Positions 1-56,809 of a stretch of DNA of 56,809 nucleotides are shown here, in pieces. Under the pieces are notes generated by a model, which saw only the letters and a program-made list of their open reading frames with translations, was not told the DNA's origin and searched no databases. How positions within the stretch are numbered: the stretch's first letter is position 1; every line of letters starts with the position of its first letter. The position numbers and the translations under genes were made by a program. The stretch is from Dictyobacter arantiisoli (GTDB lineage: Bacteria; Chloroflexota; Ktedonobacteria; Ktedonobacterales; Ktedonobacteraceae), in contig NZ_BIXY01000042.1 in the NCBI RefSeq assembly GCF_008326305.1, forward strand, positions 1-56,809, given 5' to 3'.

Positions 1-121
1 AAACATGGAACGGAGTGTGTCAATGACAATTGACTGCAGTATTGAGGAGCCGTGTGAGGCGACAAGTCTCACGCACGGTTTTGAAGCCGAGCGGAGAGGG
101 CGACCTCTTCGCTTAGGCAGC
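1..121 (+). mobile_element. 3' end of a group II intron (domains V and VI)
   Basis: Positions 47-80 fold as a 34-nt group II intron domain V. It starts GAGCCG with the AGC catalytic triad, the lower stem CCGTG pairs with CACGG, a two-base CG bulge lies on the 3' side, and the upper stem TGAG pairs with CTCA under a small GACAA loop. Positions 86-118 fold as domain VI: GCC/GGC, GAGCG/CGCTT and AGAGG/CCTCT around a GCGA tetraloop. A single bulged A at 115 is placed as the lariat branch point. The intron should end a few bases later, roughly 119-125; the exact splice site cannot be set from one copy. The intron body and any reverse transcriptase lie upstream of the window. The downstream sequence resumes as iscB coding sequence in the same strand, so the intron sits inside that gene. 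Confidence 0.85.
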
Positions 122-565
122 GCACTTTTTGAGCGACTCAAGGCGACGGGCTTGCCGGTCGAGTGTGGGTCGGGTGGTTTGACGAAATACAACCGAACCA
201 TCAGAGAACTGCCCAAAGCGCACTGGATCGATGCCGCCTGCGTGGCGAAAAGTACTCCTGATGCCTTAGACATCAAGAAGGTGAAACCCCTCTTGATCAA
301 GGCGACAGGACACGGCAGACGCAAGATGTGTGTGACTGATACGTACGGGTTCCCAAAACAGCACAAAGAGCGCAAGGGGTCGTATTTGGGATACCGAACG
401 GGGGATGTGGTCAAGGCCATCACTCCCAAAGGAACCTTTCAGGGACGGATTGCGATTCGTCATCGCCCTTCATTTCGTGTAGGGAAAGTTGATATTCACC
501 CGAAATATATGCATCGTCTCCACAGGAGAGACGGGTATGAATACAGCAGAGAAAGAAGCGCGTGA
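122..565 (+). CDS. iscB: IscB RNA-guided nuclease, C-terminal exon only (partial)
   Basis: About 147 residues matching the last part of IscB, the IS200/IS605-associated ancestor-like relative of Cas9. The segment begins ALFERLKATGLPVE, a typical IscB stretch, followed by a G-G-TKYNRT motif and PKAHWIDAACV, which carries the RuvC-III aspartate region. The C-terminal domain contains GYRTGDVVKAI and ends HPKYMHRLHRRDGYEY, as in many IscB proteins. The bridge helix, HNH and RuvC-I/II parts must lie upstream, beyond the intron and outside the window. An open frame runs back into intron domains V/VI but those residues are not IscB-like. If the intron splices, a whole protein could be made; if it is immobile, this is a broken gene. 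No omega RNA is visible because that region is also upstream. Confidence 0.8.
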   Translation, partial: ALFERLKATGLPVECGSGGLTKYNRTIRELPKAHWIDAACVAKSTPDALDIKKVKPLLIKATGHGRRKMCVTDTYGFPKQHKERKGSYLGYRTGDVVKAITPKGTFQGRIAIRHRPSFRVGKVDIHPKYMHRLHRRDGYEYSRERSA

Positions 566-628
566 TGTTCCTCCCCATAGGTAAACCAAGGGGTACCCGC
601 ATCACGCAAATTTATAAGGTGGATTACA

Positions 629-676
629 GACAAAGGAAGCTCGGTCTCTCATATGAGGGTCCGAGCTTCCTTTGTC
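629..676 (-). terminator. Strong hairpin after serA
   Basis: A perfect 16-bp stem (629-644 with 661-676) encloses a 16-nt loop that itself contains the palindrome CTCATATGAG. It lies 25 bases past the serA stop and between converging genes, so it most likely ends serA transcription and perhaps also transcription from the iscB side. No long T run follows on either strand. Confidence 0.6.
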
Positions 677-700
677 CGTGTGTCTGAGTTGTGTCTGGAT

Positions 701-2407
701 TTAGAGCGTGACCATTTTGACATTAAAGATATCGCCAGCCTGATTGATCTCGTCAATGGCCCAACCGGGAATGGGATTATCGACAGAGATAACCATCAGG
801 GCGGATTCGCTGGCGCGCTGGGCGTCGTATGAGCGGGCTTTGCGTACGCTGGGTCCGACATCCATATGGCGGATATTCACCCCGGCTTTGCCCAGGACGG
901 TGCCAACGATACCAATCATGCCTGGCTGGTCGATATTGCGGCAGAAGAGGATGGGACCTTCTGGCACAAACTCGGTCCAGTAAGGACCAACCTGGACGAT
1001 CCGTGGCTCATCATGCATCACGGTACCGCTCAGCACGCTGATCTGATCCTCACTGGCAGCCTGATCCTCTCCCTCTGTAACGACGCGCAGGGTGACCTGA
1101 TTAGCAAATTCGGCGGGTGTAGTTGATTTGCGCTCGACAATCTCGATGCCCCATTCTTTCGCCAGCACCTGGGCATTGATCATATTGACATGAGCTTCGG
1201 ATACCGATTCCAGCAATCCTTTGACCAGAGCCGCTTGCAGGGGACGCAGGTCATAGCTGGCGATCTCACCGCTATAGGTCAACTCGATTTTATGCAGAGG
1301 CTCGGGTTGCAACTGGGTATAGATGCGACCCAATTTCTCAACCAGGGTCATATAGGGTTGCAAGATCTTGAGTGTCTCCGGCAGGATCAAAGGCGCATTG
1401 ACAGCAGCTCGTGGGAAGCCGCCTCGAATGACAGAGACAACCTGGTCCGCGACATCGGTGGCGACGCCAACCTGTGCCTCTTCGGTTGAGGCACCCAGAT
1501 GCGGTGTTGCAATGATCCGCTCATGGCTGACCAGGCGTTGCAATAACGCGTTATCGCGAATGGGTTCCTGACTAAATACATCCAGCGCGGCCCCTGCGAT
1601 ATGGCCCTCATCGAGGGCTTTCAGCAGAGCCTCTTCCTCGATCAAGCCACCGCGTGCGCAGTTGATTAAGCGTGCACCAGGCTTCATGATGCTCAGCTCA
1701 TGCTCACCGATCAGGCCACGTGTCCCGTTAGGACCACTGGTCAGAGAGGTATGCAGGGTCACGAAATCCGCTTTACGTAGCACATCTTCCAGGCTCATCA
1801 TCTCGACATTGGATTTGCGTGCTTGCTCGGGCGAGACAAAAGGATCAAACGCAATCGTCTGCATCTCCAGTCCCTGTGCACGTTTCGCGACATTCATGCC
1901 GACCTTCCCAAGGCCAATCACGCCCAATACCTTATTGCGTACCTCAATACCCAGGAAGCGGCTCTTCTCCCACTTATGGGCTTTCATGCTGGCATCGGCG
2001 GCTGGCACGTGGCGGGCCAGCGACATCAGCATCGCAATCGTATGTTCGGCGGCGGCGACAATATTGCCGGTAGGGGAATTCACCACAATAATACCCTGCC
2101 GTGTCGCGGCCCCGGTATCAATGTTATCAACGCCCACGCCTGCGCGCCCCACAATCTTCAGATTGGTCGCCTCAGCCAATACATCGGCGGTCACCTGGGT
2201 TTCGCTGCGCACAATTAAAGCCTGATACGCGCCAATAATCGCCTTCAGCTGTTCAGGTTTCAGTCCTGGACGCTCATCAATCTGAGCATCGGGCAATTGG
2301 GCGCGCAACAGATCAACGCCTTCATGCGCAATGCGATCAGTAATCAAAATCTTCACGGCCTCGACCGCTGGATCAACGTGCACTACCTCATCACGTACTT
2401 CTGCCAT
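701..2407 (-). CDS. serA: D-3-phosphoglycerate dehydrogenase (SerA)
   Basis: First enzyme of the phosphorylated serine pathway: oxidises 3-phosphoglycerate to 3-phosphohydroxypyruvate with NAD+ in the cytosol. About 568 residues, the long SerA form. The substrate domain is followed by a Rossmann domain with GLGKVGMNVAKR near residue 160, then ARGGLIEEEALL and TPHLGASTEEAQ (catalytic His region). After an intervening domain, a C-terminal ACT domain is recognisable as QPGMIGIVGTVLGKAGVNI, usually the serine feedback site. The start is placed at the ATG at 2407 because AGGAGAG lies 7 bases ahead of it. An upstream ATG at 2434 overlaps the preceding stop (TAATG) but has no good ribosome site. The gene directly follows an aminotransferase that could supply the next pathway step. 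Confidence 0.93.
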   Translation of the reverse strand: MAEVRDEVVHVDPAVEAVKILITDRIAHEGVDLLRAQLPDAQIDERPGLKPEQLKAIIGAYQALIVRSETQVTADVLAEATNLKIVGRAGVGVDNIDTGAATRQGIIVVNSPTGNIVAAAEHTIAMLMSLARHVPAADASMKAHKWEKSRFLGIEVRNKVLGVIGLGKVGMNVAKRAQGLEMQTIAFDPFVSPEQARKSNVEMMSLEDVLRKADFVTLHTSLTSGPNGTRGLIGEHELSIMKPGARLINCARGGLIEEEALLKALDEGHIAGAALDVFSQEPIRDNALLQRLVSHERIIATPHLGASTEEAQVGVATDVADQVVSVIRGGFPRAAVNAPLILPETLKILQPYMTLVEKLGRIYTQLQPEPLHKIELTYSGEIASYDLRPLQAALVKGLLESVSEAHVNMINAQVLAKEWGIEIVERKSTTPAEFANQVTLRVVTEGEDQAASEDQISVLSGTVMHDEPRIVQVGPYWTEFVPEGPILFCRNIDQPGMIGIVGTVLGKAGVNIRHMDVGPSVRKARSYDAQRASESALMVISVDNPIPGWAIDEINQAGDIFNVKMVTL

Positions 2408-2433
2408 AGGATTCTCTCCTCTAGTTGTATGCA

Positions 2434-3597
2434 TTATGCCTGGTAACCAAGCTCGTGAAGGCGTGTTTCAACGGCATCCATGGCCTGTTCCAGATCAGTT
2501 TGGGTGAAGTATCCCAGATGGCCCACACGGAACATTTTGCCCTTCATGTGATCCTGTCCATCAGCGAGAACGATTTGGTCTTCTTCACGTAGTTTCTTTA
2601 AGATGGCTTTGGTTTCGATACCTGCTGGCGTCCTGATCGCGGTAACCGTATTTGACGCATAGCGTGGATCGGTTGAGAGCAATTTTAATCCCATTGCCTG
2701 GGCGCGGCCACGAACATATTCTCCAGCCTTCACGTGGCGAGCAAAGATCTCCTCACGACCTTCGGCAATCATCATCTCCAGGGCCTCATCCAGGGCATAG
2801 AAGAGGGAGACGGGCGGAGTTGTGGGATGTTGCCAGGATGCCTCAAGGTTCTTACGGGTCGAGGACCAATCCCAGTAGAAACGTGGTAGTTTCGAGGTTT
2901 TATGGGCTTCCCAGGCGCGTTCGCTGGCGGCGATCATCATAATACCTGGAGGAATCATCCATCCTTTTTGTGAGCCGGTGAAGACCACGTCCAGATCCCA
3001 GGGGTCCATTTCCAGGGGCAGGCTGCTCAGCGAACTCACGGCATCCACCACGATCAGGGCATCGGGATTGGCGCGGCGCACAATCTCGGCTAGCGTTTTG
3101 ACATCGTTGGTCACACCAGTTGATGTCTCGTTATGGGTGATTAAGACTCCGCGATAATCTGAGATCTCTTTCAGGCGAGACTCAACCACATTCGGGTCTG
3201 CCGCCTCGCCCCAGGCGAATTCGATCTTTGTCACATTTAAGCCAAAAGCAGTGGCAATTTTCGCCAGGCGAGTGCCGAAGTTGCCGATGATGATCGCGAC
3301 AACATGGTCGCCGGGTGAAAAGACGTTGACCAGAGCACATTCCTGGCCACCGGTACCAGATGCGGGATAGGTGAGGACGGGGGATGTAGTCTGGAAAAAG
3401 TATTGGAGACGTGGTGTGACTCTCTTCATGATCGCGGAGAACTCAGGACCACGGTGATTGATCAGTGGGGCTGCCTGTGCGTCCAGGACTTGTTGAGGGA
3501 CAGGGGTTGGACCTGGTACACGTAAGTTTTGCCTGGGGATAGGGACACGTGCCTCTACCTGAGGCAGAGGAATGGCCTTTTGTGCTTGAGTCGTCAT
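2434..3597 (-). CDS. Class V aminotransferase (phosphoserine / serine-pyruvate type)
   Basis: PLP-dependent aminotransferase of the alanine-glyoxylate/serine-pyruvate family, 387 residues, the family's usual size. Seen: the N-terminal PGPTPVP substrate loop, INHRGPEF, the glycine-rich cofactor site ASGTGGQECAL, the aspartate region VVDAVSSLSSLPLEMD, and the Schiff-base lysine in GSQKGWMIPPG. The stop is 27 bases upstream of the chosen serA start on the same strand, so the two are co-transcribed. In organisms without a classical SerC, such enzymes convert phosphohydroxypyruvate to phosphoserine; the link to serA makes that the likeliest role here, by inference. A glyoxylate or serine-pyruvate aminotransferase role is the alternative. 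A GGAG lies 11 bases ahead of the ATG. Confidence 0.88.
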   Translation of the reverse strand: MTTQAQKAIPLPQVEARVPIPRQNLRVPGPTPVPQQVLDAQAAPLINHRGPEFSAIMKRVTPRLQYFFQTTSPVLTYPASGTGGQECALVNVFSPGDHVVAIIIGNFGTRLAKIATAFGLNVTKIEFAWGEAADPNVVESRLKEISDYRGVLITHNETSTGVTNDVKTLAEIVRRANPDALIVVDAVSSLSSLPLEMDPWDLDVVFTGSQKGWMIPPGIMMIAASERAWEAHKTSKLPRFYWDWSSTRKNLEASWQHPTTPPVSLFYALDEALEMMIAEGREEIFARHVKAGEYVRGRAQAMGLKLLSTDPRYASNTVTAIRTPAGIETKAILKKLREEDQIVLADGQDHMKGKMFRVGHLGYFTQTDLEQAMDAVETRLHELGYQA

Positions 3598-3680
3598 TGC
3601 TTATATTACTCCATCTCTCTAGCTGTGAAGAATACCAACGCAAATGTAGATAATGTATGTTGGGCTTCATTGCAATGACA

Positions 3681-3712
3681 TGCGGCGGGTAACTACGTTG
3701 TTATCCGCCGCA
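3681..3712 (-). terminator. Hairpin between pyk and the aminotransferase gene
   Basis: A 13-bp stem (3681-3693 with 3700-3712, one G-T pair) and a 6-nt loop, GC-rich. It lies about 75 bases past the pyk stop on the minus strand. No T run follows on that strand, while a short T run follows on the plus strand, so terminator function is only probable. Confidence 0.45.
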
Positions 3713-3788
3713 AGAAATTTTTGGTATTCTTTCCAAAGTATAGCATATATGCTGGAGTATCGGGTATCCGGCAAGATAGATATTTTAT

Positions 3789-5225
3789 CTACTTCCCGCT
3801 CCCGACACAATGTAATTTGACAAAGTTTGTGCGTACCTCACTGGCGATTGGTAACCCGCCCATGATGACGACATTATCGCGTTTCTGCATCAAATTATCA
3901 TCCAGTAAACGTTGTTCGACCACCGAAATCAGTTCATCGGTTGTCCCACTTAAAGGAATAGTGTGGGACGAGATACCCCACCAGAGTGCCAATCTGCGAT
4001 AGACATGAATCGATGGTGTATAGGCAAAAATAGGAGTCAGCGGCCGATCTTTTGAGATGAGATGTGCCGAGAGACCCGAACGGGTAAAGACCACGATAGC
4101 TTTGACACTGGCTTCTTCAGCCAGAGCACGGGCTGCGTGACTGACGGCATGTTCCTGACTCAAGCGCTCGCAATGTGGCAGGATGGCTGTATTGCCATTC
4201 AGCTCGATCTCGCGTGCGATCCGGCCCATCATCGCTACCGCCTCAATCGGAAAGGCTCCCACCGATGTTTCTGCGCTCAGCATCACGGCATCCGTCCCAT
4301 CCAAAACGGCGTTTGCGACGTCATTGACTTCAGCGCGGGTCGGGCGTGGATTGGTAATCATCGACTCAAGCATCTGCGTTGCAGTAATCACGGGCAAGCC
4401 CAGCTCATTACAGCGCGTAATAATATGCTTTTGAATCAACGGCACCTGTTCCGGGGCCATCTCGACGCCCAGATCGCCACGTGCCACCATCGCACCATCC
4501 ACCACCGCTAGAATTTCGTCCAGATTCTGGACCGCCTCCGGCTTTTCCAGTTTCGCGATCAGTGGGATCGGTTCCTGTCTCCCACCGGTATGATATTCAG
4601 CCTGTAAGGCTTTAATATGTTCTTTTGCTTCAATGACATCTTTAGCGGCACGTACAAAGCTCAACGCCACATAGTCTACATCATTTGCCACGCCAAAGCG
4701 CAGATCCTCAAGATCTTTCTCCGTCAGAGAAGGCGCGCTCACATTCACGCCGGGCAAATTAATACCCTTATGTTGTTTCAGCAACCCGCCATTGATCACC
4801 AGACACTGCACATCGGTATCATTAAACTCCAGCACGCGCAGTTCCATCAGACCATCATCCAGCAGAATGCGGTCCCCAATTTTTACATCCTGGGGTAAAT
4901 TCTGATATGTTGTTGGAATAAGTTGACTTGTTCCTGTGACTGTGCGTGTCGTAATGGTCACGGTCGAGCCATCCACCAGCGACACTGGCTGTTGCAGTGC
5001 GCCCACGCGGATCTTCGGCCCCTGTAAATCTTGTAAGATAGCGACCGGCATACCCAATCGCTCAGAAATTTTACGCACGCGTTCGATAACGGCCGCGTGT
5101 ACATCATGGGCTCCGTGGGAAAAATTTAAGCGCGCTACATTCATGCCTGCTCGTATTAATTGTTCGAGCCGTTCTTCACTCTCGGTCGCGGGACCGATCG
5201 TGCAAACGATTTTTGTGCGACGCAT
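3789..5225 (-). CDS. pyk: Pyruvate kinase
   Basis: Catalyses phosphoenolpyruvate + ADP to pyruvate + ATP, the last step of glycolysis. About 478 residues, normal for a bacterial enzyme. It begins MRRTKIVCTIGPAT, the typical N-terminus. LNFSHGAHDVH supplies the first substrate residues, GPKIRVG opens the inserted B domain, KLEKPEAVQNLDEIL holds the catalytic lysine, and MVARGDLGVE is the metal-binding signature, followed by PVITATQMLESMI. The C-terminal regulatory domain runs to the end. The start is placed at the ATG at 5225, since it gives the canonical N-terminus. A reading frame extends 13 codons further to an ATG at 5264 that sits directly against a weak purine run and is less likely. Confidence 0.94.
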   Translation of the reverse strand: MRRTKIVCTIGPATESEERLEQLIRAGMNVARLNFSHGAHDVHAAVIERVRKISERLGMPVAILQDLQGPKIRVGALQQPVSLVDGSTVTITTRTVTGTSQLIPTTYQNLPQDVKIGDRILLDDGLMELRVLEFNDTDVQCLVINGGLLKQHKGINLPGVNVSAPSLTEKDLEDLRFGVANDVDYVALSFVRAAKDVIEAKEHIKALQAEYHTGGRQEPIPLIAKLEKPEAVQNLDEILAVVDGAMVARGDLGVEMAPEQVPLIQKHIITRCNELGLPVITATQMLESMITNPRPTRAEVNDVANAVLDGTDAVMLSAETSVGAFPIEAVAMMGRIAREIELNGNTAILPHCERLSQEHAVSHAARALAEEASVKAIVVFTRSGLSAHLISKDRPLTPIFAYTPSIHVYRRLALWWGISSHTIPLSGTTDELISVVEQRLLDDNLMQKRDNVVIMGGLPIASEVRTNFVKLHCVGSGK

Positions 5226-5682
5226 ATAATAAGCCCTCTTCAATTGCCTCATTAGCGGCTCCATCCCTTACTTTTTATTGCGCCATAGGACAACTCTGTC
5301 AGCGCATATTTGCAGTCGAAGTGTACCTCAAATGCTAGCAAGCAGCAAGCTCTAATGAACAGAAATGTACGGAATATAGAGCCTCAGCTCGCCTTTTATG
5401 TGCTCATCATCTATGTCTTTGCAGAGATATCTTCGTTTCTTCATAGCACATCATGGAACTAAAAACATCTAATATGACAAAATATATGAAATAAATCTCA
5501 TGATGGGAAATGTAGGTGCGGCCCGAGGTCGCAACCGAGGTGCGTTTGCCCGTTCATCGTCCTATTCCCAACTCTCGAAGCCCCATATCCATTTGATCGA
5601 TACATCTATGATGAAAGATGTGCAATGCCTACGTTTTTATTGATGGCTGTCTCTAATGGGTTTAAGGATTAGGTTGGCGCAA

Positions 5683-5711
5683 TTGACATTTACGGTCTTG
5701 CGTGTTATCCT
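5683..5711 (+). promoter_or_regulatory. Sigma-70-type promoter of the rpsP operon
   Basis: TTGACA at 5683-5688, a 17-base spacer, then TATCCT at 5706-5711, with rpsP beginning about 100 bases downstream. The rest of the intergenic stretch (5226-5682) shows no coding potential or clear structure; the divergent pyk promoter should be within it but was not pinned down. Confidence 0.65.
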
Positions 5712-5814
5712 AATCACGCCGTAATTTAGGGGCACTATTATGTGCTATGCAAAAATGTGGCACTGCTAAAAATATAGCCCCCTTTGTGTGGGGCAGAGGT
5801 GGAATTAACAAAAT

Positions 5815-6111
5815 ATGGCTGTCAAAATTCGTTTAAAACGTACGGGCATGAAGAAAGCCCCAAGCTATCGTGTCGTGATTGCAGATGCTCGTTCTCCTCG
5901 TGATGGTCGCATCATTGAGAACATTGGCTGGTACAACCCACGCGTCGAGCCTTCCGCTATCCATATCGACGAAGAGAAAGCTCTTGGTTGGCTGAGAAAT
6001 GGTGCGCAACCCACGGAGTCCGTTACTTCGCTCCTCAAACGCGCCGGTATCCTGGATCGTTTCACACAGGAAAAGGCTGCTGCTAAAGCTGCTCCTGCTG
6101 AACAGGCATAA
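5815..6111 (+). CDS. rpsP: 30S ribosomal protein S16
   Basis: Small-subunit ribosomal protein, 98 residues, that binds 16S rRNA and supports 30S assembly. The N-terminus [20 protein letters not shown] is the family signature, followed by [19 protein letters not shown]. The C-terminus ends in an alanine- and lysine-rich tail. A purine-rich site (AGGTGG) lies ahead of the ATG. It is the first gene of an S16-KhpA-RimM cluster, an arrangement known from many bacteria, where trmD and rplS often follow; those two are not found downstream here. Confidence 0.96.
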
Positions 6112-6163
6112 TACAGACAAGGCTTCATCGTATTCTTTCTGAAACCAAAAGTAAGGATACTCT

Positions 6164-6394
6164 ATGCGGAAATTGATTGAGTATATAGCTCAGTCGCTGG
6201 TGGATGACCCTTCGGCTGTCCAGGTACGCGAAATACGCAATGACCGCAATGCGCTCGTGTTGGAATTGCATGTGGGGGCTGATGACTTTGGGAAAGTAAT
6301 TGGTCGCCAGGGGCGTGTTGCTAAAGCTATGCGTACACTGATGCGTGCCGGTGGTACTCGTGAAGGTCGTCATACCTCACTTGAGATTCAATAA
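6164..6394 (+). CDS. khpA: KH-domain RNA-binding protein KhpA (YlqC family)
   Basis: A 76-residue single-KH-domain protein. The GXXG RNA-binding loop is seen as GRQGR within KVIGRQGRVAKAMRTLMRA, preceded by ALVLELHVGADDFG. KhpA in other bacteria binds many RNAs, commonly with KhpB, and affects translation and cell division. The site TAAGGAT lies ahead of the ATG. Its place between rpsP and rimM is the conserved one. Confidence 0.93.
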   Translation: MRKLIEYIAQSLVDDPSAVQVREIRNDRNALVLELHVGADDFGKVIGRQGRVAKAMRTLMRAGGTREGRHTSLEIQ

Positions 6395-6517
6395 CGTATT
6401 GCGATAAACCCACTCGCAAGACAGACCGTTGCTACATCGGGCAGGCCACTTACTTGATCTGAGTAAGCGTGCAGTCCTCTGCCGGTGCCGTGGCGGCCAA
6501 TAAGAGAGCACGTGCAC

Positions 6518-7087
6518 ATGAAAAACACGACAGAATGGGCTACTATCGGCAAAATAGTGGCCCCTTTTGGTATACGCGGCGAGGTGAAGGTCTTCTCGTT
6601 GAGCGATGTACCTGATCGCTTCGCTTCTTTGAAGGCCATCTATCTGGCCCCTGATTACAAACGTTATACCATCCGAGCCGTACGCCCCCATAAAGGCGAT
6701 ATGTTGCTCCTGAAATTCGCGGGCGTTAATGATACCAATACTGCTGAGACACTGCGCGGTCGCGATGTCTGTATTCCTACCGAGCAACTGGCAACCCTCC
6801 CGCCCGACTCCTACTATCAGCACGATATCCTGGGCTTGCAAGTCTTACTGCTGAATAATCAAGAAGTTGGTGTTATCACCGACATCTGGACGACTGCTGG
6901 CAATGATGTCTATGTCCTCAAGAGTCCTACTGGGAAACAAGTTTTGATCCCTGCCATCAAAGATGTCATCAAACAGATTGACCTGATCCGTCGAGTGATG
7001 TATATTGATCCTATGAAGGGTTTATTGGATGATGACGCTGTAATAGACGATCCTAACGATAAATCCGAGCAAGAGGATGACGAGTAA
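6518..7087 (+). CDS. rimM: Ribosome maturation factor RimM
   Basis: 16S rRNA processing and 30S head assembly factor that binds S19. About 189 residues. The N-terminal RimM barrel starts EWATIGKIVAPFGIRGEVKV, and the C-terminal PRC barrel contains PTGKQVLIPAIKDVIKQID. The last 20 or so residues are an acidic tail. The ATG at 6518 is preferred because it gives the normal N-terminus; an in-frame GTG at 6485 would add 11 residues without family support. The upstream AGAGAG is a modest ribosome site. A short hairpin (7126-7161, 8-bp stem ggcaagga/tccttgcc) follows the gene and may end the operon. Confidence 0.93.
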   Translation: MKNTTEWATIGKIVAPFGIRGEVKVFSLSDVPDRFASLKAIYLAPDYKRYTIRAVRPHKGDMLLLKFAGVNDTNTAETLRGRDVCIPTEQLATLPPDSYYQHDILGLQVLLLNNQEVGVITDIWTTAGNDVYVLKSPTGKQVLIPAIKDVIKQIDLIRRVMYIDPMKGLLDDDAVIDDPNDKSEQEDDE

Positions 7088-7287
7088 ACACAGGCAGATA
7101 CCGGATCGAGAGGAGCGGCAAAACAGGCAAGGACGGATGGAGTGCTATCCTTCTCCTTGCCAGGCTGAAAAGTGAAACCCTACAGCGCTTCTCTTCGTGC
7201 TTAATTAGGAGGTCATCTCTCTTTATTTCATTCGTTGTTGAGTTGATTGTAGAACACGCCGCAGTTTATTTGTAGGGGAGGAGTCTT

Positions 7288-7518
7288 ATGTCCGACTATG
7301 TCCCGACTCTTGCTGATGTTTGTAGTGCCATTGCTGAAGGACACCTGGCTGCCGCCTCTGATGGCGCGACCTATCAGGTGAACGCATTTGAATTGCGTCG
7401 CCATTTTAACAAACGTCGTTCTCTTCCTGCACACGCGCTCTTAGATAATATCCTCACCGTCGCCTATTCTGACTCCCGCGAAATCTCTCTCTTAGATCTC
7501 TGTAGCTTTGGCCGTTAA
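7288..7518 (+). CDS. Small protein of unknown function
   Basis: 76 residues, soluble, starting MSDYVPTLADVCSAIAEGH. It is mostly helical in character, with a basic middle (ELRRHFNKRRSLP). No known domain was recognised. It is likely real because GGGGAGGAG lies 6 bases ahead of the ATG and the frame fills the space between rimM and a strong hairpin. The composition would allow a small DNA-binding fold, but there is no specific motif to prove it. Confidence 0.6.
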   Translation: MSDYVPTLADVCSAIAEGHLAAASDGATYQVNAFELRRHFNKRRSLPAHALLDNILTVAYSDSREISLLDLCSFGR

Positions 7519-7530
7519 AGGCTTTTTTTT

Positions 7531-7584
7531 ATGTGGAGCGTGTTTTTGTACCATGCGCGCATGGTACAAAAACACGCTCCACAT
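7531..7584. repeat. Perfect 54-bp palindrome
   Basis: Positions 7531-7557 are the exact reverse complement of 7558-7584, with no spacer. It starts 13 bases after the preceding stop, and a run of eight T (7523-7530) lies before it on the plus strand, which is the wrong order for a plain plus-strand terminator. It could act as a very strong terminator or RNA end. It is much longer and more perfect than a terminator needs. Confidence 0.85.
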
Positions 7585-7681
7585 ATTGCTTAGAGAGAGG
7601 TAGGAGAGGAGTGCGAGATGTTGCGTTGCTGGAATGTGAACGCTTATAATACGATGTAAGAAATACTTACATGTCCTGCTA

Positions 7682-7975
7682 ATGGGCGTCGATGTACGCG
7701 CATCTGGGCGGGACATGATGGAAAGGTATGATATGGAGCCACTTGATTCAGACTATGAAGTAGTTGTCCGTGAACCCAATCCCCGCGCGCGCTTTAACTG
7801 GCTATACGTTTTCCCTATTTTGGGTGGGGTCTGGTTGCTGTTCCTCTTGTCGGCGGCGATTTTCCAGATTCCGATTACCGGCGTGATCGATCCCATCATG
7901 GGCTTGATGTTGGTGATGTTCTTTGTGCTGGCTGGATTGCTGTTCTATGCGCTTGCTCCAAAGGCAGGCCGCTAG
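7682..7975 (+). CDS. Small two-helix membrane protein
   Basis: At most 97 residues. An acidic N-terminal part is followed by two hydrophobic segments, about residues 40-60 (WLYVFPILGGVWLLFLLSAA) and 70-91 (IMGLMLVMFFVLAGLLFYAL), with a short basic tail. No family recognised. The start is uncertain: the first ATG has no ribosome site, while an internal ATG at 7733 is preceded by GGAAAGG and would give about 80 residues with the same two helices. Confidence 0.55.
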   Translation: MGVDVRASGRDMMERYDMEPLDSDYEVVVREPNPRARFNWLYVFPILGGVWLLFLLSAAIFQIPITGVIDPIMGLMLVMFFVLAGLLFYALAPKAGR

Positions 7976-8179
7976 TCTTTCACACAGCCATTTCCCATTG
8001 TCAGAGGGAGATATCGAGCGTAGAGAGACCTATTTTCAGCGCGCTCCTCTATCTCCCTCTGCCATTCTTCTTTCTGCTTCCCCATCAAGGCGAGACCCAC
8101 AGAAGACCTCATCCTTTACAGTGAGGACTGTATATTGTATCCCCTTTTGCCTCTTTCTATCAGATCAAATACTTTTCTC

Positions 8180-8232
8180 TTGACAAATTAGTAAGTCTGG
8201 CTTACAATATAGACAGGTAAGCTTACTAATTT
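8180..8232 (+). promoter_or_regulatory. Promoter with overlapping inverted-repeat operators (MarR-type)
   Basis: TTGACA (8180-8185), a 17-base spacer and TACAAT (8203-8208) form a near-consensus promoter. Over it lie inverted repeats built from GTAAG/CTTAC: one at 8191-8205 with a 5-base spacer inside the core promoter, and one at 8217-8226. The outer arms AAATTAGTAAG (8185-8195) and CTTACTAATTT (8222-8232) are exact inverse copies. Binding there would block RNA polymerase. The nearby MarR protein is the obvious candidate ligand-sensing repressor, by inference. Confidence 0.7.
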
Positions 8233-8285
8233 ATGATGAATTGTATCTTTCCTCTGAAAGGAAAGATACTAGAAGGAAGAAAACG

Positions 8286-8915
8286 ATGGCTATTTATCGT
8301 CTTACACAGTACACACTAGACCCTGCTAAGCTTGAGGCTGCGAAAGATGTGATTAATGCGACAGTTGCTCAGACAAAGGATCGTGAGCCGGGAACTCTTC
8401 TCTATATAGCATTGCAAGAGCAAGGTCAGCCAACTAACCTGCTTCATTTTTCCGCGTATGCCAATGAGGCGGCCCTTGCCACGCATATCAAGGGAGAACC
8501 AATGGCGAGCCTGTTTCGGGATGTGTTGCATCCAGCGATGACCGTTCCGGTGAGCTTTTCACAATACACTGTGGTTGATGGCAAGCTGCCTCTGGTTGAT
8601 ACCCTGCCCATCGTTCGCCTGGCACGCTACGAAATCCGTCAGGATGCTCTGGAGGCGGCACAGGATGTGATCCGTACAACGGTTGCCCAGACGAAAGATC
8701 GCGAGCCTGAAACCCTGCTTTATATCGCGATGCAGCAGCAAGAGCGGCCCACCAGCTTTGTGCATGTTTCCGCCTATGCCGATGAAGCGGCTCTGGCTAC
8801 ACACATCAAGGGAGAACCAATGGCGAGCCTGTTTCGGGATGTGTTACATCCAGCCATGACCGTCCCGGCAACGTTCGTGCAATACAATGTGCTGGCCGCC
8901 AAACTACATCAATAA
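8286..8915 (+). CDS. Tandem ABM-domain protein (putative quinol monooxygenase type)
   Basis: About 209 residues made of two copies of an antibiotic biosynthesis monooxygenase (ABM, YgiN-like) ferredoxin-fold domain, roughly residues 3-100 and 108-205. The copies are very similar: each contains TVAQTKDREP and ends with HIKGEPMASLFRDVLHPAMT, identical in both, which indicates a recent internal duplication. ABM domains are usually dimeric, so this chain could form an intramolecular dimer. Family members oxidise quinols or act in stress protection; the substrate cannot be told here. The start at 8286 has AGAAGGAAG ahead of it; an in-frame upstream start at 8241 is unlikely. It sits under a MarR-type operator and ahead of a MarR gene. 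Confidence 0.8.
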   Translation: MAIYRLTQYTLDPAKLEAAKDVINATVAQTKDREPGTLLYIALQEQGQPTNLLHFSAYANEAALATHIKGEPMASLFRDVLHPAMTVPVSFSQYTVVDGKLPLVDTLPIVRLARYEIRQDALEAAQDVIRTTVAQTKDREPETLLYIAMQQQERPTSFVHVSAYADEAALATHIKGEPMASLFRDVLHPAMTVPATFVQYNVLAAKLHQ

Positions 8916-8931
8916 AAAGGAATGTAAGGTG

Positions 8932-9067
8932 TTCCCCCCATAGGCGCGAACAGAGCGGGATTGTGAAGGGTGCAACCCTTAACCTGGGGTCCGGGGCTGT
9001 GCCCCGGCCTCTTCCCTCCCTCACGCCGCCGCACGCGGCGGCGAAGAAAAGAAGGAAAAAGGTGTAT
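8932..9067 (+). repeat. R2 multi-hairpin repeat, copy a (left part)
   Basis: GC-rich repeat containing the hairpins GTCCGGGGC..GCCCCGG and CGCCGCACGCGGCG and ending in a purine run (AAGAAAAGAAGG). It closely matches the element at 11832-12047. It lies between the ABM gene and marR, and its purine tail falls where the marR ribosome-binding site should be. Confidence 0.75.
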
Positions 9068-9547
9068 ATGATGAATTTTGATGAGCATGGGATTGAGGAT
9101 CTCCATCTGATGCGACAGATCCATATCGGGCGTCTGTTGCAACAGGTGTATCGGCAGTTTAATCAGCAGGCGATTGCGATGCTTCAGGAGCGGGGGCATC
9201 AGGGTCTGACGCTGGCGCATATTCAGTTGCTTTCTCACCTCGATGTGGAGGGGAATCGCATTACGGTACTGGCTGAGCGCGCTGGTATAACCAAGCAGTC
9301 GATGGGTCAGTTAGTAACGGACCTTGAGGATCAGCGATATATCGAGCGCAAAGCTGATCCCTCTGATCGGCGGGCTTCGCTGGTCTTTTTTACTGATCGA
9401 GGCTGGGAATTTCTTCAGCATGCCTATGCGGTCTGGCGCGAGATTGAAGCTGACTATCAGTCGATCCTCGGGGAAGCGGAGATGCGCCAATTGCGCGCTT
9501 CGCTAGCGAAACTCTCTGTTCATTTCAAGGGTATCAGGACGTCATAA
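9068..9547 (+). CDS. MarR-family transcriptional regulator
   Basis: About 160 residues with a winged helix-turn-helix: LTLAHIQLLSHLDVEGNRIT, then LAERAGITKQSMGQLVTDLE (recognition helix) and YIERKADPSDRRASLVFFT (wing with the DxRR signature). Such dimers repress nearby genes until a small phenolic or oxidised ligand binds. Two adjacent ATGs (9068 and 9071) follow AAGGAAAAAGGTG. It likely controls the tandem ABM gene through the inverted repeats at 8185-8232. A longer frame back to 8963 runs through repeat sequence and is not credible. Confidence 0.9.
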   Translation: MMNFDEHGIEDLHLMRQIHIGRLLQQVYRQFNQQAIAMLQERGHQGLTLAHIQLLSHLDVEGNRITVLAERAGITKQSMGQLVTDLEDQRYIERKADPSDRRASLVFFTDRGWEFLQHAYAVWREIEADYQSILGEAEMRQLRASLAKLSVHFKGIRTS

Positions 9548-9918
9548 TTGTTCTATTCTGACAAGGTTGTGTCAGATAACCTGTAACTCTGAAACCAATG
9601 CGCTATGTCAATTCGTGTTAGATGATGTCGTGACGGTATTATCGAAGATAGTATCCTGGCTGATCTGCCTGGTGGGTGTGGCTCGCAGGGATAAGGTGGA
9701 TAAGATCTGCTTGCAGACAATGATAGATGTTTTGTTGCGATGCTTACAGTAATGATAGGTAGTTGATATTTCCTGCTTCCTGGATAGGACAGCCTGACCG
9801 CCTGTTTTGTGCTATTGCCGCATAAGAACATCCGGCCTCTATGAGCGGCTATCTGAGAAGGCGAGAAAGTATGAAAGCGCCAGGCTAACACACGAAGCGC
9901 ATATAGTTAAGGAGTGTT
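9548..9918. other. Intergenic stretch, no clear gene
   Basis: 370 bases between marR and transketolase. A short hairpin right after marR (CTGACA..TGTCAG near 9558-9575) may end its transcript. Nothing else coding, tRNA-like or repetitive was seen; the transketolase promoter is presumably here. Confidence 0.5.
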
Positions 9919-11793
9919 ATGACTACGACAGAAGTTACTTCACAGACACAACAATGGACAAATCTTGCGCAGCAGTTACGAGTAGACAGTATTCGCTGTA
10001 CTACAGCAGCCGGTTCCGGCCATCCCACCTCCTCAATGTCAGCGGCTGATTTGATGTCGGTGCTGGTGTTGAGCCATCTCCACTATGATTTTAATGATCC
10101 GAAGAATCCTAACAATGATCATTTGATTTTCTCTAAAGGTCACGCCTCTCCCTTGCTTTATTCTATTTATAAAGCGGTGGGTGCCGTCTCGGATGAGGAG
10201 TTGTTGACACTCCGTAAGTTTGGTAGCCGTCTGGAAGGACATCCCACGCCTGAACTGCCCTGGGTGGATGTGGCAACTGGTTCGCTGGGCCAGGGCTTGC
10301 CAGATGGTGTGGGTATCGCAGCTTGCGGTAAGTATCTGGATAAGCTGCCGTATAAGGTCTGGGTGCTGATGGGGGATAGTGAGAGCGCGGAAGGTTCGAT
10401 CTATGAGGCGTTCCATCTGGCACAACACTACAAGTTGAATAATCTGGTCGCGATTCTGGATTGTAATCGCCTGGGCCAGCGCGGCGAGACTGAACTGGGT
10501 TGGGATACCGAGGCGTATGCAGCTCGTGGTAAGGCGTTTGGCTGGAATACGATTGTGATCGATGGACATAACTATGATGAGATCGATCAGGCGTACCGTC
10601 AGGCTGCCGATACAACAGATCGCCCAACCTTTATTATCGCCAAAACCCTGAAAGGCAAAGGCGTTTCGCTGGTAGAGAATAAGGATGGTTGGCATGGGAA
10701 GGCCTTGAGTCCTGAGCAGGCCGAAGAAGCCATCAAAGAGTTGAATCCGCAGGTACGCAGTATGGTCTTCCCGGTTCAGCAGCCTGCTGCTGGTAAGGTC
10801 GCTCCCGAGCCTCCTGCCAGGCCACTTGAACTACCTCGTTATGAGTTAAACACTAAGGAAGCGACCCGTAAAGCTTATGGTGATGCCCTGCTGGCCCTGG
10901 GTGCTGCGAATCCTGATGTGGTGGCGATGGATGGCGAGGTCAGCAACTCGACCTATGCCAATGAATTCGCCAAGGCTTATCCCGAGCGTTACTTTGAGCA
11001 GTATATTGCGGAGCAGCAGATGGTCGCCTTTGCCATCGGAATGCAGGTGCGTGGCAAAATTACCTTTGCCTCTACCTTTGCCGCCTTCTTCTCACGTGCC
11101 TATGATTTTATTCGTATGGCAGCCATCTCACGCGCCAATATTCGCCTCTCAGGTTCCCATGCTGGCGTCTCGATTGGCGAAGATGGACCCTCGCAAATGG
11201 CACTTGAGGATCTGGCAATGATGCGTGCCGTATACGATAGCACCGTACTCTATCCCAGCGATCCCAATCAGACCGCCCAGTTAGTCGCTGAGATGGCCGA
11301 GCATAGTGGTATCTTATATATTCGCACCACGCGTGAAAAGACACCCGTCATCTATAGTCCCGACGAAAAATTCTCCATTGGTGGCAGTAAAGTAGTCCGC
11401 CAATCCGACAAGGATAAAGCGACAGTTGTCGCTGCAGGAATTACCCTGCACGAAGCGCTGTCTGCCTATGAGCAACTCAAGGGCGAAGGCATCAACATCC
11501 GCGTCATCGACGCCTACTCGATCAAACCCATCGATGAAGAGACATTGTTTGCAGCTGCGCAAGAGGCTGGCGGCAAGATCATCACCGTCGAGGATCACTG
11601 GCCCGAAGGTGGATTAGGAGAAGCCGTCCTGGAAGCCTTCACCCAGATCGATGCACCCTTGCCACAGGTTGTCAAGCTGGCAGTTGAGTCCATGCCCACA
11701 TCCGGCACCTCAGCCCAACTGCTTGAAGCCGCCGGTATTAGTGCCCATCATATCGTCGAAGCCGTCAAAGCACTCGTCAAATCATCCAGGTAA
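9919..11793 (+). CDS. tkt: Transketolase
   Basis: Thiamine-diphosphate enzyme of the pentose phosphate and Calvin-type pathways that moves two-carbon units between sugar phosphates. 624 residues, the shorter form resembling animal transketolases rather than the ~660-residue E. coli type. Seen: AGSGHPTSSMSAADLM, SKGHASPLLY, GSLGQGLPDGVGIA, the ThDP/metal motif from GDSESAEGSIYEAF to the N of ILDCNR, and the second-half motif YIAEQQMVAFAIGM with the catalytic glutamate. HAGVSIGEDGPSQM and the C-terminal domain complete it. AAGGAG lies 5 bases ahead of the ATG. It appears to be a single-gene unit, flanked by an intergenic gap and an R2 repeat. Confidence 0.95.
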   Translation: MTTTEVTSQTQQWTNLAQQLRVDSIRCTTAAGSGHPTSSMSAADLMSVLVLSHLHYDFNDPKNPNNDHLIFSKGHASPLLYSIYKAVGAVSDEELLTLRKFGSRLEGHPTPELPWVDVATGSLGQGLPDGVGIAACGKYLDKLPYKVWVLMGDSESAEGSIYEAFHLAQHYKLNNLVAILDCNRLGQRGETELGWDTEAYAARGKAFGWNTIVIDGHNYDEIDQAYRQAADTTDRPTFIIAKTLKGKGVSLVENKDGWHGKALSPEQAEEAIKELNPQVRSMVFPVQQPAAGKVAPEPPARPLELPRYELNTKEATRKAYGDALLALGAANPDVVAMDGEVSNSTYANEFAKAYPERYFEQYIAEQQMVAFAIGMQVRGKITFASTFAAFFSRAYDFIRMAAISRANIRLSGSHAGVSIGEDGPSQMALEDLAMMRAVYDSTVLYPSDPNQTAQLVAEMAEHSGILYIRTTREKTPVIYSPDEKFSIGGSKVVRQSDKDKATVVAAGITLHEALSAYEQLKGEGINIRVIDAYSIKPIDEETLFAAAQEAGGKIITVEDHWPEGGLGEAVLEAFTQIDAPLPQVVKLAVESMPTSGTSAQLLEAAGISAHHIVEAVKALVKSSR

Positions 11794-11831
11794 GCTAAGC
11801 AGGATTGCCAGAGGTGGCAAGCCCCTGACCG

Positions 11832-12047
11832 GAGTTGGGGGTGTTCCCCCCTTAGGTGCGAATAGAAGCGGGATTGTTAAGGGTTGCACCCTTAACCTGG
11901 GGTCCGGGGCTGTGCCCCGGTCTCTCACCTCCCTCTCGCCGCCGCGTGCGGCGGCGAAGAAAAGAAGAAAAAAAGGTATTTGGGGACACCCCAAACCCCG
12001 GCAAAGGGCTGGCCGCCCTTTGCAATCCCGCCTGAAAAGCCTTACGT
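11832..12047 (+). repeat. R2 multi-hairpin repeat, copy b (long)
   Basis: Begins about 40 bases after the transketolase stop. It contains GGTGTTCCCCCC, AAGGG..CCCTT, CCGGGGC..GCCCCGG, CGCCGCGTGCGGCG, GGGGACACCCC and AAAGGG..CCCTTT hairpins in a row. The first 130 bases match copy a; the right part matches copies at 14.2 and 27.9 kb. It may serve as a transcription end for tkt. Confidence 0.75.
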
Positions 12048-12117
12048 TCGCACCTATGAGGCGGCATTTGGGGCGTTCCTCAAAAACATCATCATTTTTT
12101 GTTCGCGGGCACAGGCG

Positions 12118-12166
12118 ACAGACAAAAGGCTCATCACTCTATCTGAGGGGTGGGCCTTTTGTCTGT
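12118..12166 (+). terminator. Hairpin ahead of the lipid-kinase gene
   Basis: A perfect 13-bp stem, acagacaaaaggc (12118-12130) with its reverse complement at 12154-12166, and a 23-nt loop. It ends with T-containing sequence and could work in both directions. It separates tkt and its repeat from the next gene. Confidence 0.6.
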
Positions 12167-12303
12167 TCAAAATCTCGTTTAAAATCTCTAAATATCAGGA
12201 TTGAAACTGAACCGTGCGTTATTGCGTATCTCCATGAGAAATGCATATTAACATTGTGTTAAATTGAGCATGAAAACGTATGCTATCATGAAGGGGTTAC
12301 GCT

Positions 12304-13917
12304 ATGTCACATAAGAAAGCATCGTTCCTGATTAATCCCAGGACGGGAGAGAATACCGCTAAATTACAAGAGATTCTGGCGGTCCTTTATGCCGGTGGTT
12401 GGAAAACCGAGGTGGCTTTGAAAGAATATGGGAAGCATGTGATGGCGATGGCGGCGCAGGCGGCGGAAGAAAAGAAGAATCTGGTGATTGCCTATGGCGG
12501 GGATGGTACGCTGAATCAGGTGGTGAACGGAGTAATGAGTGTGAAGGGAAAACGTCCCACGGTCGGCTTGATCCCGGGTGGGACTGCGAATGTCTGGGCG
12601 GGCGAAGTGGGCATTCCCAATGATCCTGTCAAGGCAGCCTTAACATTGATCGATAGCGATGTGCGTACGGTGGATGTGGTACGTATCGCCATTCATGCCA
12701 TCCAATTTCCTGGTCAGGAGCAGCCAGTTGAGATTGCGAAGGCAGGCAAAAAGGCTGCGCTTACCAGCAGCAAAGTTCGCCATCATTTCCTGCTGATGGC
12801 CGGTATTGGTCTGGATGCTGCAGTCATGGGCGGCGTTTCCAAGCCTTTAAAATATAACATTGGACCTTTCGCGGTTGGTGCTGCGGCCGTCAAAGAACTT
12901 CCCAGGCAGCATGCGTTCCCGATTGAGATCCAGGCTGGTGAGCAGGATGCCTCTCTCTGGAAAGGTGAGGCCTTACAGGTGGTGCTGGGCAATACACGAC
13001 GCTATGCCAGGGTCGAGCGCATCACGCCCGATGCGTATGTGGATGATGGTCAGGTAGATGTCTGTGTGATCACTGCCGGTACACCTCTCTCCACCATCCA
13101 ACAACTCTCCTCGCTTCTGCTCCGCCAGAAGCCGGACAATACCACGACGGAATACTTCAAGGGCGCGCATTTACGTATCAAGGTTCCCGCCAGTGCCCCA
13201 TTGCAGGTGGATGGCAGTGCGGTGAAGCTCAAAGATTATCTTAGTGCCCAGGATTATAAAAAGATCGAGCATTTAGATAAAGAGGGGCTCGATCAGGTTT
13301 TCATCACCTATCAGATCGACACACTACCTGAGGCTCTGCCCGTGGCTATTCCCAGGACGTATAGCGATGAGTTATTCCAGCACGATCCCAATCGCCATGA
13401 GGATAAAGGGGCGGATGAGCATGACGCAACAGAAACACCCGGCCAGCGTTTACACCATGGTTTATTCCAGCGTTCACACCAGACAGACGATAATGTGTCT
13501 GCAACATCTTCGCAGCAACATACGGTAGCCGTCGAGTCACTACCAGCATCCGAGCTACATAGCGAAAATGGTTCCGAAAAAGATCAGAAGCATGAAGAAG
13601 AGATTCGTCAGACATTACCCGATATGCTGGATGCATTAGTGCAAGATGGTAAAAAAGTCACTGTCACCGGCAAGGTGCCCAATCCCCGGCTGCCAGGTAC
13701 CTATGTCATCGCGGGAACGATTCGCAAGACCACGGACGAAATCGCGCCGGTCGCGATTGTTGTCAACAATAAAACGACGGTCTTTACCCGCGAAGGCCAT
13801 CACGTTGCTGATATCCCCAGTGCTATCGAAGAACTGGCTGAAGGGGTAGAGTTGACCGTTGAAGGTAAACGCAGCAAGCATAGCGTCATTCAGGCCAAAC
13901 GCCTTGTCCTTGCATGA
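12304..13917 (+). CDS. Diacylglycerol kinase-family lipid kinase with C-terminal extension
   Basis: 537 residues. About residues 1-345 are a DAGK/YegS-type kinase: an N-terminal ATP site with INPRTGEN, the AYGGDGTLNQVVNGV nucleotide loop, GLIPGGTANVWAGEVG, and a later beta-sandwich domain with APLQVDGSAV. Such enzymes phosphorylate diacylglycerol or related lipids at the membrane. Residues about 345-430 are a charged, low-complexity linker rich in H, E and Q. The last 95 or so residues (from KKVTVTGKVPNP to IQAKRLVLA) look like an OB-type beta domain similar to the DUF5666 kind, which is tentative. Normal family length is about 300, so the extension is unusual. AAGGGG lies ahead of the ATG. 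Confidence 0.85.
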   Translation: MSHKKASFLINPRTGENTAKLQEILAVLYAGGWKTEVALKEYGKHVMAMAAQAAEEKKNLVIAYGGDGTLNQVVNGVMSVKGKRPTVGLIPGGTANVWAGEVGIPNDPVKAALTLIDSDVRTVDVVRIAIHAIQFPGQEQPVEIAKAGKKAALTSSKVRHHFLLMAGIGLDAAVMGGVSKPLKYNIGPFAVGAAAVKELPRQHAFPIEIQAGEQDASLWKGEALQVVLGNTRRYARVERITPDAYVDDGQVDVCVITAGTPLSTIQQLSSLLLRQKPDNTTTEYFKGAHLRIKVPASAPLQVDGSAVKLKDYLSAQDYKKIEHLDKEGLDQVFITYQIDTLPEALPVAIPRTYSDELFQHDPNRHEDKGADEHDATETPGQRLHHGLFQRSHQTDDNVSATSSQQHTVAVESLPASELHSENGSEKDQKHEEEIRQTLPDMLDALVQDGKKVTVTGKVPNPRLPGTYVIAGTIRKTTDEIAPVAIVVNNKTTVFTREGHHVADIPSAIEELAEGVELTVEGKRSKHSVIQAKRLVLA

Positions 13918-13949
13918 TTCTGATGCTCGCCTGTAGGCAGGGCTGGTTT

Positions 13950-14250
13950 ATGTTCATGAGTTATCCCGAATTTTTCGAGCGGATGTTCGATCCACTTCAA
14001 TCCGCTCTACAAGCGGGGTTGCAAGGGGCAGCGAGCCCCTTGCCGGGGTGTGGGTATCCCCCAATACGGTTCAACTAATCGGCTGCGGCCTTGGCACGCA
14101 CCTACATCGCTGCCCGACGCTCTATCCTCTCCCCTGCGGTACGAATTCCCCTCCCTTTTTGTTTATCAATGGCTTATTTGAACCGTATTGGGGGATACCC
14201 ACACCCCGGCAGAAGGCTTCGCCCTCTGCACTCCCATTGCAAGGCTCCCA
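13950..14250. repeat. R2 repeat, copy c, with 33-bp internal inverted repeat
   Basis: The left 90 bases match the start of the element at 27.75 kb, including ATCCGCTCTACAAGCGGGG and the AAGGGGC..GCCCCTT hairpin. The right 45 bases match its end (CCCCGGCAGAAGGCTTCG). Between them 14042-14074 and 14178-14210 are exact 33-bp inverse copies enclosing 103 unrelated bases. No terminal repeats are clear at the outer ends. Confidence 0.75.
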
Positions 14251-14286
14251 GTGTGGGGAAAAACCCATCACTATGGGTCGGGGCAA

Positions 14287-16008
14287 TTATGAGTGGGTCC
14301 CTACTGAACCTATAGCGTTGCCTATTAATTTACTCAGGGCATCATTGGTGAGTGAGGTTGAGGTTAATCCTACGCCTAGCGTGGCGAGTGTTTGTCCTAT
14401 ATTTTGTCCATAGTTTGCCCAGGACTTGATAGCTTGCTCCATACTTCTAAATTTACCGGTGATCAGATCCTGATAAAAGCGGTGATGAATAAAGTCACGC
14501 ACACCTTGTTGGATGGCATTGGCTGTCTCTACATTGTCATTATGGAACGCTACTTTGTCCCGTAAGAGATCCTGGGATTGTCTTTGTAAATTATTGATGT
14601 GCTCGTTGATCCGATCTGCCTGTGTCATGGGGTCATGTTCTAGTTGGACGAGGGTTTCGTAGAGCTTATTATGTAAAACCATGCAACGCTCTTCATCCCT
14701 ACGGATATTTGCCAGACGCTCCGCATGAATAGGATCGTTCATCTTGCTTTTGAATACTTCGATGGCGATATTTCTTCCCATATCTTTTACCAGATAAAGA
14801 TCTTGTTTATTTTCGGCTTCGCGCAGATAGGCTTCTTCGTGTGGTTCAATCTTTTTCATGGATAGCTTTTGTTGCAGTTCTGGCAGGCTTTGTCGTGGCG
14901 TCTGGATGACAAATTTTAGATACTCGGCCGTTTTTTTATTTCTTTTTGCATGCTGTAGAGCAAAAGTTGGTCTTGACATCAATTGCTGGGCAACATCCTG
15001 TGCCCGCAGTATCGTTGCATCACTGAGGTGACCAACATAAATTTGTTTCTCTACATTTTCTGTTGTTTCAATGGCGGTCGTATTACGTGCGTCCCATCTT
15101 GTCGTCGTGTCTGCATATTGGGTATCCAGCGTCACTTTTCTGGTTGCCAGGGTTGTGTCATCGAGGTGGTGCTCAGCGCTGTATGTATGCCCGAGGTCCT
15201 TATCAAAAAGTGGAATCTTATCTGGTTGTGGGGCTTGTGTTTCCATATAATGGCTATTGAGACTCTGGAAGAATGTTTTTTCATCACCATTCATCCAATA
15301 GTTCTGGCCCTTTTTGACATTGTCGATGTTTTTCTGCAAATTATCATTGGTGATTTGTCTTCTTTCCAACCAGGCAGCAATTCTTTCAAAATTGGTAGTA
15401 ATGCTCTGTTGATAGACTTCTTTGTTCGCCACATCCACAAATACATCCTCGAGATGCGCTATCTCGGTCGAACGAATATCAGAGACGGCCTTTAAATTTT
15501 CCTCTAACACGCGATAATCTTTTTCCAGACTTACAATGTTATTTTCTACCCTGCTGATACGGCTTTTTAGTTCTTCTGTGTCTGGAGTGCGACTAAATTT
15601 ATCTCTTGCGTAGAGATCTGTAAGTCTTGTTAACTCTGTCCTTGCGTCCGTTATTTCCTGTTGGATATTTTCACATCTTTGCTTGATGCTTTCTATGGCT
15701 TTATCGGCTTTATTGATGGTGAGGGTGGCAATTTCTTTGAGGTAATCGCCTGCCAGGGCTCGATCCAGCCGTTCAGGTAATTGTCTTTTTGTTTCACGTG
15801 TCTCCATCGGGCGATAGAGTTTGGCTTTCGCTTTTGCGTCGTCGCGTTGCTTCTCTGTTAGCTCACGTAGCGCAGTTAGTTCTGCTTCAGGAAATGCCCC
15901 TCTGTCTAATTGAGCAGTAAGCCTGGCGTCGATGTCAACTGTAGGACCAGATGTGCGGTCATTAAATCTACTTGCACTTGGAAGATCTCTGAAGCCTGGA
16001 AATCTCAA
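14287..16008 (-). CDS. Orphan coiled-coil protein, unknown function
   Basis: 573 residues, very charged, with no signal peptide. Residues about 95-210 and 445-510 have strong coiled-coil heptad character (for example SIKQRCENIQQEITDARTEL). The middle is polar, and the last 45 residues are Gly/Ser/Thr-rich with a weakly hydrophobic stretch (IGQTLATLGVGLTST). No catalytic motif or known domain recognised. The start is a TTG at 16008 with an ideal AGGAGGTG 4 bases ahead, so translation is convincing. It is more AT-rich than its neighbours and flanked by repeats, which suggests acquisition. It could be a secreted-effector-like or scaffolding protein, but nothing proves either. Confidence 0.75.
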   Translation of the reverse strand: MRFPGFRDLPSASRFNDRTSGPTVDIDARLTAQLDRGAFPEAELTALRELTEKQRDDAKAKAKLYRPMETRETKRQLPERLDRALAGDYLKEIATLTINKADKAIESIKQRCENIQQEITDARTELTRLTDLYARDKFSRTPDTEELKSRISRVENNIVSLEKDYRVLEENLKAVSDIRSTEIAHLEDVFVDVANKEVYQQSITTNFERIAAWLERRQITNDNLQKNIDNVKKGQNYWMNGDEKTFFQSLNSHYMETQAPQPDKIPLFDKDLGHTYSAEHHLDDTTLATRKVTLDTQYADTTTRWDARNTTAIETTENVEKQIYVGHLSDATILRAQDVAQQLMSRPTFALQHAKRNKKTAEYLKFVIQTPRQSLPELQQKLSMKKIEPHEEAYLREAENKQDLYLVKDMGRNIAIEVFKSKMNDPIHAERLANIRRDEERCMVLHNKLYETLVQLEHDPMTQADRINEHINNLQRQSQDLLRDKVAFHNDNVETANAIQQGVRDFIHHRFYQDLITGKFRSMEQAIKSWANYGQNIGQTLATLGVGLTSTSLTNDALSKLIGNAIGSVGTHS

Positions 16009-16435
16009 TGAACACCTCCTGAGCTAAAATCGACAGTTTTTTATTGCCTGGTTGCTTTTTTGTATAAAGCGAGAGCATGTCTTGTTCTCGAGTGGTGATG
16101 GTGTATAAATTGCTCTGGTTTTGCCTGGCAAGCATGCCCAGAGGATAGGTTTTCTCTGGTAGTATCAGCTTAAAAGATATGTTCTTTCCAGAAAAAATAA
16201 GCATGCCCGGTATTCTGAAGCAACTCTGACTTCATGATACTGTGATGCCTGGCCTGTGCAAGCATTTCGTCGGTGAACTGAGGTTATAGTAAGTATGGGA
16301 TATTTCTGTGAAGAAAAATAGTCGGGAATAGGGACAATTTAGCCCTGTTGAGTTGTCGGAAGCGCCAGGAGCTAAATTGTAGTTAATTTGTACATTGTCA
16401 AACTTGCCATGCTGGGAGAGCACGGCAAACAGAGA
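16009..16435. other. Intergenic stretch with a distant inverted repeat
   Basis: Between rnhA and the coiled-coil gene, both on the minus strand. ACAATTTAGC (16334-16343) and GCTAAATTGT (16371-16380) are exact inverse copies 27 bases apart; a T-rich stretch follows on the minus strand, so this may end the RNase H transcript. Nothing else supported. Confidence 0.5.
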
Positions 16436-17272
16436 TTAGACTTTGTACTTGGCTCCGAGCTGAGTGATCCAGTTGCTTTGCTTTTCTGAGGGGGCAAAGG
16501 TGTTCTTTTGCATCCGTTTCGCCATGTCTTCGATAAACTGACGTTCTTGCTGGCTGACGCGTCCGCTATTCACATCGATGGCTGCGAAAAAGATATTGAG
16601 GTTATTGACTTGCAGGCGCAGTTTCGACATCTGTCCTGGCGCGCTTCCGCTACGGGCTTCGGGTGCCTGAGAGACTTGCCATTTGTCGAAGGCTGAACGA
16701 TTGCCATTCCAGGCTCCCAATCCGGCGAGATAGTCGGCGCGTTCATTATGGCGCTGGCCGGCATGTCCCTGCACCCAGATGAAGTGGGGTGGTGTTTTCC
16801 TATAGCTTAGCATCTTGCGATAAATGGCCCACAGGTCGGGATTGGCCTTCATCTGATATTTGCCGGTGGCAACCTTGATGGTGTATTCGCTATCGCTATA
16901 AATGGTGAGTGGCAGAGCGGGCGGTGCGATGGAGAGAACGGCCAGAACAGCTGAGATTTCGGCCCGGTTGTTGGTGGTGGTTTTGGCCTTAGGAATATGC
17001 CCATAAGCTTCGAGGCAAGCAGCATGTTCTGGAATCGTCTCACCTGTCGCATCGGCGGCGGCCCAGTGGAGAGCGCTCCAACCGGCGGGTCCACCAGGAT
17101 TTTTCAGACAGGCTCCATCGGTATAGGCAATCACGCCTTGTTGATTTAAATTTGGGAGCGCGGCGCGGATATTGAGATCGGGCGCGACACCAAGGATAGA
17201 GTTCCATTCTAATGATTCAGGGATTTCGCTCACCACAGACACCTTTCTATTCTGCCTGGGAGATACCATCAT
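16436..17272 (-). CDS. rnhA: Ribonuclease HI with C-terminal extension
   Basis: Cleaves the RNA strand of RNA-DNA hybrids. 278 residues; the RNase HI fold occupies about 45-185. The four acidic residues are seen in order: D of AYTDGACLKNPGG, E of NNRAEISAVLAVL, D of IYSDSEYTIKVATG and D of NERADYLAG, with the catalytic-loop histidine in WVQGHAGQRHN. About 45 residues precede the fold, and about 90 follow (ending QLGAKYKV), rather than the usual ~155-residue enzyme. The C-terminal part is helical and contains INSGRVSQQERQF-like sequence of unknown role. GAGAGGATAG lies ahead of paired ATG codons; the first is used. Confidence 0.88.
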   Translation of the reverse strand: MMVSPRQNRKVSVVSEIPESLEWNSILGVAPDLNIRAALPNLNQQGVIAYTDGACLKNPGGPAGWSALHWAAADATGETIPEHAACLEAYGHIPKAKTTTNNRAEISAVLAVLSIAPPALPLTIYSDSEYTIKVATGKYQMKANPDLWAIYRKMLSYRKTPPHFIWVQGHAGQRHNERADYLAGLGAWNGNRSAFDKWQVSQAPEARSGSAPGQMSKLRLQVNNLNIFFAAIDVNSGRVSQQERQFIEDMAKRMQKNTFAPSEKQSNWITQLGAKYKV

Positions 17273-17365
17273 CTATCCTCTCAGGCCAGTTTCAGTATAA
17301 CGCTTTATGCCCTACCTGTCGACACCTCTAGCCACATTGTGGCCTTCGGCGGTAGCCAGAAGCCC

Positions 17366-17510
17366 CGTAGCGGCCACCGTTCTACGGTGGAGTCGTACCG
17401 GAACCTCGCCCGAAGACGCCAGAGAGCGATGGAGGCGCAGGTAACGGGGTTGGGTCATAGCACGGTGCGCATTGGTCGTTTAATTCCCCCGTAGAACGAG
17501 GGCCGCTACG
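17366..17510. repeat. Inverted-repeat element sharing a 33-bp exact repeat with 55.3 kb
   Basis: 17366-17398 is identical over 33 bases to 55269-55301. A partly inverse copy (CCGTAGAAC...GGCCGCTACG, 17489-17510) lies about 90 bases away, so the unit can fold into a long stem. The rest of the 17273-17692 gap shows only a small hairpin near 17575-17595 (TATGCC..GGCATA). Confidence 0.7.
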
Positions 17511-17692
17511 TTGGCGCTGCGCGCTTTCCCGCATTACTGGGAATCGGTGTACGGTTCTTGTTCCTGAGAATTGTATGCCTTGTATAGGCATACAGGGGTA
17601 TTCGCATGAATGAAAAAGATGATAAAATTGTCTTGTTTGTAGCCTCATTGTAAGTAAGGATAATAAGAAAAAAGAGTAGGTTGGTGTAGATA

Positions 17693-18703
17693 GTGGATAC
17701 AATACAGGTTGCACGTCTCTGTGCTCTGGGTGGTTTAGGCGAGCCTACTGAGCAGCCTCAGGCGGTTAGTGGTGGTTTGTTGCATCGTATGTGGAAGATC
17801 ACAACATCCCGGGGACGCTTTGCGGTAAAAGAATTGCATGCAGAGATTATGCGTAAGCCGGGTATCCAGGATGCGTATCGTCTCTCCGAGCAGATTGCCG
17901 CCGCTCTGGCTGCTGAGGGTATTCCTGCCGTTGCGGCTCTGCCAGATAAGCAAGGGGATGTGCTATACTCTCTCGATCAGTTGTCGCTTCTGGTCTATCC
18001 ATGGGTGGATGGCGTGACATTGCCTGTATCCTCGATAGATCCAGAGCGTGCCCGTCAGATGGGTATCATTCTGGCCCGTATCCATGCGCTGCACCTTGAC
18101 ATTTCCTCCTTTGAACCATTGGAGTGGGGACATTTTAATGATGAGGATTGGGATGCATTGACCTTCCAGGCATCCGAGCTAGAGCTTCCCTGGACCTATC
18201 GCGTGCGTTCAGCTCTGCCTCATTTGTTGCAGTGGACCAGGAATTATGAGCAGGCAGGTCTGTCTCTGGGACAACGGGTGGTGGTGAGTCATCGGGATCT
18301 GGATCAAAAGAATGTGCTCTGGCAAGATGCCACAACTCCCTGGTTGATCGATTGGGAGGCCGCTGGCTTGATTAATCCAACCATGGAATTAATGAGTGTG
18401 GCGTTGTACTGGAGTGGCATTGTGGCTGGTACGCCGGATGAGACTGCTTTTTCGGCGGTGCTGGATGACTATGTGGAGGCGGGAGGAGTGATTGAGGATG
18501 CGGGTCAGGATGCTGTCTATGGTTTTATGGGCACCTGGCTGGGATGGCTGCTTTTTAATATGCGTCGCTCCCTCGGCGAGTCCGTGGTGAGCGTGGAAGA
18601 ACAAGAACTGGGTATTCGTGAGACATTGAGTACGCTGGCTATTTTACAGGCTTTAGAGACCCATGGCGCGACCTGGGCAGCTCTGGTGGATGCTCGACGC
18701 TAA
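17693..18703 (+). CDS. APH/choline-kinase-fold phosphotransferase
   Basis: 336 residues of the aminoglycoside phosphotransferase-like kinase superfamily. Seen: an N-lobe with GGLLHRMWKITTSRGRFAVKEL (AVKEL lysine), a hinge LSLLVYPWVDG, the catalytic loop VSHRDLDQKNVLW and the metal-binding IDWEAAG. The acceptor cannot be told; it need not be an aminoglycoside. The GTG start at 17693 follows a G/T-rich leader without a strong ribosome site. It precedes deoC by 70 bases and may be the first gene of the deoC-ALDH16-pepF run, in which case a sugar or nucleoside acceptor would fit, which is inference. Confidence 0.82.
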   Translation: MDTIQVARLCALGGLGEPTEQPQAVSGGLLHRMWKITTSRGRFAVKELHAEIMRKPGIQDAYRLSEQIAAALAAEGIPAVAALPDKQGDVLYSLDQLSLLVYPWVDGVTLPVSSIDPERARQMGIILARIHALHLDISSFEPLEWGHFNDEDWDALTFQASELELPWTYRVRSALPHLLQWTRNYEQAGLSLGQRVVVSHRDLDQKNVLWQDATTPWLIDWEAAGLINPTMELMSVALYWSGIVAGTPDETAFSAVLDDYVEAGGVIEDAGQDAVYGFMGTWLGWLLFNMRRSLGESVVSVEEQELGIRETLSTLAILQALETHGATWAALVDARR

Positions 18704-18772
18704 CCGCCAACTCTTTGCCAGAGATGCGTGCAACGATGCATCATCGATACCTCTTAAAGAGGATAAAGTTTC

Positions 18773-19777
18773 ATGACCACGATAACATCGCGTACCGCCT
18801 CGGATGATGGCACACAGCCGTCTGAGAACGCGGCCCTACCCCGCAATCCGGGTATGCCGCTCGATATGGGCTGGGTCAACCGCGTCCATAGCAATCGTAG
18901 TGCGATTGAGCGGCGTGCGGCCGCTCTGCCTGCTCGCCGAACGGTCAAAAAAGAATGGCAGGCGGCCTGGCTGTTGCGAGCGATTACCTGTATCGATCTG
19001 ACCACCCTGGCAGGCGATGATACGCCGGGCAATGTGCGCCGTCTCTGTGCCAAGGCACGTCAGCCTGTGCGCCAGGAGATCCTGGATGCTCTGGGCTTTG
19101 AGCAGCTCACGGTTGGCGCGGTCTGTGTCTATCATCAATTTGTCGCTACCTCGGTTGAGGCGTTACAGGGGACCTTGATTCCTGTGGCCGCTGTTTCGAC
19201 CGGCTTCCCGGCTGGCCTGAATGCGTTTGAGCAGAAGTTGCAAGAAATTACCGCCTCTGTCAAGGCAGGTGCCCGTGAGATCGATATCGTGATTTCGCGC
19301 CAGCATGTTCTGACCGGTAACTGGCAGGAGCTGTATGCGGAGGTGCAGGCCTATCGTGCGGCCTGTGGTGAGGCGCATCTGAAGACCATCCTGGCGACCC
19401 ATGAACTGGCGACGTTGCGCAATGTCGGGATGGCGAGTCTGGTCTGTATGATGGCCGGTGCCGATTTTATCAAGACTTCAACGGGCAAAGAGCCGGTGAA
19501 TGCGACCCTACCAGTAGGTCTGGTGATGGTGCGCGCAGTACGCGATTATTATGAGCAGACCGGCTACAAGGTTGGTTTTAAGCCCGCCGGTGGTATCCGT
19601 ACCGCCAAAGCGTCGTTGGATTGGTTGGCGTTGATCAAAGAGGAGTTGGGTAACGAGTGGCTGAATAATCATCTATTCCGCTTTGGTGCCAGCGGTCTGC
19701 TTTCAGATATCGAGCGCCAACTGGCTCACTTTGTGACGGGGCAGTATGCCGCCGCGTACGAAAATCCTTTGGTCTAG
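18773..19777 (+). CDS. deoC: Deoxyribose-phosphate aldolase
   Basis: Splits 2-deoxyribose 5-phosphate into acetaldehyde and glyceraldehyde 3-phosphate in deoxynucleoside breakdown. 334 residues, longer than the ~220-260 of many bacterial enzymes because of an N-terminal extension of about 60 residues; this resembles the longer eukaryote-like form. Seen: CIDLTTLAGDDTPGNVRRLC (substrate Asp), REIDIVISRQHV, LKTILATHEL (catalytic Lys) and ADFIKTSTGKEPVNATLP, with the Schiff-base lysine. AGAGGATAA lies ahead of the ATG. The next gene starts 15 bases past its stop, so the two are translationally close. Confidence 0.93.
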   Translation: MTTITSRTASDDGTQPSENAALPRNPGMPLDMGWVNRVHSNRSAIERRAAALPARRTVKKEWQAAWLLRAITCIDLTTLAGDDTPGNVRRLCAKARQPVRQEILDALGFEQLTVGAVCVYHQFVATSVEALQGTLIPVAAVSTGFPAGLNAFEQKLQEITASVKAGAREIDIVISRQHVLTGNWQELYAEVQAYRAACGEAHLKTILATHELATLRNVGMASLVCMMAGADFIKTSTGKEPVNATLPVGLVMVRAVRDYYEQTGYKVGFKPAGGIRTAKASLDWLALIKEELGNEWLNNHLFRFGASGLLSDIERQLAHFVTGQYAAAYENPLV

Positions 19778-19792
19778 TTGAGGAGCTGCAAG

Positions 19793-22219
19793 ATGAGTGT
19801 GATGGACATTTTTGAAACGATGGAGTATGGTCCGGCCCCGGAAGCGTCTTCGCTGGCCTTGAACTGGATTCAAGCGCGGCAGCCGTTCCAGTTATTTATC
19901 AACAATCAATGGGTCAAGCCGCTGCAAGAACAGTATTTTGAGAGCAGTAATCCTGCGACCAGCAAGGCTCTGACACAGATTGCCTCGGCCGATGCGGCTG
20001 ATGTGGATGCCGCTGTGGCGGCGGCGCGGCAGGCTTTTCCTTCCTGGAGTAAGACGCCAGGACATGGACGGGCGCGCTATATGTATGCGCTCGCCCGTCA
20101 CATTCAGAAGCATGCTCGCCTGCTGGCAGTGCTGGAGTCACTGGATAATGGCAAGACGATCCGCGAGACTCGCGATATCGATATTCCTCTGGTGGCGCGC
20201 CACTTTTACTATCATGCGGGCTGGGCGCAATTGATGGAGAGTGAACTGGCGGATTACCAACCTGTCGGCGTTGTGGGACAGATCATTCCCTGGAATTTCC
20301 CACTCCTGATGTTGGCCTGGAAGATTGCTCCCGCGCTTGCAATGGGCAATACTGTTGTCCTGAAGCCTGCCCGCTATACCTCTCTCTCGGCGCTCAAGTT
20401 CGCTGAAATTGTTCAGGAGGTGGGCCTGCCGGCTGGTGTGATCAATATCGTGACTGGCGAGGCGAGCAAGGCTGGAGACGCGCTGGTCAAGCATCCCGAT
20501 GTCAATAAGATCGCCTTTACCGGCTCGACGGATGTGGGTCGGAGCATTCGCCGTACAACTGCGGGCTCTGGTAAAAAGCTCTCGCTGGAACTGGGCGGCA
20601 AATCTCCCTTTATTGTTTTTGACGATGCCGATCTCGATAGTGTCGTTGAAGGCGTCGTCGATGCCATCTGGTTCAATCAAGGACAGGTCTGTTGTGCCGG
20701 TTCACGCCTGCTGGTCCAGGAGAATATCACTGATCGTTTGCTGAGCAAGCTACGTGCACGCATGGAGAATCTGCGCATCGGTGATCCTCTGGATAAGACG
20801 ATGGATATTGGCGCGCTGATCTCGCCAGCTCAGCGGGATGAGATCGCGCATCTGGTGGCTCAAGGGATAGCCGAGGGTGCTGAGGCGTGGCAACCGTCAT
20901 CCATCTGTCCTGCGAGTGGTTCATTCTTTCCGCCGACGCTTTTAACCAATGTTTCCCCGGCCTCCACGCTGGCGCAGATTGAAATCTTTGGCCCTGTGCT
21001 GGTCGCGATGACCTTTCGCACGCCCGCCGAAGCGATTGAGCTTGCCAACAATACCCGTTATGGCCTGGCTGCCAGTATCTGGAGCGATAACATCAATCTG
21101 GCACTCGATATCGCGCCAAAGGTCAAAGCTGGCAGTGTCTGGATAAACTGTACCAATCTCTTTGATGCCTCCTGTGGTTTCGGTGGCTATCGTGAGAGCG
21201 GCTATGGTCGTGAGGGCGGAAAAGAAGGGCTCTACGAGTATCTCAAACCTGCATGGCAATCTAACACTGCAAAGGCATCTCTGAAGGCTGACAACGCACA
21301 AGAAGAGGCGATGGACGTACAGGATGTTTCAATCCTTAATGAGATACAGGAGGCGACAACCGAAGCACTGCCTGCGATTGATCGGACCCCCAAGTTATTC
21401 ATTGACGGTAAGCAGGCACGTCCCGACTCGGGCTATAGCCTGACGATAACCTCTGTGGATGGTCGTGTGCTGGGGGAAGTTGGAGAAGGAAATCGGAAAG
21501 ATATCCGTAACGCGGTCGAGGCGGCGCATAAGGCCAGCGCCTGGGCCACGGGGAGCGCGCATAATCGTGCCCAGATCCTCTTTTATCTGGCTGAGAACCT
21601 GGCGGCCCGCGAAGTCGAGTTTGCGCACAGAATCGTCGCGCAGACAGGACGTAGCTACGCGGATGCGTTTCATGAAGTGCAGGTCAGCCTCTCGCGCCTC
21701 TTCAGCTATGCCGCCTGGACTGATAAGTACGAAGGAAGTGTGCATCGTCCGCCGCTGCGGGGTGTGACGCTGGCCCTCAAAGAAGCCATCGGCGTGATCG
21801 GCATTGCCTGTCCAGATGAATATCCATTGCTTGGCTTTCTCTCGCTGGTCGCGCCAGCTATCGCCATGGGAAATACCGTCGTGGTTCTGCCATCTCCTGG
21901 CGCACCTCTGAGCGCCACCGACTGCTATCAGCTCTTCGAGACCTCGGATATCCCGGCGGGCGTGATCAATATTGTCACTGGAGATCGGGAGAGCCTGAGT
22001 CAGATCCTGGCGGAGCATCATGATGTGAATGCTGTCTGGTACTTCGGCTCGGCGGCAGGCTCGAAGTCTATTGAACTGGCCTCAAGCAGCAACATGAAGC
22101 GCACCTGGGTCAACTATGGACACGCCCGCCACTGGTTGGATCGTGTGCAGGGCGAAGGGGAAGAATTCCTGCGCGAAGCCACGCAGGTCAAAAATATCTG
22201 GGTTCCATTTGGCGAATAG
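19793..22219 (+). CDS. ALDH16-type double aldehyde dehydrogenase
   Basis: 808 residues: a complete aldehyde dehydrogenase domain (about 25-490) fused to a shorter second ALDH-like domain (about 530-800). The first has IIPWNFPLLMLAWK, FTGSTDVGRSI, LELGGKSPFIVFDDAD and the catalytic cysteine near residue 299 in NQGQVCCAGSR. The second keeps the cofactor-side fold (VIGIACPDEYPLLGF, GVINIVTGD) but ends before a cysteine site and is probably structural. This matches the ALDH16 family, where a pseudo-domain completes the oligomer. Placed 15 bases after deoC, it could oxidise the acetaldehyde made by DeoC, which is inference. GAGGAG lies 7 bases ahead of the ATG at 19793. A degraded copy of 21907-22135 is at 25.7 kb. 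Confidence 0.9.
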   Translation: MSVMDIFETMEYGPAPEASSLALNWIQARQPFQLFINNQWVKPLQEQYFESSNPATSKALTQIASADAADVDAAVAAARQAFPSWSKTPGHGRARYMYALARHIQKHARLLAVLESLDNGKTIRETRDIDIPLVARHFYYHAGWAQLMESELADYQPVGVVGQIIPWNFPLLMLAWKIAPALAMGNTVVLKPARYTSLSALKFAEIVQEVGLPAGVINIVTGEASKAGDALVKHPDVNKIAFTGSTDVGRSIRRTTAGSGKKLSLELGGKSPFIVFDDADLDSVVEGVVDAIWFNQGQVCCAGSRLLVQENITDRLLSKLRARMENLRIGDPLDKTMDIGALISPAQRDEIAHLVAQGIAEGAEAWQPSSICPASGSFFPPTLLTNVSPASTLAQIEIFGPVLVAMTFRTPAEAIELANNTRYGLAASIWSDNINLALDIAPKVKAGSVWINCTNLFDASCGFGGYRESGYGREGGKEGLYEYLKPAWQSNTAKASLKADNAQEEAMDVQDVSILNEIQEATTEALPAIDRTPKLFIDGKQARPDSGYSLTITSVDGRVLGEVGEGNRKDIRNAVEAAHKASAWATGSAHNRAQILFYLAENLAAREVEFAHRIVAQTGRSYADAFHEVQVSLSRLFSYAAWTDKYEGSVHRPPLRGVTLALKEAIGVIGIACPDEYPLLGFLSLVAPAIAMGNTVVVLPSPGAPLSATDCYQLFETSDIPAGVINIVTGDRESLSQILAEHHDVNAVWYFGSAAGSKSIELASSSNMKRTWVNYGHARHWLDRVQGEGEEFLREATQVKNIWVPFGE

Positions 22220-22333
22220 CCCTGACCATCCTGATCAAACGAGCCAGCAAACGTGAAACATTGTCCTCAATCTTGAGAAAGGGGAAAGCGTTCGTAGCCT
22301 TTCCCATCCTTATTGAAAAGAAAGGTTTCCTGT

Positions 22334-24046
22334 ATGTTCACATCACTTCCCCAGACGAGCGAAGCGTTTGAACGTTTAAGCTGGGCAGAGATTGAACCCT
22401 GGTACCGGGAGTTACTGGAGAGTCCTCTTGCATCGGAAACGCTCCAGCCCTGGATGGTCCAATGGTCGGATTTGAGCGCACTCGTCAATGAGACGATGAT
22501 GCGCCTGGATATCGCCTGCACAACGAACACGGCGGACGAGGAGCGTCCCCGGCGCAAGCAGCGCTTCATGGAAGAAGTCTCTACTCCACAGCAGGCGCTG
22601 GATCAGCAGATCAAAGAGCGTCTGCTGGCCAGCCGACTGGAGCCGGAGGGGTTTGCGCTTCCGCTGCGTAATCTACGCGCGGAGGCGGCGCTTTACCGCG
22701 AAGAGAATCTGCCACTGTTGAATGAAGACAAGGCTCTGGATGACGAATACTACCAGATTGGCGGGGCACAAATGATCACGTGGGACGGGGAAGAGATACC
22801 AAAAACCACCGTGGAAAATGTCCTGTTTCATCCTGATCGCACACAACGAGAACGAGCCTGGCGTGCTATTGCGGAGCGTGAAGCTGAAGATCGCGAAAAG
22901 CTCGATGCACTCTGGATGAAAAAGATACATTTGCGCCAGCAGATTGCGCGCAACGCCGGTTATGAGAACTACCGCGATTATCGCTGGCGACAATTGCTGC
23001 GCTTTGATTATACCCCGGATGATTGCAAGGCATTCCACAGGGCTGTTGAGCAGGTTATCGTGCCAGCAGCCAGCCATCTCTACGAGAAACGCCGGAAGCT
23101 GCTCGGTGTGGAGAAATTGCGCCCCTGGGATATGCAGGTCGATCCACGGGCGCGCGAGGCACCGCGCCATATCTCTGATGTCGCTGGATTGCTGCGGCAG
23201 TGCATCCCTGTTTTTCAGCGGATCGATCCCCAACTGAGAAGCTACTTTGAGACCATGCTCCAGGAGCAGCTTTTCGATCTGGAGGAGCGCCCAAACAAAG
23301 CGGACGATGGCTACAATCTGCCGCTAGAGGTCAGGCGCCGTCCTTTCATTTTTGGGCACGTGAATTCGATTACCGACGTTGTGCCGTTGATCTTTCACGA
23401 AATGGGGCATGCCTTCCACGTCTTTGAGACCATCCCTCTGCCTTACATTCACCAGCGAAAAGAGGAGGCCATACCACTAGAGTTTGGCGAGGTTGCATCA
23501 ACCAGTATGGAATTTATTGGGGCCATGCATCTTCACCAGGCCGGCCTTTGTACAGAACAGGAGGCGGCCCGCCTGCGCATCCAGCACCTGGAGAATATGC
23601 TGACAAGCTACTTGCCAATCATTGTTATCGGCGATGCCTTCCAGCACTGGGTTTACGATCACCCCAAACAGGGAATGGATCCAGAGCAGTGCCGGCAGAA
23701 GTGGGCAGAACTCTCGCAACGCTATCAACCAGCAATCGACTGGAGCGGCCTGGAGAGAGAATGTGGAAGTCGTTGGCAGGGGGTGCTGCACTACTATTGC
23801 CTTCCGTTCTACTTCATCGAATACGCCTTTGCCGCGTTAGGCGCTTTGCAGATCTGGGACAACTATCTCCACGATCCTCAGACAGCGATCCGCCAGTATC
23901 GTTTCGCGCTCTCTCTGGGTGCGACAAGAACGGTACCTGAACTCTATGAGGCGGCTGGAGCAAGCTTTGCCTTTGACACGGGTATGCTTGAGTATGTGGT
24001 GCAGTTGATCTCCCGGACTGTAGAAGAGTTAGAGGCGCAAGTGTAA
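22334..24046 (+). CDS. pepF: M3-family oligoendopeptidase (PepF-like)
   Basis: Cytosolic zinc peptidase that trims short peptides. About 570 residues. The zinc site is seen as FHEMGHAFHVFE near residue 355, with the third ligand expected in EFGEVASTSMEF about 30 residues on. The N-terminal half is helical (GFALPLRNLRAEAALYREEN), and the C-terminal part contains HYYCLPFYFIEYAFAALGALQ, typical for the family. The ATG at 22334 has GAAAGG ahead of it; an in-frame TTG at 22313 is less likely. It lies 114 bases after the ALDH16 gene on the same strand. Confidence 0.9.
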   Translation: MFTSLPQTSEAFERLSWAEIEPWYRELLESPLASETLQPWMVQWSDLSALVNETMMRLDIACTTNTADEERPRRKQRFMEEVSTPQQALDQQIKERLLASRLEPEGFALPLRNLRAEAALYREENLPLLNEDKALDDEYYQIGGAQMITWDGEEIPKTTVENVLFHPDRTQRERAWRAIAEREAEDREKLDALWMKKIHLRQQIARNAGYENYRDYRWRQLLRFDYTPDDCKAFHRAVEQVIVPAASHLYEKRRKLLGVEKLRPWDMQVDPRAREAPRHISDVAGLLRQCIPVFQRIDPQLRSYFETMLQEQLFDLEERPNKADDGYNLPLEVRRRPFIFGHVNSITDVVPLIFHEMGHAFHVFETIPLPYIHQRKEEAIPLEFGEVASTSMEFIGAMHLHQAGLCTEQEAARLRIQHLENMLTSYLPIIVIGDAFQHWVYDHPKQGMDPEQCRQKWAELSQRYQPAIDWSGLERECGSRWQGVLHYYCLPFYFIEYAFAALGALQIWDNYLHDPQTAIRQYRFALSLGATRTVPELYEAAGASFAFDTGMLEYVVQLISRTVEELEAQV

Positions 24047-24179
24047 CGAAACGCCTGCGTCCCACTCCAGTATGGAAACTTTGAGATGAAATTGCTGCGC
24101 ATTTTGCCCTTTTCTGTTTGGTAGGCGGTTTTTACAGGAAACGAGCCAGAAAGCCCTGTCCATTCATGGCAGGGATGAA

Positions 24180-24475
24180 TGGCTCTTCCTGATTGACAAC
24201 CATTAAAACATTTTGTATACTCTCCTGTATGAAATGAAGCCATTGCAAAAAGATTCGTCTGAAGACGATGAGGCACGATACCCACCTCACGGTTGGTTGG
24301 GCTTCATGCACCACAAGAACAAGTGGTTGGTACCGAGGGGCACTCGGAAACCTGCAAACCTCGGTTTGCGCAACGCTTCTGGACATGTGGACCGCTACCT
24401 TTCAGTTGTGAGACTGATGGGCAAGTCTCATGGATGAAGGAAGAATCCCTGTGCATTTATGCCAGGGAGTGTCAA
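24180..24475 (+). mobile_element. IS200/IS605-type (tnpB) deletion derivative, possible solo omega RNA
   Basis: The right part (about 24400-24475) ends GAAGAATCCCTGTGC..GCCAGGGAGTGTCAA, the familiar right-end hairpin and terminus of tnpB-carrying IS200/IS605 elements; this stretch is also where TnpB's guide-scaffold RNA is encoded. The left part carries a near-perfect promoter followed by CTCCTGTATGAAATG, which looks like a tnpB leader and start. No tnpB body lies between; only about 150 bases with short hairpins (for example CGAGGGG..and AAACCTCGGTTT). The simplest reading is an internal deletion that joined the tnpB promoter to the right-end RNA region. Boundaries are approximate, and the guide would come from sequence beyond 24475. 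Confidence 0.5.
24193..24221 (+). promoter_or_regulatory. Near-consensus promoter inside the tnpB remnant
   Basis: TTGACA at 24193-24198, exactly 17 bases, then TATACT at 24216-24221. This is the best-matching promoter seen in the window, and no full gene follows it. Confidence 0.7.
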
Positions 24476-24600
24476 CAGGTGCAACCCTTAACCTGGGATC
24501 CGGGGCTGCCGCCCCTGCACCCCGGTTTCTCCACCACACACTTAAAAGGGCGCAAGTGAGCAACAAGATCTCGATGGTACTGGGTGTCCGACACATGCTA
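24476..24600. repeat. Chimeric scraps of R1 and R2 repeats
   Basis: AACCCTTAACCTGGG, as in R2 copies a and b, runs into CACACACTTAAAAGGGCGCAA, as in the right half of R1 elements, and then into GCAACAAGATC..GGTACTGGG, the R1 outer flank. It appears to be a recombinant or degraded fragment sitting directly against the IS200/IS605-type end. Confidence 0.6.
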
Positions 24601-24647
24601 AAAAGTGAAACTGGCGCGTGAACGCCTACCTGCTTGCCTGCGAGCAG

Positions 24648-24670
24648 CGGCCTCCTCATGGGAGAGGCCG
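24648..24670 (-). terminator. Short hairpin at the end of the MOSC gene
   Basis: A 7-bp stem, CGGCCTC with GAGGCCG (24648-24654 and 24664-24670), directly at the stop of the minus-strand MOSC gene. It is GC-rich with no T run; a weak terminator candidate. Confidence 0.4.
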
Positions 24671-25292
24671 TCAAAGGCTGTCTTCTCGCGCATCCTCTTC
24701 AAGAAACACTTCATCGCCACAATAGATAAAGTGTTTAGCTGCGCTGGCTTCTAGTTGGCGCGCATAAAAGCCGCGCCGCCCGTGGGAGAGAAATTGCAGC
24801 GTCTGTTTGATATCTGCACTCGCCGGAACCTCTTCCCGATGCAAGGCAAAGGTACTGAATTCCAGGCAAGGCTCGGCCACACTCAGTTCTGAAAGATAGA
24901 GCAACTGCTGCGTCTGAGCATTTTTGATAATCAGATGGGAGCCGAGCGCGGCTAATTGATAGGTCTGATCCGTCTCAATCAAAATATTCTCGCCCGCCAC
25001 ACCATCGTAGATATGATCCCCATACTCATGGCGCATCGTGGCATAGTGGGCCGTAAAATTGAGCGAGATATCATTGCCCTTGCCATGATTATGGGTTGTG
25101 GGATGGAGCGCATTGTGAACGTCAACAAAGGTTGTATTATCCTCAGCAACACCCTAGAACACCAGTAGGAGTAAGAAGCAATCTGGGCACGATCTCAAGC
25201 GCACCGGGATCGTAATAGCGATGTGGTTTCTCTCCGCGCTTGATCCCAAAGCGCTGGATTTGCAATTGTTTGATTTTTCCAATCAATTTCAT
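24671..25292 (-). pseudogene. MOSC-domain protein, frameshifted
   Basis: Two frames together give one MOSC-like protein of about 206 residues. The first starts at the ATG at 25292 (MKLIGKIKQLQIQRFGIKRG) and reads to LLLTPTGVLG before a stop at 25143-25145. The second continues VAEDNTTFVDVHNALHP, FTAHYATMRHEYG, DGVAGENILIE and HGRRGFYARQLE to 24671. The join lies at about 25146-25156, where one extra base (a T in GGGTGTT) breaks the frame. MOSC proteins bind molybdenum-cofactor sulfur or handle related cargo; the usual conserved cysteine may be that of AEPCLEF. The MRHEYG start alone (121 residues) would lack the first third of the domain. It could be a true pseudogene or a one-base sequence error. 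Confidence 0.8.
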
Positions 25293-25324
25293 GTCTTATC
25301 ACCATCCATTTATTTCTTTATTGC

Positions 25325-25535
25325 CGCCTTTGGCGGGTAGAGGGAAGAGCGAGAACGTTCCGCACCCCGGCAGGAGCGCAAGCTCCTGCGCCTTTGTAGC
25401 GTGTGGTGGTGAAAAAGTTCGAAGCACTTTTTCACCACCACACGCTACAAAGATGTTTGAGCACCATAAGTGCGAAAAATCATGCCCAGTGACCGTGATG
25501 ACCATGGGGATTTGGCACATTCTTAAAGAGTATAC
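25325..25535 (-). repeat. R1 long-hairpin repeat, copy 1 (reverse), fused to an R2 scrap
   Basis: The hairpin core is 25393-25451: 59 bp, 26-bp arms and a 7-base loop. The flank GATGTTTGAGCACC..GTGCGAAAA..CATG on the right is the inverse of the left flank of the other R1 copies. The left side holds CGGCAGGAGCGC and CGCCTTTGGCGGG, which are R2-like. Confidence 0.85.
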
Positions 25536-25545
25536 TGCATCTTTG

Positions 25546-26555
25546 TTATTTTTGCTTCCCAATGACTGAGCGCAATTCCTGGACGACCTGCTCAAGTTGT
25601 TCAGCGGCCTCGGTGGCGGAGGTCGCGCCCAGATTTAATTGGTCGGTGACTTGCGAGGCTACTTTTAAGTCTGAGCGCTACCGACTGCTATCAGCTCTTC
25701 GAGACCTCAGATATCCCAGCGGGTGTGATCAATATCGTCACCGGAGATCGTGAGAGCCTGAGTCAGGTCCTGGCGGAGCATCATGATGTGAATGCAGGCT
25801 GGTACTTCGGCTCGGCGGCAGGCTCGAAGTCTATTGAGCTGGCCTCAAGCAGCAACATGAAGCTGAAGCGCACCTGGGTCAACTATGGACACGCCCGCCA
25901 CTGGTCTCTTAGCTCCACTTGCTGTTCTTCCACAGGCTACCCCCATGGAAAGTCCATCGAATTTTCTGGTATGACAATCATGTTCTGGATCGCTTCCGAT
26001 TTGCGATTGGCTGAGACCGTGATCTCTATCTCCTGGTGATGGGCCTCGGTCTCCTCCTGATGGGCATCCTGGAACGCTTTAATCGAGTCCCTCCGCCCCC
26101 CCGACGAGTTTCTGGATGGACAGGGTGGTAATATACCATCGCTCCAGCGGACGATGCTCCTTATTCCATTGCATGATGGCATAGACGGCACGACGAAACC
26201 GCTCGTACGACGTTTCTAACTGCTTGATATGGGCCAACTGTGAGGTGAGAAGGGCGACATAGCGCGTTGTATCATGACGTCGTTCCTAGCTGTTCAACTG
26301 TCGCGCATCTCGTTCCGCTGCTGCCAGTAGATAGGATAACAGATCTCCCGCACCCGTCAACGCCATCCCTTGCCGAATGAGCGTCCGTGTCTCCTCTGCC
26401 ATCTCCAGCGTCTCCACCGAGAGGGGGGGCTGCATGGATGCCTGCTGCACCGAACCGGATGTCAGATAGGCGACCAACAAGCGGCGGATCAACTCATCAT
26501 CCTTCACCTCATGATGCATCTGCCCGACCATCTGGGCACGCACATCATCCATCAA
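25546..26555 (-). pseudogene. KfrA-like DNA-binding/coiled-coil protein, multiply broken
   Basis: Reading from 26555: MMDDVRAQMVGQMHHEVKDD to ARQLNS, then an in-frame TAG near 26286, after which the same frame continues HDTTRYVALLTSQLAHIKQL, WNKEHRPLERWYITTL and SIQKLVGG. A run of seven G/C near 26095-26101 shifts the frame to RRDSIKAFQDAHQEE and ANRKSEAIQNMI, and another stop follows PWG. A 235-bp piece of the ALDH16 gene (25670-25904) is then inserted, and beyond it helical sequence (VASQVTDQLNLGATSA, EAAEQLEQVVQELRS) ends at a stop at 25546. The helix SIQKLVGG-RDSIKAF followed by coiled coil resembles KfrA-type plasmid/accessory regulators; that family call is tentative. At least four lesions make it a pseudogene. 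Confidence 0.65.
25670..25904 (+). pseudogene. Copied fragment of the ALDH16 gene
   Basis: Matches 21907-22135 of the ALDH16 gene with about a dozen base changes and one 6-base insertion (AAGCTG, in frame). It covers the end of the second ALDH domain (INIVTGDRESLSQ..SSSNMK). Both edges fall inside the broken KfrA-like gene, and the left edge shares TCTGAGCG with the source, so a few bases of homology may have guided the insertion. Confidence 0.93.
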
Positions 26556-26765
26556 ATATATTTTAACAGTTTTTTAATAACTTTATTAACAAATTACTAA
26601 TCATATATTGTATAAATTAATTATTAATTGTTAATACGAAACATAAGGTATGAAGATGATGATAGAAGCTATTATAGTAAAAGACTGTATTAGCACATCC
26701 GAATATTCGGTTGGTTTCGAAATGCAATTAACAATAGAAATTTAAGAAAGAGGAAAGTGTTTTTT
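26556..26765 (+). promoter_or_regulatory. AT-rich intergenic stretch
   Basis: Clearly more AT-rich than the window average, with TTAATAACTTTATTAA-type repeats and many TATA-like hexamers, lying between divergent broken genes. It probably held both promoters; no single pair of boxes stands out. GAAAGAGGAAAG before 26766 is the ribosome site of the next gene. Confidence 0.45.
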
Positions 26766-27484
26766 ATGGCTTATCTGACACAAAGTTCTTCCAGGTCTTT
26801 GGATACTCCTCCAAGTGTGGAATTGCGCGTTGGCCTTGTATTTTTGGTACTTTTGTTTTCTCTTGTTATGCCATTTACTCATTCTATCACAGCAAGTGCA
26901 GAATCAACTACTATTTCGTACAATTGTACTTCCTCAGGATCAAATACAGGTCATTGTTATGCGTTAACTGGGTGGCTCGGCGCTTCAGGAGTATTTACCC
27001 AGATTTTTACTAACCAAATTCTGGGTGGTCGCCTTGGCTTTGTGACAAATGAAGTGTGGCTACAAAATCTGGATGTTTCGCAATGGGTAGAGCGGGACTT
27101 ATATCCACGAATACATGTATGCAACAAGGTGCGGTTGGGGTGTATTGCCCTACCAGCCTGGCAGAATTTTTATTCTGGGGAGACATTAACGACGGAGGTT
27201 CTTTTTATTTTCATCCAGGTCCTAATTTAGCGAGCAGTGATTATGGAAAATTCGCGTCTGTTGAAATTCAGAGAACCTCGTCCACATCAAACCAATATCA
27301 GGTGAGTATTTACAATCTTCCCAGTGGCGCTATCCCTCGTTGTGATGGCATAGCCTTTTGCTCCGTCTCTTATCATTGTTCATCTTTATGGTCTTTTATA
27401 GGGTCTCCATCCTTTAGAGTGAAAGTGGGGTGCAGGGGCGGCAGCCCCAGACGGAGCGCGATGGCAGGCATGCCGGGGGCATGA
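26766..27484 (+). pseudogene. Secreted protein of unknown function, frameshifted
   Basis: The start ATG at 26766 is followed by a signal-peptide-like segment about residues 24-45 (VGLVFLVLLFSLVMPFTHS) and a cut near ASAES. The mature part reads CTSSGSNTGHCYALTGW and FVTNEVWLQNLDVSQWVE, then shifts at about 27085-27095 (one G missing). It continues in another frame as AGLISTNTCMQQGAVGVYC, FLFWGDINDGGSFYFHPG and SVEIQRTSSTSNQYQVSIY. The tail after NLPSGAIPRC runs into R2-like GC-rich sequence and is probably not original. No domain was recognised. One base would repair most of it. Confidence 0.7.
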
Positions 27485-27751
27485 CAGTCCTCGCAACTAT
27501 TCCCTTCCTCAATCACCCCGAAGGATAAAGAGCCCTTTTATATGAAGATGATACAGGAGATGATACAGATTATACAAGCATAGCATAAAGCACGCATTAT
27601 ATGGTAAAAATTTACCAGAATAAGGAGAATTGCCTACTCTTTGACCGTAATAGTGAATGTATCTCTACTAATCTAACACATTTTATAGCTATTTTCTCGT
27701 ACTCATCCCGTCTGCCTGTCTGTTGATCGCTGTGATTACGAATAAAAGCTT
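27485..27751. other. Intergenic stretch, nothing recognised
   Basis: Ordinary composition, with a small palindrome GGTAAAAATTTACC near 27604-27617. No supported gene. Confidence 0.4.
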
Positions 27752-28012
27752 CATGAGTGATCCCGAATTTTTCTAATAGATGTTCGATCGGCTTCAATCC
27801 GCTCTACAAGCGGGGTTGCAAGGGGCGGCTAGCCCCTTGCCGGGGTTACAGGGGTGTCCCCTGTCCTTTTTCTTTTTCCTCGCGCCGCCGCAGGCGGCGG
27901 GCAAAAAGGGGAAAAGAAGTATGTGGGGACACCCCACACCCCGGCAGAAGGCTTCGCCCTCTGCACTCCCATTGTAGCGAACGTTTGTTTCAAAAGCCCG
28001 GGATCACTCATG
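27752..28012. mobile_element. R2 element copy e: MITE with 14-bp terminal inverted repeats
   Basis: CATGAGTGATCCCG (27752-27765) and its exact inverse (27999-28012) bound 261 bases with no coding capacity. Inside are ATCCGCTCTACAAGCGGGG, AAGGGGCGGCTAGCCCCTT, a CGCCGCCGCAGGCGGCG hairpin, GGGGACACCCC and a purine run. AAAGCTT-like bases flank both ends and may be a target duplication. Copy c at 13.95 kb shares both outer parts. Confidence 0.75.
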
Positions 28013-28197
28013 TAAAAGCTTTGAATTGAGTAGCTATACATTCTTAAACGTGCGATAATGAAGGAAATAATTCAAGGCTTGCCTTGTGATCAAACGAGGA
28101 CTTGCGTCATTCTTTGTTTGATGTGGTATGCATAGACTCGTTGAGCCGTCTGTAGCCGAGAAGTATGTAGTAGTCTGGAAGCAGGGAGCTATTGTCG

Positions 28198-28953
28198 ATG
28201 GAGTCTCACAACCTCTCTCAGCCGTCTGGTTCATCGCCCTATATGAGAGGACAAGGTGATAGCGCACCACAAATTGAGCTACTTTCTGTCATGGAACTGG
28301 CTCGTTGTTGTTCAGAGGAGACCAATAAGTTTTTGAAGCAGAGCGCATCCAATGATCGTTTCTGCCTTGAACTCTTCCGCCGGGCCATTATCACGCGTGA
28401 TGATGTGGCCTGGGCTGCTATTTATCAACAATATGCACCCCTGGTTCTGACCTGGGTGACACAACACCAGAGTGCGACCCCAATTTTAGGGCAGGATGGT
28501 AGTGCGCCGCTGGTGAATGCTGCCTTTGCGAAATTTGCTCAGGCACTTACTCCGGCCAAAATGGACCATTTTGATGCGTTGGCCGCCATCTTGAAATATC
28601 TCAAGATGTGTGTGCATAGTGTGGTGGCAGACGAAGTGCGTATCCGACAGGCGCGTCAATACGAGGAAACGCTGGAAGCGATTGAGCAAGAGCCAGCCAG
28701 TGATGATCCCGCAGATGACGTTGTTTCCCAGCTATCCGCTCAGGATCTCTGGAAACTTATTCTTGAAGAAGTGCCTGGCGAGGAAGAGCGTACGCTGATC
28801 TATGCAGCGTATGTGCATGGGATGAAGCCCGGGGAGATCAGCAACCAGCATCCACTGATGTTCGCATCGGTGGATGATGTTTATCGTATTAAGCGCAATG
28901 TGTTGGAGCGTCTGCGTCGCAATCGTCGCTTGCAGGCCTTCTTCTATAAATAA
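28198..28953 (+). CDS. Sigma-70-like (ECF-type) RNA polymerase sigma factor
   Basis: 251 residues. The middle resembles a sigma-2 region: LFRRAIITRDDVAWAAIYQQ, then LVLTWVTQH, and a long helix set DALAAILKYLKMCVHSVVAD. The C-terminal part resembles a sigma-4 helix-turn-helix: EEVPGEEERTLIYAAYVHGM, KPGEIS, DDVYRIKRNVLERLRRNRRL. Similar divergent sigma proteins occur next to zinc-finger and CHAT genes in Chloroflexota. AGGGAG lies 10 bases ahead of the ATG at 28198 (a TTG at 28192 is an alternative). It is followed at 247 bases by the zinc-finger gene on the same strand. Confidence 0.72.
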   Translation: MESHNLSQPSGSSPYMRGQGDSAPQIELLSVMELARCCSEETNKFLKQSASNDRFCLELFRRAIITRDDVAWAAIYQQYAPLVLTWVTQHQSATPILGQDGSAPLVNAAFAKFAQALTPAKMDHFDALAAILKYLKMCVHSVVADEVRIRQARQYEETLEAIEQEPASDDPADDVVSQLSAQDLWKLILEEVPGEEERTLIYAAYVHGMKPGEISNQHPLMFASVDDVYRIKRNVLERLRRNRRLQAFFYK

Positions 28954-29200
28954 TGGGCAACAACGCGTCCGAAAAGCTGGAAGAGGCGCGTTTATTCTGA
29001 AGGAGAACCAGACAAGGGCCTACTGGCCCGGGTTGAGTGCATAGGTAAACGTAGGTATTAAGCTGTTAGAATATGGTACGGTACACAACAGGGGGAGACT
29101 TTGTCGGGGGCAAGCGGGGATATAGGATAATGTGCTTGTATCGCTGCGTCGCTCCCTTTCGTGTTACTGCTAAGTAGGACGACTCCGTTGGGGGAGGGAC

Positions 29201-30082
29201 ATGTCTATCGAACCTGTATCCGACGTTGATATAGAGGAAACGCTCATGGAGTGTAGTGAACCAGGTGCTATCCGCGATGAAGAATTCGTCGCCTATCTTG
29301 AGGGTGAAAAAGTGCGGCCCGCGCTTGAAGAGCACCTTGAGCGCTGTCAAAGCTGTTCGTCTCGTCTGGTGCAATACCGGCGTATGGAAGGTCAGCTTAC
29401 AAACAAGCTCTACCGCTGGGATTGCCCGTCCAATCAATTGCTGGGAGAATATCAATTAGGTCTTCTGAGCAACGATATGGTTACGGCTATTCAGACGCAT
29501 CTGGGGATGTGCGTGCTCTGTTGTGCCGAATTGGCGACGCTGAATGACTTTCTGGCGATGGATGCATGGGTAATGGAGCGCGTGCCCGTCGCGTCCATGC
29601 AAGATGGTGTCCAATCGACAGCGCGTGCTACCTACCATCCGGTACCGGAGGCCGGGCAGACGCTTGAGCATGTGCGGGAGCAGGTCAGGGCGGGGGCACG
29701 GCGTATAGCAGCCTGGCTGGTACCACCTGCTCCGGGCTTCAGCTATCAACGTGGTTCAGCGCAACCCGGAGCGGACTGGCCGCGTGATTATCGGGCAGAA
29801 GATGTCTCGATCTCGTTACAGCTTGAAAGTAGTCTGAAGCGGCGGGATAGTATGCAATTAATTGGCCTGGTCAGTCGTCAGGGCCAGGGAATTGCAACAT
29901 TGCAGGGAATACTGGTGCAGTTAATGAATGGAAAAGAAATTGTACAGAGCCAACATATCGATGAATTAGGCAATGTCATCTTTGCTGATCTTCTTCCAGC
30001 CAGTTATAGCCTGGAACTGCACTTACCTGAAGGCATCATCATAATTGAGCCTCTCTCCATCCAGCCACCTGCATCAAGCTAG
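29201..30082 (+). CDS. Double zinc-finger anti-sigma-like protein
   Basis: 293 residues. Two Hx3CxxC motifs typical of zinc-binding anti-sigma domains are seen: HLERCQSC near residue 45 and HLGMCVLCC near 103. A basic, proline-containing linker follows, then a C-terminal beta-rich domain (about 200-290; LIGLVSRQGQGIATLQGI and SYSLELHLPEGIIIIEPL) like carboxypeptidase-regulatory or similar sandwich folds. No membrane helix is present, unlike classic anti-sigma factors. The sequence GGGGGAGGG sits just ahead of the ATG. Its place between a sigma factor and a protease-like gene suggests it holds the sigma factor in check; that is inference. Confidence 0.72.
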   Translation: MSIEPVSDVDIEETLMECSEPGAIRDEEFVAYLEGEKVRPALEEHLERCQSCSSRLVQYRRMEGQLTNKLYRWDCPSNQLLGEYQLGLLSNDMVTAIQTHLGMCVLCCAELATLNDFLAMDAWVMERVPVASMQDGVQSTARATYHPVPEAGQTLEHVREQVRAGARRIAAWLVPPAPGFSYQRGSAQPGADWPRDYRAEDVSISLQLESSLKRRDSMQLIGLVSRQGQGIATLQGILVQLMNGKEIVQSQHIDELGNVIFADLLPASYSLELHLPEGIIIIEPLSIQPPASS

Positions 30083-30208
30083 TACTCTAACAGTTGTCGT
30101 AAGGATCTCGCGACACCAGCGCGAGATCCTTAGCACTCTTGATTTTCCATTGCTCGTATATTCATATTTCTTGAATAGGGCATCGCTCATCAGATAGATA
30201 AGAATAAT

Positions 30209-33169
30209 ATGACTCCGCAAGATCTTGTGACCGCATTACTTGATATGCATGAGGAGCAAGGCCGGCAGCTCCTGCAAGCGCATGTGCCCCTCTTCAGTGA
30301 CGCCGCTTTAGACCGCCTGATGTATACGCTCAAAAACGAGGCTGATCGCAGTTGGAATACCAATGTTGACCGTTCATTAACGTTCTCTGGCTATTTATTG
30401 CTAATTGGTGATCTTACCAAAAATACCTACTATCATGCATTGGGATTGATGGCGCGGGGGGATGCCTTGCGCAGAATCAATCGCTTCGAGGAATCCTTGC
30501 CGTTTTTTGATGCGGCGGGCGATGAATTTCTACAGCTTGAGGATGAGGTAAGCTGGGCGCGTACGCGTTTTGGACGCATTAATGCCTGCCTGGGACTTAA
30601 TCGAACGACCGAGGCTCTGCAGGACGCTGAGCGGGCACATGAGATTTTTAAGCGCCATGGAAAACTATTGCGTGCGGGCCAGATTGATGTTAATGCGGCG
30701 ATTATTCATTTCGAGTTGGGGCAATATGAGCAGGCGTTGCATCTCTTTGACCGTGCCCTGGAGACCTATACCGCCTATGGCGAGGGAGTGGATCTGTATC
30801 TGGCGCGTGCCCAGGGGAATAAGGCATTGACATTAGCTGCGCAGGGTAAGTTCCGCGAGGCGGTGAAATTGCATGAGGCGGCGCGGCGCACCTTTGCCCG
30901 CTATGGAGAGGCTGAAGAGATCTCTGTGGCGCGCGAAGAATTGAATATGGCGGATATCAATGCTACTCAGGGACACTATAGTGAGGCTTTGCTGCTCTAC
31001 AATCAGTGTCGTGAGCGTTTTGTCCAGCATGGCATCGACTTTGCCGCTAACGAGGTTGCGCAGCAGATGTGTTCCTGTCTGGTACGCTTAAATCGCGCTC
31101 AAGAGGCCTATGATCTGGCTGTCGAGACGGTCGAATATTTCCGTGTTGACCGTGCGCAGCGCCACTATCTAGCGCGTTCATTGATGCAGCAGGCGGCGGC
31201 GGCAATCCTTCTGGATGATTTGCGTGGTTCCGAGGCGATGTTGCGGGAGGCCAGCAGCCTGCTTGAAGAGGGAGGCTATAGCAAATTGGCGACGCTGGCG
31301 CGTTTACAACGAGCTGAACTCTACTTTGCGGATCAGCAAATCGATGCCAGTGCACGTGAAGCCGAATATGTGGCTGATATATTCGCCGAACAAGAGGATT
31401 TGCCACGTTTAGCCCAGGCCATCCTTTTGCAGGGAAGGATCGCGGCGGCACGAGATGCTGTTCCTCTGGCGCAGGATCTCTGTGCTCAGGCCCTGTATCT
31501 GGCCCAGGAACAGGAATTGTTGGATTTAAAGTATCGCTGTTTCGATGTCCTGGGACAATTGGCCGAGCGTTGTGGTCAGTTGCAGGAGGCGGGAGCGTAT
31601 TATGAGCAGGCTATCGAGGGCATAGAAGAGGTCCAGAGTCGTTTAATATTGGATGCTCGCACCAGCTTTTTAGAGAACAAAGGTGATCTCTATCATCGCG
31701 CAATCATCCTGGCGTTGCGCCGTGCTGAGGTGGAGAAAGCCTTTGGGTATGTGGAAAAGGCTAAATCCCGCGTCGTTGGTGACTATCTGCGCCACAATCT
31801 CGATATCCGTTTGCATCCCGATGATCGTGTGAGCGAGGATATCCTGGATGCCCTGGTGACGGCACGTGAGGAGCAGGCCTGGTTTAGCTCGATCGTCTAT
31901 CATACGGAAGATGAAGCCAATCTCAGCGATACCGCTATCATGCGCATCCGCTCGGTAGATCCCACAACGGCGCGGCAGGAGATGCAGAAGCGCGAACGAC
32001 GTATAGAGCAACTATTTGAGCAGATCCAACTGCGCTCGGCTGGCTCGTCGATAGCGCGTCCCAGGAGCAATGAGACCAATTCCCAGGCCCCCGAATTATC
32101 CACTCAATTAGAGCCACGAGCCTTGCTGATTGAATATTATCTGACCGATCAAGATCTCTATATTTTTCCGATTACGGCTCAGGGCGGTGTCACGCTGCGC
32201 ACTGTACCCGGGGCGGTTGCTAAGCTTGAGCGACTCTATTCGCTCTGGCGTACCAATCTGGATCTGTCTGGTCGAGCCGCCAATACAGCGGAGCAGGCCA
32301 CTGCATTCCTGGGATTACAAGAGAACAGCCTGGGATTACTCAAGCGTTTCTATGATCTTTTGTTGCAACCAATCGAAGATCTCTTACGTCCAGCACGCCA
32401 TTTGATTGTCGTGCCTTACGGCCTGTTACACTATTTTCCCTTTCATTGTCTGCACAATGGTCAGCAATTTATGATTGAGCATTGCGAGATTTCCTATCTG
32501 CCAGCCGCTGCATTGTTAGATATTTGTCGGAAGCGTGGGCGGGCCAACTATGCTCATTCCCTCTCTCCCCAACACGCCTTAATCATGGGCCTCTCGGATG
32601 GTGGCCGTCTGGACTATGCATTACAGGAGGCGGAAATGGTAAGCCGTCAATTAGGGGTTGCCTGTGCGCTTGATGAGGATGCGACCGCTGAACTGCTCTG
32701 GCAACGTGCTCCGCTGAGTTCTATTGTGCATATCGCGGCTCACGGCCTGTTTCGACTGGATGCGCCAAACTTCTCGCATATCCAACTGGCTGATCGTCAA
32801 CTCAGTTCCATTGAAGTCTTTAACCTGGACTTATCGCATTGCTCGCTCTTAGTATTGAGCGCCTGTGAGACTGGCCGGGCCGTTGTGGGCGGTGTGGACG
32901 AAGTTATCGGCCTGGGCAGAGGTTTTCTCTATGCCGGGGCCGCCTCCTTGCTACCTACGCTCTGGAAAGTAGATGATGCCAGTAGTGCCGAGCTTATGCA
33001 ACTCTTCTACCAGGCATTACTGCATGGAGTACCCAAAGCGGCTGCCCTTGCTTACGCCCAACGGATGTTTCTGGCGCGTGCGCGTGCCTCATCTCAACCC
33101 TACCACATCCATCCCTACTTCTGGGCTGCCTTCCATCTGATAGGTGATGCCGGTCCCTTATTGAGGTGA
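30209..33169 (+). CDS. TPR-CHAT protein (caspase-like peptidase fold)
   Basis: 986 residues. About residues 60-430 are tandem TPR helices (for example LGQYEQALHLFDRALETY, GHYSEALLLYNQCRERF), and 430-600 is further helical sequence. The CHAT domain occupies about 640-985 with the catalytic pair visible: His near 842 in SSIVHIAAHGLFRLD and Cys near 886 in LLVLSACETGRAV, followed by DEVIGLGRGFLYAGA and TLWKVDDASS. CHAT domains are caspase/separase-like proteases; TPRs usually bind the partner or substrate. It lies 126 bases after the zinc-finger gene, same strand, with only a weak purine stretch before the ATG. A substrate is not known; the upstream zinc-finger protein is a natural suspect. Confidence 0.9.
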   Translation: MTPQDLVTALLDMHEEQGRQLLQAHVPLFSDAALDRLMYTLKNEADRSWNTNVDRSLTFSGYLLLIGDLTKNTYYHALGLMARGDALRRINRFEESLPFFDAAGDEFLQLEDEVSWARTRFGRINACLGLNRTTEALQDAERAHEIFKRHGKLLRAGQIDVNAAIIHFELGQYEQALHLFDRALETYTAYGEGVDLYLARAQGNKALTLAAQGKFREAVKLHEAARRTFARYGEAEEISVAREELNMADINATQGHYSEALLLYNQCRERFVQHGIDFAANEVAQQMCSCLVRLNRAQEAYDLAVETVEYFRVDRAQRHYLARSLMQQAAAAILLDDLRGSEAMLREASSLLEEGGYSKLATLARLQRAELYFADQQIDASAREAEYVADIFAEQEDLPRLAQAILLQGRIAAARDAVPLAQDLCAQALYLAQEQELLDLKYRCFDVLGQLAERCGQLQEAGAYYEQAIEGIEEVQSRLILDARTSFLENKGDLYHRAIILALRRAEVEKAFGYVEKAKSRVVGDYLRHNLDIRLHPDDRVSEDILDALVTAREEQAWFSSIVYHTEDEANLSDTAIMRIRSVDPTTARQEMQKRERRIEQLFEQIQLRSAGSSIARPRSNETNSQAPELSTQLEPRALLIEYYLTDQDLYIFPITAQGGVTLRTVPGAVAKLERLYSLWRTNLDLSGRAANTAEQATAFLGLQENSLGLLKRFYDLLLQPIEDLLRPARHLIVVPYGLLHYFPFHCLHNGQQFMIEHCEISYLPAAALLDICRKRGRANYAHSLSPQHALIMGLSDGGRLDYALQEAEMVSRQLGVACALDEDATAELLWQRAPLSSIVHIAAHGLFRLDAPNFSHIQLADRQLSSIEVFNLDLSHCSLLVLSACETGRAVVGGVDEVIGLGRGFLYAGAASLLPTLWKVDDASSAELMQLFYQALLHGVPKAAALAYAQRMFLARARASSQPYHIHPYFWAAFHLIGDAGPLLR

Positions 33170-33242
33170 TTTATTCTATGGGCTGGTTGAAATGGAGGAT
33201 TGATTTTGTCTGGTCGAGGCGAAAAAAAGGCGCAGGTAGCTC

Positions 33243-33274
33243 TTGACAAAAAGGATTAGTATACCCTAATATCC
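33243..33274 (+). promoter_or_regulatory. Promoter with a metal-regulator-like inverted repeat upstream of the ZIP gene
   Basis: TTGACA (33243-33248) with TAATAT (33267-33272) at an 18-base spacing. The inverted repeat ATTAG-N6-CTAAT (33255-33270), widened to GGATTAG..CTAATATCC, overlaps it. Its shape resembles DtxR/MntR-type boxes. The ZIP gene begins 290 bases further on, beyond an R1 repeat. Confidence 0.5.
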
Positions 33275-33314
33275 TGATACATAAGTTAGAGATTGGCTTT
33301 AATAGCTTAGAATG

Positions 33315-33470
33315 TGTCAGACTCCCATGCTCTCCACGATCTCTGTGCATGAGTTTTCGCACCAAGGTGCTCAAAACAGTTTTTAGTGTGTGATGGAGAA
33401 AAGGTTCGAAGAACCTTTTCTCCATCACACACTAAAAAGGGCGCAGGCGCGCAAGCGCCTGCCAGCAGGT
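33315..33470 (+). repeat. R1 long-hairpin repeat, copy 2
   Basis: The core 33380-33438 is a perfect 28-bp stem with the 3-base loop GAA. The left flank is CCATGCTCTCCACGATCTC..GCATGAGTTTTCGCACC, and the right flank is the hairpin GCGCAGGCGCGCAAGCGCCTGC. It sits in the leader of the ZIP gene. Confidence 0.92.
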
Positions 33471-33562
33471 CAAACAGTAAGAACCTGATGGGGATGGGAG
33501 TTCGATATATTGTTAGCAAATGAGTCGAATGGAAAGTGCATTCGTCTCTGAAAGGATACTCC

Positions 33563-34444
33563 TTGTCTACTGGAACAATCATTCTATTGGGCGCGTTCGC
33601 TGGAGCGACGATTTTTCTGGGTTTGCCCCTGGTTTTTCTCAAGCAACTTCCACTGTCGGTCAAATATTTTTTGAACATGCTTGCCACTGGCATTCTTCTG
33701 TTCTTGTTTTTTGATGTTGTGAGCAAAGCCAGCGATCCCATCAATGCCTCTCTGCGTGCGGTACAAGCACATCATACCGCAATTGGCCCCTTCTTGTTGA
33801 ATGTTATTCTGCTCGTTCTCGGTATGGGACTGGGCTCGGTGGGGCTCGTCTATTTTAATCGTCTGGTCTTTGGACGGATGCGCACGCATACGGCTTCTCC
33901 TGTGGTCCCTGTTCAGGCTGCGGGTGATCCCATCTCCTCTTCCTCTTCTGTGAACGCAGCAAATGCGGCGTCTTCATCTGCGCTGGGAGAGCACACTCCC
34001 GCCACGCTTGCCTTGCTCATCGCCACCGGGATTGGCCTCCATAACTTCTCTGAAGGGCTCGCCATCGGGCAATCTGCGGCGACCGGGGCGCTTCAACTCG
34101 CCATTGTGCTGATTGTTGGTTTTGGTCTGCATAATATGACCGAGGGATTTGGCATTGCTGGCCCTTTGAGTGGTCAGCGTGTTTCCTGGAAATTCATTGC
34201 CCTCTTAGGATTAATCGGTGGAGGACCAACTTTCCTGGGAACCATCATTGGCATCATCTTCAATTCGCCCCAGATGTTCATTCTGTTTCTCGCTCTGGCT
34301 GCTGGCGCGATTGTCTATGTCGTGGCCGAACTGCTTGGTCAGGCCAGGCGCTTCAGGTCGCCTGAAATTGTCATGTGGGGCTTATTGATTGGTTTTCTGC
34401 TAGGATATGCGACGGATCTGATCGTGACCTACGGAGGCGCATAG
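33563..34444 (+). CDS. ZIP-family divalent metal transporter
   Basis: About 293 residues, eight or so membrane segments. The metal-binding signatures of helices IV and V are seen: GIGLHNFSEGLAIG and GFGLHNMTEGFGI. A serine/alanine-rich cytoplasmic loop (SSSSSVNAANAASSS) separates the two halves, as is usual. The protein moves zinc, iron or manganese; direction and metal cannot be told. The start is placed at the TTG at 33563 because AAAGGA lies 7 bases ahead of it; an in-frame GTG at 33536 would add 9 residues without a ribosome site. Confidence 0.9.
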   Translation: MSTGTIILLGAFAGATIFLGLPLVFLKQLPLSVKYFLNMLATGILLFLFFDVVSKASDPINASLRAVQAHHTAIGPFLLNVILLVLGMGLGSVGLVYFNRLVFGRMRTHTASPVVPVQAAGDPISSSSSVNAANAASSSALGEHTPATLALLIATGIGLHNFSEGLAIGQSAATGALQLAIVLIVGFGLHNMTEGFGIAGPLSGQRVSWKFIALLGLIGGGPTFLGTIIGIIFNSPQMFILFLALAAGAIVYVVAELLGQARRFRSPEIVMWGLLIGFLLGYATDLIVTYGGA

Positions 34445-34515
34445 TGGCGCCAGACGCCACAGCTTTCCGCGAAAACCATGGGTATATTACTGGCAGAAAT
34501 GGGTAAGGATTATCT

Positions 34516-35991
34516 ATGTTATTGACGATTTCCACAACACATCAGCCCGCCACCGATCTGGGATATTTGCTGCATAAAAATCCCACGCATTTACAAACAT
34601 TCTCCTTGAATTTTGGGCGCGCCCATGTCTTTTATCCCGAGGCGACGGTAGAGCGTTGTACGGCAGCTCTCCTGCTTGATGTGGATACGATTCAGATGGT
34701 GCGCGGCAAAGGGAAGGCAATTTCGTTAGATCAATATGTCAACGATCGCCCCTATGTTGCTTCATCGTTTTTGAGCGTTGCCATGGCTGAGGTGTTTAGT
34801 TCGGCTCTCAATGGCCGCTGTGCTCAACGGCCTACGCTTGTGACGACAGCGCTTCCACTGCAGGCGCAACTTGCGGCTATCCCGTGTCGCAAGGGTGAGG
34901 ATTGGTTGCGTCGTTTGTTCGAGCCATTGGGCTATCATGTTGAAGTGGTACAACATGCGCTTGATGAAAAGCATCCCGAGTGGGGTCAGAGTCCCTATTT
35001 CACCGTAACGCTTAGCGCTGAACGCCGTTTGAGCGAGCTATTGACGCATCTCTATGTCTTGATCCCAGTGCTGGATAATTCCAAGCATTACTGGATTGGC
35101 GATGATGAAGTCGATAAGTTATTGCGGCGTGGACAGGGATGGCTGGAGAAACATCCCGAGCGCGTGCAGATTGCTTTTGCTTATTTGCATCATAAACGCA
35201 CGCTGGTCAATGATGCGTTGGAGCGCCTGATTGCTGAAGAGGTTGGTGTCGAGGAGGCTGAGGTTGAGGCTGAGGCTGAAGTGCTACCAACCACTGAAGT
35301 AGAGGAATCTACTGAGACTGTTGAGATCGGTGCCGTTCCAGAGATAGCCATGGAGAAGAAGCTTCCCAATTTGCATGAGCAGCGTTTGCAGGCGGCATTG
35401 GAAGTCTTGAAAGAGCATGGGGCGAAGCGTGTACTGGATCTGGGATGTGGCGAGGGACGCTTGCTCAAAATGTTGCTGCAGGAGAAGAGCTTCGAGCATA
35501 TTCTGGGCCTGGATGTATCGTATAAGGCATTGGAAATTGCTCAGAAACGTCTGCATCTTGATCGTCTCCCACCTCGCCAGCGTGAGCGCATTACTTTGAT
35601 TCATGGCGCGCTCACCTATCGCGATAAGCGCCTTGAGGGCTATGATGGCGCGGCCGTCGTCGAGGTGATTGAACATCTGGATCAATCTCGCCTGTCGGCT
35701 TTTGCGCGTGTGCTATTCGAGTTTGCCCATCCAGAGACGGTAGTCATTACAACGCCCAATGCCGAATATAACGTCAAATATGAGACCCTGCATGCCGGTA
35801 CATTTCGGCATCAAGATCATCGCTTTGAGTGGACGCGAGAGCAGTTTCAGTCCTGGGCACAGCAGATTGCCCGGCAGTTCGGCTATACCGTCAGCTTTGT
35901 CCCGATAGGACCTGAGGATGCCGGGGTAGGCGCGCCCTCTCAAATGGGCATCTTTGCTCGAAGTAGCGCGATCAAGGAGGAAAATGCATGA
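34516..35991 (+). CDS. hen1: Bacterial Hen1: RNA 3'-terminal ribose 2'-O-methyltransferase
   Basis: 491 residues. The N-terminal ~240 residues (MLLTISTTHQPATDLGYLLH) are the ligase-activating/Hen1-N domain. An acidic linker (about 240-275, EVEAEAEV) follows, then the methyltransferase: SAM motif VLDLGCGEGRLLKML and the metal/catalytic set EVIEHL and RHQDHRFEW. In the known bacterial system Hen1 methylates the 2'-OH at the cleaved RNA end before Pnkp seals it, so the repaired site resists a second cut by the same ribotoxin. Its stop overlaps the start of pnkp (ATGA), so the two are translationally coupled. Confidence 0.95.
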   Translation: MLLTISTTHQPATDLGYLLHKNPTHLQTFSLNFGRAHVFYPEATVERCTAALLLDVDTIQMVRGKGKAISLDQYVNDRPYVASSFLSVAMAEVFSSALNGRCAQRPTLVTTALPLQAQLAAIPCRKGEDWLRRLFEPLGYHVEVVQHALDEKHPEWGQSPYFTVTLSAERRLSELLTHLYVLIPVLDNSKHYWIGDDEVDKLLRRGQGWLEKHPERVQIAFAYLHHKRTLVNDALERLIAEEVGVEEAEVEAEAEVLPTTEVEESTETVEIGAVPEIAMEKKLPNLHEQRLQAALEVLKEHGAKRVLDLGCGEGRLLKMLLQEKSFEHILGLDVSYKALEIAQKRLHLDRLPPRQRERITLIHGALTYRDKRLEGYDGAAVVEVIEHLDQSRLSAFARVLFEFAHPETVVITTPNAEYNVKYETLHAGTFRHQDHRFEWTREQFQSWAQQIARQFGYTVSFVPIGPEDAGVGAPSQMGIFARSSAIKEENA

Positions 35992-38552
35992 AGATTACTG
36001 TTCCTGAACTTTCATTGGTTATCTTGATCGGCCCATCTGGCTCGGGGAAATCTACCTTTGCGCGTACCCATTTCAAAGCTACCGAAGTGCTTTCATCCGA
36101 TGTGTGTCGTGGACTGGTCTCTGATGATGAGAATGATCAATCTGCCACGCCTGATGCGTTTGCCGTTTTGAACTTTATTGCGGCGAAACGTCTGGCGGCA
36201 GGGCGCTTAACGGTCATTGATGCGACTAATGTTCAGCCGGAGGATCGCAAAAGGTTGCTAACACTGGCGAAGCAGTATCATTGTCTGGCTACTACGATTG
36301 TGTTTAATCTGCCCGAGAAGCTCTGCCATGAGCGCAACCGTGAGCGTTCAGATCGACAATTTGGGCCGCATGTGGTGCGCAATCAGATCTTGCACTTGCG
36401 CCGTTCATTGCGTCTGCTAAAGTCAGAGGGCTTTCATCATATTTATGTGCTCTCATCACCCGAACAGGTAGCGGAGGTTGAGATTGAGCGCGAGCCATTA
36501 TGGAGCAATCTCAAATCCGAACATGGGCCATTTGACCTGATCGGGGATATCCATGGGTGCTTTGTTGAAGTGCGCGCATTATTGCAGCAACTGGGCTATA
36601 CACTTTCTATTCAAGAACAGGACGAGCCTCGCTATCAACTTACCCATCCTGAGGGGCGCAAAGTAATTTTTCTGGGTGATCTTGTGGATCGAGGCCCGGC
36701 GACACCTGAGGTGTTACGCCTGGTCATGGACACAGTTGCGGCTGGAACGGCTTTGTGCGTTCCGGGTAATCACGATATCAAGTTGCTGCGTAAGCTCAAA
36801 GGGAAAGATGTCACGTTAAAGTATGGTATTGTGGAGAGCCTGGAACAGCTTGCCCAGGAACCGGTTTCCTTTACAAAACGTGTAATAGCTTTTCTGGATA
36901 GCCTTACCAGTCATTACGTGTTGGATAATGGGGCACTGGTTGTGGCACATGCAGGCTTGCTAGAGTCGATGCATGGTCGTGGCTCACGCGCTGTGCGCGA
37001 GTTTTGTCTGTATGGCGAAACAACTGGCGAGACCGATGAATTTGGTTTGCCTGTGCGCTATAATTGGGCCAGCGACTATCGTGGACGAGCCATGGTAGTT
37101 TATGGGCATACGCCGATCCCTCAACCAACCTGGTTGAATAATACCATCAATATTGATACAGGCTGTGTCTTTGGTGGTCATTTAACGGCGCTGCGCTATC
37201 CAGAAAAACAACTGGTGGCGGTTCCGGCACAGCGTGTCTACGCTGATCCAATTCGTCCTCTGGCGGTGAATAGTGAACCGGCCACGCTGACTGCCCAGCA
37301 GCAGCATGATGATATATTGGATGTCGCAGATGTGACTGGCAAGATGTTAGTGAATACACGCCTGCGGCAGCAAATCACCATTCGCGAAGAGAATTCTATT
37401 GCCGCATTAGAGGTGATGAGCCGTTTTGCGACCAATCCAAAATGGTTAATCTATCTTCCACCGACGATGTCGCCCAGTGAAACCAGTCAGGCACCTGGAT
37501 TGCTCGAGTATCCTGAAGAGGCTTTTGCCTATTATCGTGCTGAGGGGATCAAGCAGGTTATTTGCGAAGTCAAGCATATGGGATCGCGAGCGGTGGTGAT
37601 TGTCTGCCGGGATGAGCAAGCGGCCCAGCGACGGTTTGGCGTAATTGGCGAAGGGATCGGTATTTGCTATACACGCACGGGCCGCCGTTTCTTCGATGAT
37701 CTGGAACTTGAAAAGGTGCTCTTGCAGCGTGTTCACGCCGCGCTGGATGCCACGAATTTCTGGGAGCGTTTGCAGACGGATTGGGTGTGTCTGGATTGTG
37801 AATTATTGCCCTGGTCGGTTAAGGCACAATCCCTGGTCTTGAAGCAATATGCCGCAGTTGGCGCAGCATCCCGCGTTTCATTGGATCAGGCTGTGTCAGC
37901 TCTGACGCAGGCGAGCCAGCAGGGAATCGATGTTACGGAAGTATTGCAAACGTATCAGCAACATCAGACATTGGCGCAACGCTATGTTGAAGCTTATCGC
38001 CAGTATTGCTGGCCCGTTGCAAGTGTTGACGATCTTAAACTGGCACCTTTCCATCTGTTAGCCACCGAGGGACAGGTACATATCGACAAGGATCATCACT
38101 GGCATATGGAGACATTGGCCGAAATTTGCCGTGCCGATGAGCGCTTATTATTAGCAACTCCCTATCTGACGGTAGAGGTCGATGATCCTGCAAGTGTGCG
38201 CAATGGAATTGAATGGTGGCAGCATGTTACCAGCCATGGTGGTGAAGGTATGGTTGTCAAGCCACTTGATTTTATCGCGAATGGCAAACACGGTATCTTG
38301 CAACCGGCGGTCAAGTGTCGTGGCGCAGAATATTTGCGCATCATTTATGGGCCTGAATATGATGTTCCTGAAAATTTGACACGTTTACGCTGGCGCAAAC
38401 TGAGTGCCAAGCGCTCGCTCGCCTTACGCGAATTTGCTCTGGGTATTGAAGCACTGGAACGTTTTGTCCAGAGGGAGCCACTGCGGCGTGTCCACGAATG
38501 CGTCTTCGGTGTCCTGGCCCTGGAAAGCGAGCCGGTTGATCCCCGACTGTAA
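35988..38552 (+). CDS. pnkp: Polynucleotide kinase-phosphatase-ligase (bacterial Pnkp)
   Basis: 854 residues with three activities for RNA repair. The 5'-kinase comes first: P-loop GPSGSGKSTF at about residue 12. The metallophosphatase follows (FDLIGDIHGC near 184, FLGDLVDRGP, GNHD near 260 and VYGHTPIP), removing 2',3'-cyclic or 3' phosphates. The C-terminal ligase-type adenylyltransferase has the nucleotidyl lysine in EVKHMGSRA near residue 529 and GEGMVVKP later. Pnkp needs Hen1 to ligate; both are encoded as one overlapping operon. A likely purpose is undoing tRNA cleavage by ribotoxins. No toxin gene is visible close by. Confidence 0.95.
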   Translation: MKITVPELSLVILIGPSGSGKSTFARTHFKATEVLSSDVCRGLVSDDENDQSATPDAFAVLNFIAAKRLAAGRLTVIDATNVQPEDRKRLLTLAKQYHCLATTIVFNLPEKLCHERNRERSDRQFGPHVVRNQILHLRRSLRLLKSEGFHHIYVLSSPEQVAEVEIEREPLWSNLKSEHGPFDLIGDIHGCFVEVRALLQQLGYTLSIQEQDEPRYQLTHPEGRKVIFLGDLVDRGPATPEVLRLVMDTVAAGTALCVPGNHDIKLLRKLKGKDVTLKYGIVESLEQLAQEPVSFTKRVIAFLDSLTSHYVLDNGALVVAHAGLLESMHGRGSRAVREFCLYGETTGETDEFGLPVRYNWASDYRGRAMVVYGHTPIPQPTWLNNTINIDTGCVFGGHLTALRYPEKQLVAVPAQRVYADPIRPLAVNSEPATLTAQQQHDDILDVADVTGKMLVNTRLRQQITIREENSIAALEVMSRFATNPKWLIYLPPTMSPSETSQAPGLLEYPEEAFAYYRAEGIKQVICEVKHMGSRAVVIVCRDEQAAQRRFGVIGEGIGICYTRTGRRFFDDLELEKVLLQRVHAALDATNFWERLQTDWVCLDCELLPWSVKAQSLVLKQYAAVGAASRVSLDQAVSALTQASQQGIDVTEVLQTYQQHQTLAQRYVEAYRQYCWPVASVDDLKLAPFHLLATEGQVHIDKDHHWHMETLAEICRADERLLLATPYLTVEVDDPASVRNGIEWWQHVTSHGGEGMVVKPLDFIANGKHGILQPAVKCRGAEYLRIIYGPEYDVPENLTRLRWRKLSAKRSLALREFALGIEALERFVQREPLRRVHECVFGVLALESEPVDPRL

Positions 38553-38621
38553 CCAACTGTAACAGGATCTTAGCAGCATGATTGCTTTCAGCATAAACGG
38601 AGGCAATCATGCCAGGGTTGC

Positions 38622-38867
38622 TTATTGGGAATGCCATGCTTTGAGAAGCAGTTGCCGGGCTTCGTCTTCTGTTTTTGCGACCATCCCAATTGTGATTGCC
38701 AGGGTTCTCAATACTTCATCCGCCAGAGGGGTCTGGATGTGTTCCTCCAGCACTGGTAAAAGGGCGGGAAAGCGTATTTGCAGAGATGACTGCAACATAT
38801 CTACTAATACTTCCTGTTTAAGGTCCGCGCTCTCTTGTCTCAAGTGTCTCGCTTCTTCTTCCGTCAT
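38622..38867 (-). CDS. Small helical protein, unknown function
   Basis: 81 residues beginning MTEEEARHLRQESADLKQE, an acidic/basic heptad-like helix, followed by ALLPVLEEHIQTPLADEVLR and a short helical tail. It has no known domain. No ribosome-binding site is seen; TACACT 6 bases ahead of the ATG could be a -10 box and give a leaderless transcript. The N-terminus resembles coiled-coil leaders found near accessory proteins. Moderately likely to be real. Confidence 0.5.
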   Translation of the reverse strand: MTEEEARHLRQESADLKQEVLVDMLQSSLQIRFPALLPVLEEHIQTPLADEVLRTLAITIGMVAKTEDEARQLLLKAWHSQ

Positions 38868-38952
38868 ACTTGTAGTGTATCAGCCTTATCCAGCCTTATC
38901 CAGGGAACGGACAAGGTGCATCTTTTTGCAGGCCCTCTGGGGCATGAGCAGA

Positions 38953-39000
38953 AGCAATTAGAGCCTCAGCAATTGGTCAACTACTGAGGCTCTGATTGCT
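38953..39000 (-). terminator. Hairpin between converging genes
   Basis: agcaat-n-agagcctcag pairs with ctgaggctct-n-attgct, 16 of 17 pairs, with a 15-base loop. CTTTTTAG follows on the plus strand. It lies just past the stop of the minus-strand methyltransferase gene. Confidence 0.7.
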
Positions 39001-39021
39001 TTTTAGTAAGGTATATGAAAG

Positions 39022-39756
39022 CTATTTTTGAAACAGATACAATCCGAATCCCAGCGTGTCACGCCCCCAGCGCAGGTAGATGTCGCGCCAGGAGTGAAGC
39101 TGCGCGATAAGATCTGGCAGACCAGGATCATCGGGCTTGCGGTAGGCAAAGCGCTCATACATACGGAGCCACTCGAAACGGTCCCATTCGTCTTCATTAC
39201 ACACACAGGCATACATCGGCATGAGACCCAATGAAACACCCGTCGTCACATTTTCCGCGTGCGTTTGCAACTCGGCGCGCGTCGTCTCTAATGCTGCCAG
39301 ATACTCTAAGGACGGTTCCTGCTTCCAGTAGCCGTCTCCCACAAGCACGTATCCACCCGGACGGACATAGTGCGCCAGACGCTCCAGCGTTGGCCGAAAA
39401 CCGCCATAGACATGGCAGGCACCCAGGCAACTCACCAGGTCAAATGAATCCGGCTCGGACTCGAACGTCTGTGCATCACACGCTCGGAGTTCGAGCCTGC
39501 CGAGAGGAATACGTCTAGCAGTTTGTTCTAGCGCTTCCTGAACATATGACGAATTGAGTTCCAGACCCAGCGCTTTGACCTGGTAGCGCTCGACCAGGCG
39601 GATAGGTAGCTCAGCCCTTCCTGTGCCGATATCGAGAACGACTGCTTGATCAGTGAGACCGAGAAGGTCGATGACCGCCTCTATTTTCTCCACACTGAAG
39701 GGGTTATTGTAGGGCAAGCCTTGATGAGAAATGGTTCCGTATTTCAGTTGATTCAA
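39022..39756 (-). CDS. Class I SAM-dependent methyltransferase
   Basis: About 244 residues. The SAM-binding motif I is VVLDIGTGRAELPIRLVE, motif II ALGLELNSSYVQEA, and later FDLVSCLGACHVYGG and VRPGGYVLVGDGYW. The C-terminal part is rich in aromatic and acidic residues (DEWDRFEWLRMYERFAY). The substrate is unknown; small-molecule methyltransferases look similar. The start is placed at a TTG at 39756 because GAGAGGA lies 8 bases ahead; an ATG at 39840 would add 28 residues with no ribosome site and would overlap a repeated motif that looks regulatory. Confidence 0.82.
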   Translation of the reverse strand: MNQLKYGTISHQGLPYNNPFSVEKIEAVIDLLGLTDQAVVLDIGTGRAELPIRLVERYQVKALGLELNSSYVQEALEQTARRIPLGRLELRACDAQTFESEPDSFDLVSCLGACHVYGGFRPTLERLAHYVRPGGYVLVGDGYWKQEPSLEYLAALETTRAELQTHAENVTTGVSLGLMPMYACVCNEDEWDRFEWLRMYERFAYRKPDDPGLPDLIAQLHSWRDIYLRWGRDTLGFGLYLFQK

Positions 39757-39812
39757 AGGATGGTTCCTCTCACAAGTGATTTTTTTTGAACGATTACTCT
39801 CTCCGGGGCATG

Positions 39813-39841
39813 ATGCATCACCTGGTGTATCATGCATCACC
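39813..39841 (-). promoter_or_regulatory. Direct repeat near the methyltransferase start
   Basis: ATGCATCACC occurs at 39813-39822 and again at 39832-39841, 19 bases apart, about two helical turns. It lies in the leader of the methyltransferase gene. It could be a regulator site; nothing links it to a known family. Confidence 0.35.
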
Positions 39842-40562
39842 AGGAAGATCTACCCTTTGTGGGGAGCAGAAAATGAGAGTGCAGGAGCGCAAAATACCTG
39901 CTCATCGACTGCATTTCTCCAGGCAGTACCAATTGGTGTGTTTCTGTGACCCGGAGAATCAGTGCGTTGTCAATGCGCGGAGAACATCATTCATACAGAA
40001 CCATCCCTCCTTCCATACTATGCAACAATACGGAGAAAGCCACTGACGAGCATGCTCTGTCAGGTAGCTGAGCTAGTATAGCACAACTCGATCCATAGAA
40101 CAACATGCCGCATGCATCCGCAACTCAGGGAACCTGAGTAGTTACTTCTCGAATAAGGTTGCTGTGGGCAATTCCCAGAGCTTGATGATATGAAAATGAA
40201 ATTGGATGATCTCACTTCCCTCATTATTATACATGATGTAGGGGATGTAAGATTGATACTATCCTTTTTCAAGAAGATGACAATCGAATAGATGAGGCAT
40301 TTAAATTTCCTGGCAGCCAGCACATTGTATTCTAGCAGGCGGTGAGCCATAGATTCGTTGTGAGAGGTTTGAACCCTCTTTTTTCTTTGATGAAGAAACT
40401 GTAATCTTTGTTTGGCGGCGCGCTGTAGTGAAGCTGAGAATGCTGGTAGAGATTATTTTTCATAAGTTTTTGATCACTGTTGTATCCTGTTAAGCTTAGC
40501 AAAACGTATTCTATGCAACAAGTGCTTGTACTTATCCATTTTAGACAGAATGAGGATTTAGT
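39842..40562. other. 720-base gap with no clear gene
   Basis: Contains a small hairpin ACTCAGG-GAAC-CTGAGT near 40121-40140 and an AT-rich right half that should hold the PAP2 promoter. No tRNA, repeat-family copy or supported frame. Confidence 0.45.
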
Positions 40563-41384
40563 ATGCGTTCAACTAACCATCCCCAGGGCATACAGCAGCC
40601 AACGGCTCAGACGACGGCCGGTGGTGAAGCGCGGAGCTATGCCAGGAAGTGGTACCGTATCGAATATATCGTGTGGTTGCTGGCATTACTTGTGTTTGTC
40701 GTCGTCTGTTTTATTGTGCACAGTCATCCCAAACCCTATCCAGTTGATTTGTCGGTGACGCAAACCATCCAGCATATGCAATTACCGGCCTTCCTGATGG
40801 CGCTCGTCGTGTTTCCCAGCATTATGAATAATCCTGTTCCATCAGAGATTGCCCTTGGTATCTGGCTGGTCGGTTTGTTGGTGCTGGCATTGATTGCGAA
40901 ATTGCGCCATAAGTCGCCGCTAACCTGGCTGCAGTCGGCTTTTTTCTTGATTGTCACAGTGATGAGTTCGGCGGGCTTGAATGTGTTGGCGGATGATCTG
41001 GTGGCGCGACCGCGTCCCAATCCCCATACCGAGCCAGTACATGTTGCGGGATCGCTGGTGCCTTTCCCCACTTTCCCCTCAGGACATACCGAGCATGATA
41101 TGGCCTATTATGGCTTCCTGCTCTATCTGAGCTTTACCCGTCCGGTGCGTGAGTGGCGCTATCGCTGGTTCCTGTTACCGTTCCAGATCTATGCCGTGTA
41201 TGACATTCTCTTCATTGGCTACTCACGTATTCTGGAAGGCGACCACTGGTTCACCGACGTGCTGGGGGGATATCTTGAAGGCGCGATCTATCTCTTCTTC
41301 TTCATCTTTTTGTATCGTCTCACTACCGTCTGGCTGGCGCAGTGGCGCGCGAAACATAGAATCAGAACAGCCATTGCCAGTTAA
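40563..41384 (+). CDS. PAP2-superfamily membrane phosphatase
   Basis: 273 residues, about six membrane helices after a 27-residue basic cytoplasmic start. The three PAP2 signatures are seen: ARPRPNP, FPSGHTEH, and SRILEGDHWFTDVLGG with the catalytic histidine. Such enzymes remove phosphate from undecaprenyl pyrophosphate or phosphatidic acid at the outer membrane face. The substrate cannot be told. GAGGA lies ahead of the ATG. Single gene, followed closely by an R1 repeat. Confidence 0.9.
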   Translation: MRSTNHPQGIQQPTAQTTAGGEARSYARKWYRIEYIVWLLALLVFVVVCFIVHSHPKPYPVDLSVTQTIQHMQLPAFLMALVVFPSIMNNPVPSEIALGIWLVGLLVLALIAKLRHKSPLTWLQSAFFLIVTVMSSAGLNVLADDLVARPRPNPHTEPVHVAGSLVPFPTFPSGHTEHDMAYYGFLLYLSFTRPVREWRYRWFLLPFQIYAVYDILFIGYSRILEGDHWFTDVLGGYLEGAIYLFFFIFLYRLTTVWLAQWRAKHRIRTAIAS

Positions 41385-41398
41385 TACCCTATCAAAGT

Positions 41399-41580
41399 GC
41401 CAGCCTCCCACTCCCAGCTGGATCTTGCTGCTCCCTGGCTGGCAGGCGCGTGCGCGCCTGCGCCCTTTTTAGTATGTGATGGAGAAAAAGTTCGAAGAAC
41501 CTTTTCTCCATCACATACTAAAAAGATGTTTGAGCACCGCAGGTGCGAAAACTCATGCACAGAGATCGTGGAGAGCATGG
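41399..41580 (-). repeat. R1 long-hairpin repeat, copy 3 (reverse)
   Basis: Core 41466-41524: 28-bp arms with one mismatch, loop GAA. The left side is the inverse of the usual right flank (GGCAGGCGCGTGCGCGCCTGC); the right side is the inverse of the usual left flank (GATGTTTGAGCACC, GTGCGAAAACTCATGCACAG). It begins 15 bases after the PAP2 stop. Confidence 0.92.
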
Positions 41581-41651
41581 AAAACAAACTCAAGCTATGA
41601 GAAGTGCTCATGTTCTGCATTGCTTTCTCTCTTTGCCTGCATATCTGTGTA

Positions 41652-42047
41652 TTAGGGCATAGTGTGCTGAGAGAGCAGAAAGGCGCTGAAGTTAGCGACA
41701 CTTTCGACGTCTCCCTCATTCAACATATTCACGATGCGCTTGACGACGGTGCGGCGTGGTTGTCCTGTGGTTGTAGGCAAGGTAAAGCCAATGACGCTGG
41801 TATATTCTGGCTCACGCTCACGCCGAATTGCTTCAGCCATCAACTCCAATAGTTCCGCCAGATCCAGGCCCAGGGCCTGTGCCAGGCTCTCCAGTACCTT
41901 CGCCGATGGATATTTCTGTCCCCGTTCGATCTCACCGACATAGATCTCTGACAGCCCCGCCTTCTCGCCCAGATCTTTGATCGTGAGATTGCGATATTGT
42001 CGTTCCTGACGTACCACCTGTCCCAGTGTCTCTTGTAAATCAGCCAT
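41652..42047 (-). CDS. XRE-family regulator, ClgR-like
   Basis: 131 residues. The helix-turn-helix is at about 8-65: LGQVVRQERQYRNLTIKDLG, GLSEIYVGEIERGQKYPSAK. Next comes LLELMAEAIRREREPEY, similar in place to the ClgR family, which controls clp protease genes in actinobacteria. The C-terminus carries a helical tail. It is divergent from the clpP operon across a 280-base region with repeated operator-like sites, so it probably controls itself and clpP. The ClgR name is by analogy; not proven. Confidence 0.85.
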   Translation of the reverse strand: MADLQETLGQVVRQERQYRNLTIKDLGEKAGLSEIYVGEIERGQKYPSAKVLESLAQALGLDLAELLELMAEAIRREREPEYTSVIGFTLPTTTGQPRRTVVKRIVNMLNEGDVESVANFSAFLLSQHTMP

Positions 42048-42117
42048 TTAGATTATTCCTCTTTTCGATTACCCGTTTGCATTCTGTTCTGCGAAAACGA
42101 TATTAGATGCAACACAG

Positions 42118-42182
42118 GCTTAAAGCGCTGCGCACCTATGCTTAAAGCATGGCTTTAAAAATGACCTATGCTAACAGCATAG
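42118..42182. promoter_or_regulatory. Three operator-like sites between the XRE gene and the clpP operon
   Basis: GCTTAAAGC at 42118-42126 and 42140-42148 and GCTAACAGC at 42170-42178. The last two have matching surroundings: CCTATGCTTAAAGCATGG and CCTATGCTAACAGCATAG, good dyads. Spacings are 22 and 30 bases. Ideal dimer sites for the divergent XRE protein. Exact promoters were not assigned. Confidence 0.65.
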
Positions 42183-42325
42183 CTAGACCCTATCAGTATA
42201 GGCTATAAGCCTGTTATATTCAAGGGGTAGCAAGGAGCGCGTAGCGATAATCACTACGGATAGCGACTTTTCTTTAGTAGATAAGTATAACGATAGAAAA
42301 AAGACAAAGAAAGAGAGCAGTAGCA

Positions 42326-42607
42326 ATGAATATGATGTCTTTCCATCGTACCATTCAGTCCGCTGGTTCAGATGAGCGCTCATCCTTACCAATTCCCACG
42401 GTGTATGAGCAGTTTCCGTTGCAGACCACCAATTGGGCCTATCATGTGTTGAAGATTAATACCGAGATTGAGGCGCTACCAGAGGCCGAGCAGTTGAACG
42501 GGTTAGGAAAAGAAGGCTGGATTCTGGTCAGCGTGCTGGATGAGCGGACCTCAAAACATGGTTCCTTTGTTCATTATTACTTTGTGCGTCAGGATGTGCA
42601 GGCCTGA
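42326..42607 (+). CDS. DUF4177-like small protein
   Basis: 93 residues. [13 protein letters not shown], then [17 protein letters not shown] and FVHYYFVRQ match the plan of DUF4177-type proteins (W-Y-V ... LN-LG-EGWELV ... FKR). Soluble, role unknown. It is 38 bases ahead of clpP on the same strand, so co-transcribed with it and under the same operators; it may be an adaptor or a bystander. A GAGAGC lies ahead of the first ATG; ATGs at 42332 and 42335 are possible. Confidence 0.7.
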
Positions 42608-42645
42608 CTGTAAATATTGATGAGTCTGAAAAAGGAGAAAAGAAC

Positions 42646-43254
42646 ATGATCTCGAATGTATTAGTTCCCACAGTATTGGAGAGCACCGGTCGCGGTGAGC
42701 GTTCCTATGACATTTATTCTCGCTTGCTGAAAGAGCGCATCATTATGGTCAATGGTCAGGTTGAGGATACCATGGCAAATTTGATCGTGGCGCAGTTGCT
42801 CTTCCTGGCGTCTGAAAGCACGGAGCGCGAAATTAATCTCTATATCAGTTCGCCGGGAGGCGTGATTTCGGCGGGACTCGCCATCTATGATACGATGCGC
42901 TCCCTGCCCTGTCCTATCGCGACGACCTGTGTGGGCCATGCGGCGAGTTTTGGGACCATTTTGTTGCTGGCAGGGGATAAAGGGCGGCGGCGTTCATTGC
43001 CCAATGCGCGTATCCATCTGCATCAACCGTTGATCTCTGGTGGTATTGGTGGGCAGGCGACGGATATTGATATCCATGCCCGTGAGATCCTCTATACGCG
43101 TGATGTCATCAATAGCATCATTCAAACCCATACGGGCCAGTCCATGGAGCGTATTCGCCATGATACCGAGCGCGATTTTTTCCTGAGTGCTCAGGAGGCT
43201 CTGGAGTACGGCATTATTGATGAAGTCTTGCCCCTGGCGGATAAAGCACTTTAA
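42646..43254 (+). CDS. clpP: ATP-dependent Clp protease proteolytic subunit
   Basis: 202 residues, the serine peptidase chamber that works with ClpX/ClpC-type unfoldases. The catalytic serine is seen in [15 protein letters not shown] (most ClpPs have AASMGA), the histidine in NARIHLHQP, and the aspartate in [15 protein letters not shown]. The N-terminal [20 protein letters not shown] and IMVNGQVED are typical. AAAAAGGAG lies ahead of the ATG. Placed after the DUF4177-like gene and opposite an XRE regulator, it is likely a stress-induced copy; other clpP genes are probably elsewhere in the genome. Confidence 0.93.
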
Positions 43255-43261
43255 GCATGGT

Positions 43262-44083
43262 TTAGTATGGCTCGATGGTGAGATGATCTATAGACAGCCA
43301 TTGCGCCTCGGTGGGCGTGGCTCCAAAGCGGAGAGCGCCTTGCGGGGTGGCAATGGCGTATTGATTATCTAACCAGGCGACAAAGCCCAGGGCGCGGGTC
43401 GGAGGATTGTTGGCGCGGAGGATCTCTCTGCCATCAACTTCAAAGAGCACATTGTCAGGATGCCAGGTAAGGGCATAGGTATGAGTAGTCGTGAGGTCGG
43501 CGTCTATCAGTGCTTCCTGTGCTCCACTCAGGCGTTGCAGCCAGCGGGCAGCGGGCCGAGAATCATGGCTCAACCAGCCCCAACCTGTAGCCAGGGCGGT
43601 GGGAAGAGCGGAGAACAAGGCTCCGGGGCGCATGGCATGTACCACCTGGGCTTTCCATCCCCAGCCTGGCACTCCTGGCACCAGGGCCATATTGGAGGGT
43701 GGCGCGGCATAAAAGAACCAGACCGCCTCAGGCAGCGTTAAAATATCCCCACGCACCGAGAAGGGATAGTTCCAGAAGCCAAAGCCAGCGGTACCACGCA
43801 AGATATCCTTGCTGTGGATGGTACTCTGTGGGGTAGCAGCGACATGAGAGGCGTGTGCGCGTATCTCCATACGCAATGGTGGTCGCCAGGGAAAAGCGGA
43901 ACGAGCCAGTTGAGAATAATCGTCAATCTGTGCATCGGCATACTGACCGCGAGCAGTGGCAGCCAGACACATTTGCAACGCCGCATCGGACACACTCAAT
44001 GAACCTGTCCCGATACAGGTCTGGGTCCAGTAAGGCGCGATGACCGTGTCAAAATTGTCGGAAAGTATGCTCCGTTTCGTAAT
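43262..44083 (-). CDS. LamG/concanavalin-like beta-sandwich protein
   Basis: About 273 residues when read from an ATT at 44083; the first TTG start is at 43999 and lacks the fold's first strand and a ribosome site. The added 28 residues contain LSDNFDTVIAPYWTQT, the usual opening strand of LamG/GH16-type sandwiches, so they belong to the protein. AAAAGGAG lies just ahead of the ATT. An ATG one base out of phase (44086) reads only 12 codons; loss of one T (AATT to AAT) would restore it. Either ATT is a true rare start or the gene has a start-region frameshift. Later strands include FGFWNYPFSVRG and YALTWHPDNVLFEVDGREI. No signal peptide or catalytic pair is seen. Confidence 0.65.
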   Translation of the reverse strand: MTKRSILSDNFDTVIAPYWTQTCIGTGSLSVSDAALQMCLAATARGQYADAQIDDYSQLARSAFPWRPPLRMEIRAHASHVAATPQSTIHSKDILRGTAGFGFWNYPFSVRGDILTLPEAVWFFYAAPPSNMALVPGVPGWGWKAQVVHAMRPGALFSALPTALATGWGWLSHDSRPAARWLQRLSGAQEALIDADLTTTHTYALTWHPDNVLFEVDGREILRANNPPTRALGFVAWLDNQYAIATPQGALRFGATPTEAQWLSIDHLTIEPY

Positions 44084-44128
44084 TCATCTCCTTTTCCGCT
44101 CTTGCGGATGCGCTTGTATTGCCCATCC

Positions 44129-45127
44129 TCAGTTATGATCCTCGCCCGGCAATGCTAAGAATTTTTCCTCTAATTGCTTCCATACTAACATCTCGGCCTG
44201 CAGATGATCCACCGGATGGTTGTTTGCCGAAGCTTCAAGCATTGTTTGAGCAACCATACGGTTAAAATGCTTGAAATGTTTTTCTTGTTCTTGCTGGCTG
44301 GGCATCACGCACAGAGCAATCTCTTCGGGCGCATAAAAATCTTCCGGCTCGAATGCCAGCGCAATCAGATCGGCGTATTGCTGAATCAGATTTGTGCGTG
44401 CACTTGACAGGAAATAGTCAAACTCGACACTGGATACAAGCAGCGCACCGGCCACGCGACCGCCATAGAGAATAGGATAAATGGCAACACTTTTCTCATA
44501 CGCAGTACGTGCGGCTGGGACGAGATTCTGTTCCTTCTCCAGGTTTTGTACCACACCGGGCCGAAATAATGTAACGACATTGCCCGCCAGGGACTCGGCT
44601 CCCAGAAACATCGCTTCTTGTTCGAGATTTCCCATCCAGGGCGGCGTGCCCAGCCCCACACTTTCACGCAGGCTCCGTACCTTGTGATAATGGCCCGAAG
44701 GAGGCATGCAGCGTACCACCCAGATCGACATGCCCCGTCGCTCAGCATCGAGTTGTCCAATCGCCTGTTGCAGGATGAGATGACAGGTTGACCAGAAATG
44801 TAAATTCGCATTTGCAAATGCACGCGCTGCCAGGACACGGGCATAAAATTCCGCATCGATCTCTTTCTGTGAATGCTCTTGCATGTTTGTTGTGGCCGAA
44901 CCAGTCCCTTTTTCCTCCTTCACCAGTTTGCGAAATTGTTCCTGATATTTTGACGGCAAGGCATGGATTAACTGGTGTAGATTTTGTTGCCGTGGATCAG
45001 ACTCTCCACTGGCCCAACGTGTCAGTGTAATTGGTGTGATTTTTAAGGTGTCGAGTAAGTGTTGCTTTTCTTTCGTGTCGCTAATGATTTTTCCTAACAG
45101 TTTGCGCCACGTATGTGCCTCTTGCAT
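44129..45127 (-). CDS. Helix-turn-helix plus GAF-domain regulator
   Basis: 332 residues. The N-terminal HTH (about 5-60) contains DTLKITPITLTRWASGESDP. Residues about 100-280 look like a GAF sensor domain (ERRGMSIWVVRCMPPSGHYH, GNLEQEAMFLGAESLAGNVV, AIYPILYGGRVAGALLVSS). The C-terminal tail is helical. Proteins of this plan are common in Ktedonobacteria, ligand unknown. GAGGTG lies 6 bases ahead of the ATG at 45127; an earlier GTG overlaps that site. Divergent from the LuxR-type gene at 45.8 kb. Confidence 0.75.
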   Translation of the reverse strand: MQEAHTWRKLLGKIISDTKEKQHLLDTLKITPITLTRWASGESDPRQQNLHQLIHALPSKYQEQFRKLVKEEKGTGSATTNMQEHSQKEIDAEFYARVLAARAFANANLHFWSTCHLILQQAIGQLDAERRGMSIWVVRCMPPSGHYHKVRSLRESVGLGTPPWMGNLEQEAMFLGAESLAGNVVTLFRPGVVQNLEKEQNLVPAARTAYEKSVAIYPILYGGRVAGALLVSSVEFDYFLSSARTNLIQQYADLIALAFEPEDFYAPEEIALCVMPSQQEQEKHFKHFNRMVAQTMLEASANNHPVDHLQAEMLVWKQLEEKFLALPGEDHN

Positions 45128-45325
45128 TAATTTCACCTCAGCACCGAATTTGCCGTGAAAATTCCCAGTATGTTTATGATACCAGTTTATGCTTATAACG
45201 TCAACAGGGAAGCATGTTTAGCCTGTATTTATGTAACTGCTTGTGTATTGTCTATAGTAAGAGGAGAAGATCATTCCAAACAAGCGCTTCTTTCATCACA
45301 TCCGCCCATGAGCCAGGGTTACGCA

Positions 45326-45368
45326 GCCGAGTGCCTGTATGCAGCTCCCATGCATACAGGCACTCGGC
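45326..45368. repeat. 18-bp-stem hairpin between divergent regulators
   Basis: 45326-45343 pairs perfectly with 45351-45368 around a 7-base loop. It lies about 200 bases upstream of the GAF regulator gene, in the shared gap. Confidence 0.75.
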
Positions 45369-45617
45369 GCAATTCTTCTTTGAGCACTGTAGTGCTCTGG
45401 TCCCTTCAAATGAACTTTGACGAAGCTGTATATCGAGCTTATTCTTTCTTCTCCAGATCCTGGTCTAATTTGGAAACGCGGAGATAGGCAAACGTCTATC
45501 CCGGCATGCTTGTTCCTCACTTCGTGGATGATGGGAATGAAAACCTCATTTGGTGGGGTTATTTTACCCGCTTTCGGGTAAAAATGCCAGCGATTTTTGT
45601 GTGCGAAAAGGGGAAAG

Positions 45618-45714
45618 GAAAACGATCGTTTTCTCTTCCCTTTCGCTCTGGAAATGGTCAGCACATCCAAACCTGAAAATAGGACGCGAGGGTTTGGATG
45701 TGCTGACCATTTCC
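45618..45714. repeat. Palindrome and 24-bp hairpin ahead of the LuxR-type gene
   Basis: GAAAACGATCGTTTTC (45618-45633) is a perfect 16-bp palindrome, and 45650-45673 is the exact inverse of 45691-45714 with 17 bases between. Upstream, TTACCCGCTTTCGGGTAA near 45568-45585 is another hairpin. They lie 85-230 bases before the LuxR-type start and could be a leader attenuator or regulator sites. Confidence 0.75.
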
Positions 45715-45797
45715 TTGCTTCTAGCTTCTTTTCCGTGCTATACTCATCCTTGTTGGGAGGTTGGGAGGTACATATTTTTTGGAGCAAAAACAAACAC

Positions 45798-48700
45798 ATG
45801 CCAAAAGCGCCCGCCGCCACCCTGACCTGGTTCCCTGAACGTCACGCCTACCAACTCCAGACTGCTGACCACGTCCTCCTGTGGATTGAGTCGGGAACCG
45901 AGGAGTCGTGGTTTGCCTGGTTAACAGAGCATCCCTCTTTCTCTTTCCAGGGCCAGTGCGGACAACTCAACGTGTATAAAGAGCAGCGCGCTCGCGGAGC
46001 GGGTTACTGGTATGCCTACCATACCAACACTGCTCAGACTCAGAAGCGCTATCTCGGACGGAGCGAGGCTGTGACGCTCACGCGTTTAGAAGAGGTAGCT
46101 CAGACCCTCCAAGAACAATCACCCGTCTCCTCTCCGGCCGCCCAGAGTGAGAAAGAGATCGCATCCACAGCGACCGAGCAGAGCCTCGGCCTGGAAATGG
46201 CGATGGTGACGACCAGACTCTCTCCTCCTCATTTACCTGCCACGCTCGTGGTACGAGATCGCTTGCTCGCAGCTATCGATGATGCCCTCACTCGCCCGCT
46301 CACCCTGCTTTCAGCCGCCGCCGGTTGGGGCAAGACCACCTTGCTTGCGACATGGGCGCACAGACACCCCCAAATCGTGGCCTGGCTTCCTCTGGAGGAG
46401 ATGGACAATGATCCAACACGCTTCTGGATCTCGCTGATTGAAGCATTGCGCCTCTGCAGGCCAGAAATCGGAGCACGCGCGCTCACTCTCTTGCAAACGT
46501 CTGCGCCTCTGGCAACCAGTTTGACAGCCTTGCTCAATGAACTGGCCGAACCGCATGTGGAAACCTCACCCATCCTGCTCATCCTGGATGATTATCACGT
46601 CATCAATGAACCCAAGATTCACTTAGCGCTGACTTTCTGGCTGGAGCATCTGCCGCCGCATGTGCATCTTCTGCTGGCTAGTCGCACCGATCCCGATCTT
46701 CCTCTTGCCCGTCTTCGTGTGCGTGGGCACCTGGGAGAGGTTCGCACGACCGAATTGCGCTTTACCCAAGAAGAAACGCAGGATTTTCTTATCCGGTACA
46801 TGGGAATCACTCTCTCGGAAAAAGATATCGAGCTGCTGCAAGCACGTACTGAAGGGTGGGTTGCCAGCCTGCACCTGGCGGGACTCGTGCTCCAGAAACA
46901 CGCCAATCCGTCCGCCTATGTGCAAACTCTCAGCGGCAATCAACGCTTCTTGCTCGATTATCTGCTCGAAGAAGTGCTCGCAAGTCTACCTGAAGCGTTA
47001 CAAGACTTCTTGTTACAGACCAGCGGGCTCGACCGCTTGAGCGCCTCGCTTTGCGATGCTCTGACAGGCAGAGAGGATAGTGATCTTCTGCTTGAACAGG
47101 TGGAACGGGCCAATCTCTTTCTCCAACCCCTCGATGAGAACCGGCAGTGGTATCGTTATCATGTTCTGTGGGCGCAAGCCATGCAGTACGAGGCCCGTCG
47201 TCGCCTGGGCGCAACCACAGTGCGTGGGCTGCACTGCAAAGCCAGTCAGTGGTATGAGCAGCAGCGCATGCTCCCCGAAGCGATTGAAGCATCTCTCAGA
47301 AGTGAGGATTTTGAGCGTGCAACCGTGTTGATCGAGCGTTTTGTGGTTCCCAACAGCTTCCGCAATGAGTATCATTTGCTCTGTTCCTGGCTGAAGCGCC
47401 TTCCAGATAAAGTGCTGCAAGCTCAACCAGAACTCAGTTTTCTCTTTGCACGCGCCCTGATCCTGACGACAGATCGGCGTTCATCTGCGACGTTGACGCG
47501 TGCGAGGCAGCTTCTTCAGTGGGCAGAGCAGGGCTTTGAGGCCAAAGAGCAACGGGAAAAGCAAGGGGAGGCCCTGCAACTTTCCGCTGGCTTTGCCTGG
47601 CTGCAAGAAGACCTCAGGCGTCTGTTTACGTTGAACAAACAGGCCCAACCACTCCTGACAGAGCGCAGTCTCTTGTATCCTGATAATTTTGTGAGCAGGG
47701 GTCTCGAGGCCTTGCTTACGGGTGAGATACAGGTGGCCCAACAGTACCTTCTCGAGGGGTACGAGCGGGTAAAACGCCAAGGCGATCATTCCTCTGGCGC
47801 CTTCGCGACATCCCTTTTCTTGAGTAAGGTGTGCCTAGAAAAAGGCGAGCTGCGTGGAGCCTCGCACTACTACCATCAAGCGATGGGCCATATCGATGAG
47901 GATCAAGAGATTGCCCAACAGCAATTTCGTCTGGAAACAGGAGAAAGTGAGCCGTTCTACAACTCTTGGGCTTATTATTGTCTTGCTCAGCTTTTGTATG
48001 AACGCAATGAACTGGCAGAAGCGCGGCAGTATCTGTCTCAAGCGCTGGGGTTGAGAAAAAAGCCAGAGGAAGAGATCCATGTGCTGGCATCGGGAGCACT
48101 TGTCCAAGCTCGTCTGCTGTATGCGTCTGGAGAACCTGCCCAGGCTCTAGATCTGCTTTTGAGGTGGGAAAAGCATGCGCGCTTTCCCTGGTCTTTGAGC
48201 ACCATACGCGCCTATCGAGTACAGATACAACTGGCACAAGGAGATCTAGCCGCCGTAGAGCAATGGACTCAGGCCAGGGAGCACATAGCTGGTTCCCTAC
48301 CACTCGAACAGACACCAAATCTGCCACTCTTGCATCAACAAGAAGAAGCACTGCTCCTGGCGCGTGTGTGCATTGCCCAAAAGAGGGAGAAGGCGGCATT
48401 GGAAGGACTGCTTCCCTGGAAAGAGAAAGCTCAGGCTCAGGGACGCCAGCGGAGCGTGCTAGAAATCCAAATTTTGGAGGCTCTGGCTCATTTTTCCCAA
48501 CGCGAACACGCTCAAGCCAGGTCCTCGCTTCTTCAAGCCTTGAAACTGGCTCAACCACAGAATTTTCAACGCATTTTTCTGGATGAAGGCTCTGCTATGG
48601 AAGCGCTGCTCAGAATACTCCTACCAGAACTGCGTGATCCCTCTCTACTTGCCTTCGTACGCACCCTCTTGCGAGGTTTTTCCCAGGGCGTGGAAGTTCA

Positions 48701-48932
48701 GCCACGCCAGGAGGTATCCAAGGAGGATCTATTACTCCTGGAACTCCTCAGTGAGCAGGAGTTGCGCGTTCTACGCCTGCTGGTCGTTGGACGCTCCAAT
48801 CCGGAGATCGCAGATGCGCTGATAATCTCGCTCAATACCGTGAAAACCCATGTTCAAAGCCTTTACCGCAAGCTCGATGTCCACAATCGAGTCGAAGCTG
48901 GCGAAGTCGCCCGGCGTTTGTCCTTGCTCTAA
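45798..48932 (+). CDS. MalT-like (LAL) LuxR-family regulator with STAND ATPase
   Basis: About 1,044 residues. An N-terminal ~100-residue domain (MPKAPAATLTWFPERHAYQL, then GYWYAYHTNTAQTQKRYLGR) precedes a STAND-type NTPase: Walker A AAGWGKTTLL near residue 176, Walker B ILLILDDYHV, and LLASRTDPDLPLARLR. TPR-like helices fill about 450-950. The C-terminus is a LuxR-type HTH, LSEQELRVLRLLVVGRSNPE, IADALIISLNTVKTHVQSLY. Such proteins sense a ligand, form ATP-driven oligomers and activate transcription. GGAG lies somewhat far (14 bases) from the ATG; an in-frame extension back to 45597 runs through hairpins and is not credible. The next four genes run in the same direction. Confidence 0.92.
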   Translation: MPKAPAATLTWFPERHAYQLQTADHVLLWIESGTEESWFAWLTEHPSFSFQGQCGQLNVYKEQRARGAGYWYAYHTNTAQTQKRYLGRSEAVTLTRLEEVAQTLQEQSPVSSPAAQSEKEIASTATEQSLGLEMAMVTTRLSPPHLPATLVVRDRLLAAIDDALTRPLTLLSAAAGWGKTTLLATWAHRHPQIVAWLPLEEMDNDPTRFWISLIEALRLCRPEIGARALTLLQTSAPLATSLTALLNELAEPHVETSPILLILDDYHVINEPKIHLALTFWLEHLPPHVHLLLASRTDPDLPLARLRVRGHLGEVRTTELRFTQEETQDFLIRYMGITLSEKDIELLQARTEGWVASLHLAGLVLQKHANPSAYVQTLSGNQRFLLDYLLEEVLASLPEALQDFLLQTSGLDRLSASLCDALTGREDSDLLLEQVERANLFLQPLDENRQWYRYHVLWAQAMQYEARRRLGATTVRGLHCKASQWYEQQRMLPEAIEASLRSEDFERATVLIERFVVPNSFRNEYHLLCSWLKRLPDKVLQAQPELSFLFARALILTTDRRSSATLTRARQLLQWAEQGFEAKEQREKQGEALQLSAGFAWLQEDLRRLFTLNKQAQPLLTERSLLYPDNFVSRGLEALLTGEIQVAQQYLLEGYERVKRQGDHSSGAFATSLFLSKVCLEKGELRGASHYYHQAMGHIDEDQEIAQQQFRLETGESEPFYNSWAYYCLAQLLYERNELAEARQYLSQALGLRKKPEEEIHVLASGALVQARLLYASGEPAQALDLLLRWEKHARFPWSLSTIRAYRVQIQLAQGDLAAVEQWTQAREHIAGSLPLEQTPNLPLLHQQEEALLLARVCIAQKREKAALEGLLPWKEKAQAQGRQRSVLEIQILEALAHFSQREHAQARSSLLQALKLAQPQNFQRIFLDEGSAMEALLRILLPELRDPSLLAFVRTLLRGFSQGVEVQPRQEVSKEDLLLLELLSEQELRVLRLLVVGRSNPEIADALIISLNTVKTHVQSLYRKLDVHNRVEAGEVARRLSLL

Positions 48933-48965
48933 CTTTTCTACTTCTGCTTTCACCCCTCTACAACC

Positions 48966-49000
48966 ACCCCATCGGGCGATCACAACTCACCCGATGGGGT
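48966..49000 (+). terminator. Hairpin after the LuxR-type gene
   Basis: ACCCCATCGGG (48966-48976) pairs exactly with 48990-49000 around a 13-base loop, then TCTATACTTC follows. Likely a terminator, possibly leaky towards the next small gene. Confidence 0.65.
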
Positions 49001-49044
49001 TCTATACTTCAACCATCCCAAACGAAAGGAGGATGGAACTGAAG

Positions 49045-49260
49045 ATGCGATGCAGTATCACTATTAAGGGAGAGCTGGACCCGTCCTGGCAAGAATGGTT
49101 TGAGCCGCTCACTCTTTTGATCGAGACTTCCGGTAGAACCGTGTTGCACGGATCACTGCCCGATCAAGCGGCTCTCTATCGAGTCCTCCTGAAAATTCAA
49201 AGCCTTGGGCTCGTTCTCCTTTCACTTGAGGAAAACGATGATTATGCCTCGGGCTTGTGA
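49045..49260 (+). CDS. Small conserved-type protein, unknown function
   Basis: 71 residues, beginning MRCSITIKGELDPSWQEWFE and continuing ETSGRTVLHGSLPDQAALY then a final helix-strand (KIQSLGLVLLSLEEN). It has the look of small alpha/beta proteins often placed next to LuxR-type genes in Ktedonobacteria; role unknown. AAAGGAGG ends 12 bases ahead of this ATG and directly touches another in-frame ATG at 49033, which is too close; the later start is preferred. Confidence 0.65.
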   Translation: MRCSITIKGELDPSWQEWFEPLTLLIETSGRTVLHGSLPDQAALYRVLLKIQSLGLVLLSLEENDDYASGL

Positions 49261-49338
49261 GGACGGAAATGTCAGAGGGGAGCCTCTGACTCACACCATC
49301 ACCAGCTTGACATGTATACGAAAAGGAAAAGTATTGTT

Positions 49339-49995
49339 ATGAATGAGAAATTGACCAACTCTGTCAACGGCGTAAACTTGAGTGGGAGCAATCTACCACA
49401 GAGCGACTTTGTGGGCGTGACTGCGCAGAATGGCAGCTTTCAAGGAAGCGCATTGCGTGGCTCGGACTTTACGGGCGCAGACCTGACCGGGAGTTCGTTT
49501 CGGGGCAGCGACGTCCGGGAAGCCAATTTTACCAACGCCAATCTGACCGATTGCGACTTCACCAGCCTGGATCTGACAAATGCCAACTTCAGTGAAGCTA
49601 CCCTGGTGCGCACCAAATTCGATGCGGCGGGGCTGGCTGGAGCACACTTCAGTGGCTCCCAACTGACCGATGCAAAATTGACGAAGACAGATCTGAGCAA
49701 AACTACCTTTGAACACTGTACCTTTATCGGCGTGGACTTCCACTCTGCCGACCTGACTGGACAGCGCTTTGATGGATTGACCTTTATCGGCGTCCAGTTT
49801 GACCTGCCATTACTCAAGAATGCCTCGTTTCAGGGTGCGACTCTTAAAAATGTGTCGTTCCGCCCGGTAGGGATCTGGTCGATGAAGCGTGCTGTCGAAT
49901 CCATTCGCTTTAACGGCGCGCTGATGGATAAGCTCACCTATGCCGCGCTCAAAGGCTTGGGAGTCGATGTTTCGGACGTAACGGTTCTAGCATAA
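49339..49995 (+). CDS. Pentapeptide-repeat protein
   Basis: 218 residues, almost wholly A(D/N)LXX repeats that should fold as a right-handed quadrilateral beta-helix: NLSGSNLPQSDFVGV, GADLTGSSFRGSDVR, NLTDCDFTSLDLTNA and so on to about residue 175, then a short helical end (MKRAVESIRFNGALMD). Qnr/MfpA-type proteins of this fold mimic DNA and shield gyrase from drugs, but most pentapeptide proteins are of unknown role. Placement 10 bases ahead of a drug-exporter-like ABC pair makes a resistance role plausible. The ATG at 49339 follows AAAAGGAAAAG; an upstream in-frame ATG at 49312 is weaker. Confidence 0.88.
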   Translation: MNEKLTNSVNGVNLSGSNLPQSDFVGVTAQNGSFQGSALRGSDFTGADLTGSSFRGSDVREANFTNANLTDCDFTSLDLTNANFSEATLVRTKFDAAGLAGAHFSGSQLTDAKLTKTDLSKTTFEHCTFIGVDFHSADLTGQRFDGLTFIGVQFDLPLLKNASFQGATLKNVSFRPVGIWSMKRAVESIRFNGALMDKLTYAALKGLGVDVSDVTVLA

Positions 49996-50005
49996 GGAGA
50001 AGATT

Positions 50006-50767
50006 GTGCCAAACATTGCTATTCAGGTAAAGGATATTCAAAAATCCTACAAGAAGCTTGATGTTTTAAAAGGAGTGAATTTCAGCGTGGAGCAGGGCAG
50101 CATTTTTGCCCTGCTTGGGTCCAATGGGGCAGGCAAGACCACGCTGGTTAAAATTCTTACCACACTGCTCAAGCAGGATAAAGGGCAGGCCTTCGTCAAC
50201 GGCTTTGATGTGGCATCACAACCCGATCTCGTGCGGCAATCCATCAGTCTGACTGGACAATTTGCCGCAGTGGATGAGTTGTTGACTGGGCGAGAGAACC
50301 TAATCATGATTGCCCAACTCCGACATCTCAAACAGCCACACCAAGTGGCCGACGATTTGTTAATCCGCTTCGGCTTAACTGATGCCGCCAAGCGTAAAGC
50401 GTCAACGTATTCCGGTGGGATGCGCCGTAGGCTGGACATCGCGATGAGCCTGGTGGGAGCGCCGCCAATCATTTTCTTGGATGAGCCAACGACCGGGCTG
50501 GACCCTGAGGCCCGCATCGAGGTGTGGAAAGTAGTGAAGGAGTTGGCTGATGGGGGCGTCACCATCCTCTTGACCACCCAGTACCTGGACGAGGCGGAGC
50601 AGTTGGCTGATCGCATTGCCATTCTCCATGAGGGCAAGATTATCGCCAGCGGCACGCTCGCGGAGCTCAAGAAGCTGTTCCCGCCAGCAAAGGTGGAGTA
50701 TGTAGAAAAACAATTGACCTTAGAAGAGATCTTCCTGGCCATCATTGGTAAAAAAGAGGTAGCATAA
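50006..50767 (+). CDS. ABC transporter ATP-binding protein (DrrA-like)
   Basis: 253 residues. Walker A GSNGAGKTTLVK, Q-loop in SLTGQFAAVDELLTG, signature YSGGMRRRLDIAMS, Walker B IIFLDEPTTGLD and the H-loop replaced by Q in LLTTQYLDEAEQ, a variation common in DrrA-type proteins. It is shorter than DrrA (~330). AAGGAGAAG lies ahead of a GTG start. The permease gene begins directly after its stop, so they form an exporter pair, perhaps for an antibiotic or lipid. Confidence 0.93.
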   Translation: MPNIAIQVKDIQKSYKKLDVLKGVNFSVEQGSIFALLGSNGAGKTTLVKILTTLLKQDKGQAFVNGFDVASQPDLVRQSISLTGQFAAVDELLTGRENLIMIAQLRHLKQPHQVADDLLIRFGLTDAAKRKASTYSGGMRRRLDIAMSLVGAPPIIFLDEPTTGLDPEARIEVWKVVKELADGGVTILLTTQYLDEAEQLADRIAILHEGKIIASGTLAELKKLFPPAKVEYVEKQLTLEEIFLAIIGKKEVA

Positions 50768-51580
50768 ATGGCAACGATACAGAACATTGAAACGAGACAG
50801 GGTACCTACTCAGGAACCAAGGTACAAAACCACTTTTTCAGCGATATCAGTGTGATGCTTGGCCGTTCAATGCGCCACATTTTCCGCAGCGTTGACACCA
50901 TCTTCACGGTCACGATCACGCCCATTGCGATGATGCTGCTCTTCGTCTATGTCTTCGGCGGTGCCATTCAAACCGGGACCGGCAATTATGTGGATTACTT
51001 GTTACCTGGGATCTTGCTGATCGCCATTGCAAGCGCAGTAGCTTATACAGCATATCGTTTATTCAACGATGTGCAAAAGGGGATCATTGAACGCTTCCGC
51101 TCCATGCCAATTGCCTCTTCTACCCTGCTGTGGGGGCATGTGCTGACCTCGCTGGTCTCCAATGCGATTTCGCTGGCGGTCATCATTCTCGTCGCATTGA
51201 TTATGGGCTTTCGCTCGTCGGCGGGCATCCTGCCGTGGCTGGCCGTCGTCGGTATTCTCACGTTGTTTACGCTGGCGTTAACCTGGGTAGCAGTGATTGC
51301 CGGACTGGCTGCAAAAACGATGGAAGGCGCAACTGCCTTTTCGTACCCGCTGATCTTCCTACCCTTTATCAGCTCAGCGTTTGTACCAACGAAGTCGATG
51401 CCGTTTATCGTCCGGGTCTTTGCCGAAAATCAACCTGTGACGGCGATCGTGAACAGCATCCGTGCGTTACTGGCTGGGCAGCCCGTGTCGAATGATATCT
51501 GGGTGGCGCTTGCCTGGTGCGTCGGCATTCTGGTGGTGGCCTACATCTTTGCGATGAGGGCCTATCAAAAGCGCATGTAA
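50768..51580 (+). CDS. ABC-2 type exporter permease (DrrB-like)
   Basis: 270 residues with six membrane helices, beginning after a 30-residue soluble part: TIFTVTITPIAMMLLFVYVF, GILLIAIASAVAYTAY, and later PLIFLPFISSAFVPTKSMP and WVALAWCVGILVVAYIFAMR. The family's FVPTxxMP motif is present. It pairs with the upstream ATPase, sharing its transcript with no gap between stop and start. Substrate unknown. Confidence 0.92.
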   Translation: MATIQNIETRQGTYSGTKVQNHFFSDISVMLGRSMRHIFRSVDTIFTVTITPIAMMLLFVYVFGGAIQTGTGNYVDYLLPGILLIAIASAVAYTAYRLFNDVQKGIIERFRSMPIASSTLLWGHVLTSLVSNAISLAVIILVALIMGFRSSAGILPWLAVVGILTLFTLALTWVAVIAGLAAKTMEGATAFSYPLIFLPFISSAFVPTKSMPFIVRVFAENQPVTAIVNSIRALLAGQPVSNDIWVALAWCVGILVVAYIFAMRAYQKRM

Positions 51581-51722
51581 AAAGAGGGCAGTCTCCGAGG
51601 AAAGGAGTTCACGCCATCGCCGCTCTCTCGACACGTTCAGCATGTTCTTCTAACAGAGAGCCGCCAGGATGGACAAGAGTCTGTGAAGAACGAAAATGCT
51701 TCCAGAAGACCAGGTCGGAGTG

Positions 51723-51786
51723 ACAAGATTGCCAGGGGAAAACCGATGCGAAGCGCTTCGCGTCGGTTTTCCCCTGGCAATCTTGT
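51723..51786. repeat. 64-bp palindrome after the exporter genes
   Basis: 32-base arms (51723-51754 with 51755-51786), no spacer, one G-T pair. It lies about 140 bases past the permease stop and could be a terminator of unusual size. Similar in kind, though not sequence, to the palindrome at 7531. Confidence 0.85.
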
Positions 51787-51877
51787 TACCCCATAACGAT
51801 CGTTGCTGTAGGTGCGAAAAGTCATGCGGGAAGATGCAGAAGATTTGGGGGATTGAACACTCTGTGAGGGAGAGGGA

Positions 51878-51951
51878 TATATGGGCCCGGGCAGCCCATA
51901 GGAAGCTTGCAGGGATAGAAAAGCTTTCCCATAGGTTGCCCGGGCCCATAT
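51878..51951. repeat. Imperfect 74-bp hairpin
   Basis: ATATGGGCCCGGGCA..AAGCTT pairs with AAGCTT..TGCCCGGGCCCATAT with a few mismatches and a 12-base loop. It lies 30 bases from the stop of the minus-strand methyltransferase, so is a likely end for that transcript. Confidence 0.7.
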
Positions 51952-51977
51952 TCACTGGATCGTATACTGGCTGAACC

Positions 51978-52853
51978 TTATTGCTTGATGGCGACCATCT
52001 GCAACCAGGTGCGAGGAATGGCATTCAATCCAAGTTCTTCGCCAGCCTGATAGACGGCTATCTCTAGCGCACGTGCGCCATCCGCCAGCGGGACACCTGG
52101 TAAGGCACCTTCGATGAAGAGCCAGTATTGACCGAGATCACGCCAGCCATCGAGTGAGATCTCAATATTGGTGCTCTGGGTTTCGACGGTGGTGAAGCCG
52201 TTTTCCTTGAGCGCCTGGATATATTGATCTGGATTGAGCCATTGCATAGCCATTGCTTTCGCTTCACGGGACAGGTGAGCCTCGGGATGCTCTTTTTTTA
52301 GCCAGCCCACGGCACGACGTGTCCAGAGGCGGTAGAAGCGCTCGGTGCCAGGAACGTAGGTTCCGTCGTAGAATGCGCTGTTGCAGCCGAAAATACCCTG
52401 TGGCGCTAAAATAGCGGATACTTGTTTGAAGGCGGCGACTTTGTCTGGGACGAGGTGGATCGCATTACAGAAGAATGCGGCATCGACATCATGGACGAGG
52501 TTGGGGAGATCCTCTGACTCACCCTGAATAAAATCACTGGTGATATTAGCGGGAAGATGGAGTTCATCCATGCCCTTCTGGGCGAGGCGCAAAGCCTCTG
52601 CCGAGGGATCTACTCCGACCAGCCTGAGTTGTGCTGAATGACCCTGTCTGACTAATTCTTCCGCGATGAGACGTGTGACGGCTCCCGTTCCACATGCCAT
52701 ATCGACGATGGTCAGAGGTTTGTCGCCCTCTTGTGTGCGCAGATGTGCCAGCGTTTGTTTGACAAGTGCCCGGTTCACGTCTGTGTAAAACTCATGAGCC
52801 GCGAACGACTCAAAAGTGAATAGATTCGTTTCATCAGTTTCAATTAGACCCAT
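51978..52853 (-). CDS. Class I SAM-dependent methyltransferase
   Basis: About 291 residues. SAM motif I is LTIVDMACGTGAVTRLIAEE, motif II LVGVDPSAEALRLA, with FIQGESEDLP and VDAAFFCNAIHLVPDK later, then a C-terminal helical/strand part (NGFTTVETQSTNIEISLDGW). Similar to small-molecule methyltransferases of the UbiE type; no substrate clue. The ATG at 52853 is favoured, with AAGGAGGG 13 bases ahead; an in-frame TTG at 52880 contains this site. Confidence 0.85.
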   Translation of the reverse strand: MGLIETDETNLFTFESFAAHEFYTDVNRALVKQTLAHLRTQEGDKPLTIVDMACGTGAVTRLIAEELVRQGHSAQLRLVGVDPSAEALRLAQKGMDELHLPANITSDFIQGESEDLPNLVHDVDAAFFCNAIHLVPDKVAAFKQVSAILAPQGIFGCNSAFYDGTYVPGTERFYRLWTRRAVGWLKKEHPEAHLSREAKAMAMQWLNPDQYIQALKENGFTTVETQSTNIEISLDGWRDLGQYWLFIEGALPGVPLADGARALEIAVYQAGEELGLNAIPRTWLQMVAIKQ

Positions 52854-52985
52854 AATATAGCGTAAGCCCTCCTTAACCAAACTGTTTGTTAAAGAGTTAG
52901 ATCATTTTCAGCGGTAACTTGTTTCACTAACTTTTAGCTTGAGCAGCAGGTAAAAATTTCACTTGAAGTGAGATAAATAGTGTAT

Positions 52986-53753
52986 TTAAATATGTATCGA
53001 CATGCCGCCATCGATACTGAGGATCTGCCCGGTGATATAGCCAGCCTCAGGGGAGCACAGGAATGCGGCTGCAGCGGCGACTTCATCGGTTGTTCCAAAG
53101 CGGCCCAATGGGGTGGAGTCCAGCATATATTTGCGCTGGGGCTCAGTGACAATAGAGGTTAATTCGGTAGGAATAAAGCCGGGCGCAAGGGCATTGGCCG
53201 TAATATTGCGGCTTGCCATTTCGCGGGCGGTACTCAACGTCAGCGAGAGCACAGCAGCCTTAGAGGCACCATAATTCGCCTGTCCAGCGGGACCCATCAG
53301 ACCTGCGACGGAGGCAATATTGATCACACGACCCCAGCGCGCCTTCATCATGCCACGCAGAGCGGCCTTCGTACAGAGAAAAGCGGAGCGGAGATTGGTA
53401 TCAATCACATGCTCGAAATCGTTGAGCGACATCTGAATTATCAGCTTATCGCGCGTTGTGCCAGCATTATTGACAAGGATAGCCACAGGACCAAGCGTAC
53501 TGCTAATTTCAGCGAAGAGACGCAGTACATCTTCTTCCTGACTGACATCAGCTTGAACCGCGATACATCGTCGCCCCAATGCCTCTATCTCCGCTTTAGC
53601 AGCCTCCGCTGCCTGTGCATTGCTGCGATAATTGATCACTATATCTGCACCCATCTGGGCTAAGCGTTGGGCTATGGCTCGACCAATACCCTGACTACTT
53701 CCCGTGACCAGGGCAACTTTTCCAGCTAATGGCAGAGGATGTTCTTGTGACAT
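52986..53753 (-). CDS. fabG: SDR-family oxidoreductase, FabG-like
   Basis: 255 residues, classical short-chain dehydrogenase. NADPH loop TGSSQGIGRAIAQRLA, NNAGTTRDKLIIQM, catalytic Ser in NIASVAGLMGPAGQ and YxxxK in ANYGASKAAV; ends GGMSIHI. It most resembles 3-oxoacyl-ACP reductase of fatty-acid synthesis, where the Ser-Tyr-Lys set is fully kept. The start is placed at the ATG at 53753 (GAGGGA about 11 bases ahead); the upstream frame to 54011 is repeat sequence. Confidence 0.9.
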   Translation of the reverse strand: MSQEHPLPLAGKVALVTGSSQGIGRAIAQRLAQMGADIVINYRSNAQAAEAAKAEIEALGRRCIAVQADVSQEEDVLRLFAEISSTLGPVAILVNNAGTTRDKLIIQMSLNDFEHVIDTNLRSAFLCTKAALRGMMKARWGRVINIASVAGLMGPAGQANYGASKAAVLSLTLSTAREMASRNITANALAPGFIPTELTSIVTEPQRKYMLDSTPLGRFGTTDEVAAAAAFLCSPEAGYITGQILSIDGGMSIHI

Positions 53754-53862
53754 ACGTTCTGTTCCCTCAATAAAATAAATTTTGTGGTAGCGTGCATCCT
53801 GTAGTATAACATAATTGCCTTGATTCAGTCTGCAATCCAGCGTGATTTTCAGGGCTTTTTGG

Positions 53863-54310
53863 TTCTCTTTATTTATTACCGCCTTCGGCGGGGGAGAGAA
53901 AAGAGAAAGGGTGGGGAACACCCCACACCCCGGCAGAGGGACTGACCGTCCCTCTGCACTCCCTATAACATACAGGGAGAGAAAAGAGCAAGGATTAGAG
54001 CGCATTCCCATGCCTCGGCAGAGGAACGGCTAATCCCTCTGCACTCCCTATAACATACAGGGAGAGAAAAGAGCAAGGATTAGAGCGCATCCCCATGCCT
54101 CGGCAGAGGGACTGACCGTCCCTCTGCACTCCCTATAACATACAGGGAGAGAAAAGAGCAAGGATTAGAGCGCATCCCCATGCCTCGGCAGAGGAACGGC
54201 CAGTCCCTCTGCACTCCCTATAACATACAGGGAGAGAAAAGAGCAAGGATTGGAGCGCATTCCCATGCCTCGGCAGAGGGACTGACCGTCCCTCTGCACT
54301 CCCTGCATGT
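53863..54310 (-). repeat. R2 repeat copy f with four 85-bp tandem units
   Basis: It opens with CCGCCTTCGGCGG and GGGGAACACCCC hairpins, as in other R2 copies. Units then start at 53965, 54050, 54135 and 54220 exactly 85 bases apart, each with CCCTATAACATACAGGGAG, a purine run and a GCAGAGG..CCTCTGC hairpin. Units 1 and 3 share one variant (GAGGAACGGC) and 2 and 4 another (GAGGGACTGACC), showing a later 170-bp duplication. It stops 10 bases before the next gene's end. Confidence 0.93.
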
Positions 54311-54319
54311 TATAGGGAT

Positions 54320-55081
54320 CTAGGCCAGCGAGATGCGTGGGATGCGCGGTAAGGTGATGTCGATGTCACTATCAAGCCGTGTTGTGCTATCCACGATGGC
54401 GATGTGGATCTGTTCGTTGCTCAGATTATGGACTTCTTGCAATGTGGCACCAACGAGGACCGCATCATTTAAATCAGTCACCAGCAAATTCGCGCCAGTG
54501 AGATCTGCGCCGGTAAAGTCGGTATTAACGCAGTTGGCGGCCGACAGATCAGCTCCGATCAGGCTGGCACCACGTAAGCAGGCTCCGCTCAGATCAGCCA
54601 TGAACAAATTGCTATTCGCCAGATCGACGTTACGCAGATCCGCGCCGTGGAGATAGCGATACGAAAGATCATAGCCGCTGAGATTTGCCCCACGCAGGCT
54701 GCGTGACAGCAATGGGACAGTTGTATGCGGCGTCATTATCCCTTTTGTATCCTGCGTTCTGGCAGGCAATGGTGTATCCTCAACGCGTGGCACATGGGAT
54801 AATTCATATTTCACGCGATCCGCCTCGAGCATCAGACGTTGCTCGGTCTCTTTCTGAAGCTGCTCCAGATGGGCATTGAGCTCATTTTCCAGCTGAGAGA
54901 GCAATTTATCCTGACGCTCTTCCCATTGTTTTTTATGGGTATCCTGAGCACATTCCCAGGCCGCTTGCTGATGCTGAAGCCGCTCCAGACCACGCTTTTG
55001 TATCTGTACAGCAATTAATGCGCAGCACAATACAATGATACAACTACCAATAACACCACCAATAAGTAATAATTCAAGCAT
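54320..55081 (-). CDS. Membrane-anchored pentapeptide-repeat protein
   Basis: 253 residues in three parts. A membrane helix at 4-26 (LLLIGGVIGSCIIVLCCALI) is followed by a coiled coil at about 28-95 (rich in Q, E, K; LLSQLENELNAHLEQLQKET). From about 125 to 215 run pentapeptide repeats (SLRGANLSGYDLSYRYLHGA, LSGACLRGASLIGADLS), with a short tail. Anchored by its N-terminus, so the beta-helix is probably cytoplasmic. Function unknown. GGGGGA sits 5 bases ahead of the ATG. Confidence 0.88.
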   Translation of the reverse strand: MLELLLIGGVIGSCIIVLCCALIAVQIQKRGLERLQHQQAAWECAQDTHKKQWEERQDKLLSQLENELNAHLEQLQKETEQRLMLEADRVKYELSHVPRVEDTPLPARTQDTKGIMTPHTTVPLLSRSLRGANLSGYDLSYRYLHGADLRNVDLANSNLFMADLSGACLRGASLIGADLSAANCVNTDFTGADLTGANLLVTDLNDAVLVGATLQEVHNLSNEQIHIAIVDSTTRLDSDIDITLPRIPRISLA

Positions 55082-55182
55082 ATAAATCCCCCCGAAGATG
55101 TATCTATCTCGTACAACGCAAGAAAACCGAAACGAGTAACGAAGTAATCAATTCAGCTAAAGCACTCTGTTCTTGTGCTATC

Positions 55183-55546
55183 GTAGCAACCACCCTCCAC
55201 GGGCAACACCGCCTAAATTCTCGCTCTTGAAGCGGTATTGCTCTGAACGGGGGGATCGGCAAAACCAACGTAGCGGCCACCGTTCTACGGTGGAGTCGTA
55301 CACAAAATATCCCCCGAAGGTCCACCAGGAGAGGCGGAACAAGCGTTAGAGAGTGGCGATCATGCGAATGAGTTGCATCTCGTGATACGCTCATCCGTCC
55401 CCATCATGCCAGAGGGCGTTAGAGCACCTTGGAGCGAGATGGTGGTACGAGGAACAGGAAAGCGGTTGCGACCTCGGCACGCACCTACCGTATTCGTCGA
55501 GAGGGCTCGTATTGAAGCGGTGTTGCCCGTGAAGGGTGGCTCCTAC
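55183..55546. mobile_element. MITE-like element with 30-bp imperfect terminal inverted repeats
   Basis: 55183-55212 and 55517-55546 are inverse copies with 27 of 30 matches. Inside lies the 33-bp sequence 55269-55301 identical to 17366-17398. No coding capacity was recognised. It fills most of the gap between the pentapeptide and DUF971 genes. Confidence 0.65.
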
Positions 55547-55665
55547 GGATGGTTATGGGTGGAGTAGCGTATGCTGTCGATAAGGCATATAATGAGGTGT
55601 GGATATGATCAGATATAGTATCGTCGATGTTCAGACGTGTGTGTATATATTAAGGGGGATTTCCT

Positions 55666-56016
55666 ATGTCGCAGTATAGTCATCCTACGCCGACCTCGTT
55701 TTTTTTGGATGAGGAGAAGCGCACTTTGTACTTATCATGGAGCGATGAGCATGAGAGCATGCACGATTGGGAGTTGTTACGCTGGGCCTGTCCCTGTGCG
55801 TGGTGCGCCGGTGAGGGTGGACAACCGGGTGTGCTGGCGAGCAAGAAGACCTTAACTCCTGAGGAGACGACACTGGTGAATATTGAGCCAGTGGGCCGCT
55901 ATGGCCTGACACCTATCTGGGAGGATGGGCATAAAACGGGCATTTATACGTACGAAAAGTTGCGTGCGATGTGCGAATGTGAGGTGTGTAAGAAGAAAAG
56001 GCCAGTCAAAAGATAG
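55666..56016 (+). CDS. DUF971-family protein
   Basis: 116 residues. The family pattern is seen: LYLSWSDEHESMHDWELLRW, CPCAWCAGE, then IEPVGRYGLTPIWEDGHKTG and IYTYEKLRAMCECEVCKKK. DUF971 is the N-terminal part of gamma-butyrobetaine hydroxylase-like proteins and in bacteria is often near iron-sulfur assembly genes; its function is not settled. Two Cx2C pairs and one CxC may bind a metal. The GGGGGATTTCC leader gives a purine site ahead of the ATG. Confidence 0.88.
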   Translation: MSQYSHPTPTSFFLDEEKRTLYLSWSDEHESMHDWELLRWACPCAWCAGEGGQPGVLASKKTLTPEETTLVNIEPVGRYGLTPIWEDGHKTGIYTYEKLRAMCECEVCKKKRPVKR

Positions 56017-56157
56017 CATGTTAGGATTCGATCCATACATCGTTTCTGCTTGTGATGAAGGATAGCATACAAGCAATCTCGGCTTGTGGTGAATATCGTG
56101 CCATGCAGCGCCCGATTATAGTCGAGGATTGGGCTGACAGAAACGATGAGGATCGAT

Positions 56158-56298
56158 ATGAAGACACAGAGACAGGTTCCAGCACGGAAGCGCTTAAAAA
56201 TATCTACTTCTCTGCTTATTTTACGTCTCTTTTTTGCTCTGGTCGTGAGCGCTATACTGGTGCTGGCTTTGTTTGCCGCCAATGCGCTCTCCCATTAA
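56158..56298 (+). CDS. Small single-helix membrane protein
   Basis: 46 residues: a basic start (MKTQRQVPARKRLKISTS), then one membrane helix (ILRLFFALVVSAILVLALFA) and ANALSH. GAGGATCGAT ahead of the ATG gives a good ribosome site. No family recognised. The codon run is clean and the topology convincing, which supports a real gene despite the length. Confidence 0.55.
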   Translation: MKTQRQVPARKRLKISTSLLILRLFFALVVSAILVLALFAANALSH

Positions 56299-56351
56299 TG
56301 CGTTCTGTCTCGCTGCCCGGATAATGCCGGGTTCATCCACCGGACAGGCTT

Positions 56352-56690
56352 TTAGAGTGTGTCAGCCTCCCGTGGTCTCCACAGTCTCTGTGCATGAGTT
56401 TTCGCACCTGCGGTGCTCAAACATCTTTTTATTATGTAGTGCAGGAAAGGTGCACAGCACCTTTCCTGCACTACATAATAAAAAGGGCGCAGGCGCGCAC
56501 GCGCCTGCCAGCCAGGGAGCAGCAAGATCCCGCTGGTACTGGGGCTGTCAGCCCCCCATGCTCTCCACCATCTCTGTGCATGAGTTTTCGCACCTGCGGT
56601 GCTCAAACATCTTTTTATTATGTGATGTAGAAAAGGTTCGAAGAACCTTTTCTACATCACATAATAAAAAGGGCGCAGGCGCGCACGCCT
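56352..56690 (+). repeat. R1 long-hairpin repeat, copies 4 and 5 in tandem
   Basis: Two direct copies about 186 bases apart. Cores 56426-56484 and 56612-56670 are each perfect 28-bp stems with 3-base loops (ACA and GAA). The flanks are nearly identical between copies (GTGCATGAGTTTTCGCACC, GGTGCTCAAACATC) while the stems differ at many paired positions. Copy 5 breaks off after GCGCACGCC, where unrelated sequence starts. Confidence 0.93.
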
Positions 56691-56809
56691 AAGTTTGGTC
56701 CAAAATAGAGAGGGCTTGTAACAACAGATGCGCTTGCAAAATGATCGATGCTGCTCCATATTTGAGAGAACAAGATGTTTTCTGATTGGACTCTCGAGGA
56801 GGAACAGCA

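Follow-up and report, generated by a model that had tools for sequence, protein, structure and literature searches.

A mobile group II intron splits iscB genes at a conserved site in Ktedonobacteraceae, with splicing as the probable route to intact IscB

IscB is a Cas9-like RNA-guided nuclease, and in a group of soil bacteria, the Ktedonobacteraceae, we found its gene split by a group II intron. The window, i.e., the whole stretch of DNA that was analyzed, is contig C42 of Dictyobacter arantiisoli (56,809 bases, from a 7.2-Mb draft genome in 256 contigs); it starts at the contig edge, inside the intron, and runs into the 3' part of iscB. The first-pass annotation had placed a group II intron within an iscB gene here, and this view was borne out: the same intron, designated intron A, lies at an identical iscB site in eight copies over three species, with three copies in the genome of D. 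arantiisoli. We consider it probable (roughly 0.85) that a retrohoming intron splits iscB at this conserved site, that splicing restores IscB, and that the conserved, multi-copy IscB systems of Ktedonobacteraceae thus offer group II introns a target on which they land repeatedly. In the plainest reading the intron is a nested parasite: it homes to a gene family that is conserved and present in multiple copies, and by splicing it spares this family.

According to this account, an intron whose protein combines reverse transcriptase (RT), maturase and HNH domains would recognize the conserved iscB site via EBS1/IBS1 and EBS2/IBS2 pairing and would reverse-splice, sense to the gene, at the W273/A274 codon boundary (counted from VFVID, the aligned start). 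An unspliced transcript would yield a fragment of ~280 residues with RRXRR/RuvC and HNH and without RuvC-III and the C-terminal part. Splicing would join the exons in frame to give full-length IscB, with little harm to the host element. Other group II introns lie inside the omega-RNAs of Ktedonobacteria bacterium brp13 and Ktedonosporobacter rubrisoli, where splicing would rebuild the guide.

The features of the window are listed in Table 1. The boundary 121|122 was placed by comparison with uninterrupted iscB copies, the alignment that the first-pass annotation had called for. Upstream of it, the translation of the first bases aligns with the end of the RT-maturase-HNH protein of the brp13 intron (..KHEEECINDN, stop). 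Downstream, exon 2 matches positions 272-313 of the 314-position profile NF040563 (E 9e-11), so the iscB coding sequence does begin mid-protein, as annotated; this exon alone scores below the curated cut-off of the profile, whereas the exon 1 pieces described below exceed 175 bits. A Pfam search of the iscB 3' exon stretch gave no match. The motif HWIDAA, which we take to be RuvC-III-like, is confined to exon 2.

Table 1. Features at the intron-iscB junction of the window
Feature	Position	Strand	Basis
Intron-encoded protein tail (KHGTECVNDN, stop)	1..33	+	read directly; aligns with brp13 protein end
Group II intron domain V	46..82	+	Rfam, fold, covariation
Group II intron domain VI, bulged A115	86..118	+	fold, covariation
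Group II intron A 3' end, 3' splice site after 121	1..121	+	uninterrupted iscB sets boundary
iscB 3' exon, 147 codons + stop (563-565), starts A L F E R L	122..565	+	NF040563, alignment, translation
HWIDAA, presumed RuvC-III-like motif	221..238	+	position from exon 2 translation

Both intron domains that had been named in the first-pass annotation were confirmed. The whole window gave no match to Rfam at gathering thresholds. In a relaxed search of 700 bases, RF04357 matched at 44-85 (46.6 bits vs a gathering threshold of 53, E 2.5e-9) and RF00029 at 45-142 (38.8 bits vs 40, E 4.8e-6); these domain V matches are sub-threshold but strong for a search of this size. The fold of 44-121 has an energy of -43.8 kcal/mol (z -5.5), and 0 of 200 shuffled sequences folded as well. 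Among 11 related introns the pairs of domains V and VI are kept in 98.4% of cells, a value that falls to at most 48% when the partner strand is slid, and both sides have changed in 13 of the 29 pairs; the covariation score was reached by 0 of 500 shuffles. The bulged A115 in the domain VI fold, six bases before the intron 3' end, is the presumed branch point. Downstream of iscB, a near-perfect long hairpin (619-687) precedes a serA-like gene (701-2434, minus strand). It attracts many chance microRNA matches in Rfam and is probably a terminator.

The missing halves of the intron and of the gene were found elsewhere in the same genome. Six iscB pieces were detected with NF040563, three long ones reaching profile position 276-277 and three short ones beginning at 272, besides five weaker matches confined to positions 183-281. 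The same 120 bases follow each long piece and the same 121 bases precede each short piece, bases 1-121 of the window being 100% identical over 121 nt on contigs C155 and C94. Thus, intron A interrupts every one of the three iscB genes in this genome, always at the same site, and the 5' exon whose presence upstream of the intron had been in question exists in three copies. Each 5' exon (L010, L011 and L012) has an intact HEARO RNA upstream, above the gathering threshold, and there is a fourth, sub-threshold HEARO whose contig has no match to iscB. Exon 1 of L010 contains RRXRR (E 8.6e-72) and HNH (E 2.8e-12), and the reading frames are intact in all six exon pieces. All six intron ends reach contig ends, and individual 5' and 3' exons cannot be paired. 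A search for group II RTs in this genome gave six matches; the interior of intron A, sought with the brp13 intron protein, is not in the assembly, and this protein is at most 38% identical to those of the RT-bearing contigs. A remnant of a brp13-type intron protein was detected on contig C62 (36 residues, 69% identity); the window contains only the last 10 codons of the intron A protein.

The complete intron was found in relatives. We searched 251 genomes with the 121-base intron end and obtained matches at E <= 0.001 in 14 of them, with a close form (at least 92% identity over nearly the whole length) in three: the genome of D. arantiisoli, brp13 and Ktedonobacter robiniae SOSP1-30. In brp13 (AP024096.1), intron A is 2,409 nt long and occurs in three identical copies, all within iscB at the same codon boundary (W|A); its frame of 579 residues (stop to stop) is intact and has RVT_N, RVT_1, GIIM and HNH domains. 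K. robiniae has two copies in iscB and a third in an IS256-type transposase gene, and one of the iscB copies (C8) has a frameshifted exon 1 and an IS3-type insert in the intron. These genomes also bear on whether the junction could be an assembly artefact, with a repeat misjoined to iscB at a contig edge. Such an error would fit a window that begins in the intron and six intron ends that all run into contig ends, but both the complete brp13 chromosome and K. robiniae contain these junctions within uninterrupted sequence, and we give this explanation practically no weight.

Uninterrupted iscB copies of the same species read TGG|GCA or TTT|GCC at the junction, and exact removal of the intron leaves complete proteins, of 425, 421 and 421 residues in the three brp13 genes and of 426 residues in K. 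robiniae. Since removal restores the frame and exon 2 alone supplies RuvC-III, production of full-length IscB should require splicing, in line with the first-pass suggestion that nuclease production may depend on it. We infer that the intron is spliced in the cell and that IscB would be active afterwards. The other first-pass suggestion, that the intron may shelter the genome from IscB, is speculative. The variable EBS1 fits the end of the 5' exon (GAAGCG with CGCTTT, GCGTAA with TTACGC, and CCAACG with CGGTGG, the latter at 5 of 6 positions), and visual inspection gave short fits between EBS2 and IBS2 (GCTA or ATGT at -12 to -9). Similar EBS1 fits were observed in K. rubrisoli and in three further loci (L080-L082); the fit is poor in L084a, and L088, L089 and L091 lie outside this judgement. 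Rfam domain I models gave no match to intron A in the five loci in which they were sought (L074-L078); EBS1 and EBS2 segments are present.

The ends of the iscB-lineage intron are CUGCG...AGC and depart from GUGYG...AY, whereas related introns start with GUGCG and end with AAC or AAU, and the copy in the IS256-type gene has GUGCG...AUC. GUGYG...AY ends are usual but have exceptions (PMC4424553), and we do not treat them as defining a group II intron. The first and penultimate bases are G/A in relatives, C/G in the iscB copies and G/U in the IS256-type copy, and possibly form one covarying contact (L076, 6687-9095; L078; L079, 3960-9131). In the iscB lineage the tail downstream of the branch A is shorter as well.

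A second type of split was found in the guide RNA. Two brp13 loci, 4376k and 6562k, contain a different group II intron upstream of exon 1, so that each carries both introns, and in a third locus, 2123k, the same upstream intron is present and iscB is intact. The protein of this second intron is 36% identical to that of intron A. The intron matches RF02012, starts with GUGCGACGUG, ends with UACCCGAC, is 2,415 or 2,416 nt long and is located at GAUU|AAACAG in the HEARO RNA, within the conserved motif UU|AAACAG. HEARO was detected at the gathering threshold in 12 of 17 loci scanned. The five loci without it are the three brp13 loci with split omega-RNA (one of them covered only in part), K. rubrisoli and the IS256 locus, which has no iscB. 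A laxer whole-genome search recovered weak matches to 5' halves only (62.2, 60.9, 38.2 and 58.5 bits). When the exons are joined, 20-22 of 25 intron-spanning omega-RNA pairs are kept, compared with 19-22 in uninterrupted copies. EBS1 AAUCGUU fits the omega-RNA 5' exon ends at 6-7 of 7 positions, another segment tying with it in one locus. We also searched the 251 genomes with 141 bases spanning the junction of intron and omega-RNA. Only brp13 had full-length matches, at 3 places; in 12 others the match was limited to one part, either the intron (up to base 44-86) or the omega-RNA (base 79 onward), and the two parts thus occur apart. At about 20 places brp13 also has HEARO-like RNAs that score 61-81 bits, nine of which share a score of 70 bits, and none has a listed iscB match next to it; they are perhaps mobile omega-RNA elements without a nuclease.

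Including the W|A iscB site and the brp13 omega-RNA site, the insertion sites number eight in seven genomes of Ktedonobacteraceae, and at each of them the intron is in sense orientation. K. rubrisoli independently has a 2,379-nt intron in its omega-RNA at GGAGC|UCUCGCG and a separate 2,389-nt intron in an IscB-type ORF that is complete when spliced; both joins align with a second copy in the same genome. Genome G001 has a 2,418-nt intron at EY|LLEKW (spliced ORF of 421 aa) and genome G003 one of about 2,488 nt that interrupts the HNH motif (433 aa); the G003 boundary (L135) is tentative, with two possible placements, of which the chosen one ends in AC and keeps the frame, its 5' end not being GUGYG. 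In Ktedonobacter sp. SOSP1-85 (L233, 2439-3301), an 863-nt intron without a protein frame lies at LE|KWG between intact exons; it has a possible HNH remnant. K. robiniae C8 has, besides the ORF intron, an extra intron between the omega-RNA and the start codon. The joined exons give a complete IscB in 3 of 3 cases in brp13, 1 of 2 in K. robiniae, and in G001, G003, K. rubrisoli and SOSP1-85.

These loci help to weigh two further explanations. It is conceivable that the insertions simply inactivate IscB, such that the introns are mobile without useful splicing and the split loci are dying elements. The unusual ends of the iscB-lineage intron would agree with this, as would the clearly broken K. 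robiniae locus and the truncated or frameshifted intron-less iscB copies that also occur in G001, K. racemifer and SOSP1-85. We regard it as unlikely, because exon frames are intact in 6 of 6 pieces in D. arantiisoli and in 8 of 9 split ORFs reconstructed elsewhere, all eight sites are sense-oriented, and intact exons flank even the ORF-less intron of SOSP1-85; in addition, the intron with C at position 1 has multiplied, and reverse splicing requires an active ribozyme. The identical intron copies are young, so intact exons are no proof of selection after insertion. The other explanation is a split IscB assembled from two unspliced products, with exon 1 giving the N-terminal part and a frame read through the intron end giving the C-terminal part. 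Frame 2-565 of the window is indeed open from the end of the intron protein region across both domain V and domain VI and on into exon 2, as are the matching frames in every copy seen (brp13, K. robiniae and the IS256-type copy, L079). The open intron stretch is short, though, has the same letters in all copies and may be due to chance; the other split sites need no such frame, and the split omega-RNA would be left unexplained. We find this explanation very improbable.

Intron-bearing iscB copies do not form a clade. The intron label requires at least 6 changes on the iscB tree, of which well-supported branches force 3, and shuffled labels need as many; as far as this tree indicates, the label is not clustered and a single origin is not supported. 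In brp13, loci 4376k and 6562k (L075 and L074) share 5,318 nt without a difference, a stretch that takes in exon 1, all of the iscB intron and the greater part of the upstream intron and that ends exactly at the iscB intron's 3' edge, whereas exon 2 differs from the third base on. A conversion tract that lies upstream and stops at the intron 3' edge is as predicted by retrohoming with upstream co-conversion, a process known from yeast mitochondrial introns. The brp13 genome has 11 iscB genes at E <= 1e-20; the ORF is split in 3 and the omega-RNA in 3, with four loci affected. Its group II RT matches number 42, and among the 25 listed, 6 lie within 3 kb of an iscB gene, compared with a mean of 0.25 and never more than 4 in 20,000 trials of random placement. 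As the six copies derive from few events, this shows concentration and not independent choice. When named loci were ranked by intron-protein sequence, 6 of the best 80 were in iscB-type genes (three in brp13, two in K. robiniae and one in K. rubrisoli), and many of the other 74 were cyanobacterial. We also considered IscB-assisted homing of the introns, using a 16-nt guide length. The 16 nt upstream of 15 omega-RNAs matched introns A and B and iscB at no more than 12-13 of 16 positions, which is the chance level (77 of 200 random 16-mers reached 12 matches), and such homing was rejected for these targets.

The host systems resemble known IscB/omega-RNA systems in their RRXRR and HNH domains and in a HEARO RNA just upstream of the ORF, and their sequences match IscB proteins of solved structure, 7UTN and 7XHT among them; unlike those systems, the ORF is discontinuous here, and in some loci so is the omega-RNA. 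A conflict between TnpB guide and intron is known in IStrons. IStrons, which are group I introns joined to an IS element with a TnpB-type gene, likewise combine a self-splicing intron with an element encoding an RNA-guided nuclease, but there the intron sits at the element's own end and the whole element is spliced out (PMC4227781), whereas here an independent group II retroelement lies inside the nuclease ORF or the guide RNA. Group II introns of mobile bacterial type are well known within other mobile elements (PMC4424553), and the K. racemifer genome paper counts 34 RT-maturase-HNH genes (PMC3236041). In common with such introns, those described here have an RT-maturase-HNH protein as well as domains V and VI; they pair with their exons, occur many times in a genome and reside in other mobile DNA (PMC4424553 and PMC3236041). 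They differ in that the host is an RNA-guided nuclease gene, that the guide RNA itself is the host in four loci of two species, and that in one lineage position 1 is C and the last two bases are GC. No group II intron in IscB or HEARO was reported in the open-licence literature searched, judged by titles and the beginnings of abstracts, though papers on ISC transposons (Kapitonov) or IscB (Altae-Tran 2021) may mention them; nor was one reported in the available parts of PMC9581776, PMC4227781, PMC3236041, PMC8393795, PMC4424553 and PMC8987985. The novelty rests on the host, an RNA-guided nuclease together with its guide RNA, and on the two-intron loci.

More tentatively, splicing might be a gate on the RNA-guided nuclease, guide and nuclease each being assembled by a ribozyme, with nuclease activity throttled and the introns tolerated; we see this as possible but rather doubtful. 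If it were true, brp13 and K. rubrisoli would have the first known nuclease guide RNA joined from two exons by a group II intron, and two different ribozymes would be needed in brp13. The ribozyme of a retroelement and an RNA-guided nuclease, both of them RNA-based machines, meet here in one locus, and the split guide RNAs are natural ones with exact junctions. Whether splicing switches IscB activity, and how mobile elements tame each other, can be tested in these loci, and in the conversion tract nature has recorded how a bacterial group II intron with an HNH domain spreads between paralogues.

Several additional loci were inspected and not counted. Introns near iscB in K. racemifer (L142 and L143) lie outside intact omega-RNAs, one iscB copy of K. 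rubrisoli (L137) has a frameshift, and one of K. robiniae (C3) has a deletion. The broken iscB copies L234-L238 have no group II intron at the break (L239 was outside the Rfam scan), and G010, G011 and K. racemifer showed no such split by the pattern of iscB matches, with some but not all of their broken copies opened. In K. racemifer and brp13 (L142, L150 and L152), several group II introns occur in tandem within a few kb, and one of these sets is located directly upstream of an intact omega-RNA and iscB.

Follow-up and report, generated by a model that had tools for sequence, protein, structure and literature searches.

A conserved sigma factor, zinc-finger and TPR-CHAT gene trio of the Ktedonobacteria, a possible CRISPR-independent sigma switch worked by proteolysis

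In the RseA/RsiW type of control the anti-sigma factors and the proteases are both membrane-bound. Soluble arrangements have been described from CRISPR systems, and in the type III-E Craspase the protease Csx29 grips Csx30 through the C-terminal domain of the latter, its cut falling in a loop close to where that domain begins, with the N-terminal domain of Csx30, an anti-sigma factor, binding CASP-sigma (PMC10028731, in the part of the text available). The CalpL/CalpT/CalpS set of CRISPR type III also combines a soluble protease, an anti-sigma factor and an ECF sigma factor, CalpL being a Lon-type protease with a SAVED sensor and not a TPR-CHAT protein (PMC11417357, available text). The actinobacterial ECF54 group has carboxypeptidase, subtilase and CHAT proteins encoded nearby, and the available text of PMC8999054 gives a proposal of proteolytic control without an anti-sigma factor.

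The window, meaning the whole 56,809-nucleotide stretch of Dictyobacter arantiisoli DNA analyzed here, is contig 42 of a genome of 7.2 Mb. The closest named match is Dictyobacter vulcani, the CHAT proteins sharing 76% identity. The window carries a sigma-like ORF followed by a zinc-finger ORF and a TPR-CHAT ORF, with the following features.

28198..28953, + strand: divergent ECF-type sigma factor, 251 aa
29246..30082, + strand: zinc-finger anti-sigma-like protein from its probable start at Met16 (longest ORF 29201-30082, 293 aa)
29333..29356, + strand: zinc finger 1, H45x3C49x2C52
29498..29521, + strand: zinc finger 2, H100x3C104x2C107
29750..29755, + strand: R184-G185, proposed CHAT cut or docking site
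29777..30079, + strand: C-terminal beta domain (CTD) of SdrD_B / CarboxypepD_reg type, proposed CHAT-recognition domain
30209..33169, + strand: TPR-CHAT protease-like protein, 986 aa
32741..32743, + strand: predicted catalytic His, H845
32864..32866, + strand: predicted catalytic Cys, C886

The three-gene cluster reported in a first-pass annotation of this DNA is thus present with all three ORFs on one strand and in the order it gave, and its descriptions of a divergent sigma factor, of a protein with two Hx3CxxC motifs lacking a membrane helix and of a 986-residue TPR-CHAT protein are each borne out by the family and motif data below. The intergenic gaps within the trio are 250 and 129 bases, so that co-transcription is not assured, and a promoter search over loci of the genus Dictyobacter (alignments of four or five rows) gave no clear shared autoregulatory motif.

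The 251-aa protein is, judged by its family match, a weak, divergent ECF-type sigma factor, scoring 32.5 bits (E=6e-8) against TIGR02937, below the curated cut-off of 42.9, and 16 of the 31 members of its family match this model at E<=0.001. The zinc-finger protein probably begins at Met16 (29246) rather than at 29201, because most orthologues begin at the corresponding Met. It has two copies of the ZAS-type Hx3CxxC zinc motif (at H45 and H100), which together with C75 are invariant across 37 aligned homologues. Family searches place it near anti-sigma factors at values below the cut-offs (NCBIfam antisigma, E=3e-7; zf-HC2, E=0.0014), and the best solved relatives of its profile are anti-sigma factors at weak E values of 0.03-0.13, one chance-like match aside. 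A 19-residue hydropathy scan found no membrane helix, the maximum of 1.54 being under the typical membrane value. The CTD matches PF17210 at E=0.012, below cut-off, and PF13620 (CarboxypepD_reg) is matched at E<=0.01 in four of the 37 aligned homologues and also in the protein of locus L194. The model of the zinc-finger protein, built from a two-row alignment (the window and L174, from D. vulcani), has a pLDDT of 39.7.

The TPR-CHAT protein matches PF12770 above the cut-off with E=4e-59. The first-pass annotation had placed the catalytic residues at His 842 and Cys 886; the Cys is confirmed, but residue 842 is an Ile within the motif H841-IAA-H845-G, and the predicted catalytic His is H845. 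Both H845 and C886 are retained in all 51 CHAT proteins that cover the site (52 sequences were aligned, one of them interrupted by a contig end). The best solved relatives of the CHAT domain are Csx29-type chains, aligned over residues 727-933 with E=3e-4 for the single sequence and 1.6e-10 for the profile; kinesin light chains outscore Csx29 in the profile search, but only across the TPR repeats. A PADLOC search gave no telling match. The model of the CHAT protein, from the same two rows, has a pLDDT of 49.0 and reaches 70-90 only in part of the TPR region.

The trio compares with the Craspase set of TPR-CHAT protease, anti-sigma factor and ECF sigma factor as given in the available text of PMC10028731. 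The window protein combines TPR repeats with a CHAT domain having the His and Cys, its CHAT domain aligns with Csx29, and the zinc-finger protein has its predicted sigma-binding part at the N terminus and its proposed protease-binding part at the C terminus, as in Csx30. Unlike Craspase, the trio has zinc fingers where Csx30 has its sigma-binding part, and the window CHAT protein scores 66.7 bits (E=1.9e-18) against the Csx29 model NF041237, short of its cut-off of 300. No CRISPR array was found by a direct-repeat scan of the window alone, whose sole finds, a tandem array of 85 nt and a 143-nt repeat in two copies, are not CRISPR-like. The CHAT gene beside a sigma gene recalls the ECF54 neighborhood, but whereas ECF54 is reported without an anti-sigma factor in the available part of PMC8999054, the zinc-finger protein with its carboxypeptidase-regulatory-like domain is a candidate anti-sigma factor, ECF54 being compared here by description only. 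The proposed freeing of a sigma factor through cutting of its anti-sigma factor is shared with the RseA/RsiW type (also cited in the available text of PMC10028731), from which the window differs in the anti-sigma-like protein having no membrane helix.

A genome-neighborhood survey, suggested with the first-pass annotation and in which the trio could have proved rare, found it widely. Each protein was searched across 47 genomes of the class, and the ordered sigma, zinc-finger and CHAT genes occur together in 26 of them (25 of the 29 in the same family), counting G030 and G045, where a contig end truncates CHAT, and G026, where the sigma ORF is split; G021 holds a further trio locus broken over contigs. 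All three genes are present in 33 of the 52 loci fetched in the class survey, and paralogous trios of about 35% identity also exist. A full-length trio-type CHAT is found in 31 of 33 genomes with the sigma factor and zinc-finger protein (the exceptions being G028 and G029), whereas the remaining 14 genomes, which lack the pair, yielded none among candidates scored; as these numbered only 17 in many genomes, further CHAT copies are possible.

Run against 400 Chloroflexota genomes, the zinc-finger profile found matches in 70, and 34 loci outside the class were fetched, about twenty other short zinc-finger matches being left out. The plain trio occurs in eight of these, from other Chloroflexota families (L154-157, L162, L164, L166 and L167), and in three a single ORF that joins the sigma factor, zinc fingers and CTD lies beside CHAT (L168, L170 and L171). 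CHAT is divergent next door in one (L165). A further three have an ECF sigma factor above the TIGR02937 cut-off, occupying the place of the sigma factor, with a CTD protein and CHAT (L190, L191 and L194); profile comparison of the window-type sigma factors with these canonical ones gave a weak match (probability 4.3). In five loci CHAT accompanies a CTD or zinc-finger protein that has no recognized sigma factor beside it (L163, L169, L188, L192 and L193), 11 have the sigma factor and zinc-finger protein without an adjoining CHAT (L158-161, L172, L173 and L195-199), and the last three are false matches or a locus retrieved twice (L187, L189 and L200). The arrangement is far above chance, being conserved phylum-wide. 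Across 38 trios (43 minus the three fusions, one split sigma gene and L165) the pairwise distances within one protein family correlate with those within another at 0.91-0.96, which could reflect shared ancestry as well as interaction. In searches of plasmids and phages the CHAT query found other kinds of CHAT gene, with no sigma or zinc-finger neighbor in eight plasmid regions (three of them unannotated, two of these scanned with the profiles of this analysis); no plasmid matched the zinc-finger query, and no match was found in viral contigs.

The CTD and the Arg preceding it track the CHAT gene. In an alignment of the segment after the last zinc motif from 81 proteins, all 54 proteins encoded close to CHAT (counting L070, with inserted genes, and the divergent L165) have an Arg at the R184 position, against 17 of 27 others (nine gaps and one Gln). 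Fisher values, for the presence of CHAT across the class genomes as well as for these contrasts, are descriptive; they overstate independence because the loci are related and were picked via zinc-finger and sigma matches. Six additional CHAT neighbors (L188 and L190-194) have the Arg by eye, giving 60 of 60. Five of the 27 lie less than 500 bases from a contig end (L079, L086, L091, L095 and L160), where an adjacent CHAT is possible, and without these the Arg is present in 13 of 22 proteins away from CHAT. The Arg has been lost in two lineages (L079, L081, L082 and L096; L099 and L101-105), and the Arg-less paralogous-pair genomes (L081, L082 and L096; L099 and L101-105) keep the orthologous CHAT at another place, so only the cognate CHAT is missing there. 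For seven of the 13 CHAT-distant Arg keepers the same genome encodes a trio-type CHAT at another locus (L075-077, L087, L097, L158 and L159), and a remnant of CHAT adjoins L093. Against the tracking, the Arg is kept in L089, L110 and L111, with no trio-type CHAT found among candidates scored, and in L112 and L161, with no adjacent CHAT. None of the 14 zinc-finger proteins without a CTD (13 short ones and L195) is near CHAT, one (L199) being at a contig end. Two genomes have a CTD-only protein directly before CHAT (L106 and L107), with the sigma factor and zinc-finger protein elsewhere (L075 and L076).

A subtilase of one family adjoins CHAT in 27 related loci, as described for ECF54 in the available text of PMC8999054; in the window lineage none was seen in the stretches examined after the trio, and a member of the family is found elsewhere in the window genome (L180). 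Hen1-Pnkp RNA repair genes, which follow CHAT in four of five genomes of the genus and never in the remaining genomes examined, were rejected as part of the system.

We consider it somewhat more probable than its negation that the trio works as a soluble proteolytic sigma switch, in which the CHAT protein cuts the zinc-finger anti-sigma factor and frees the sigma factor, as the first-pass annotation had suggested. That reading gains from the gene order and its conservation, the three fusions, the kinship with Csx29, the retained catalytic residues and the CTD and Arg that track CHAT, all of which are observed, and the binding, cutting, cut site, trigger and regulon are predicted. The sigma factor would be held inactive by the two N-terminal zinc fingers, as expected from the family, and gene linkage and the three fusions suggest that the zinc-finger protein binds it. 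The CTD may serve as the grip for the TPR-CHAT protease, as co-occurrence suggests. A cue sensed by the TPR part would set CHAT to cleave the zinc-finger protein. The likeliest site is on the C-terminal side of the conserved Arg184, which immediately precedes the beta domain, and the cut inhibitor, destabilized, would release the sigma factor. CHAT is proposed to cut near R184 because Csx29 cuts Csx30 near the start of its CTD and R184 just precedes the CTD here. A preference for Arg is known for a CHAT-type protease, separase. Two CHAT-subtilase loci without a zinc-finger gene (L074 and L109) count against the switch, as do the sigma score under its cut-off, the intergenic gaps and the failure to find a common promoter motif.

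Sensing of redox state or metals is common among zinc-finger anti-sigma factors like this one, and many genomes have sigma and zinc-finger pairs without CHAT, as would be expected were this an ordinary redox- or metal-sensing pair with CHAT (and the subtilase in relatives) an effector within its regulon and the anti-sigma factor not the target of CHAT. That explanation leaves unaccounted the tracking of CHAT by the CTD and R184, the CTD-only proteins beside CHAT and the Csx29-Csx30 parallel, and is judged unlikely, at a little over one chance in five. Less likely still is that the zinc-finger/CTD protein regulates CHAT or acts as its pseudosubstrate, R184 docking uncut and the real target being another protein such as the subtilase. 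The adjoining subtilase of the 27 loci and the existence of CTD proteins without zinc fingers (L106, L107 and L194) would fit such a role, yet the window lineage, with no such subtilase in the downstream stretches examined, has kept the Arg, the CTD and the catalytic residues. Cutting of the sigma factor itself, turning the response off, would agree with the co-inheritance of CHAT and sigma factor, whose distances have the 0.96 correlation over the 38 trios; it is very improbable given that the CHAT-tracking features sit in the zinc-finger protein and that some CTD-CHAT loci have no recognized sigma factor nearby.

The trio is real and well conserved, and its sequences make a sigma switch driven by proteolysis and independent of CRISPR a plausible reading. 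A fuller version is offered tentatively, at slightly under an even chance: a CRISPR-free, perhaps ancestral, Craspase sigma switch that would be chromosomal and phylum-wide, with the cut after one conserved Arg, fusions in some species and, in many lineages, the subtilase acting as another protease. A literature search, with the primary ECF54 sources outside its reach, found no paper on the non-CRISPR trio and did not find the zinc-finger inhibitor, the fusions, the Arg or the Csx29 link. The association is partly in print, since ECF54 with CHAT, subtilase and carboxypeptidase has been described (PMC8999054, available text) and the CTD matches CarboxypepD_reg. The switch reading yields a one-residue prediction, at R184. 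If true, the protease, anti-sigma and sigma logic of Craspase and of CalpL/CalpT/CalpS would exist outside CRISPR as an ordinary chromosomal system, and the zinc-finger protein would be proposed as the missing anti-sigma factor of ECF54-like loci.

The host genome contains CHAT matches at seven places, among which only the CHAT gene of the window (30209-33169, forward strand, encoding the 986-residue TPR-CHAT protease-like protein) gives a full-length match to the trio-type protein. The sigma factor ORF of the trio in Dictyobacter vulcani is split into two overlapping frames (938-1752 of L042 and 7977-8791 of L174, two loci fetched from this species), reflecting either a sequencing error or a broken gene.

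Downstream of the CHAT gene, at 34516-38552 of the window, the two proteins of a bacterial RNA repair pair are encoded, namely Hen1 and Pnkp. Comparison of gene neighborhoods shows Hen1-Pnkp downstream of the CHAT gene in four of the five Dictyobacter genomes, and the pair was not seen in this position outside the genus among the other genomes compared. Between the CHAT and Hen1 genes sits a ZIP-type metal transporter (33536-34444), for which no counterpart was found next to the trio in D. vulcani and the other relatives examined. A short distance 3' of the CHAT gene a long inverted repeat, perfect-looking by eye, is located at about 33388-33432. The direct-repeat scan of the window additionally located a tandem array of an 85-nt unit at 53921-54345 and two copies, 88% alike, of a 143-nt direct repeat at 56360-56688.

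Unlinked to the trio, contig 38 of the host genome encodes a subtilase (1363-3036 of the fetched locus L180) belonging to the same family as the subtilase that adjoins CHAT in relatives.
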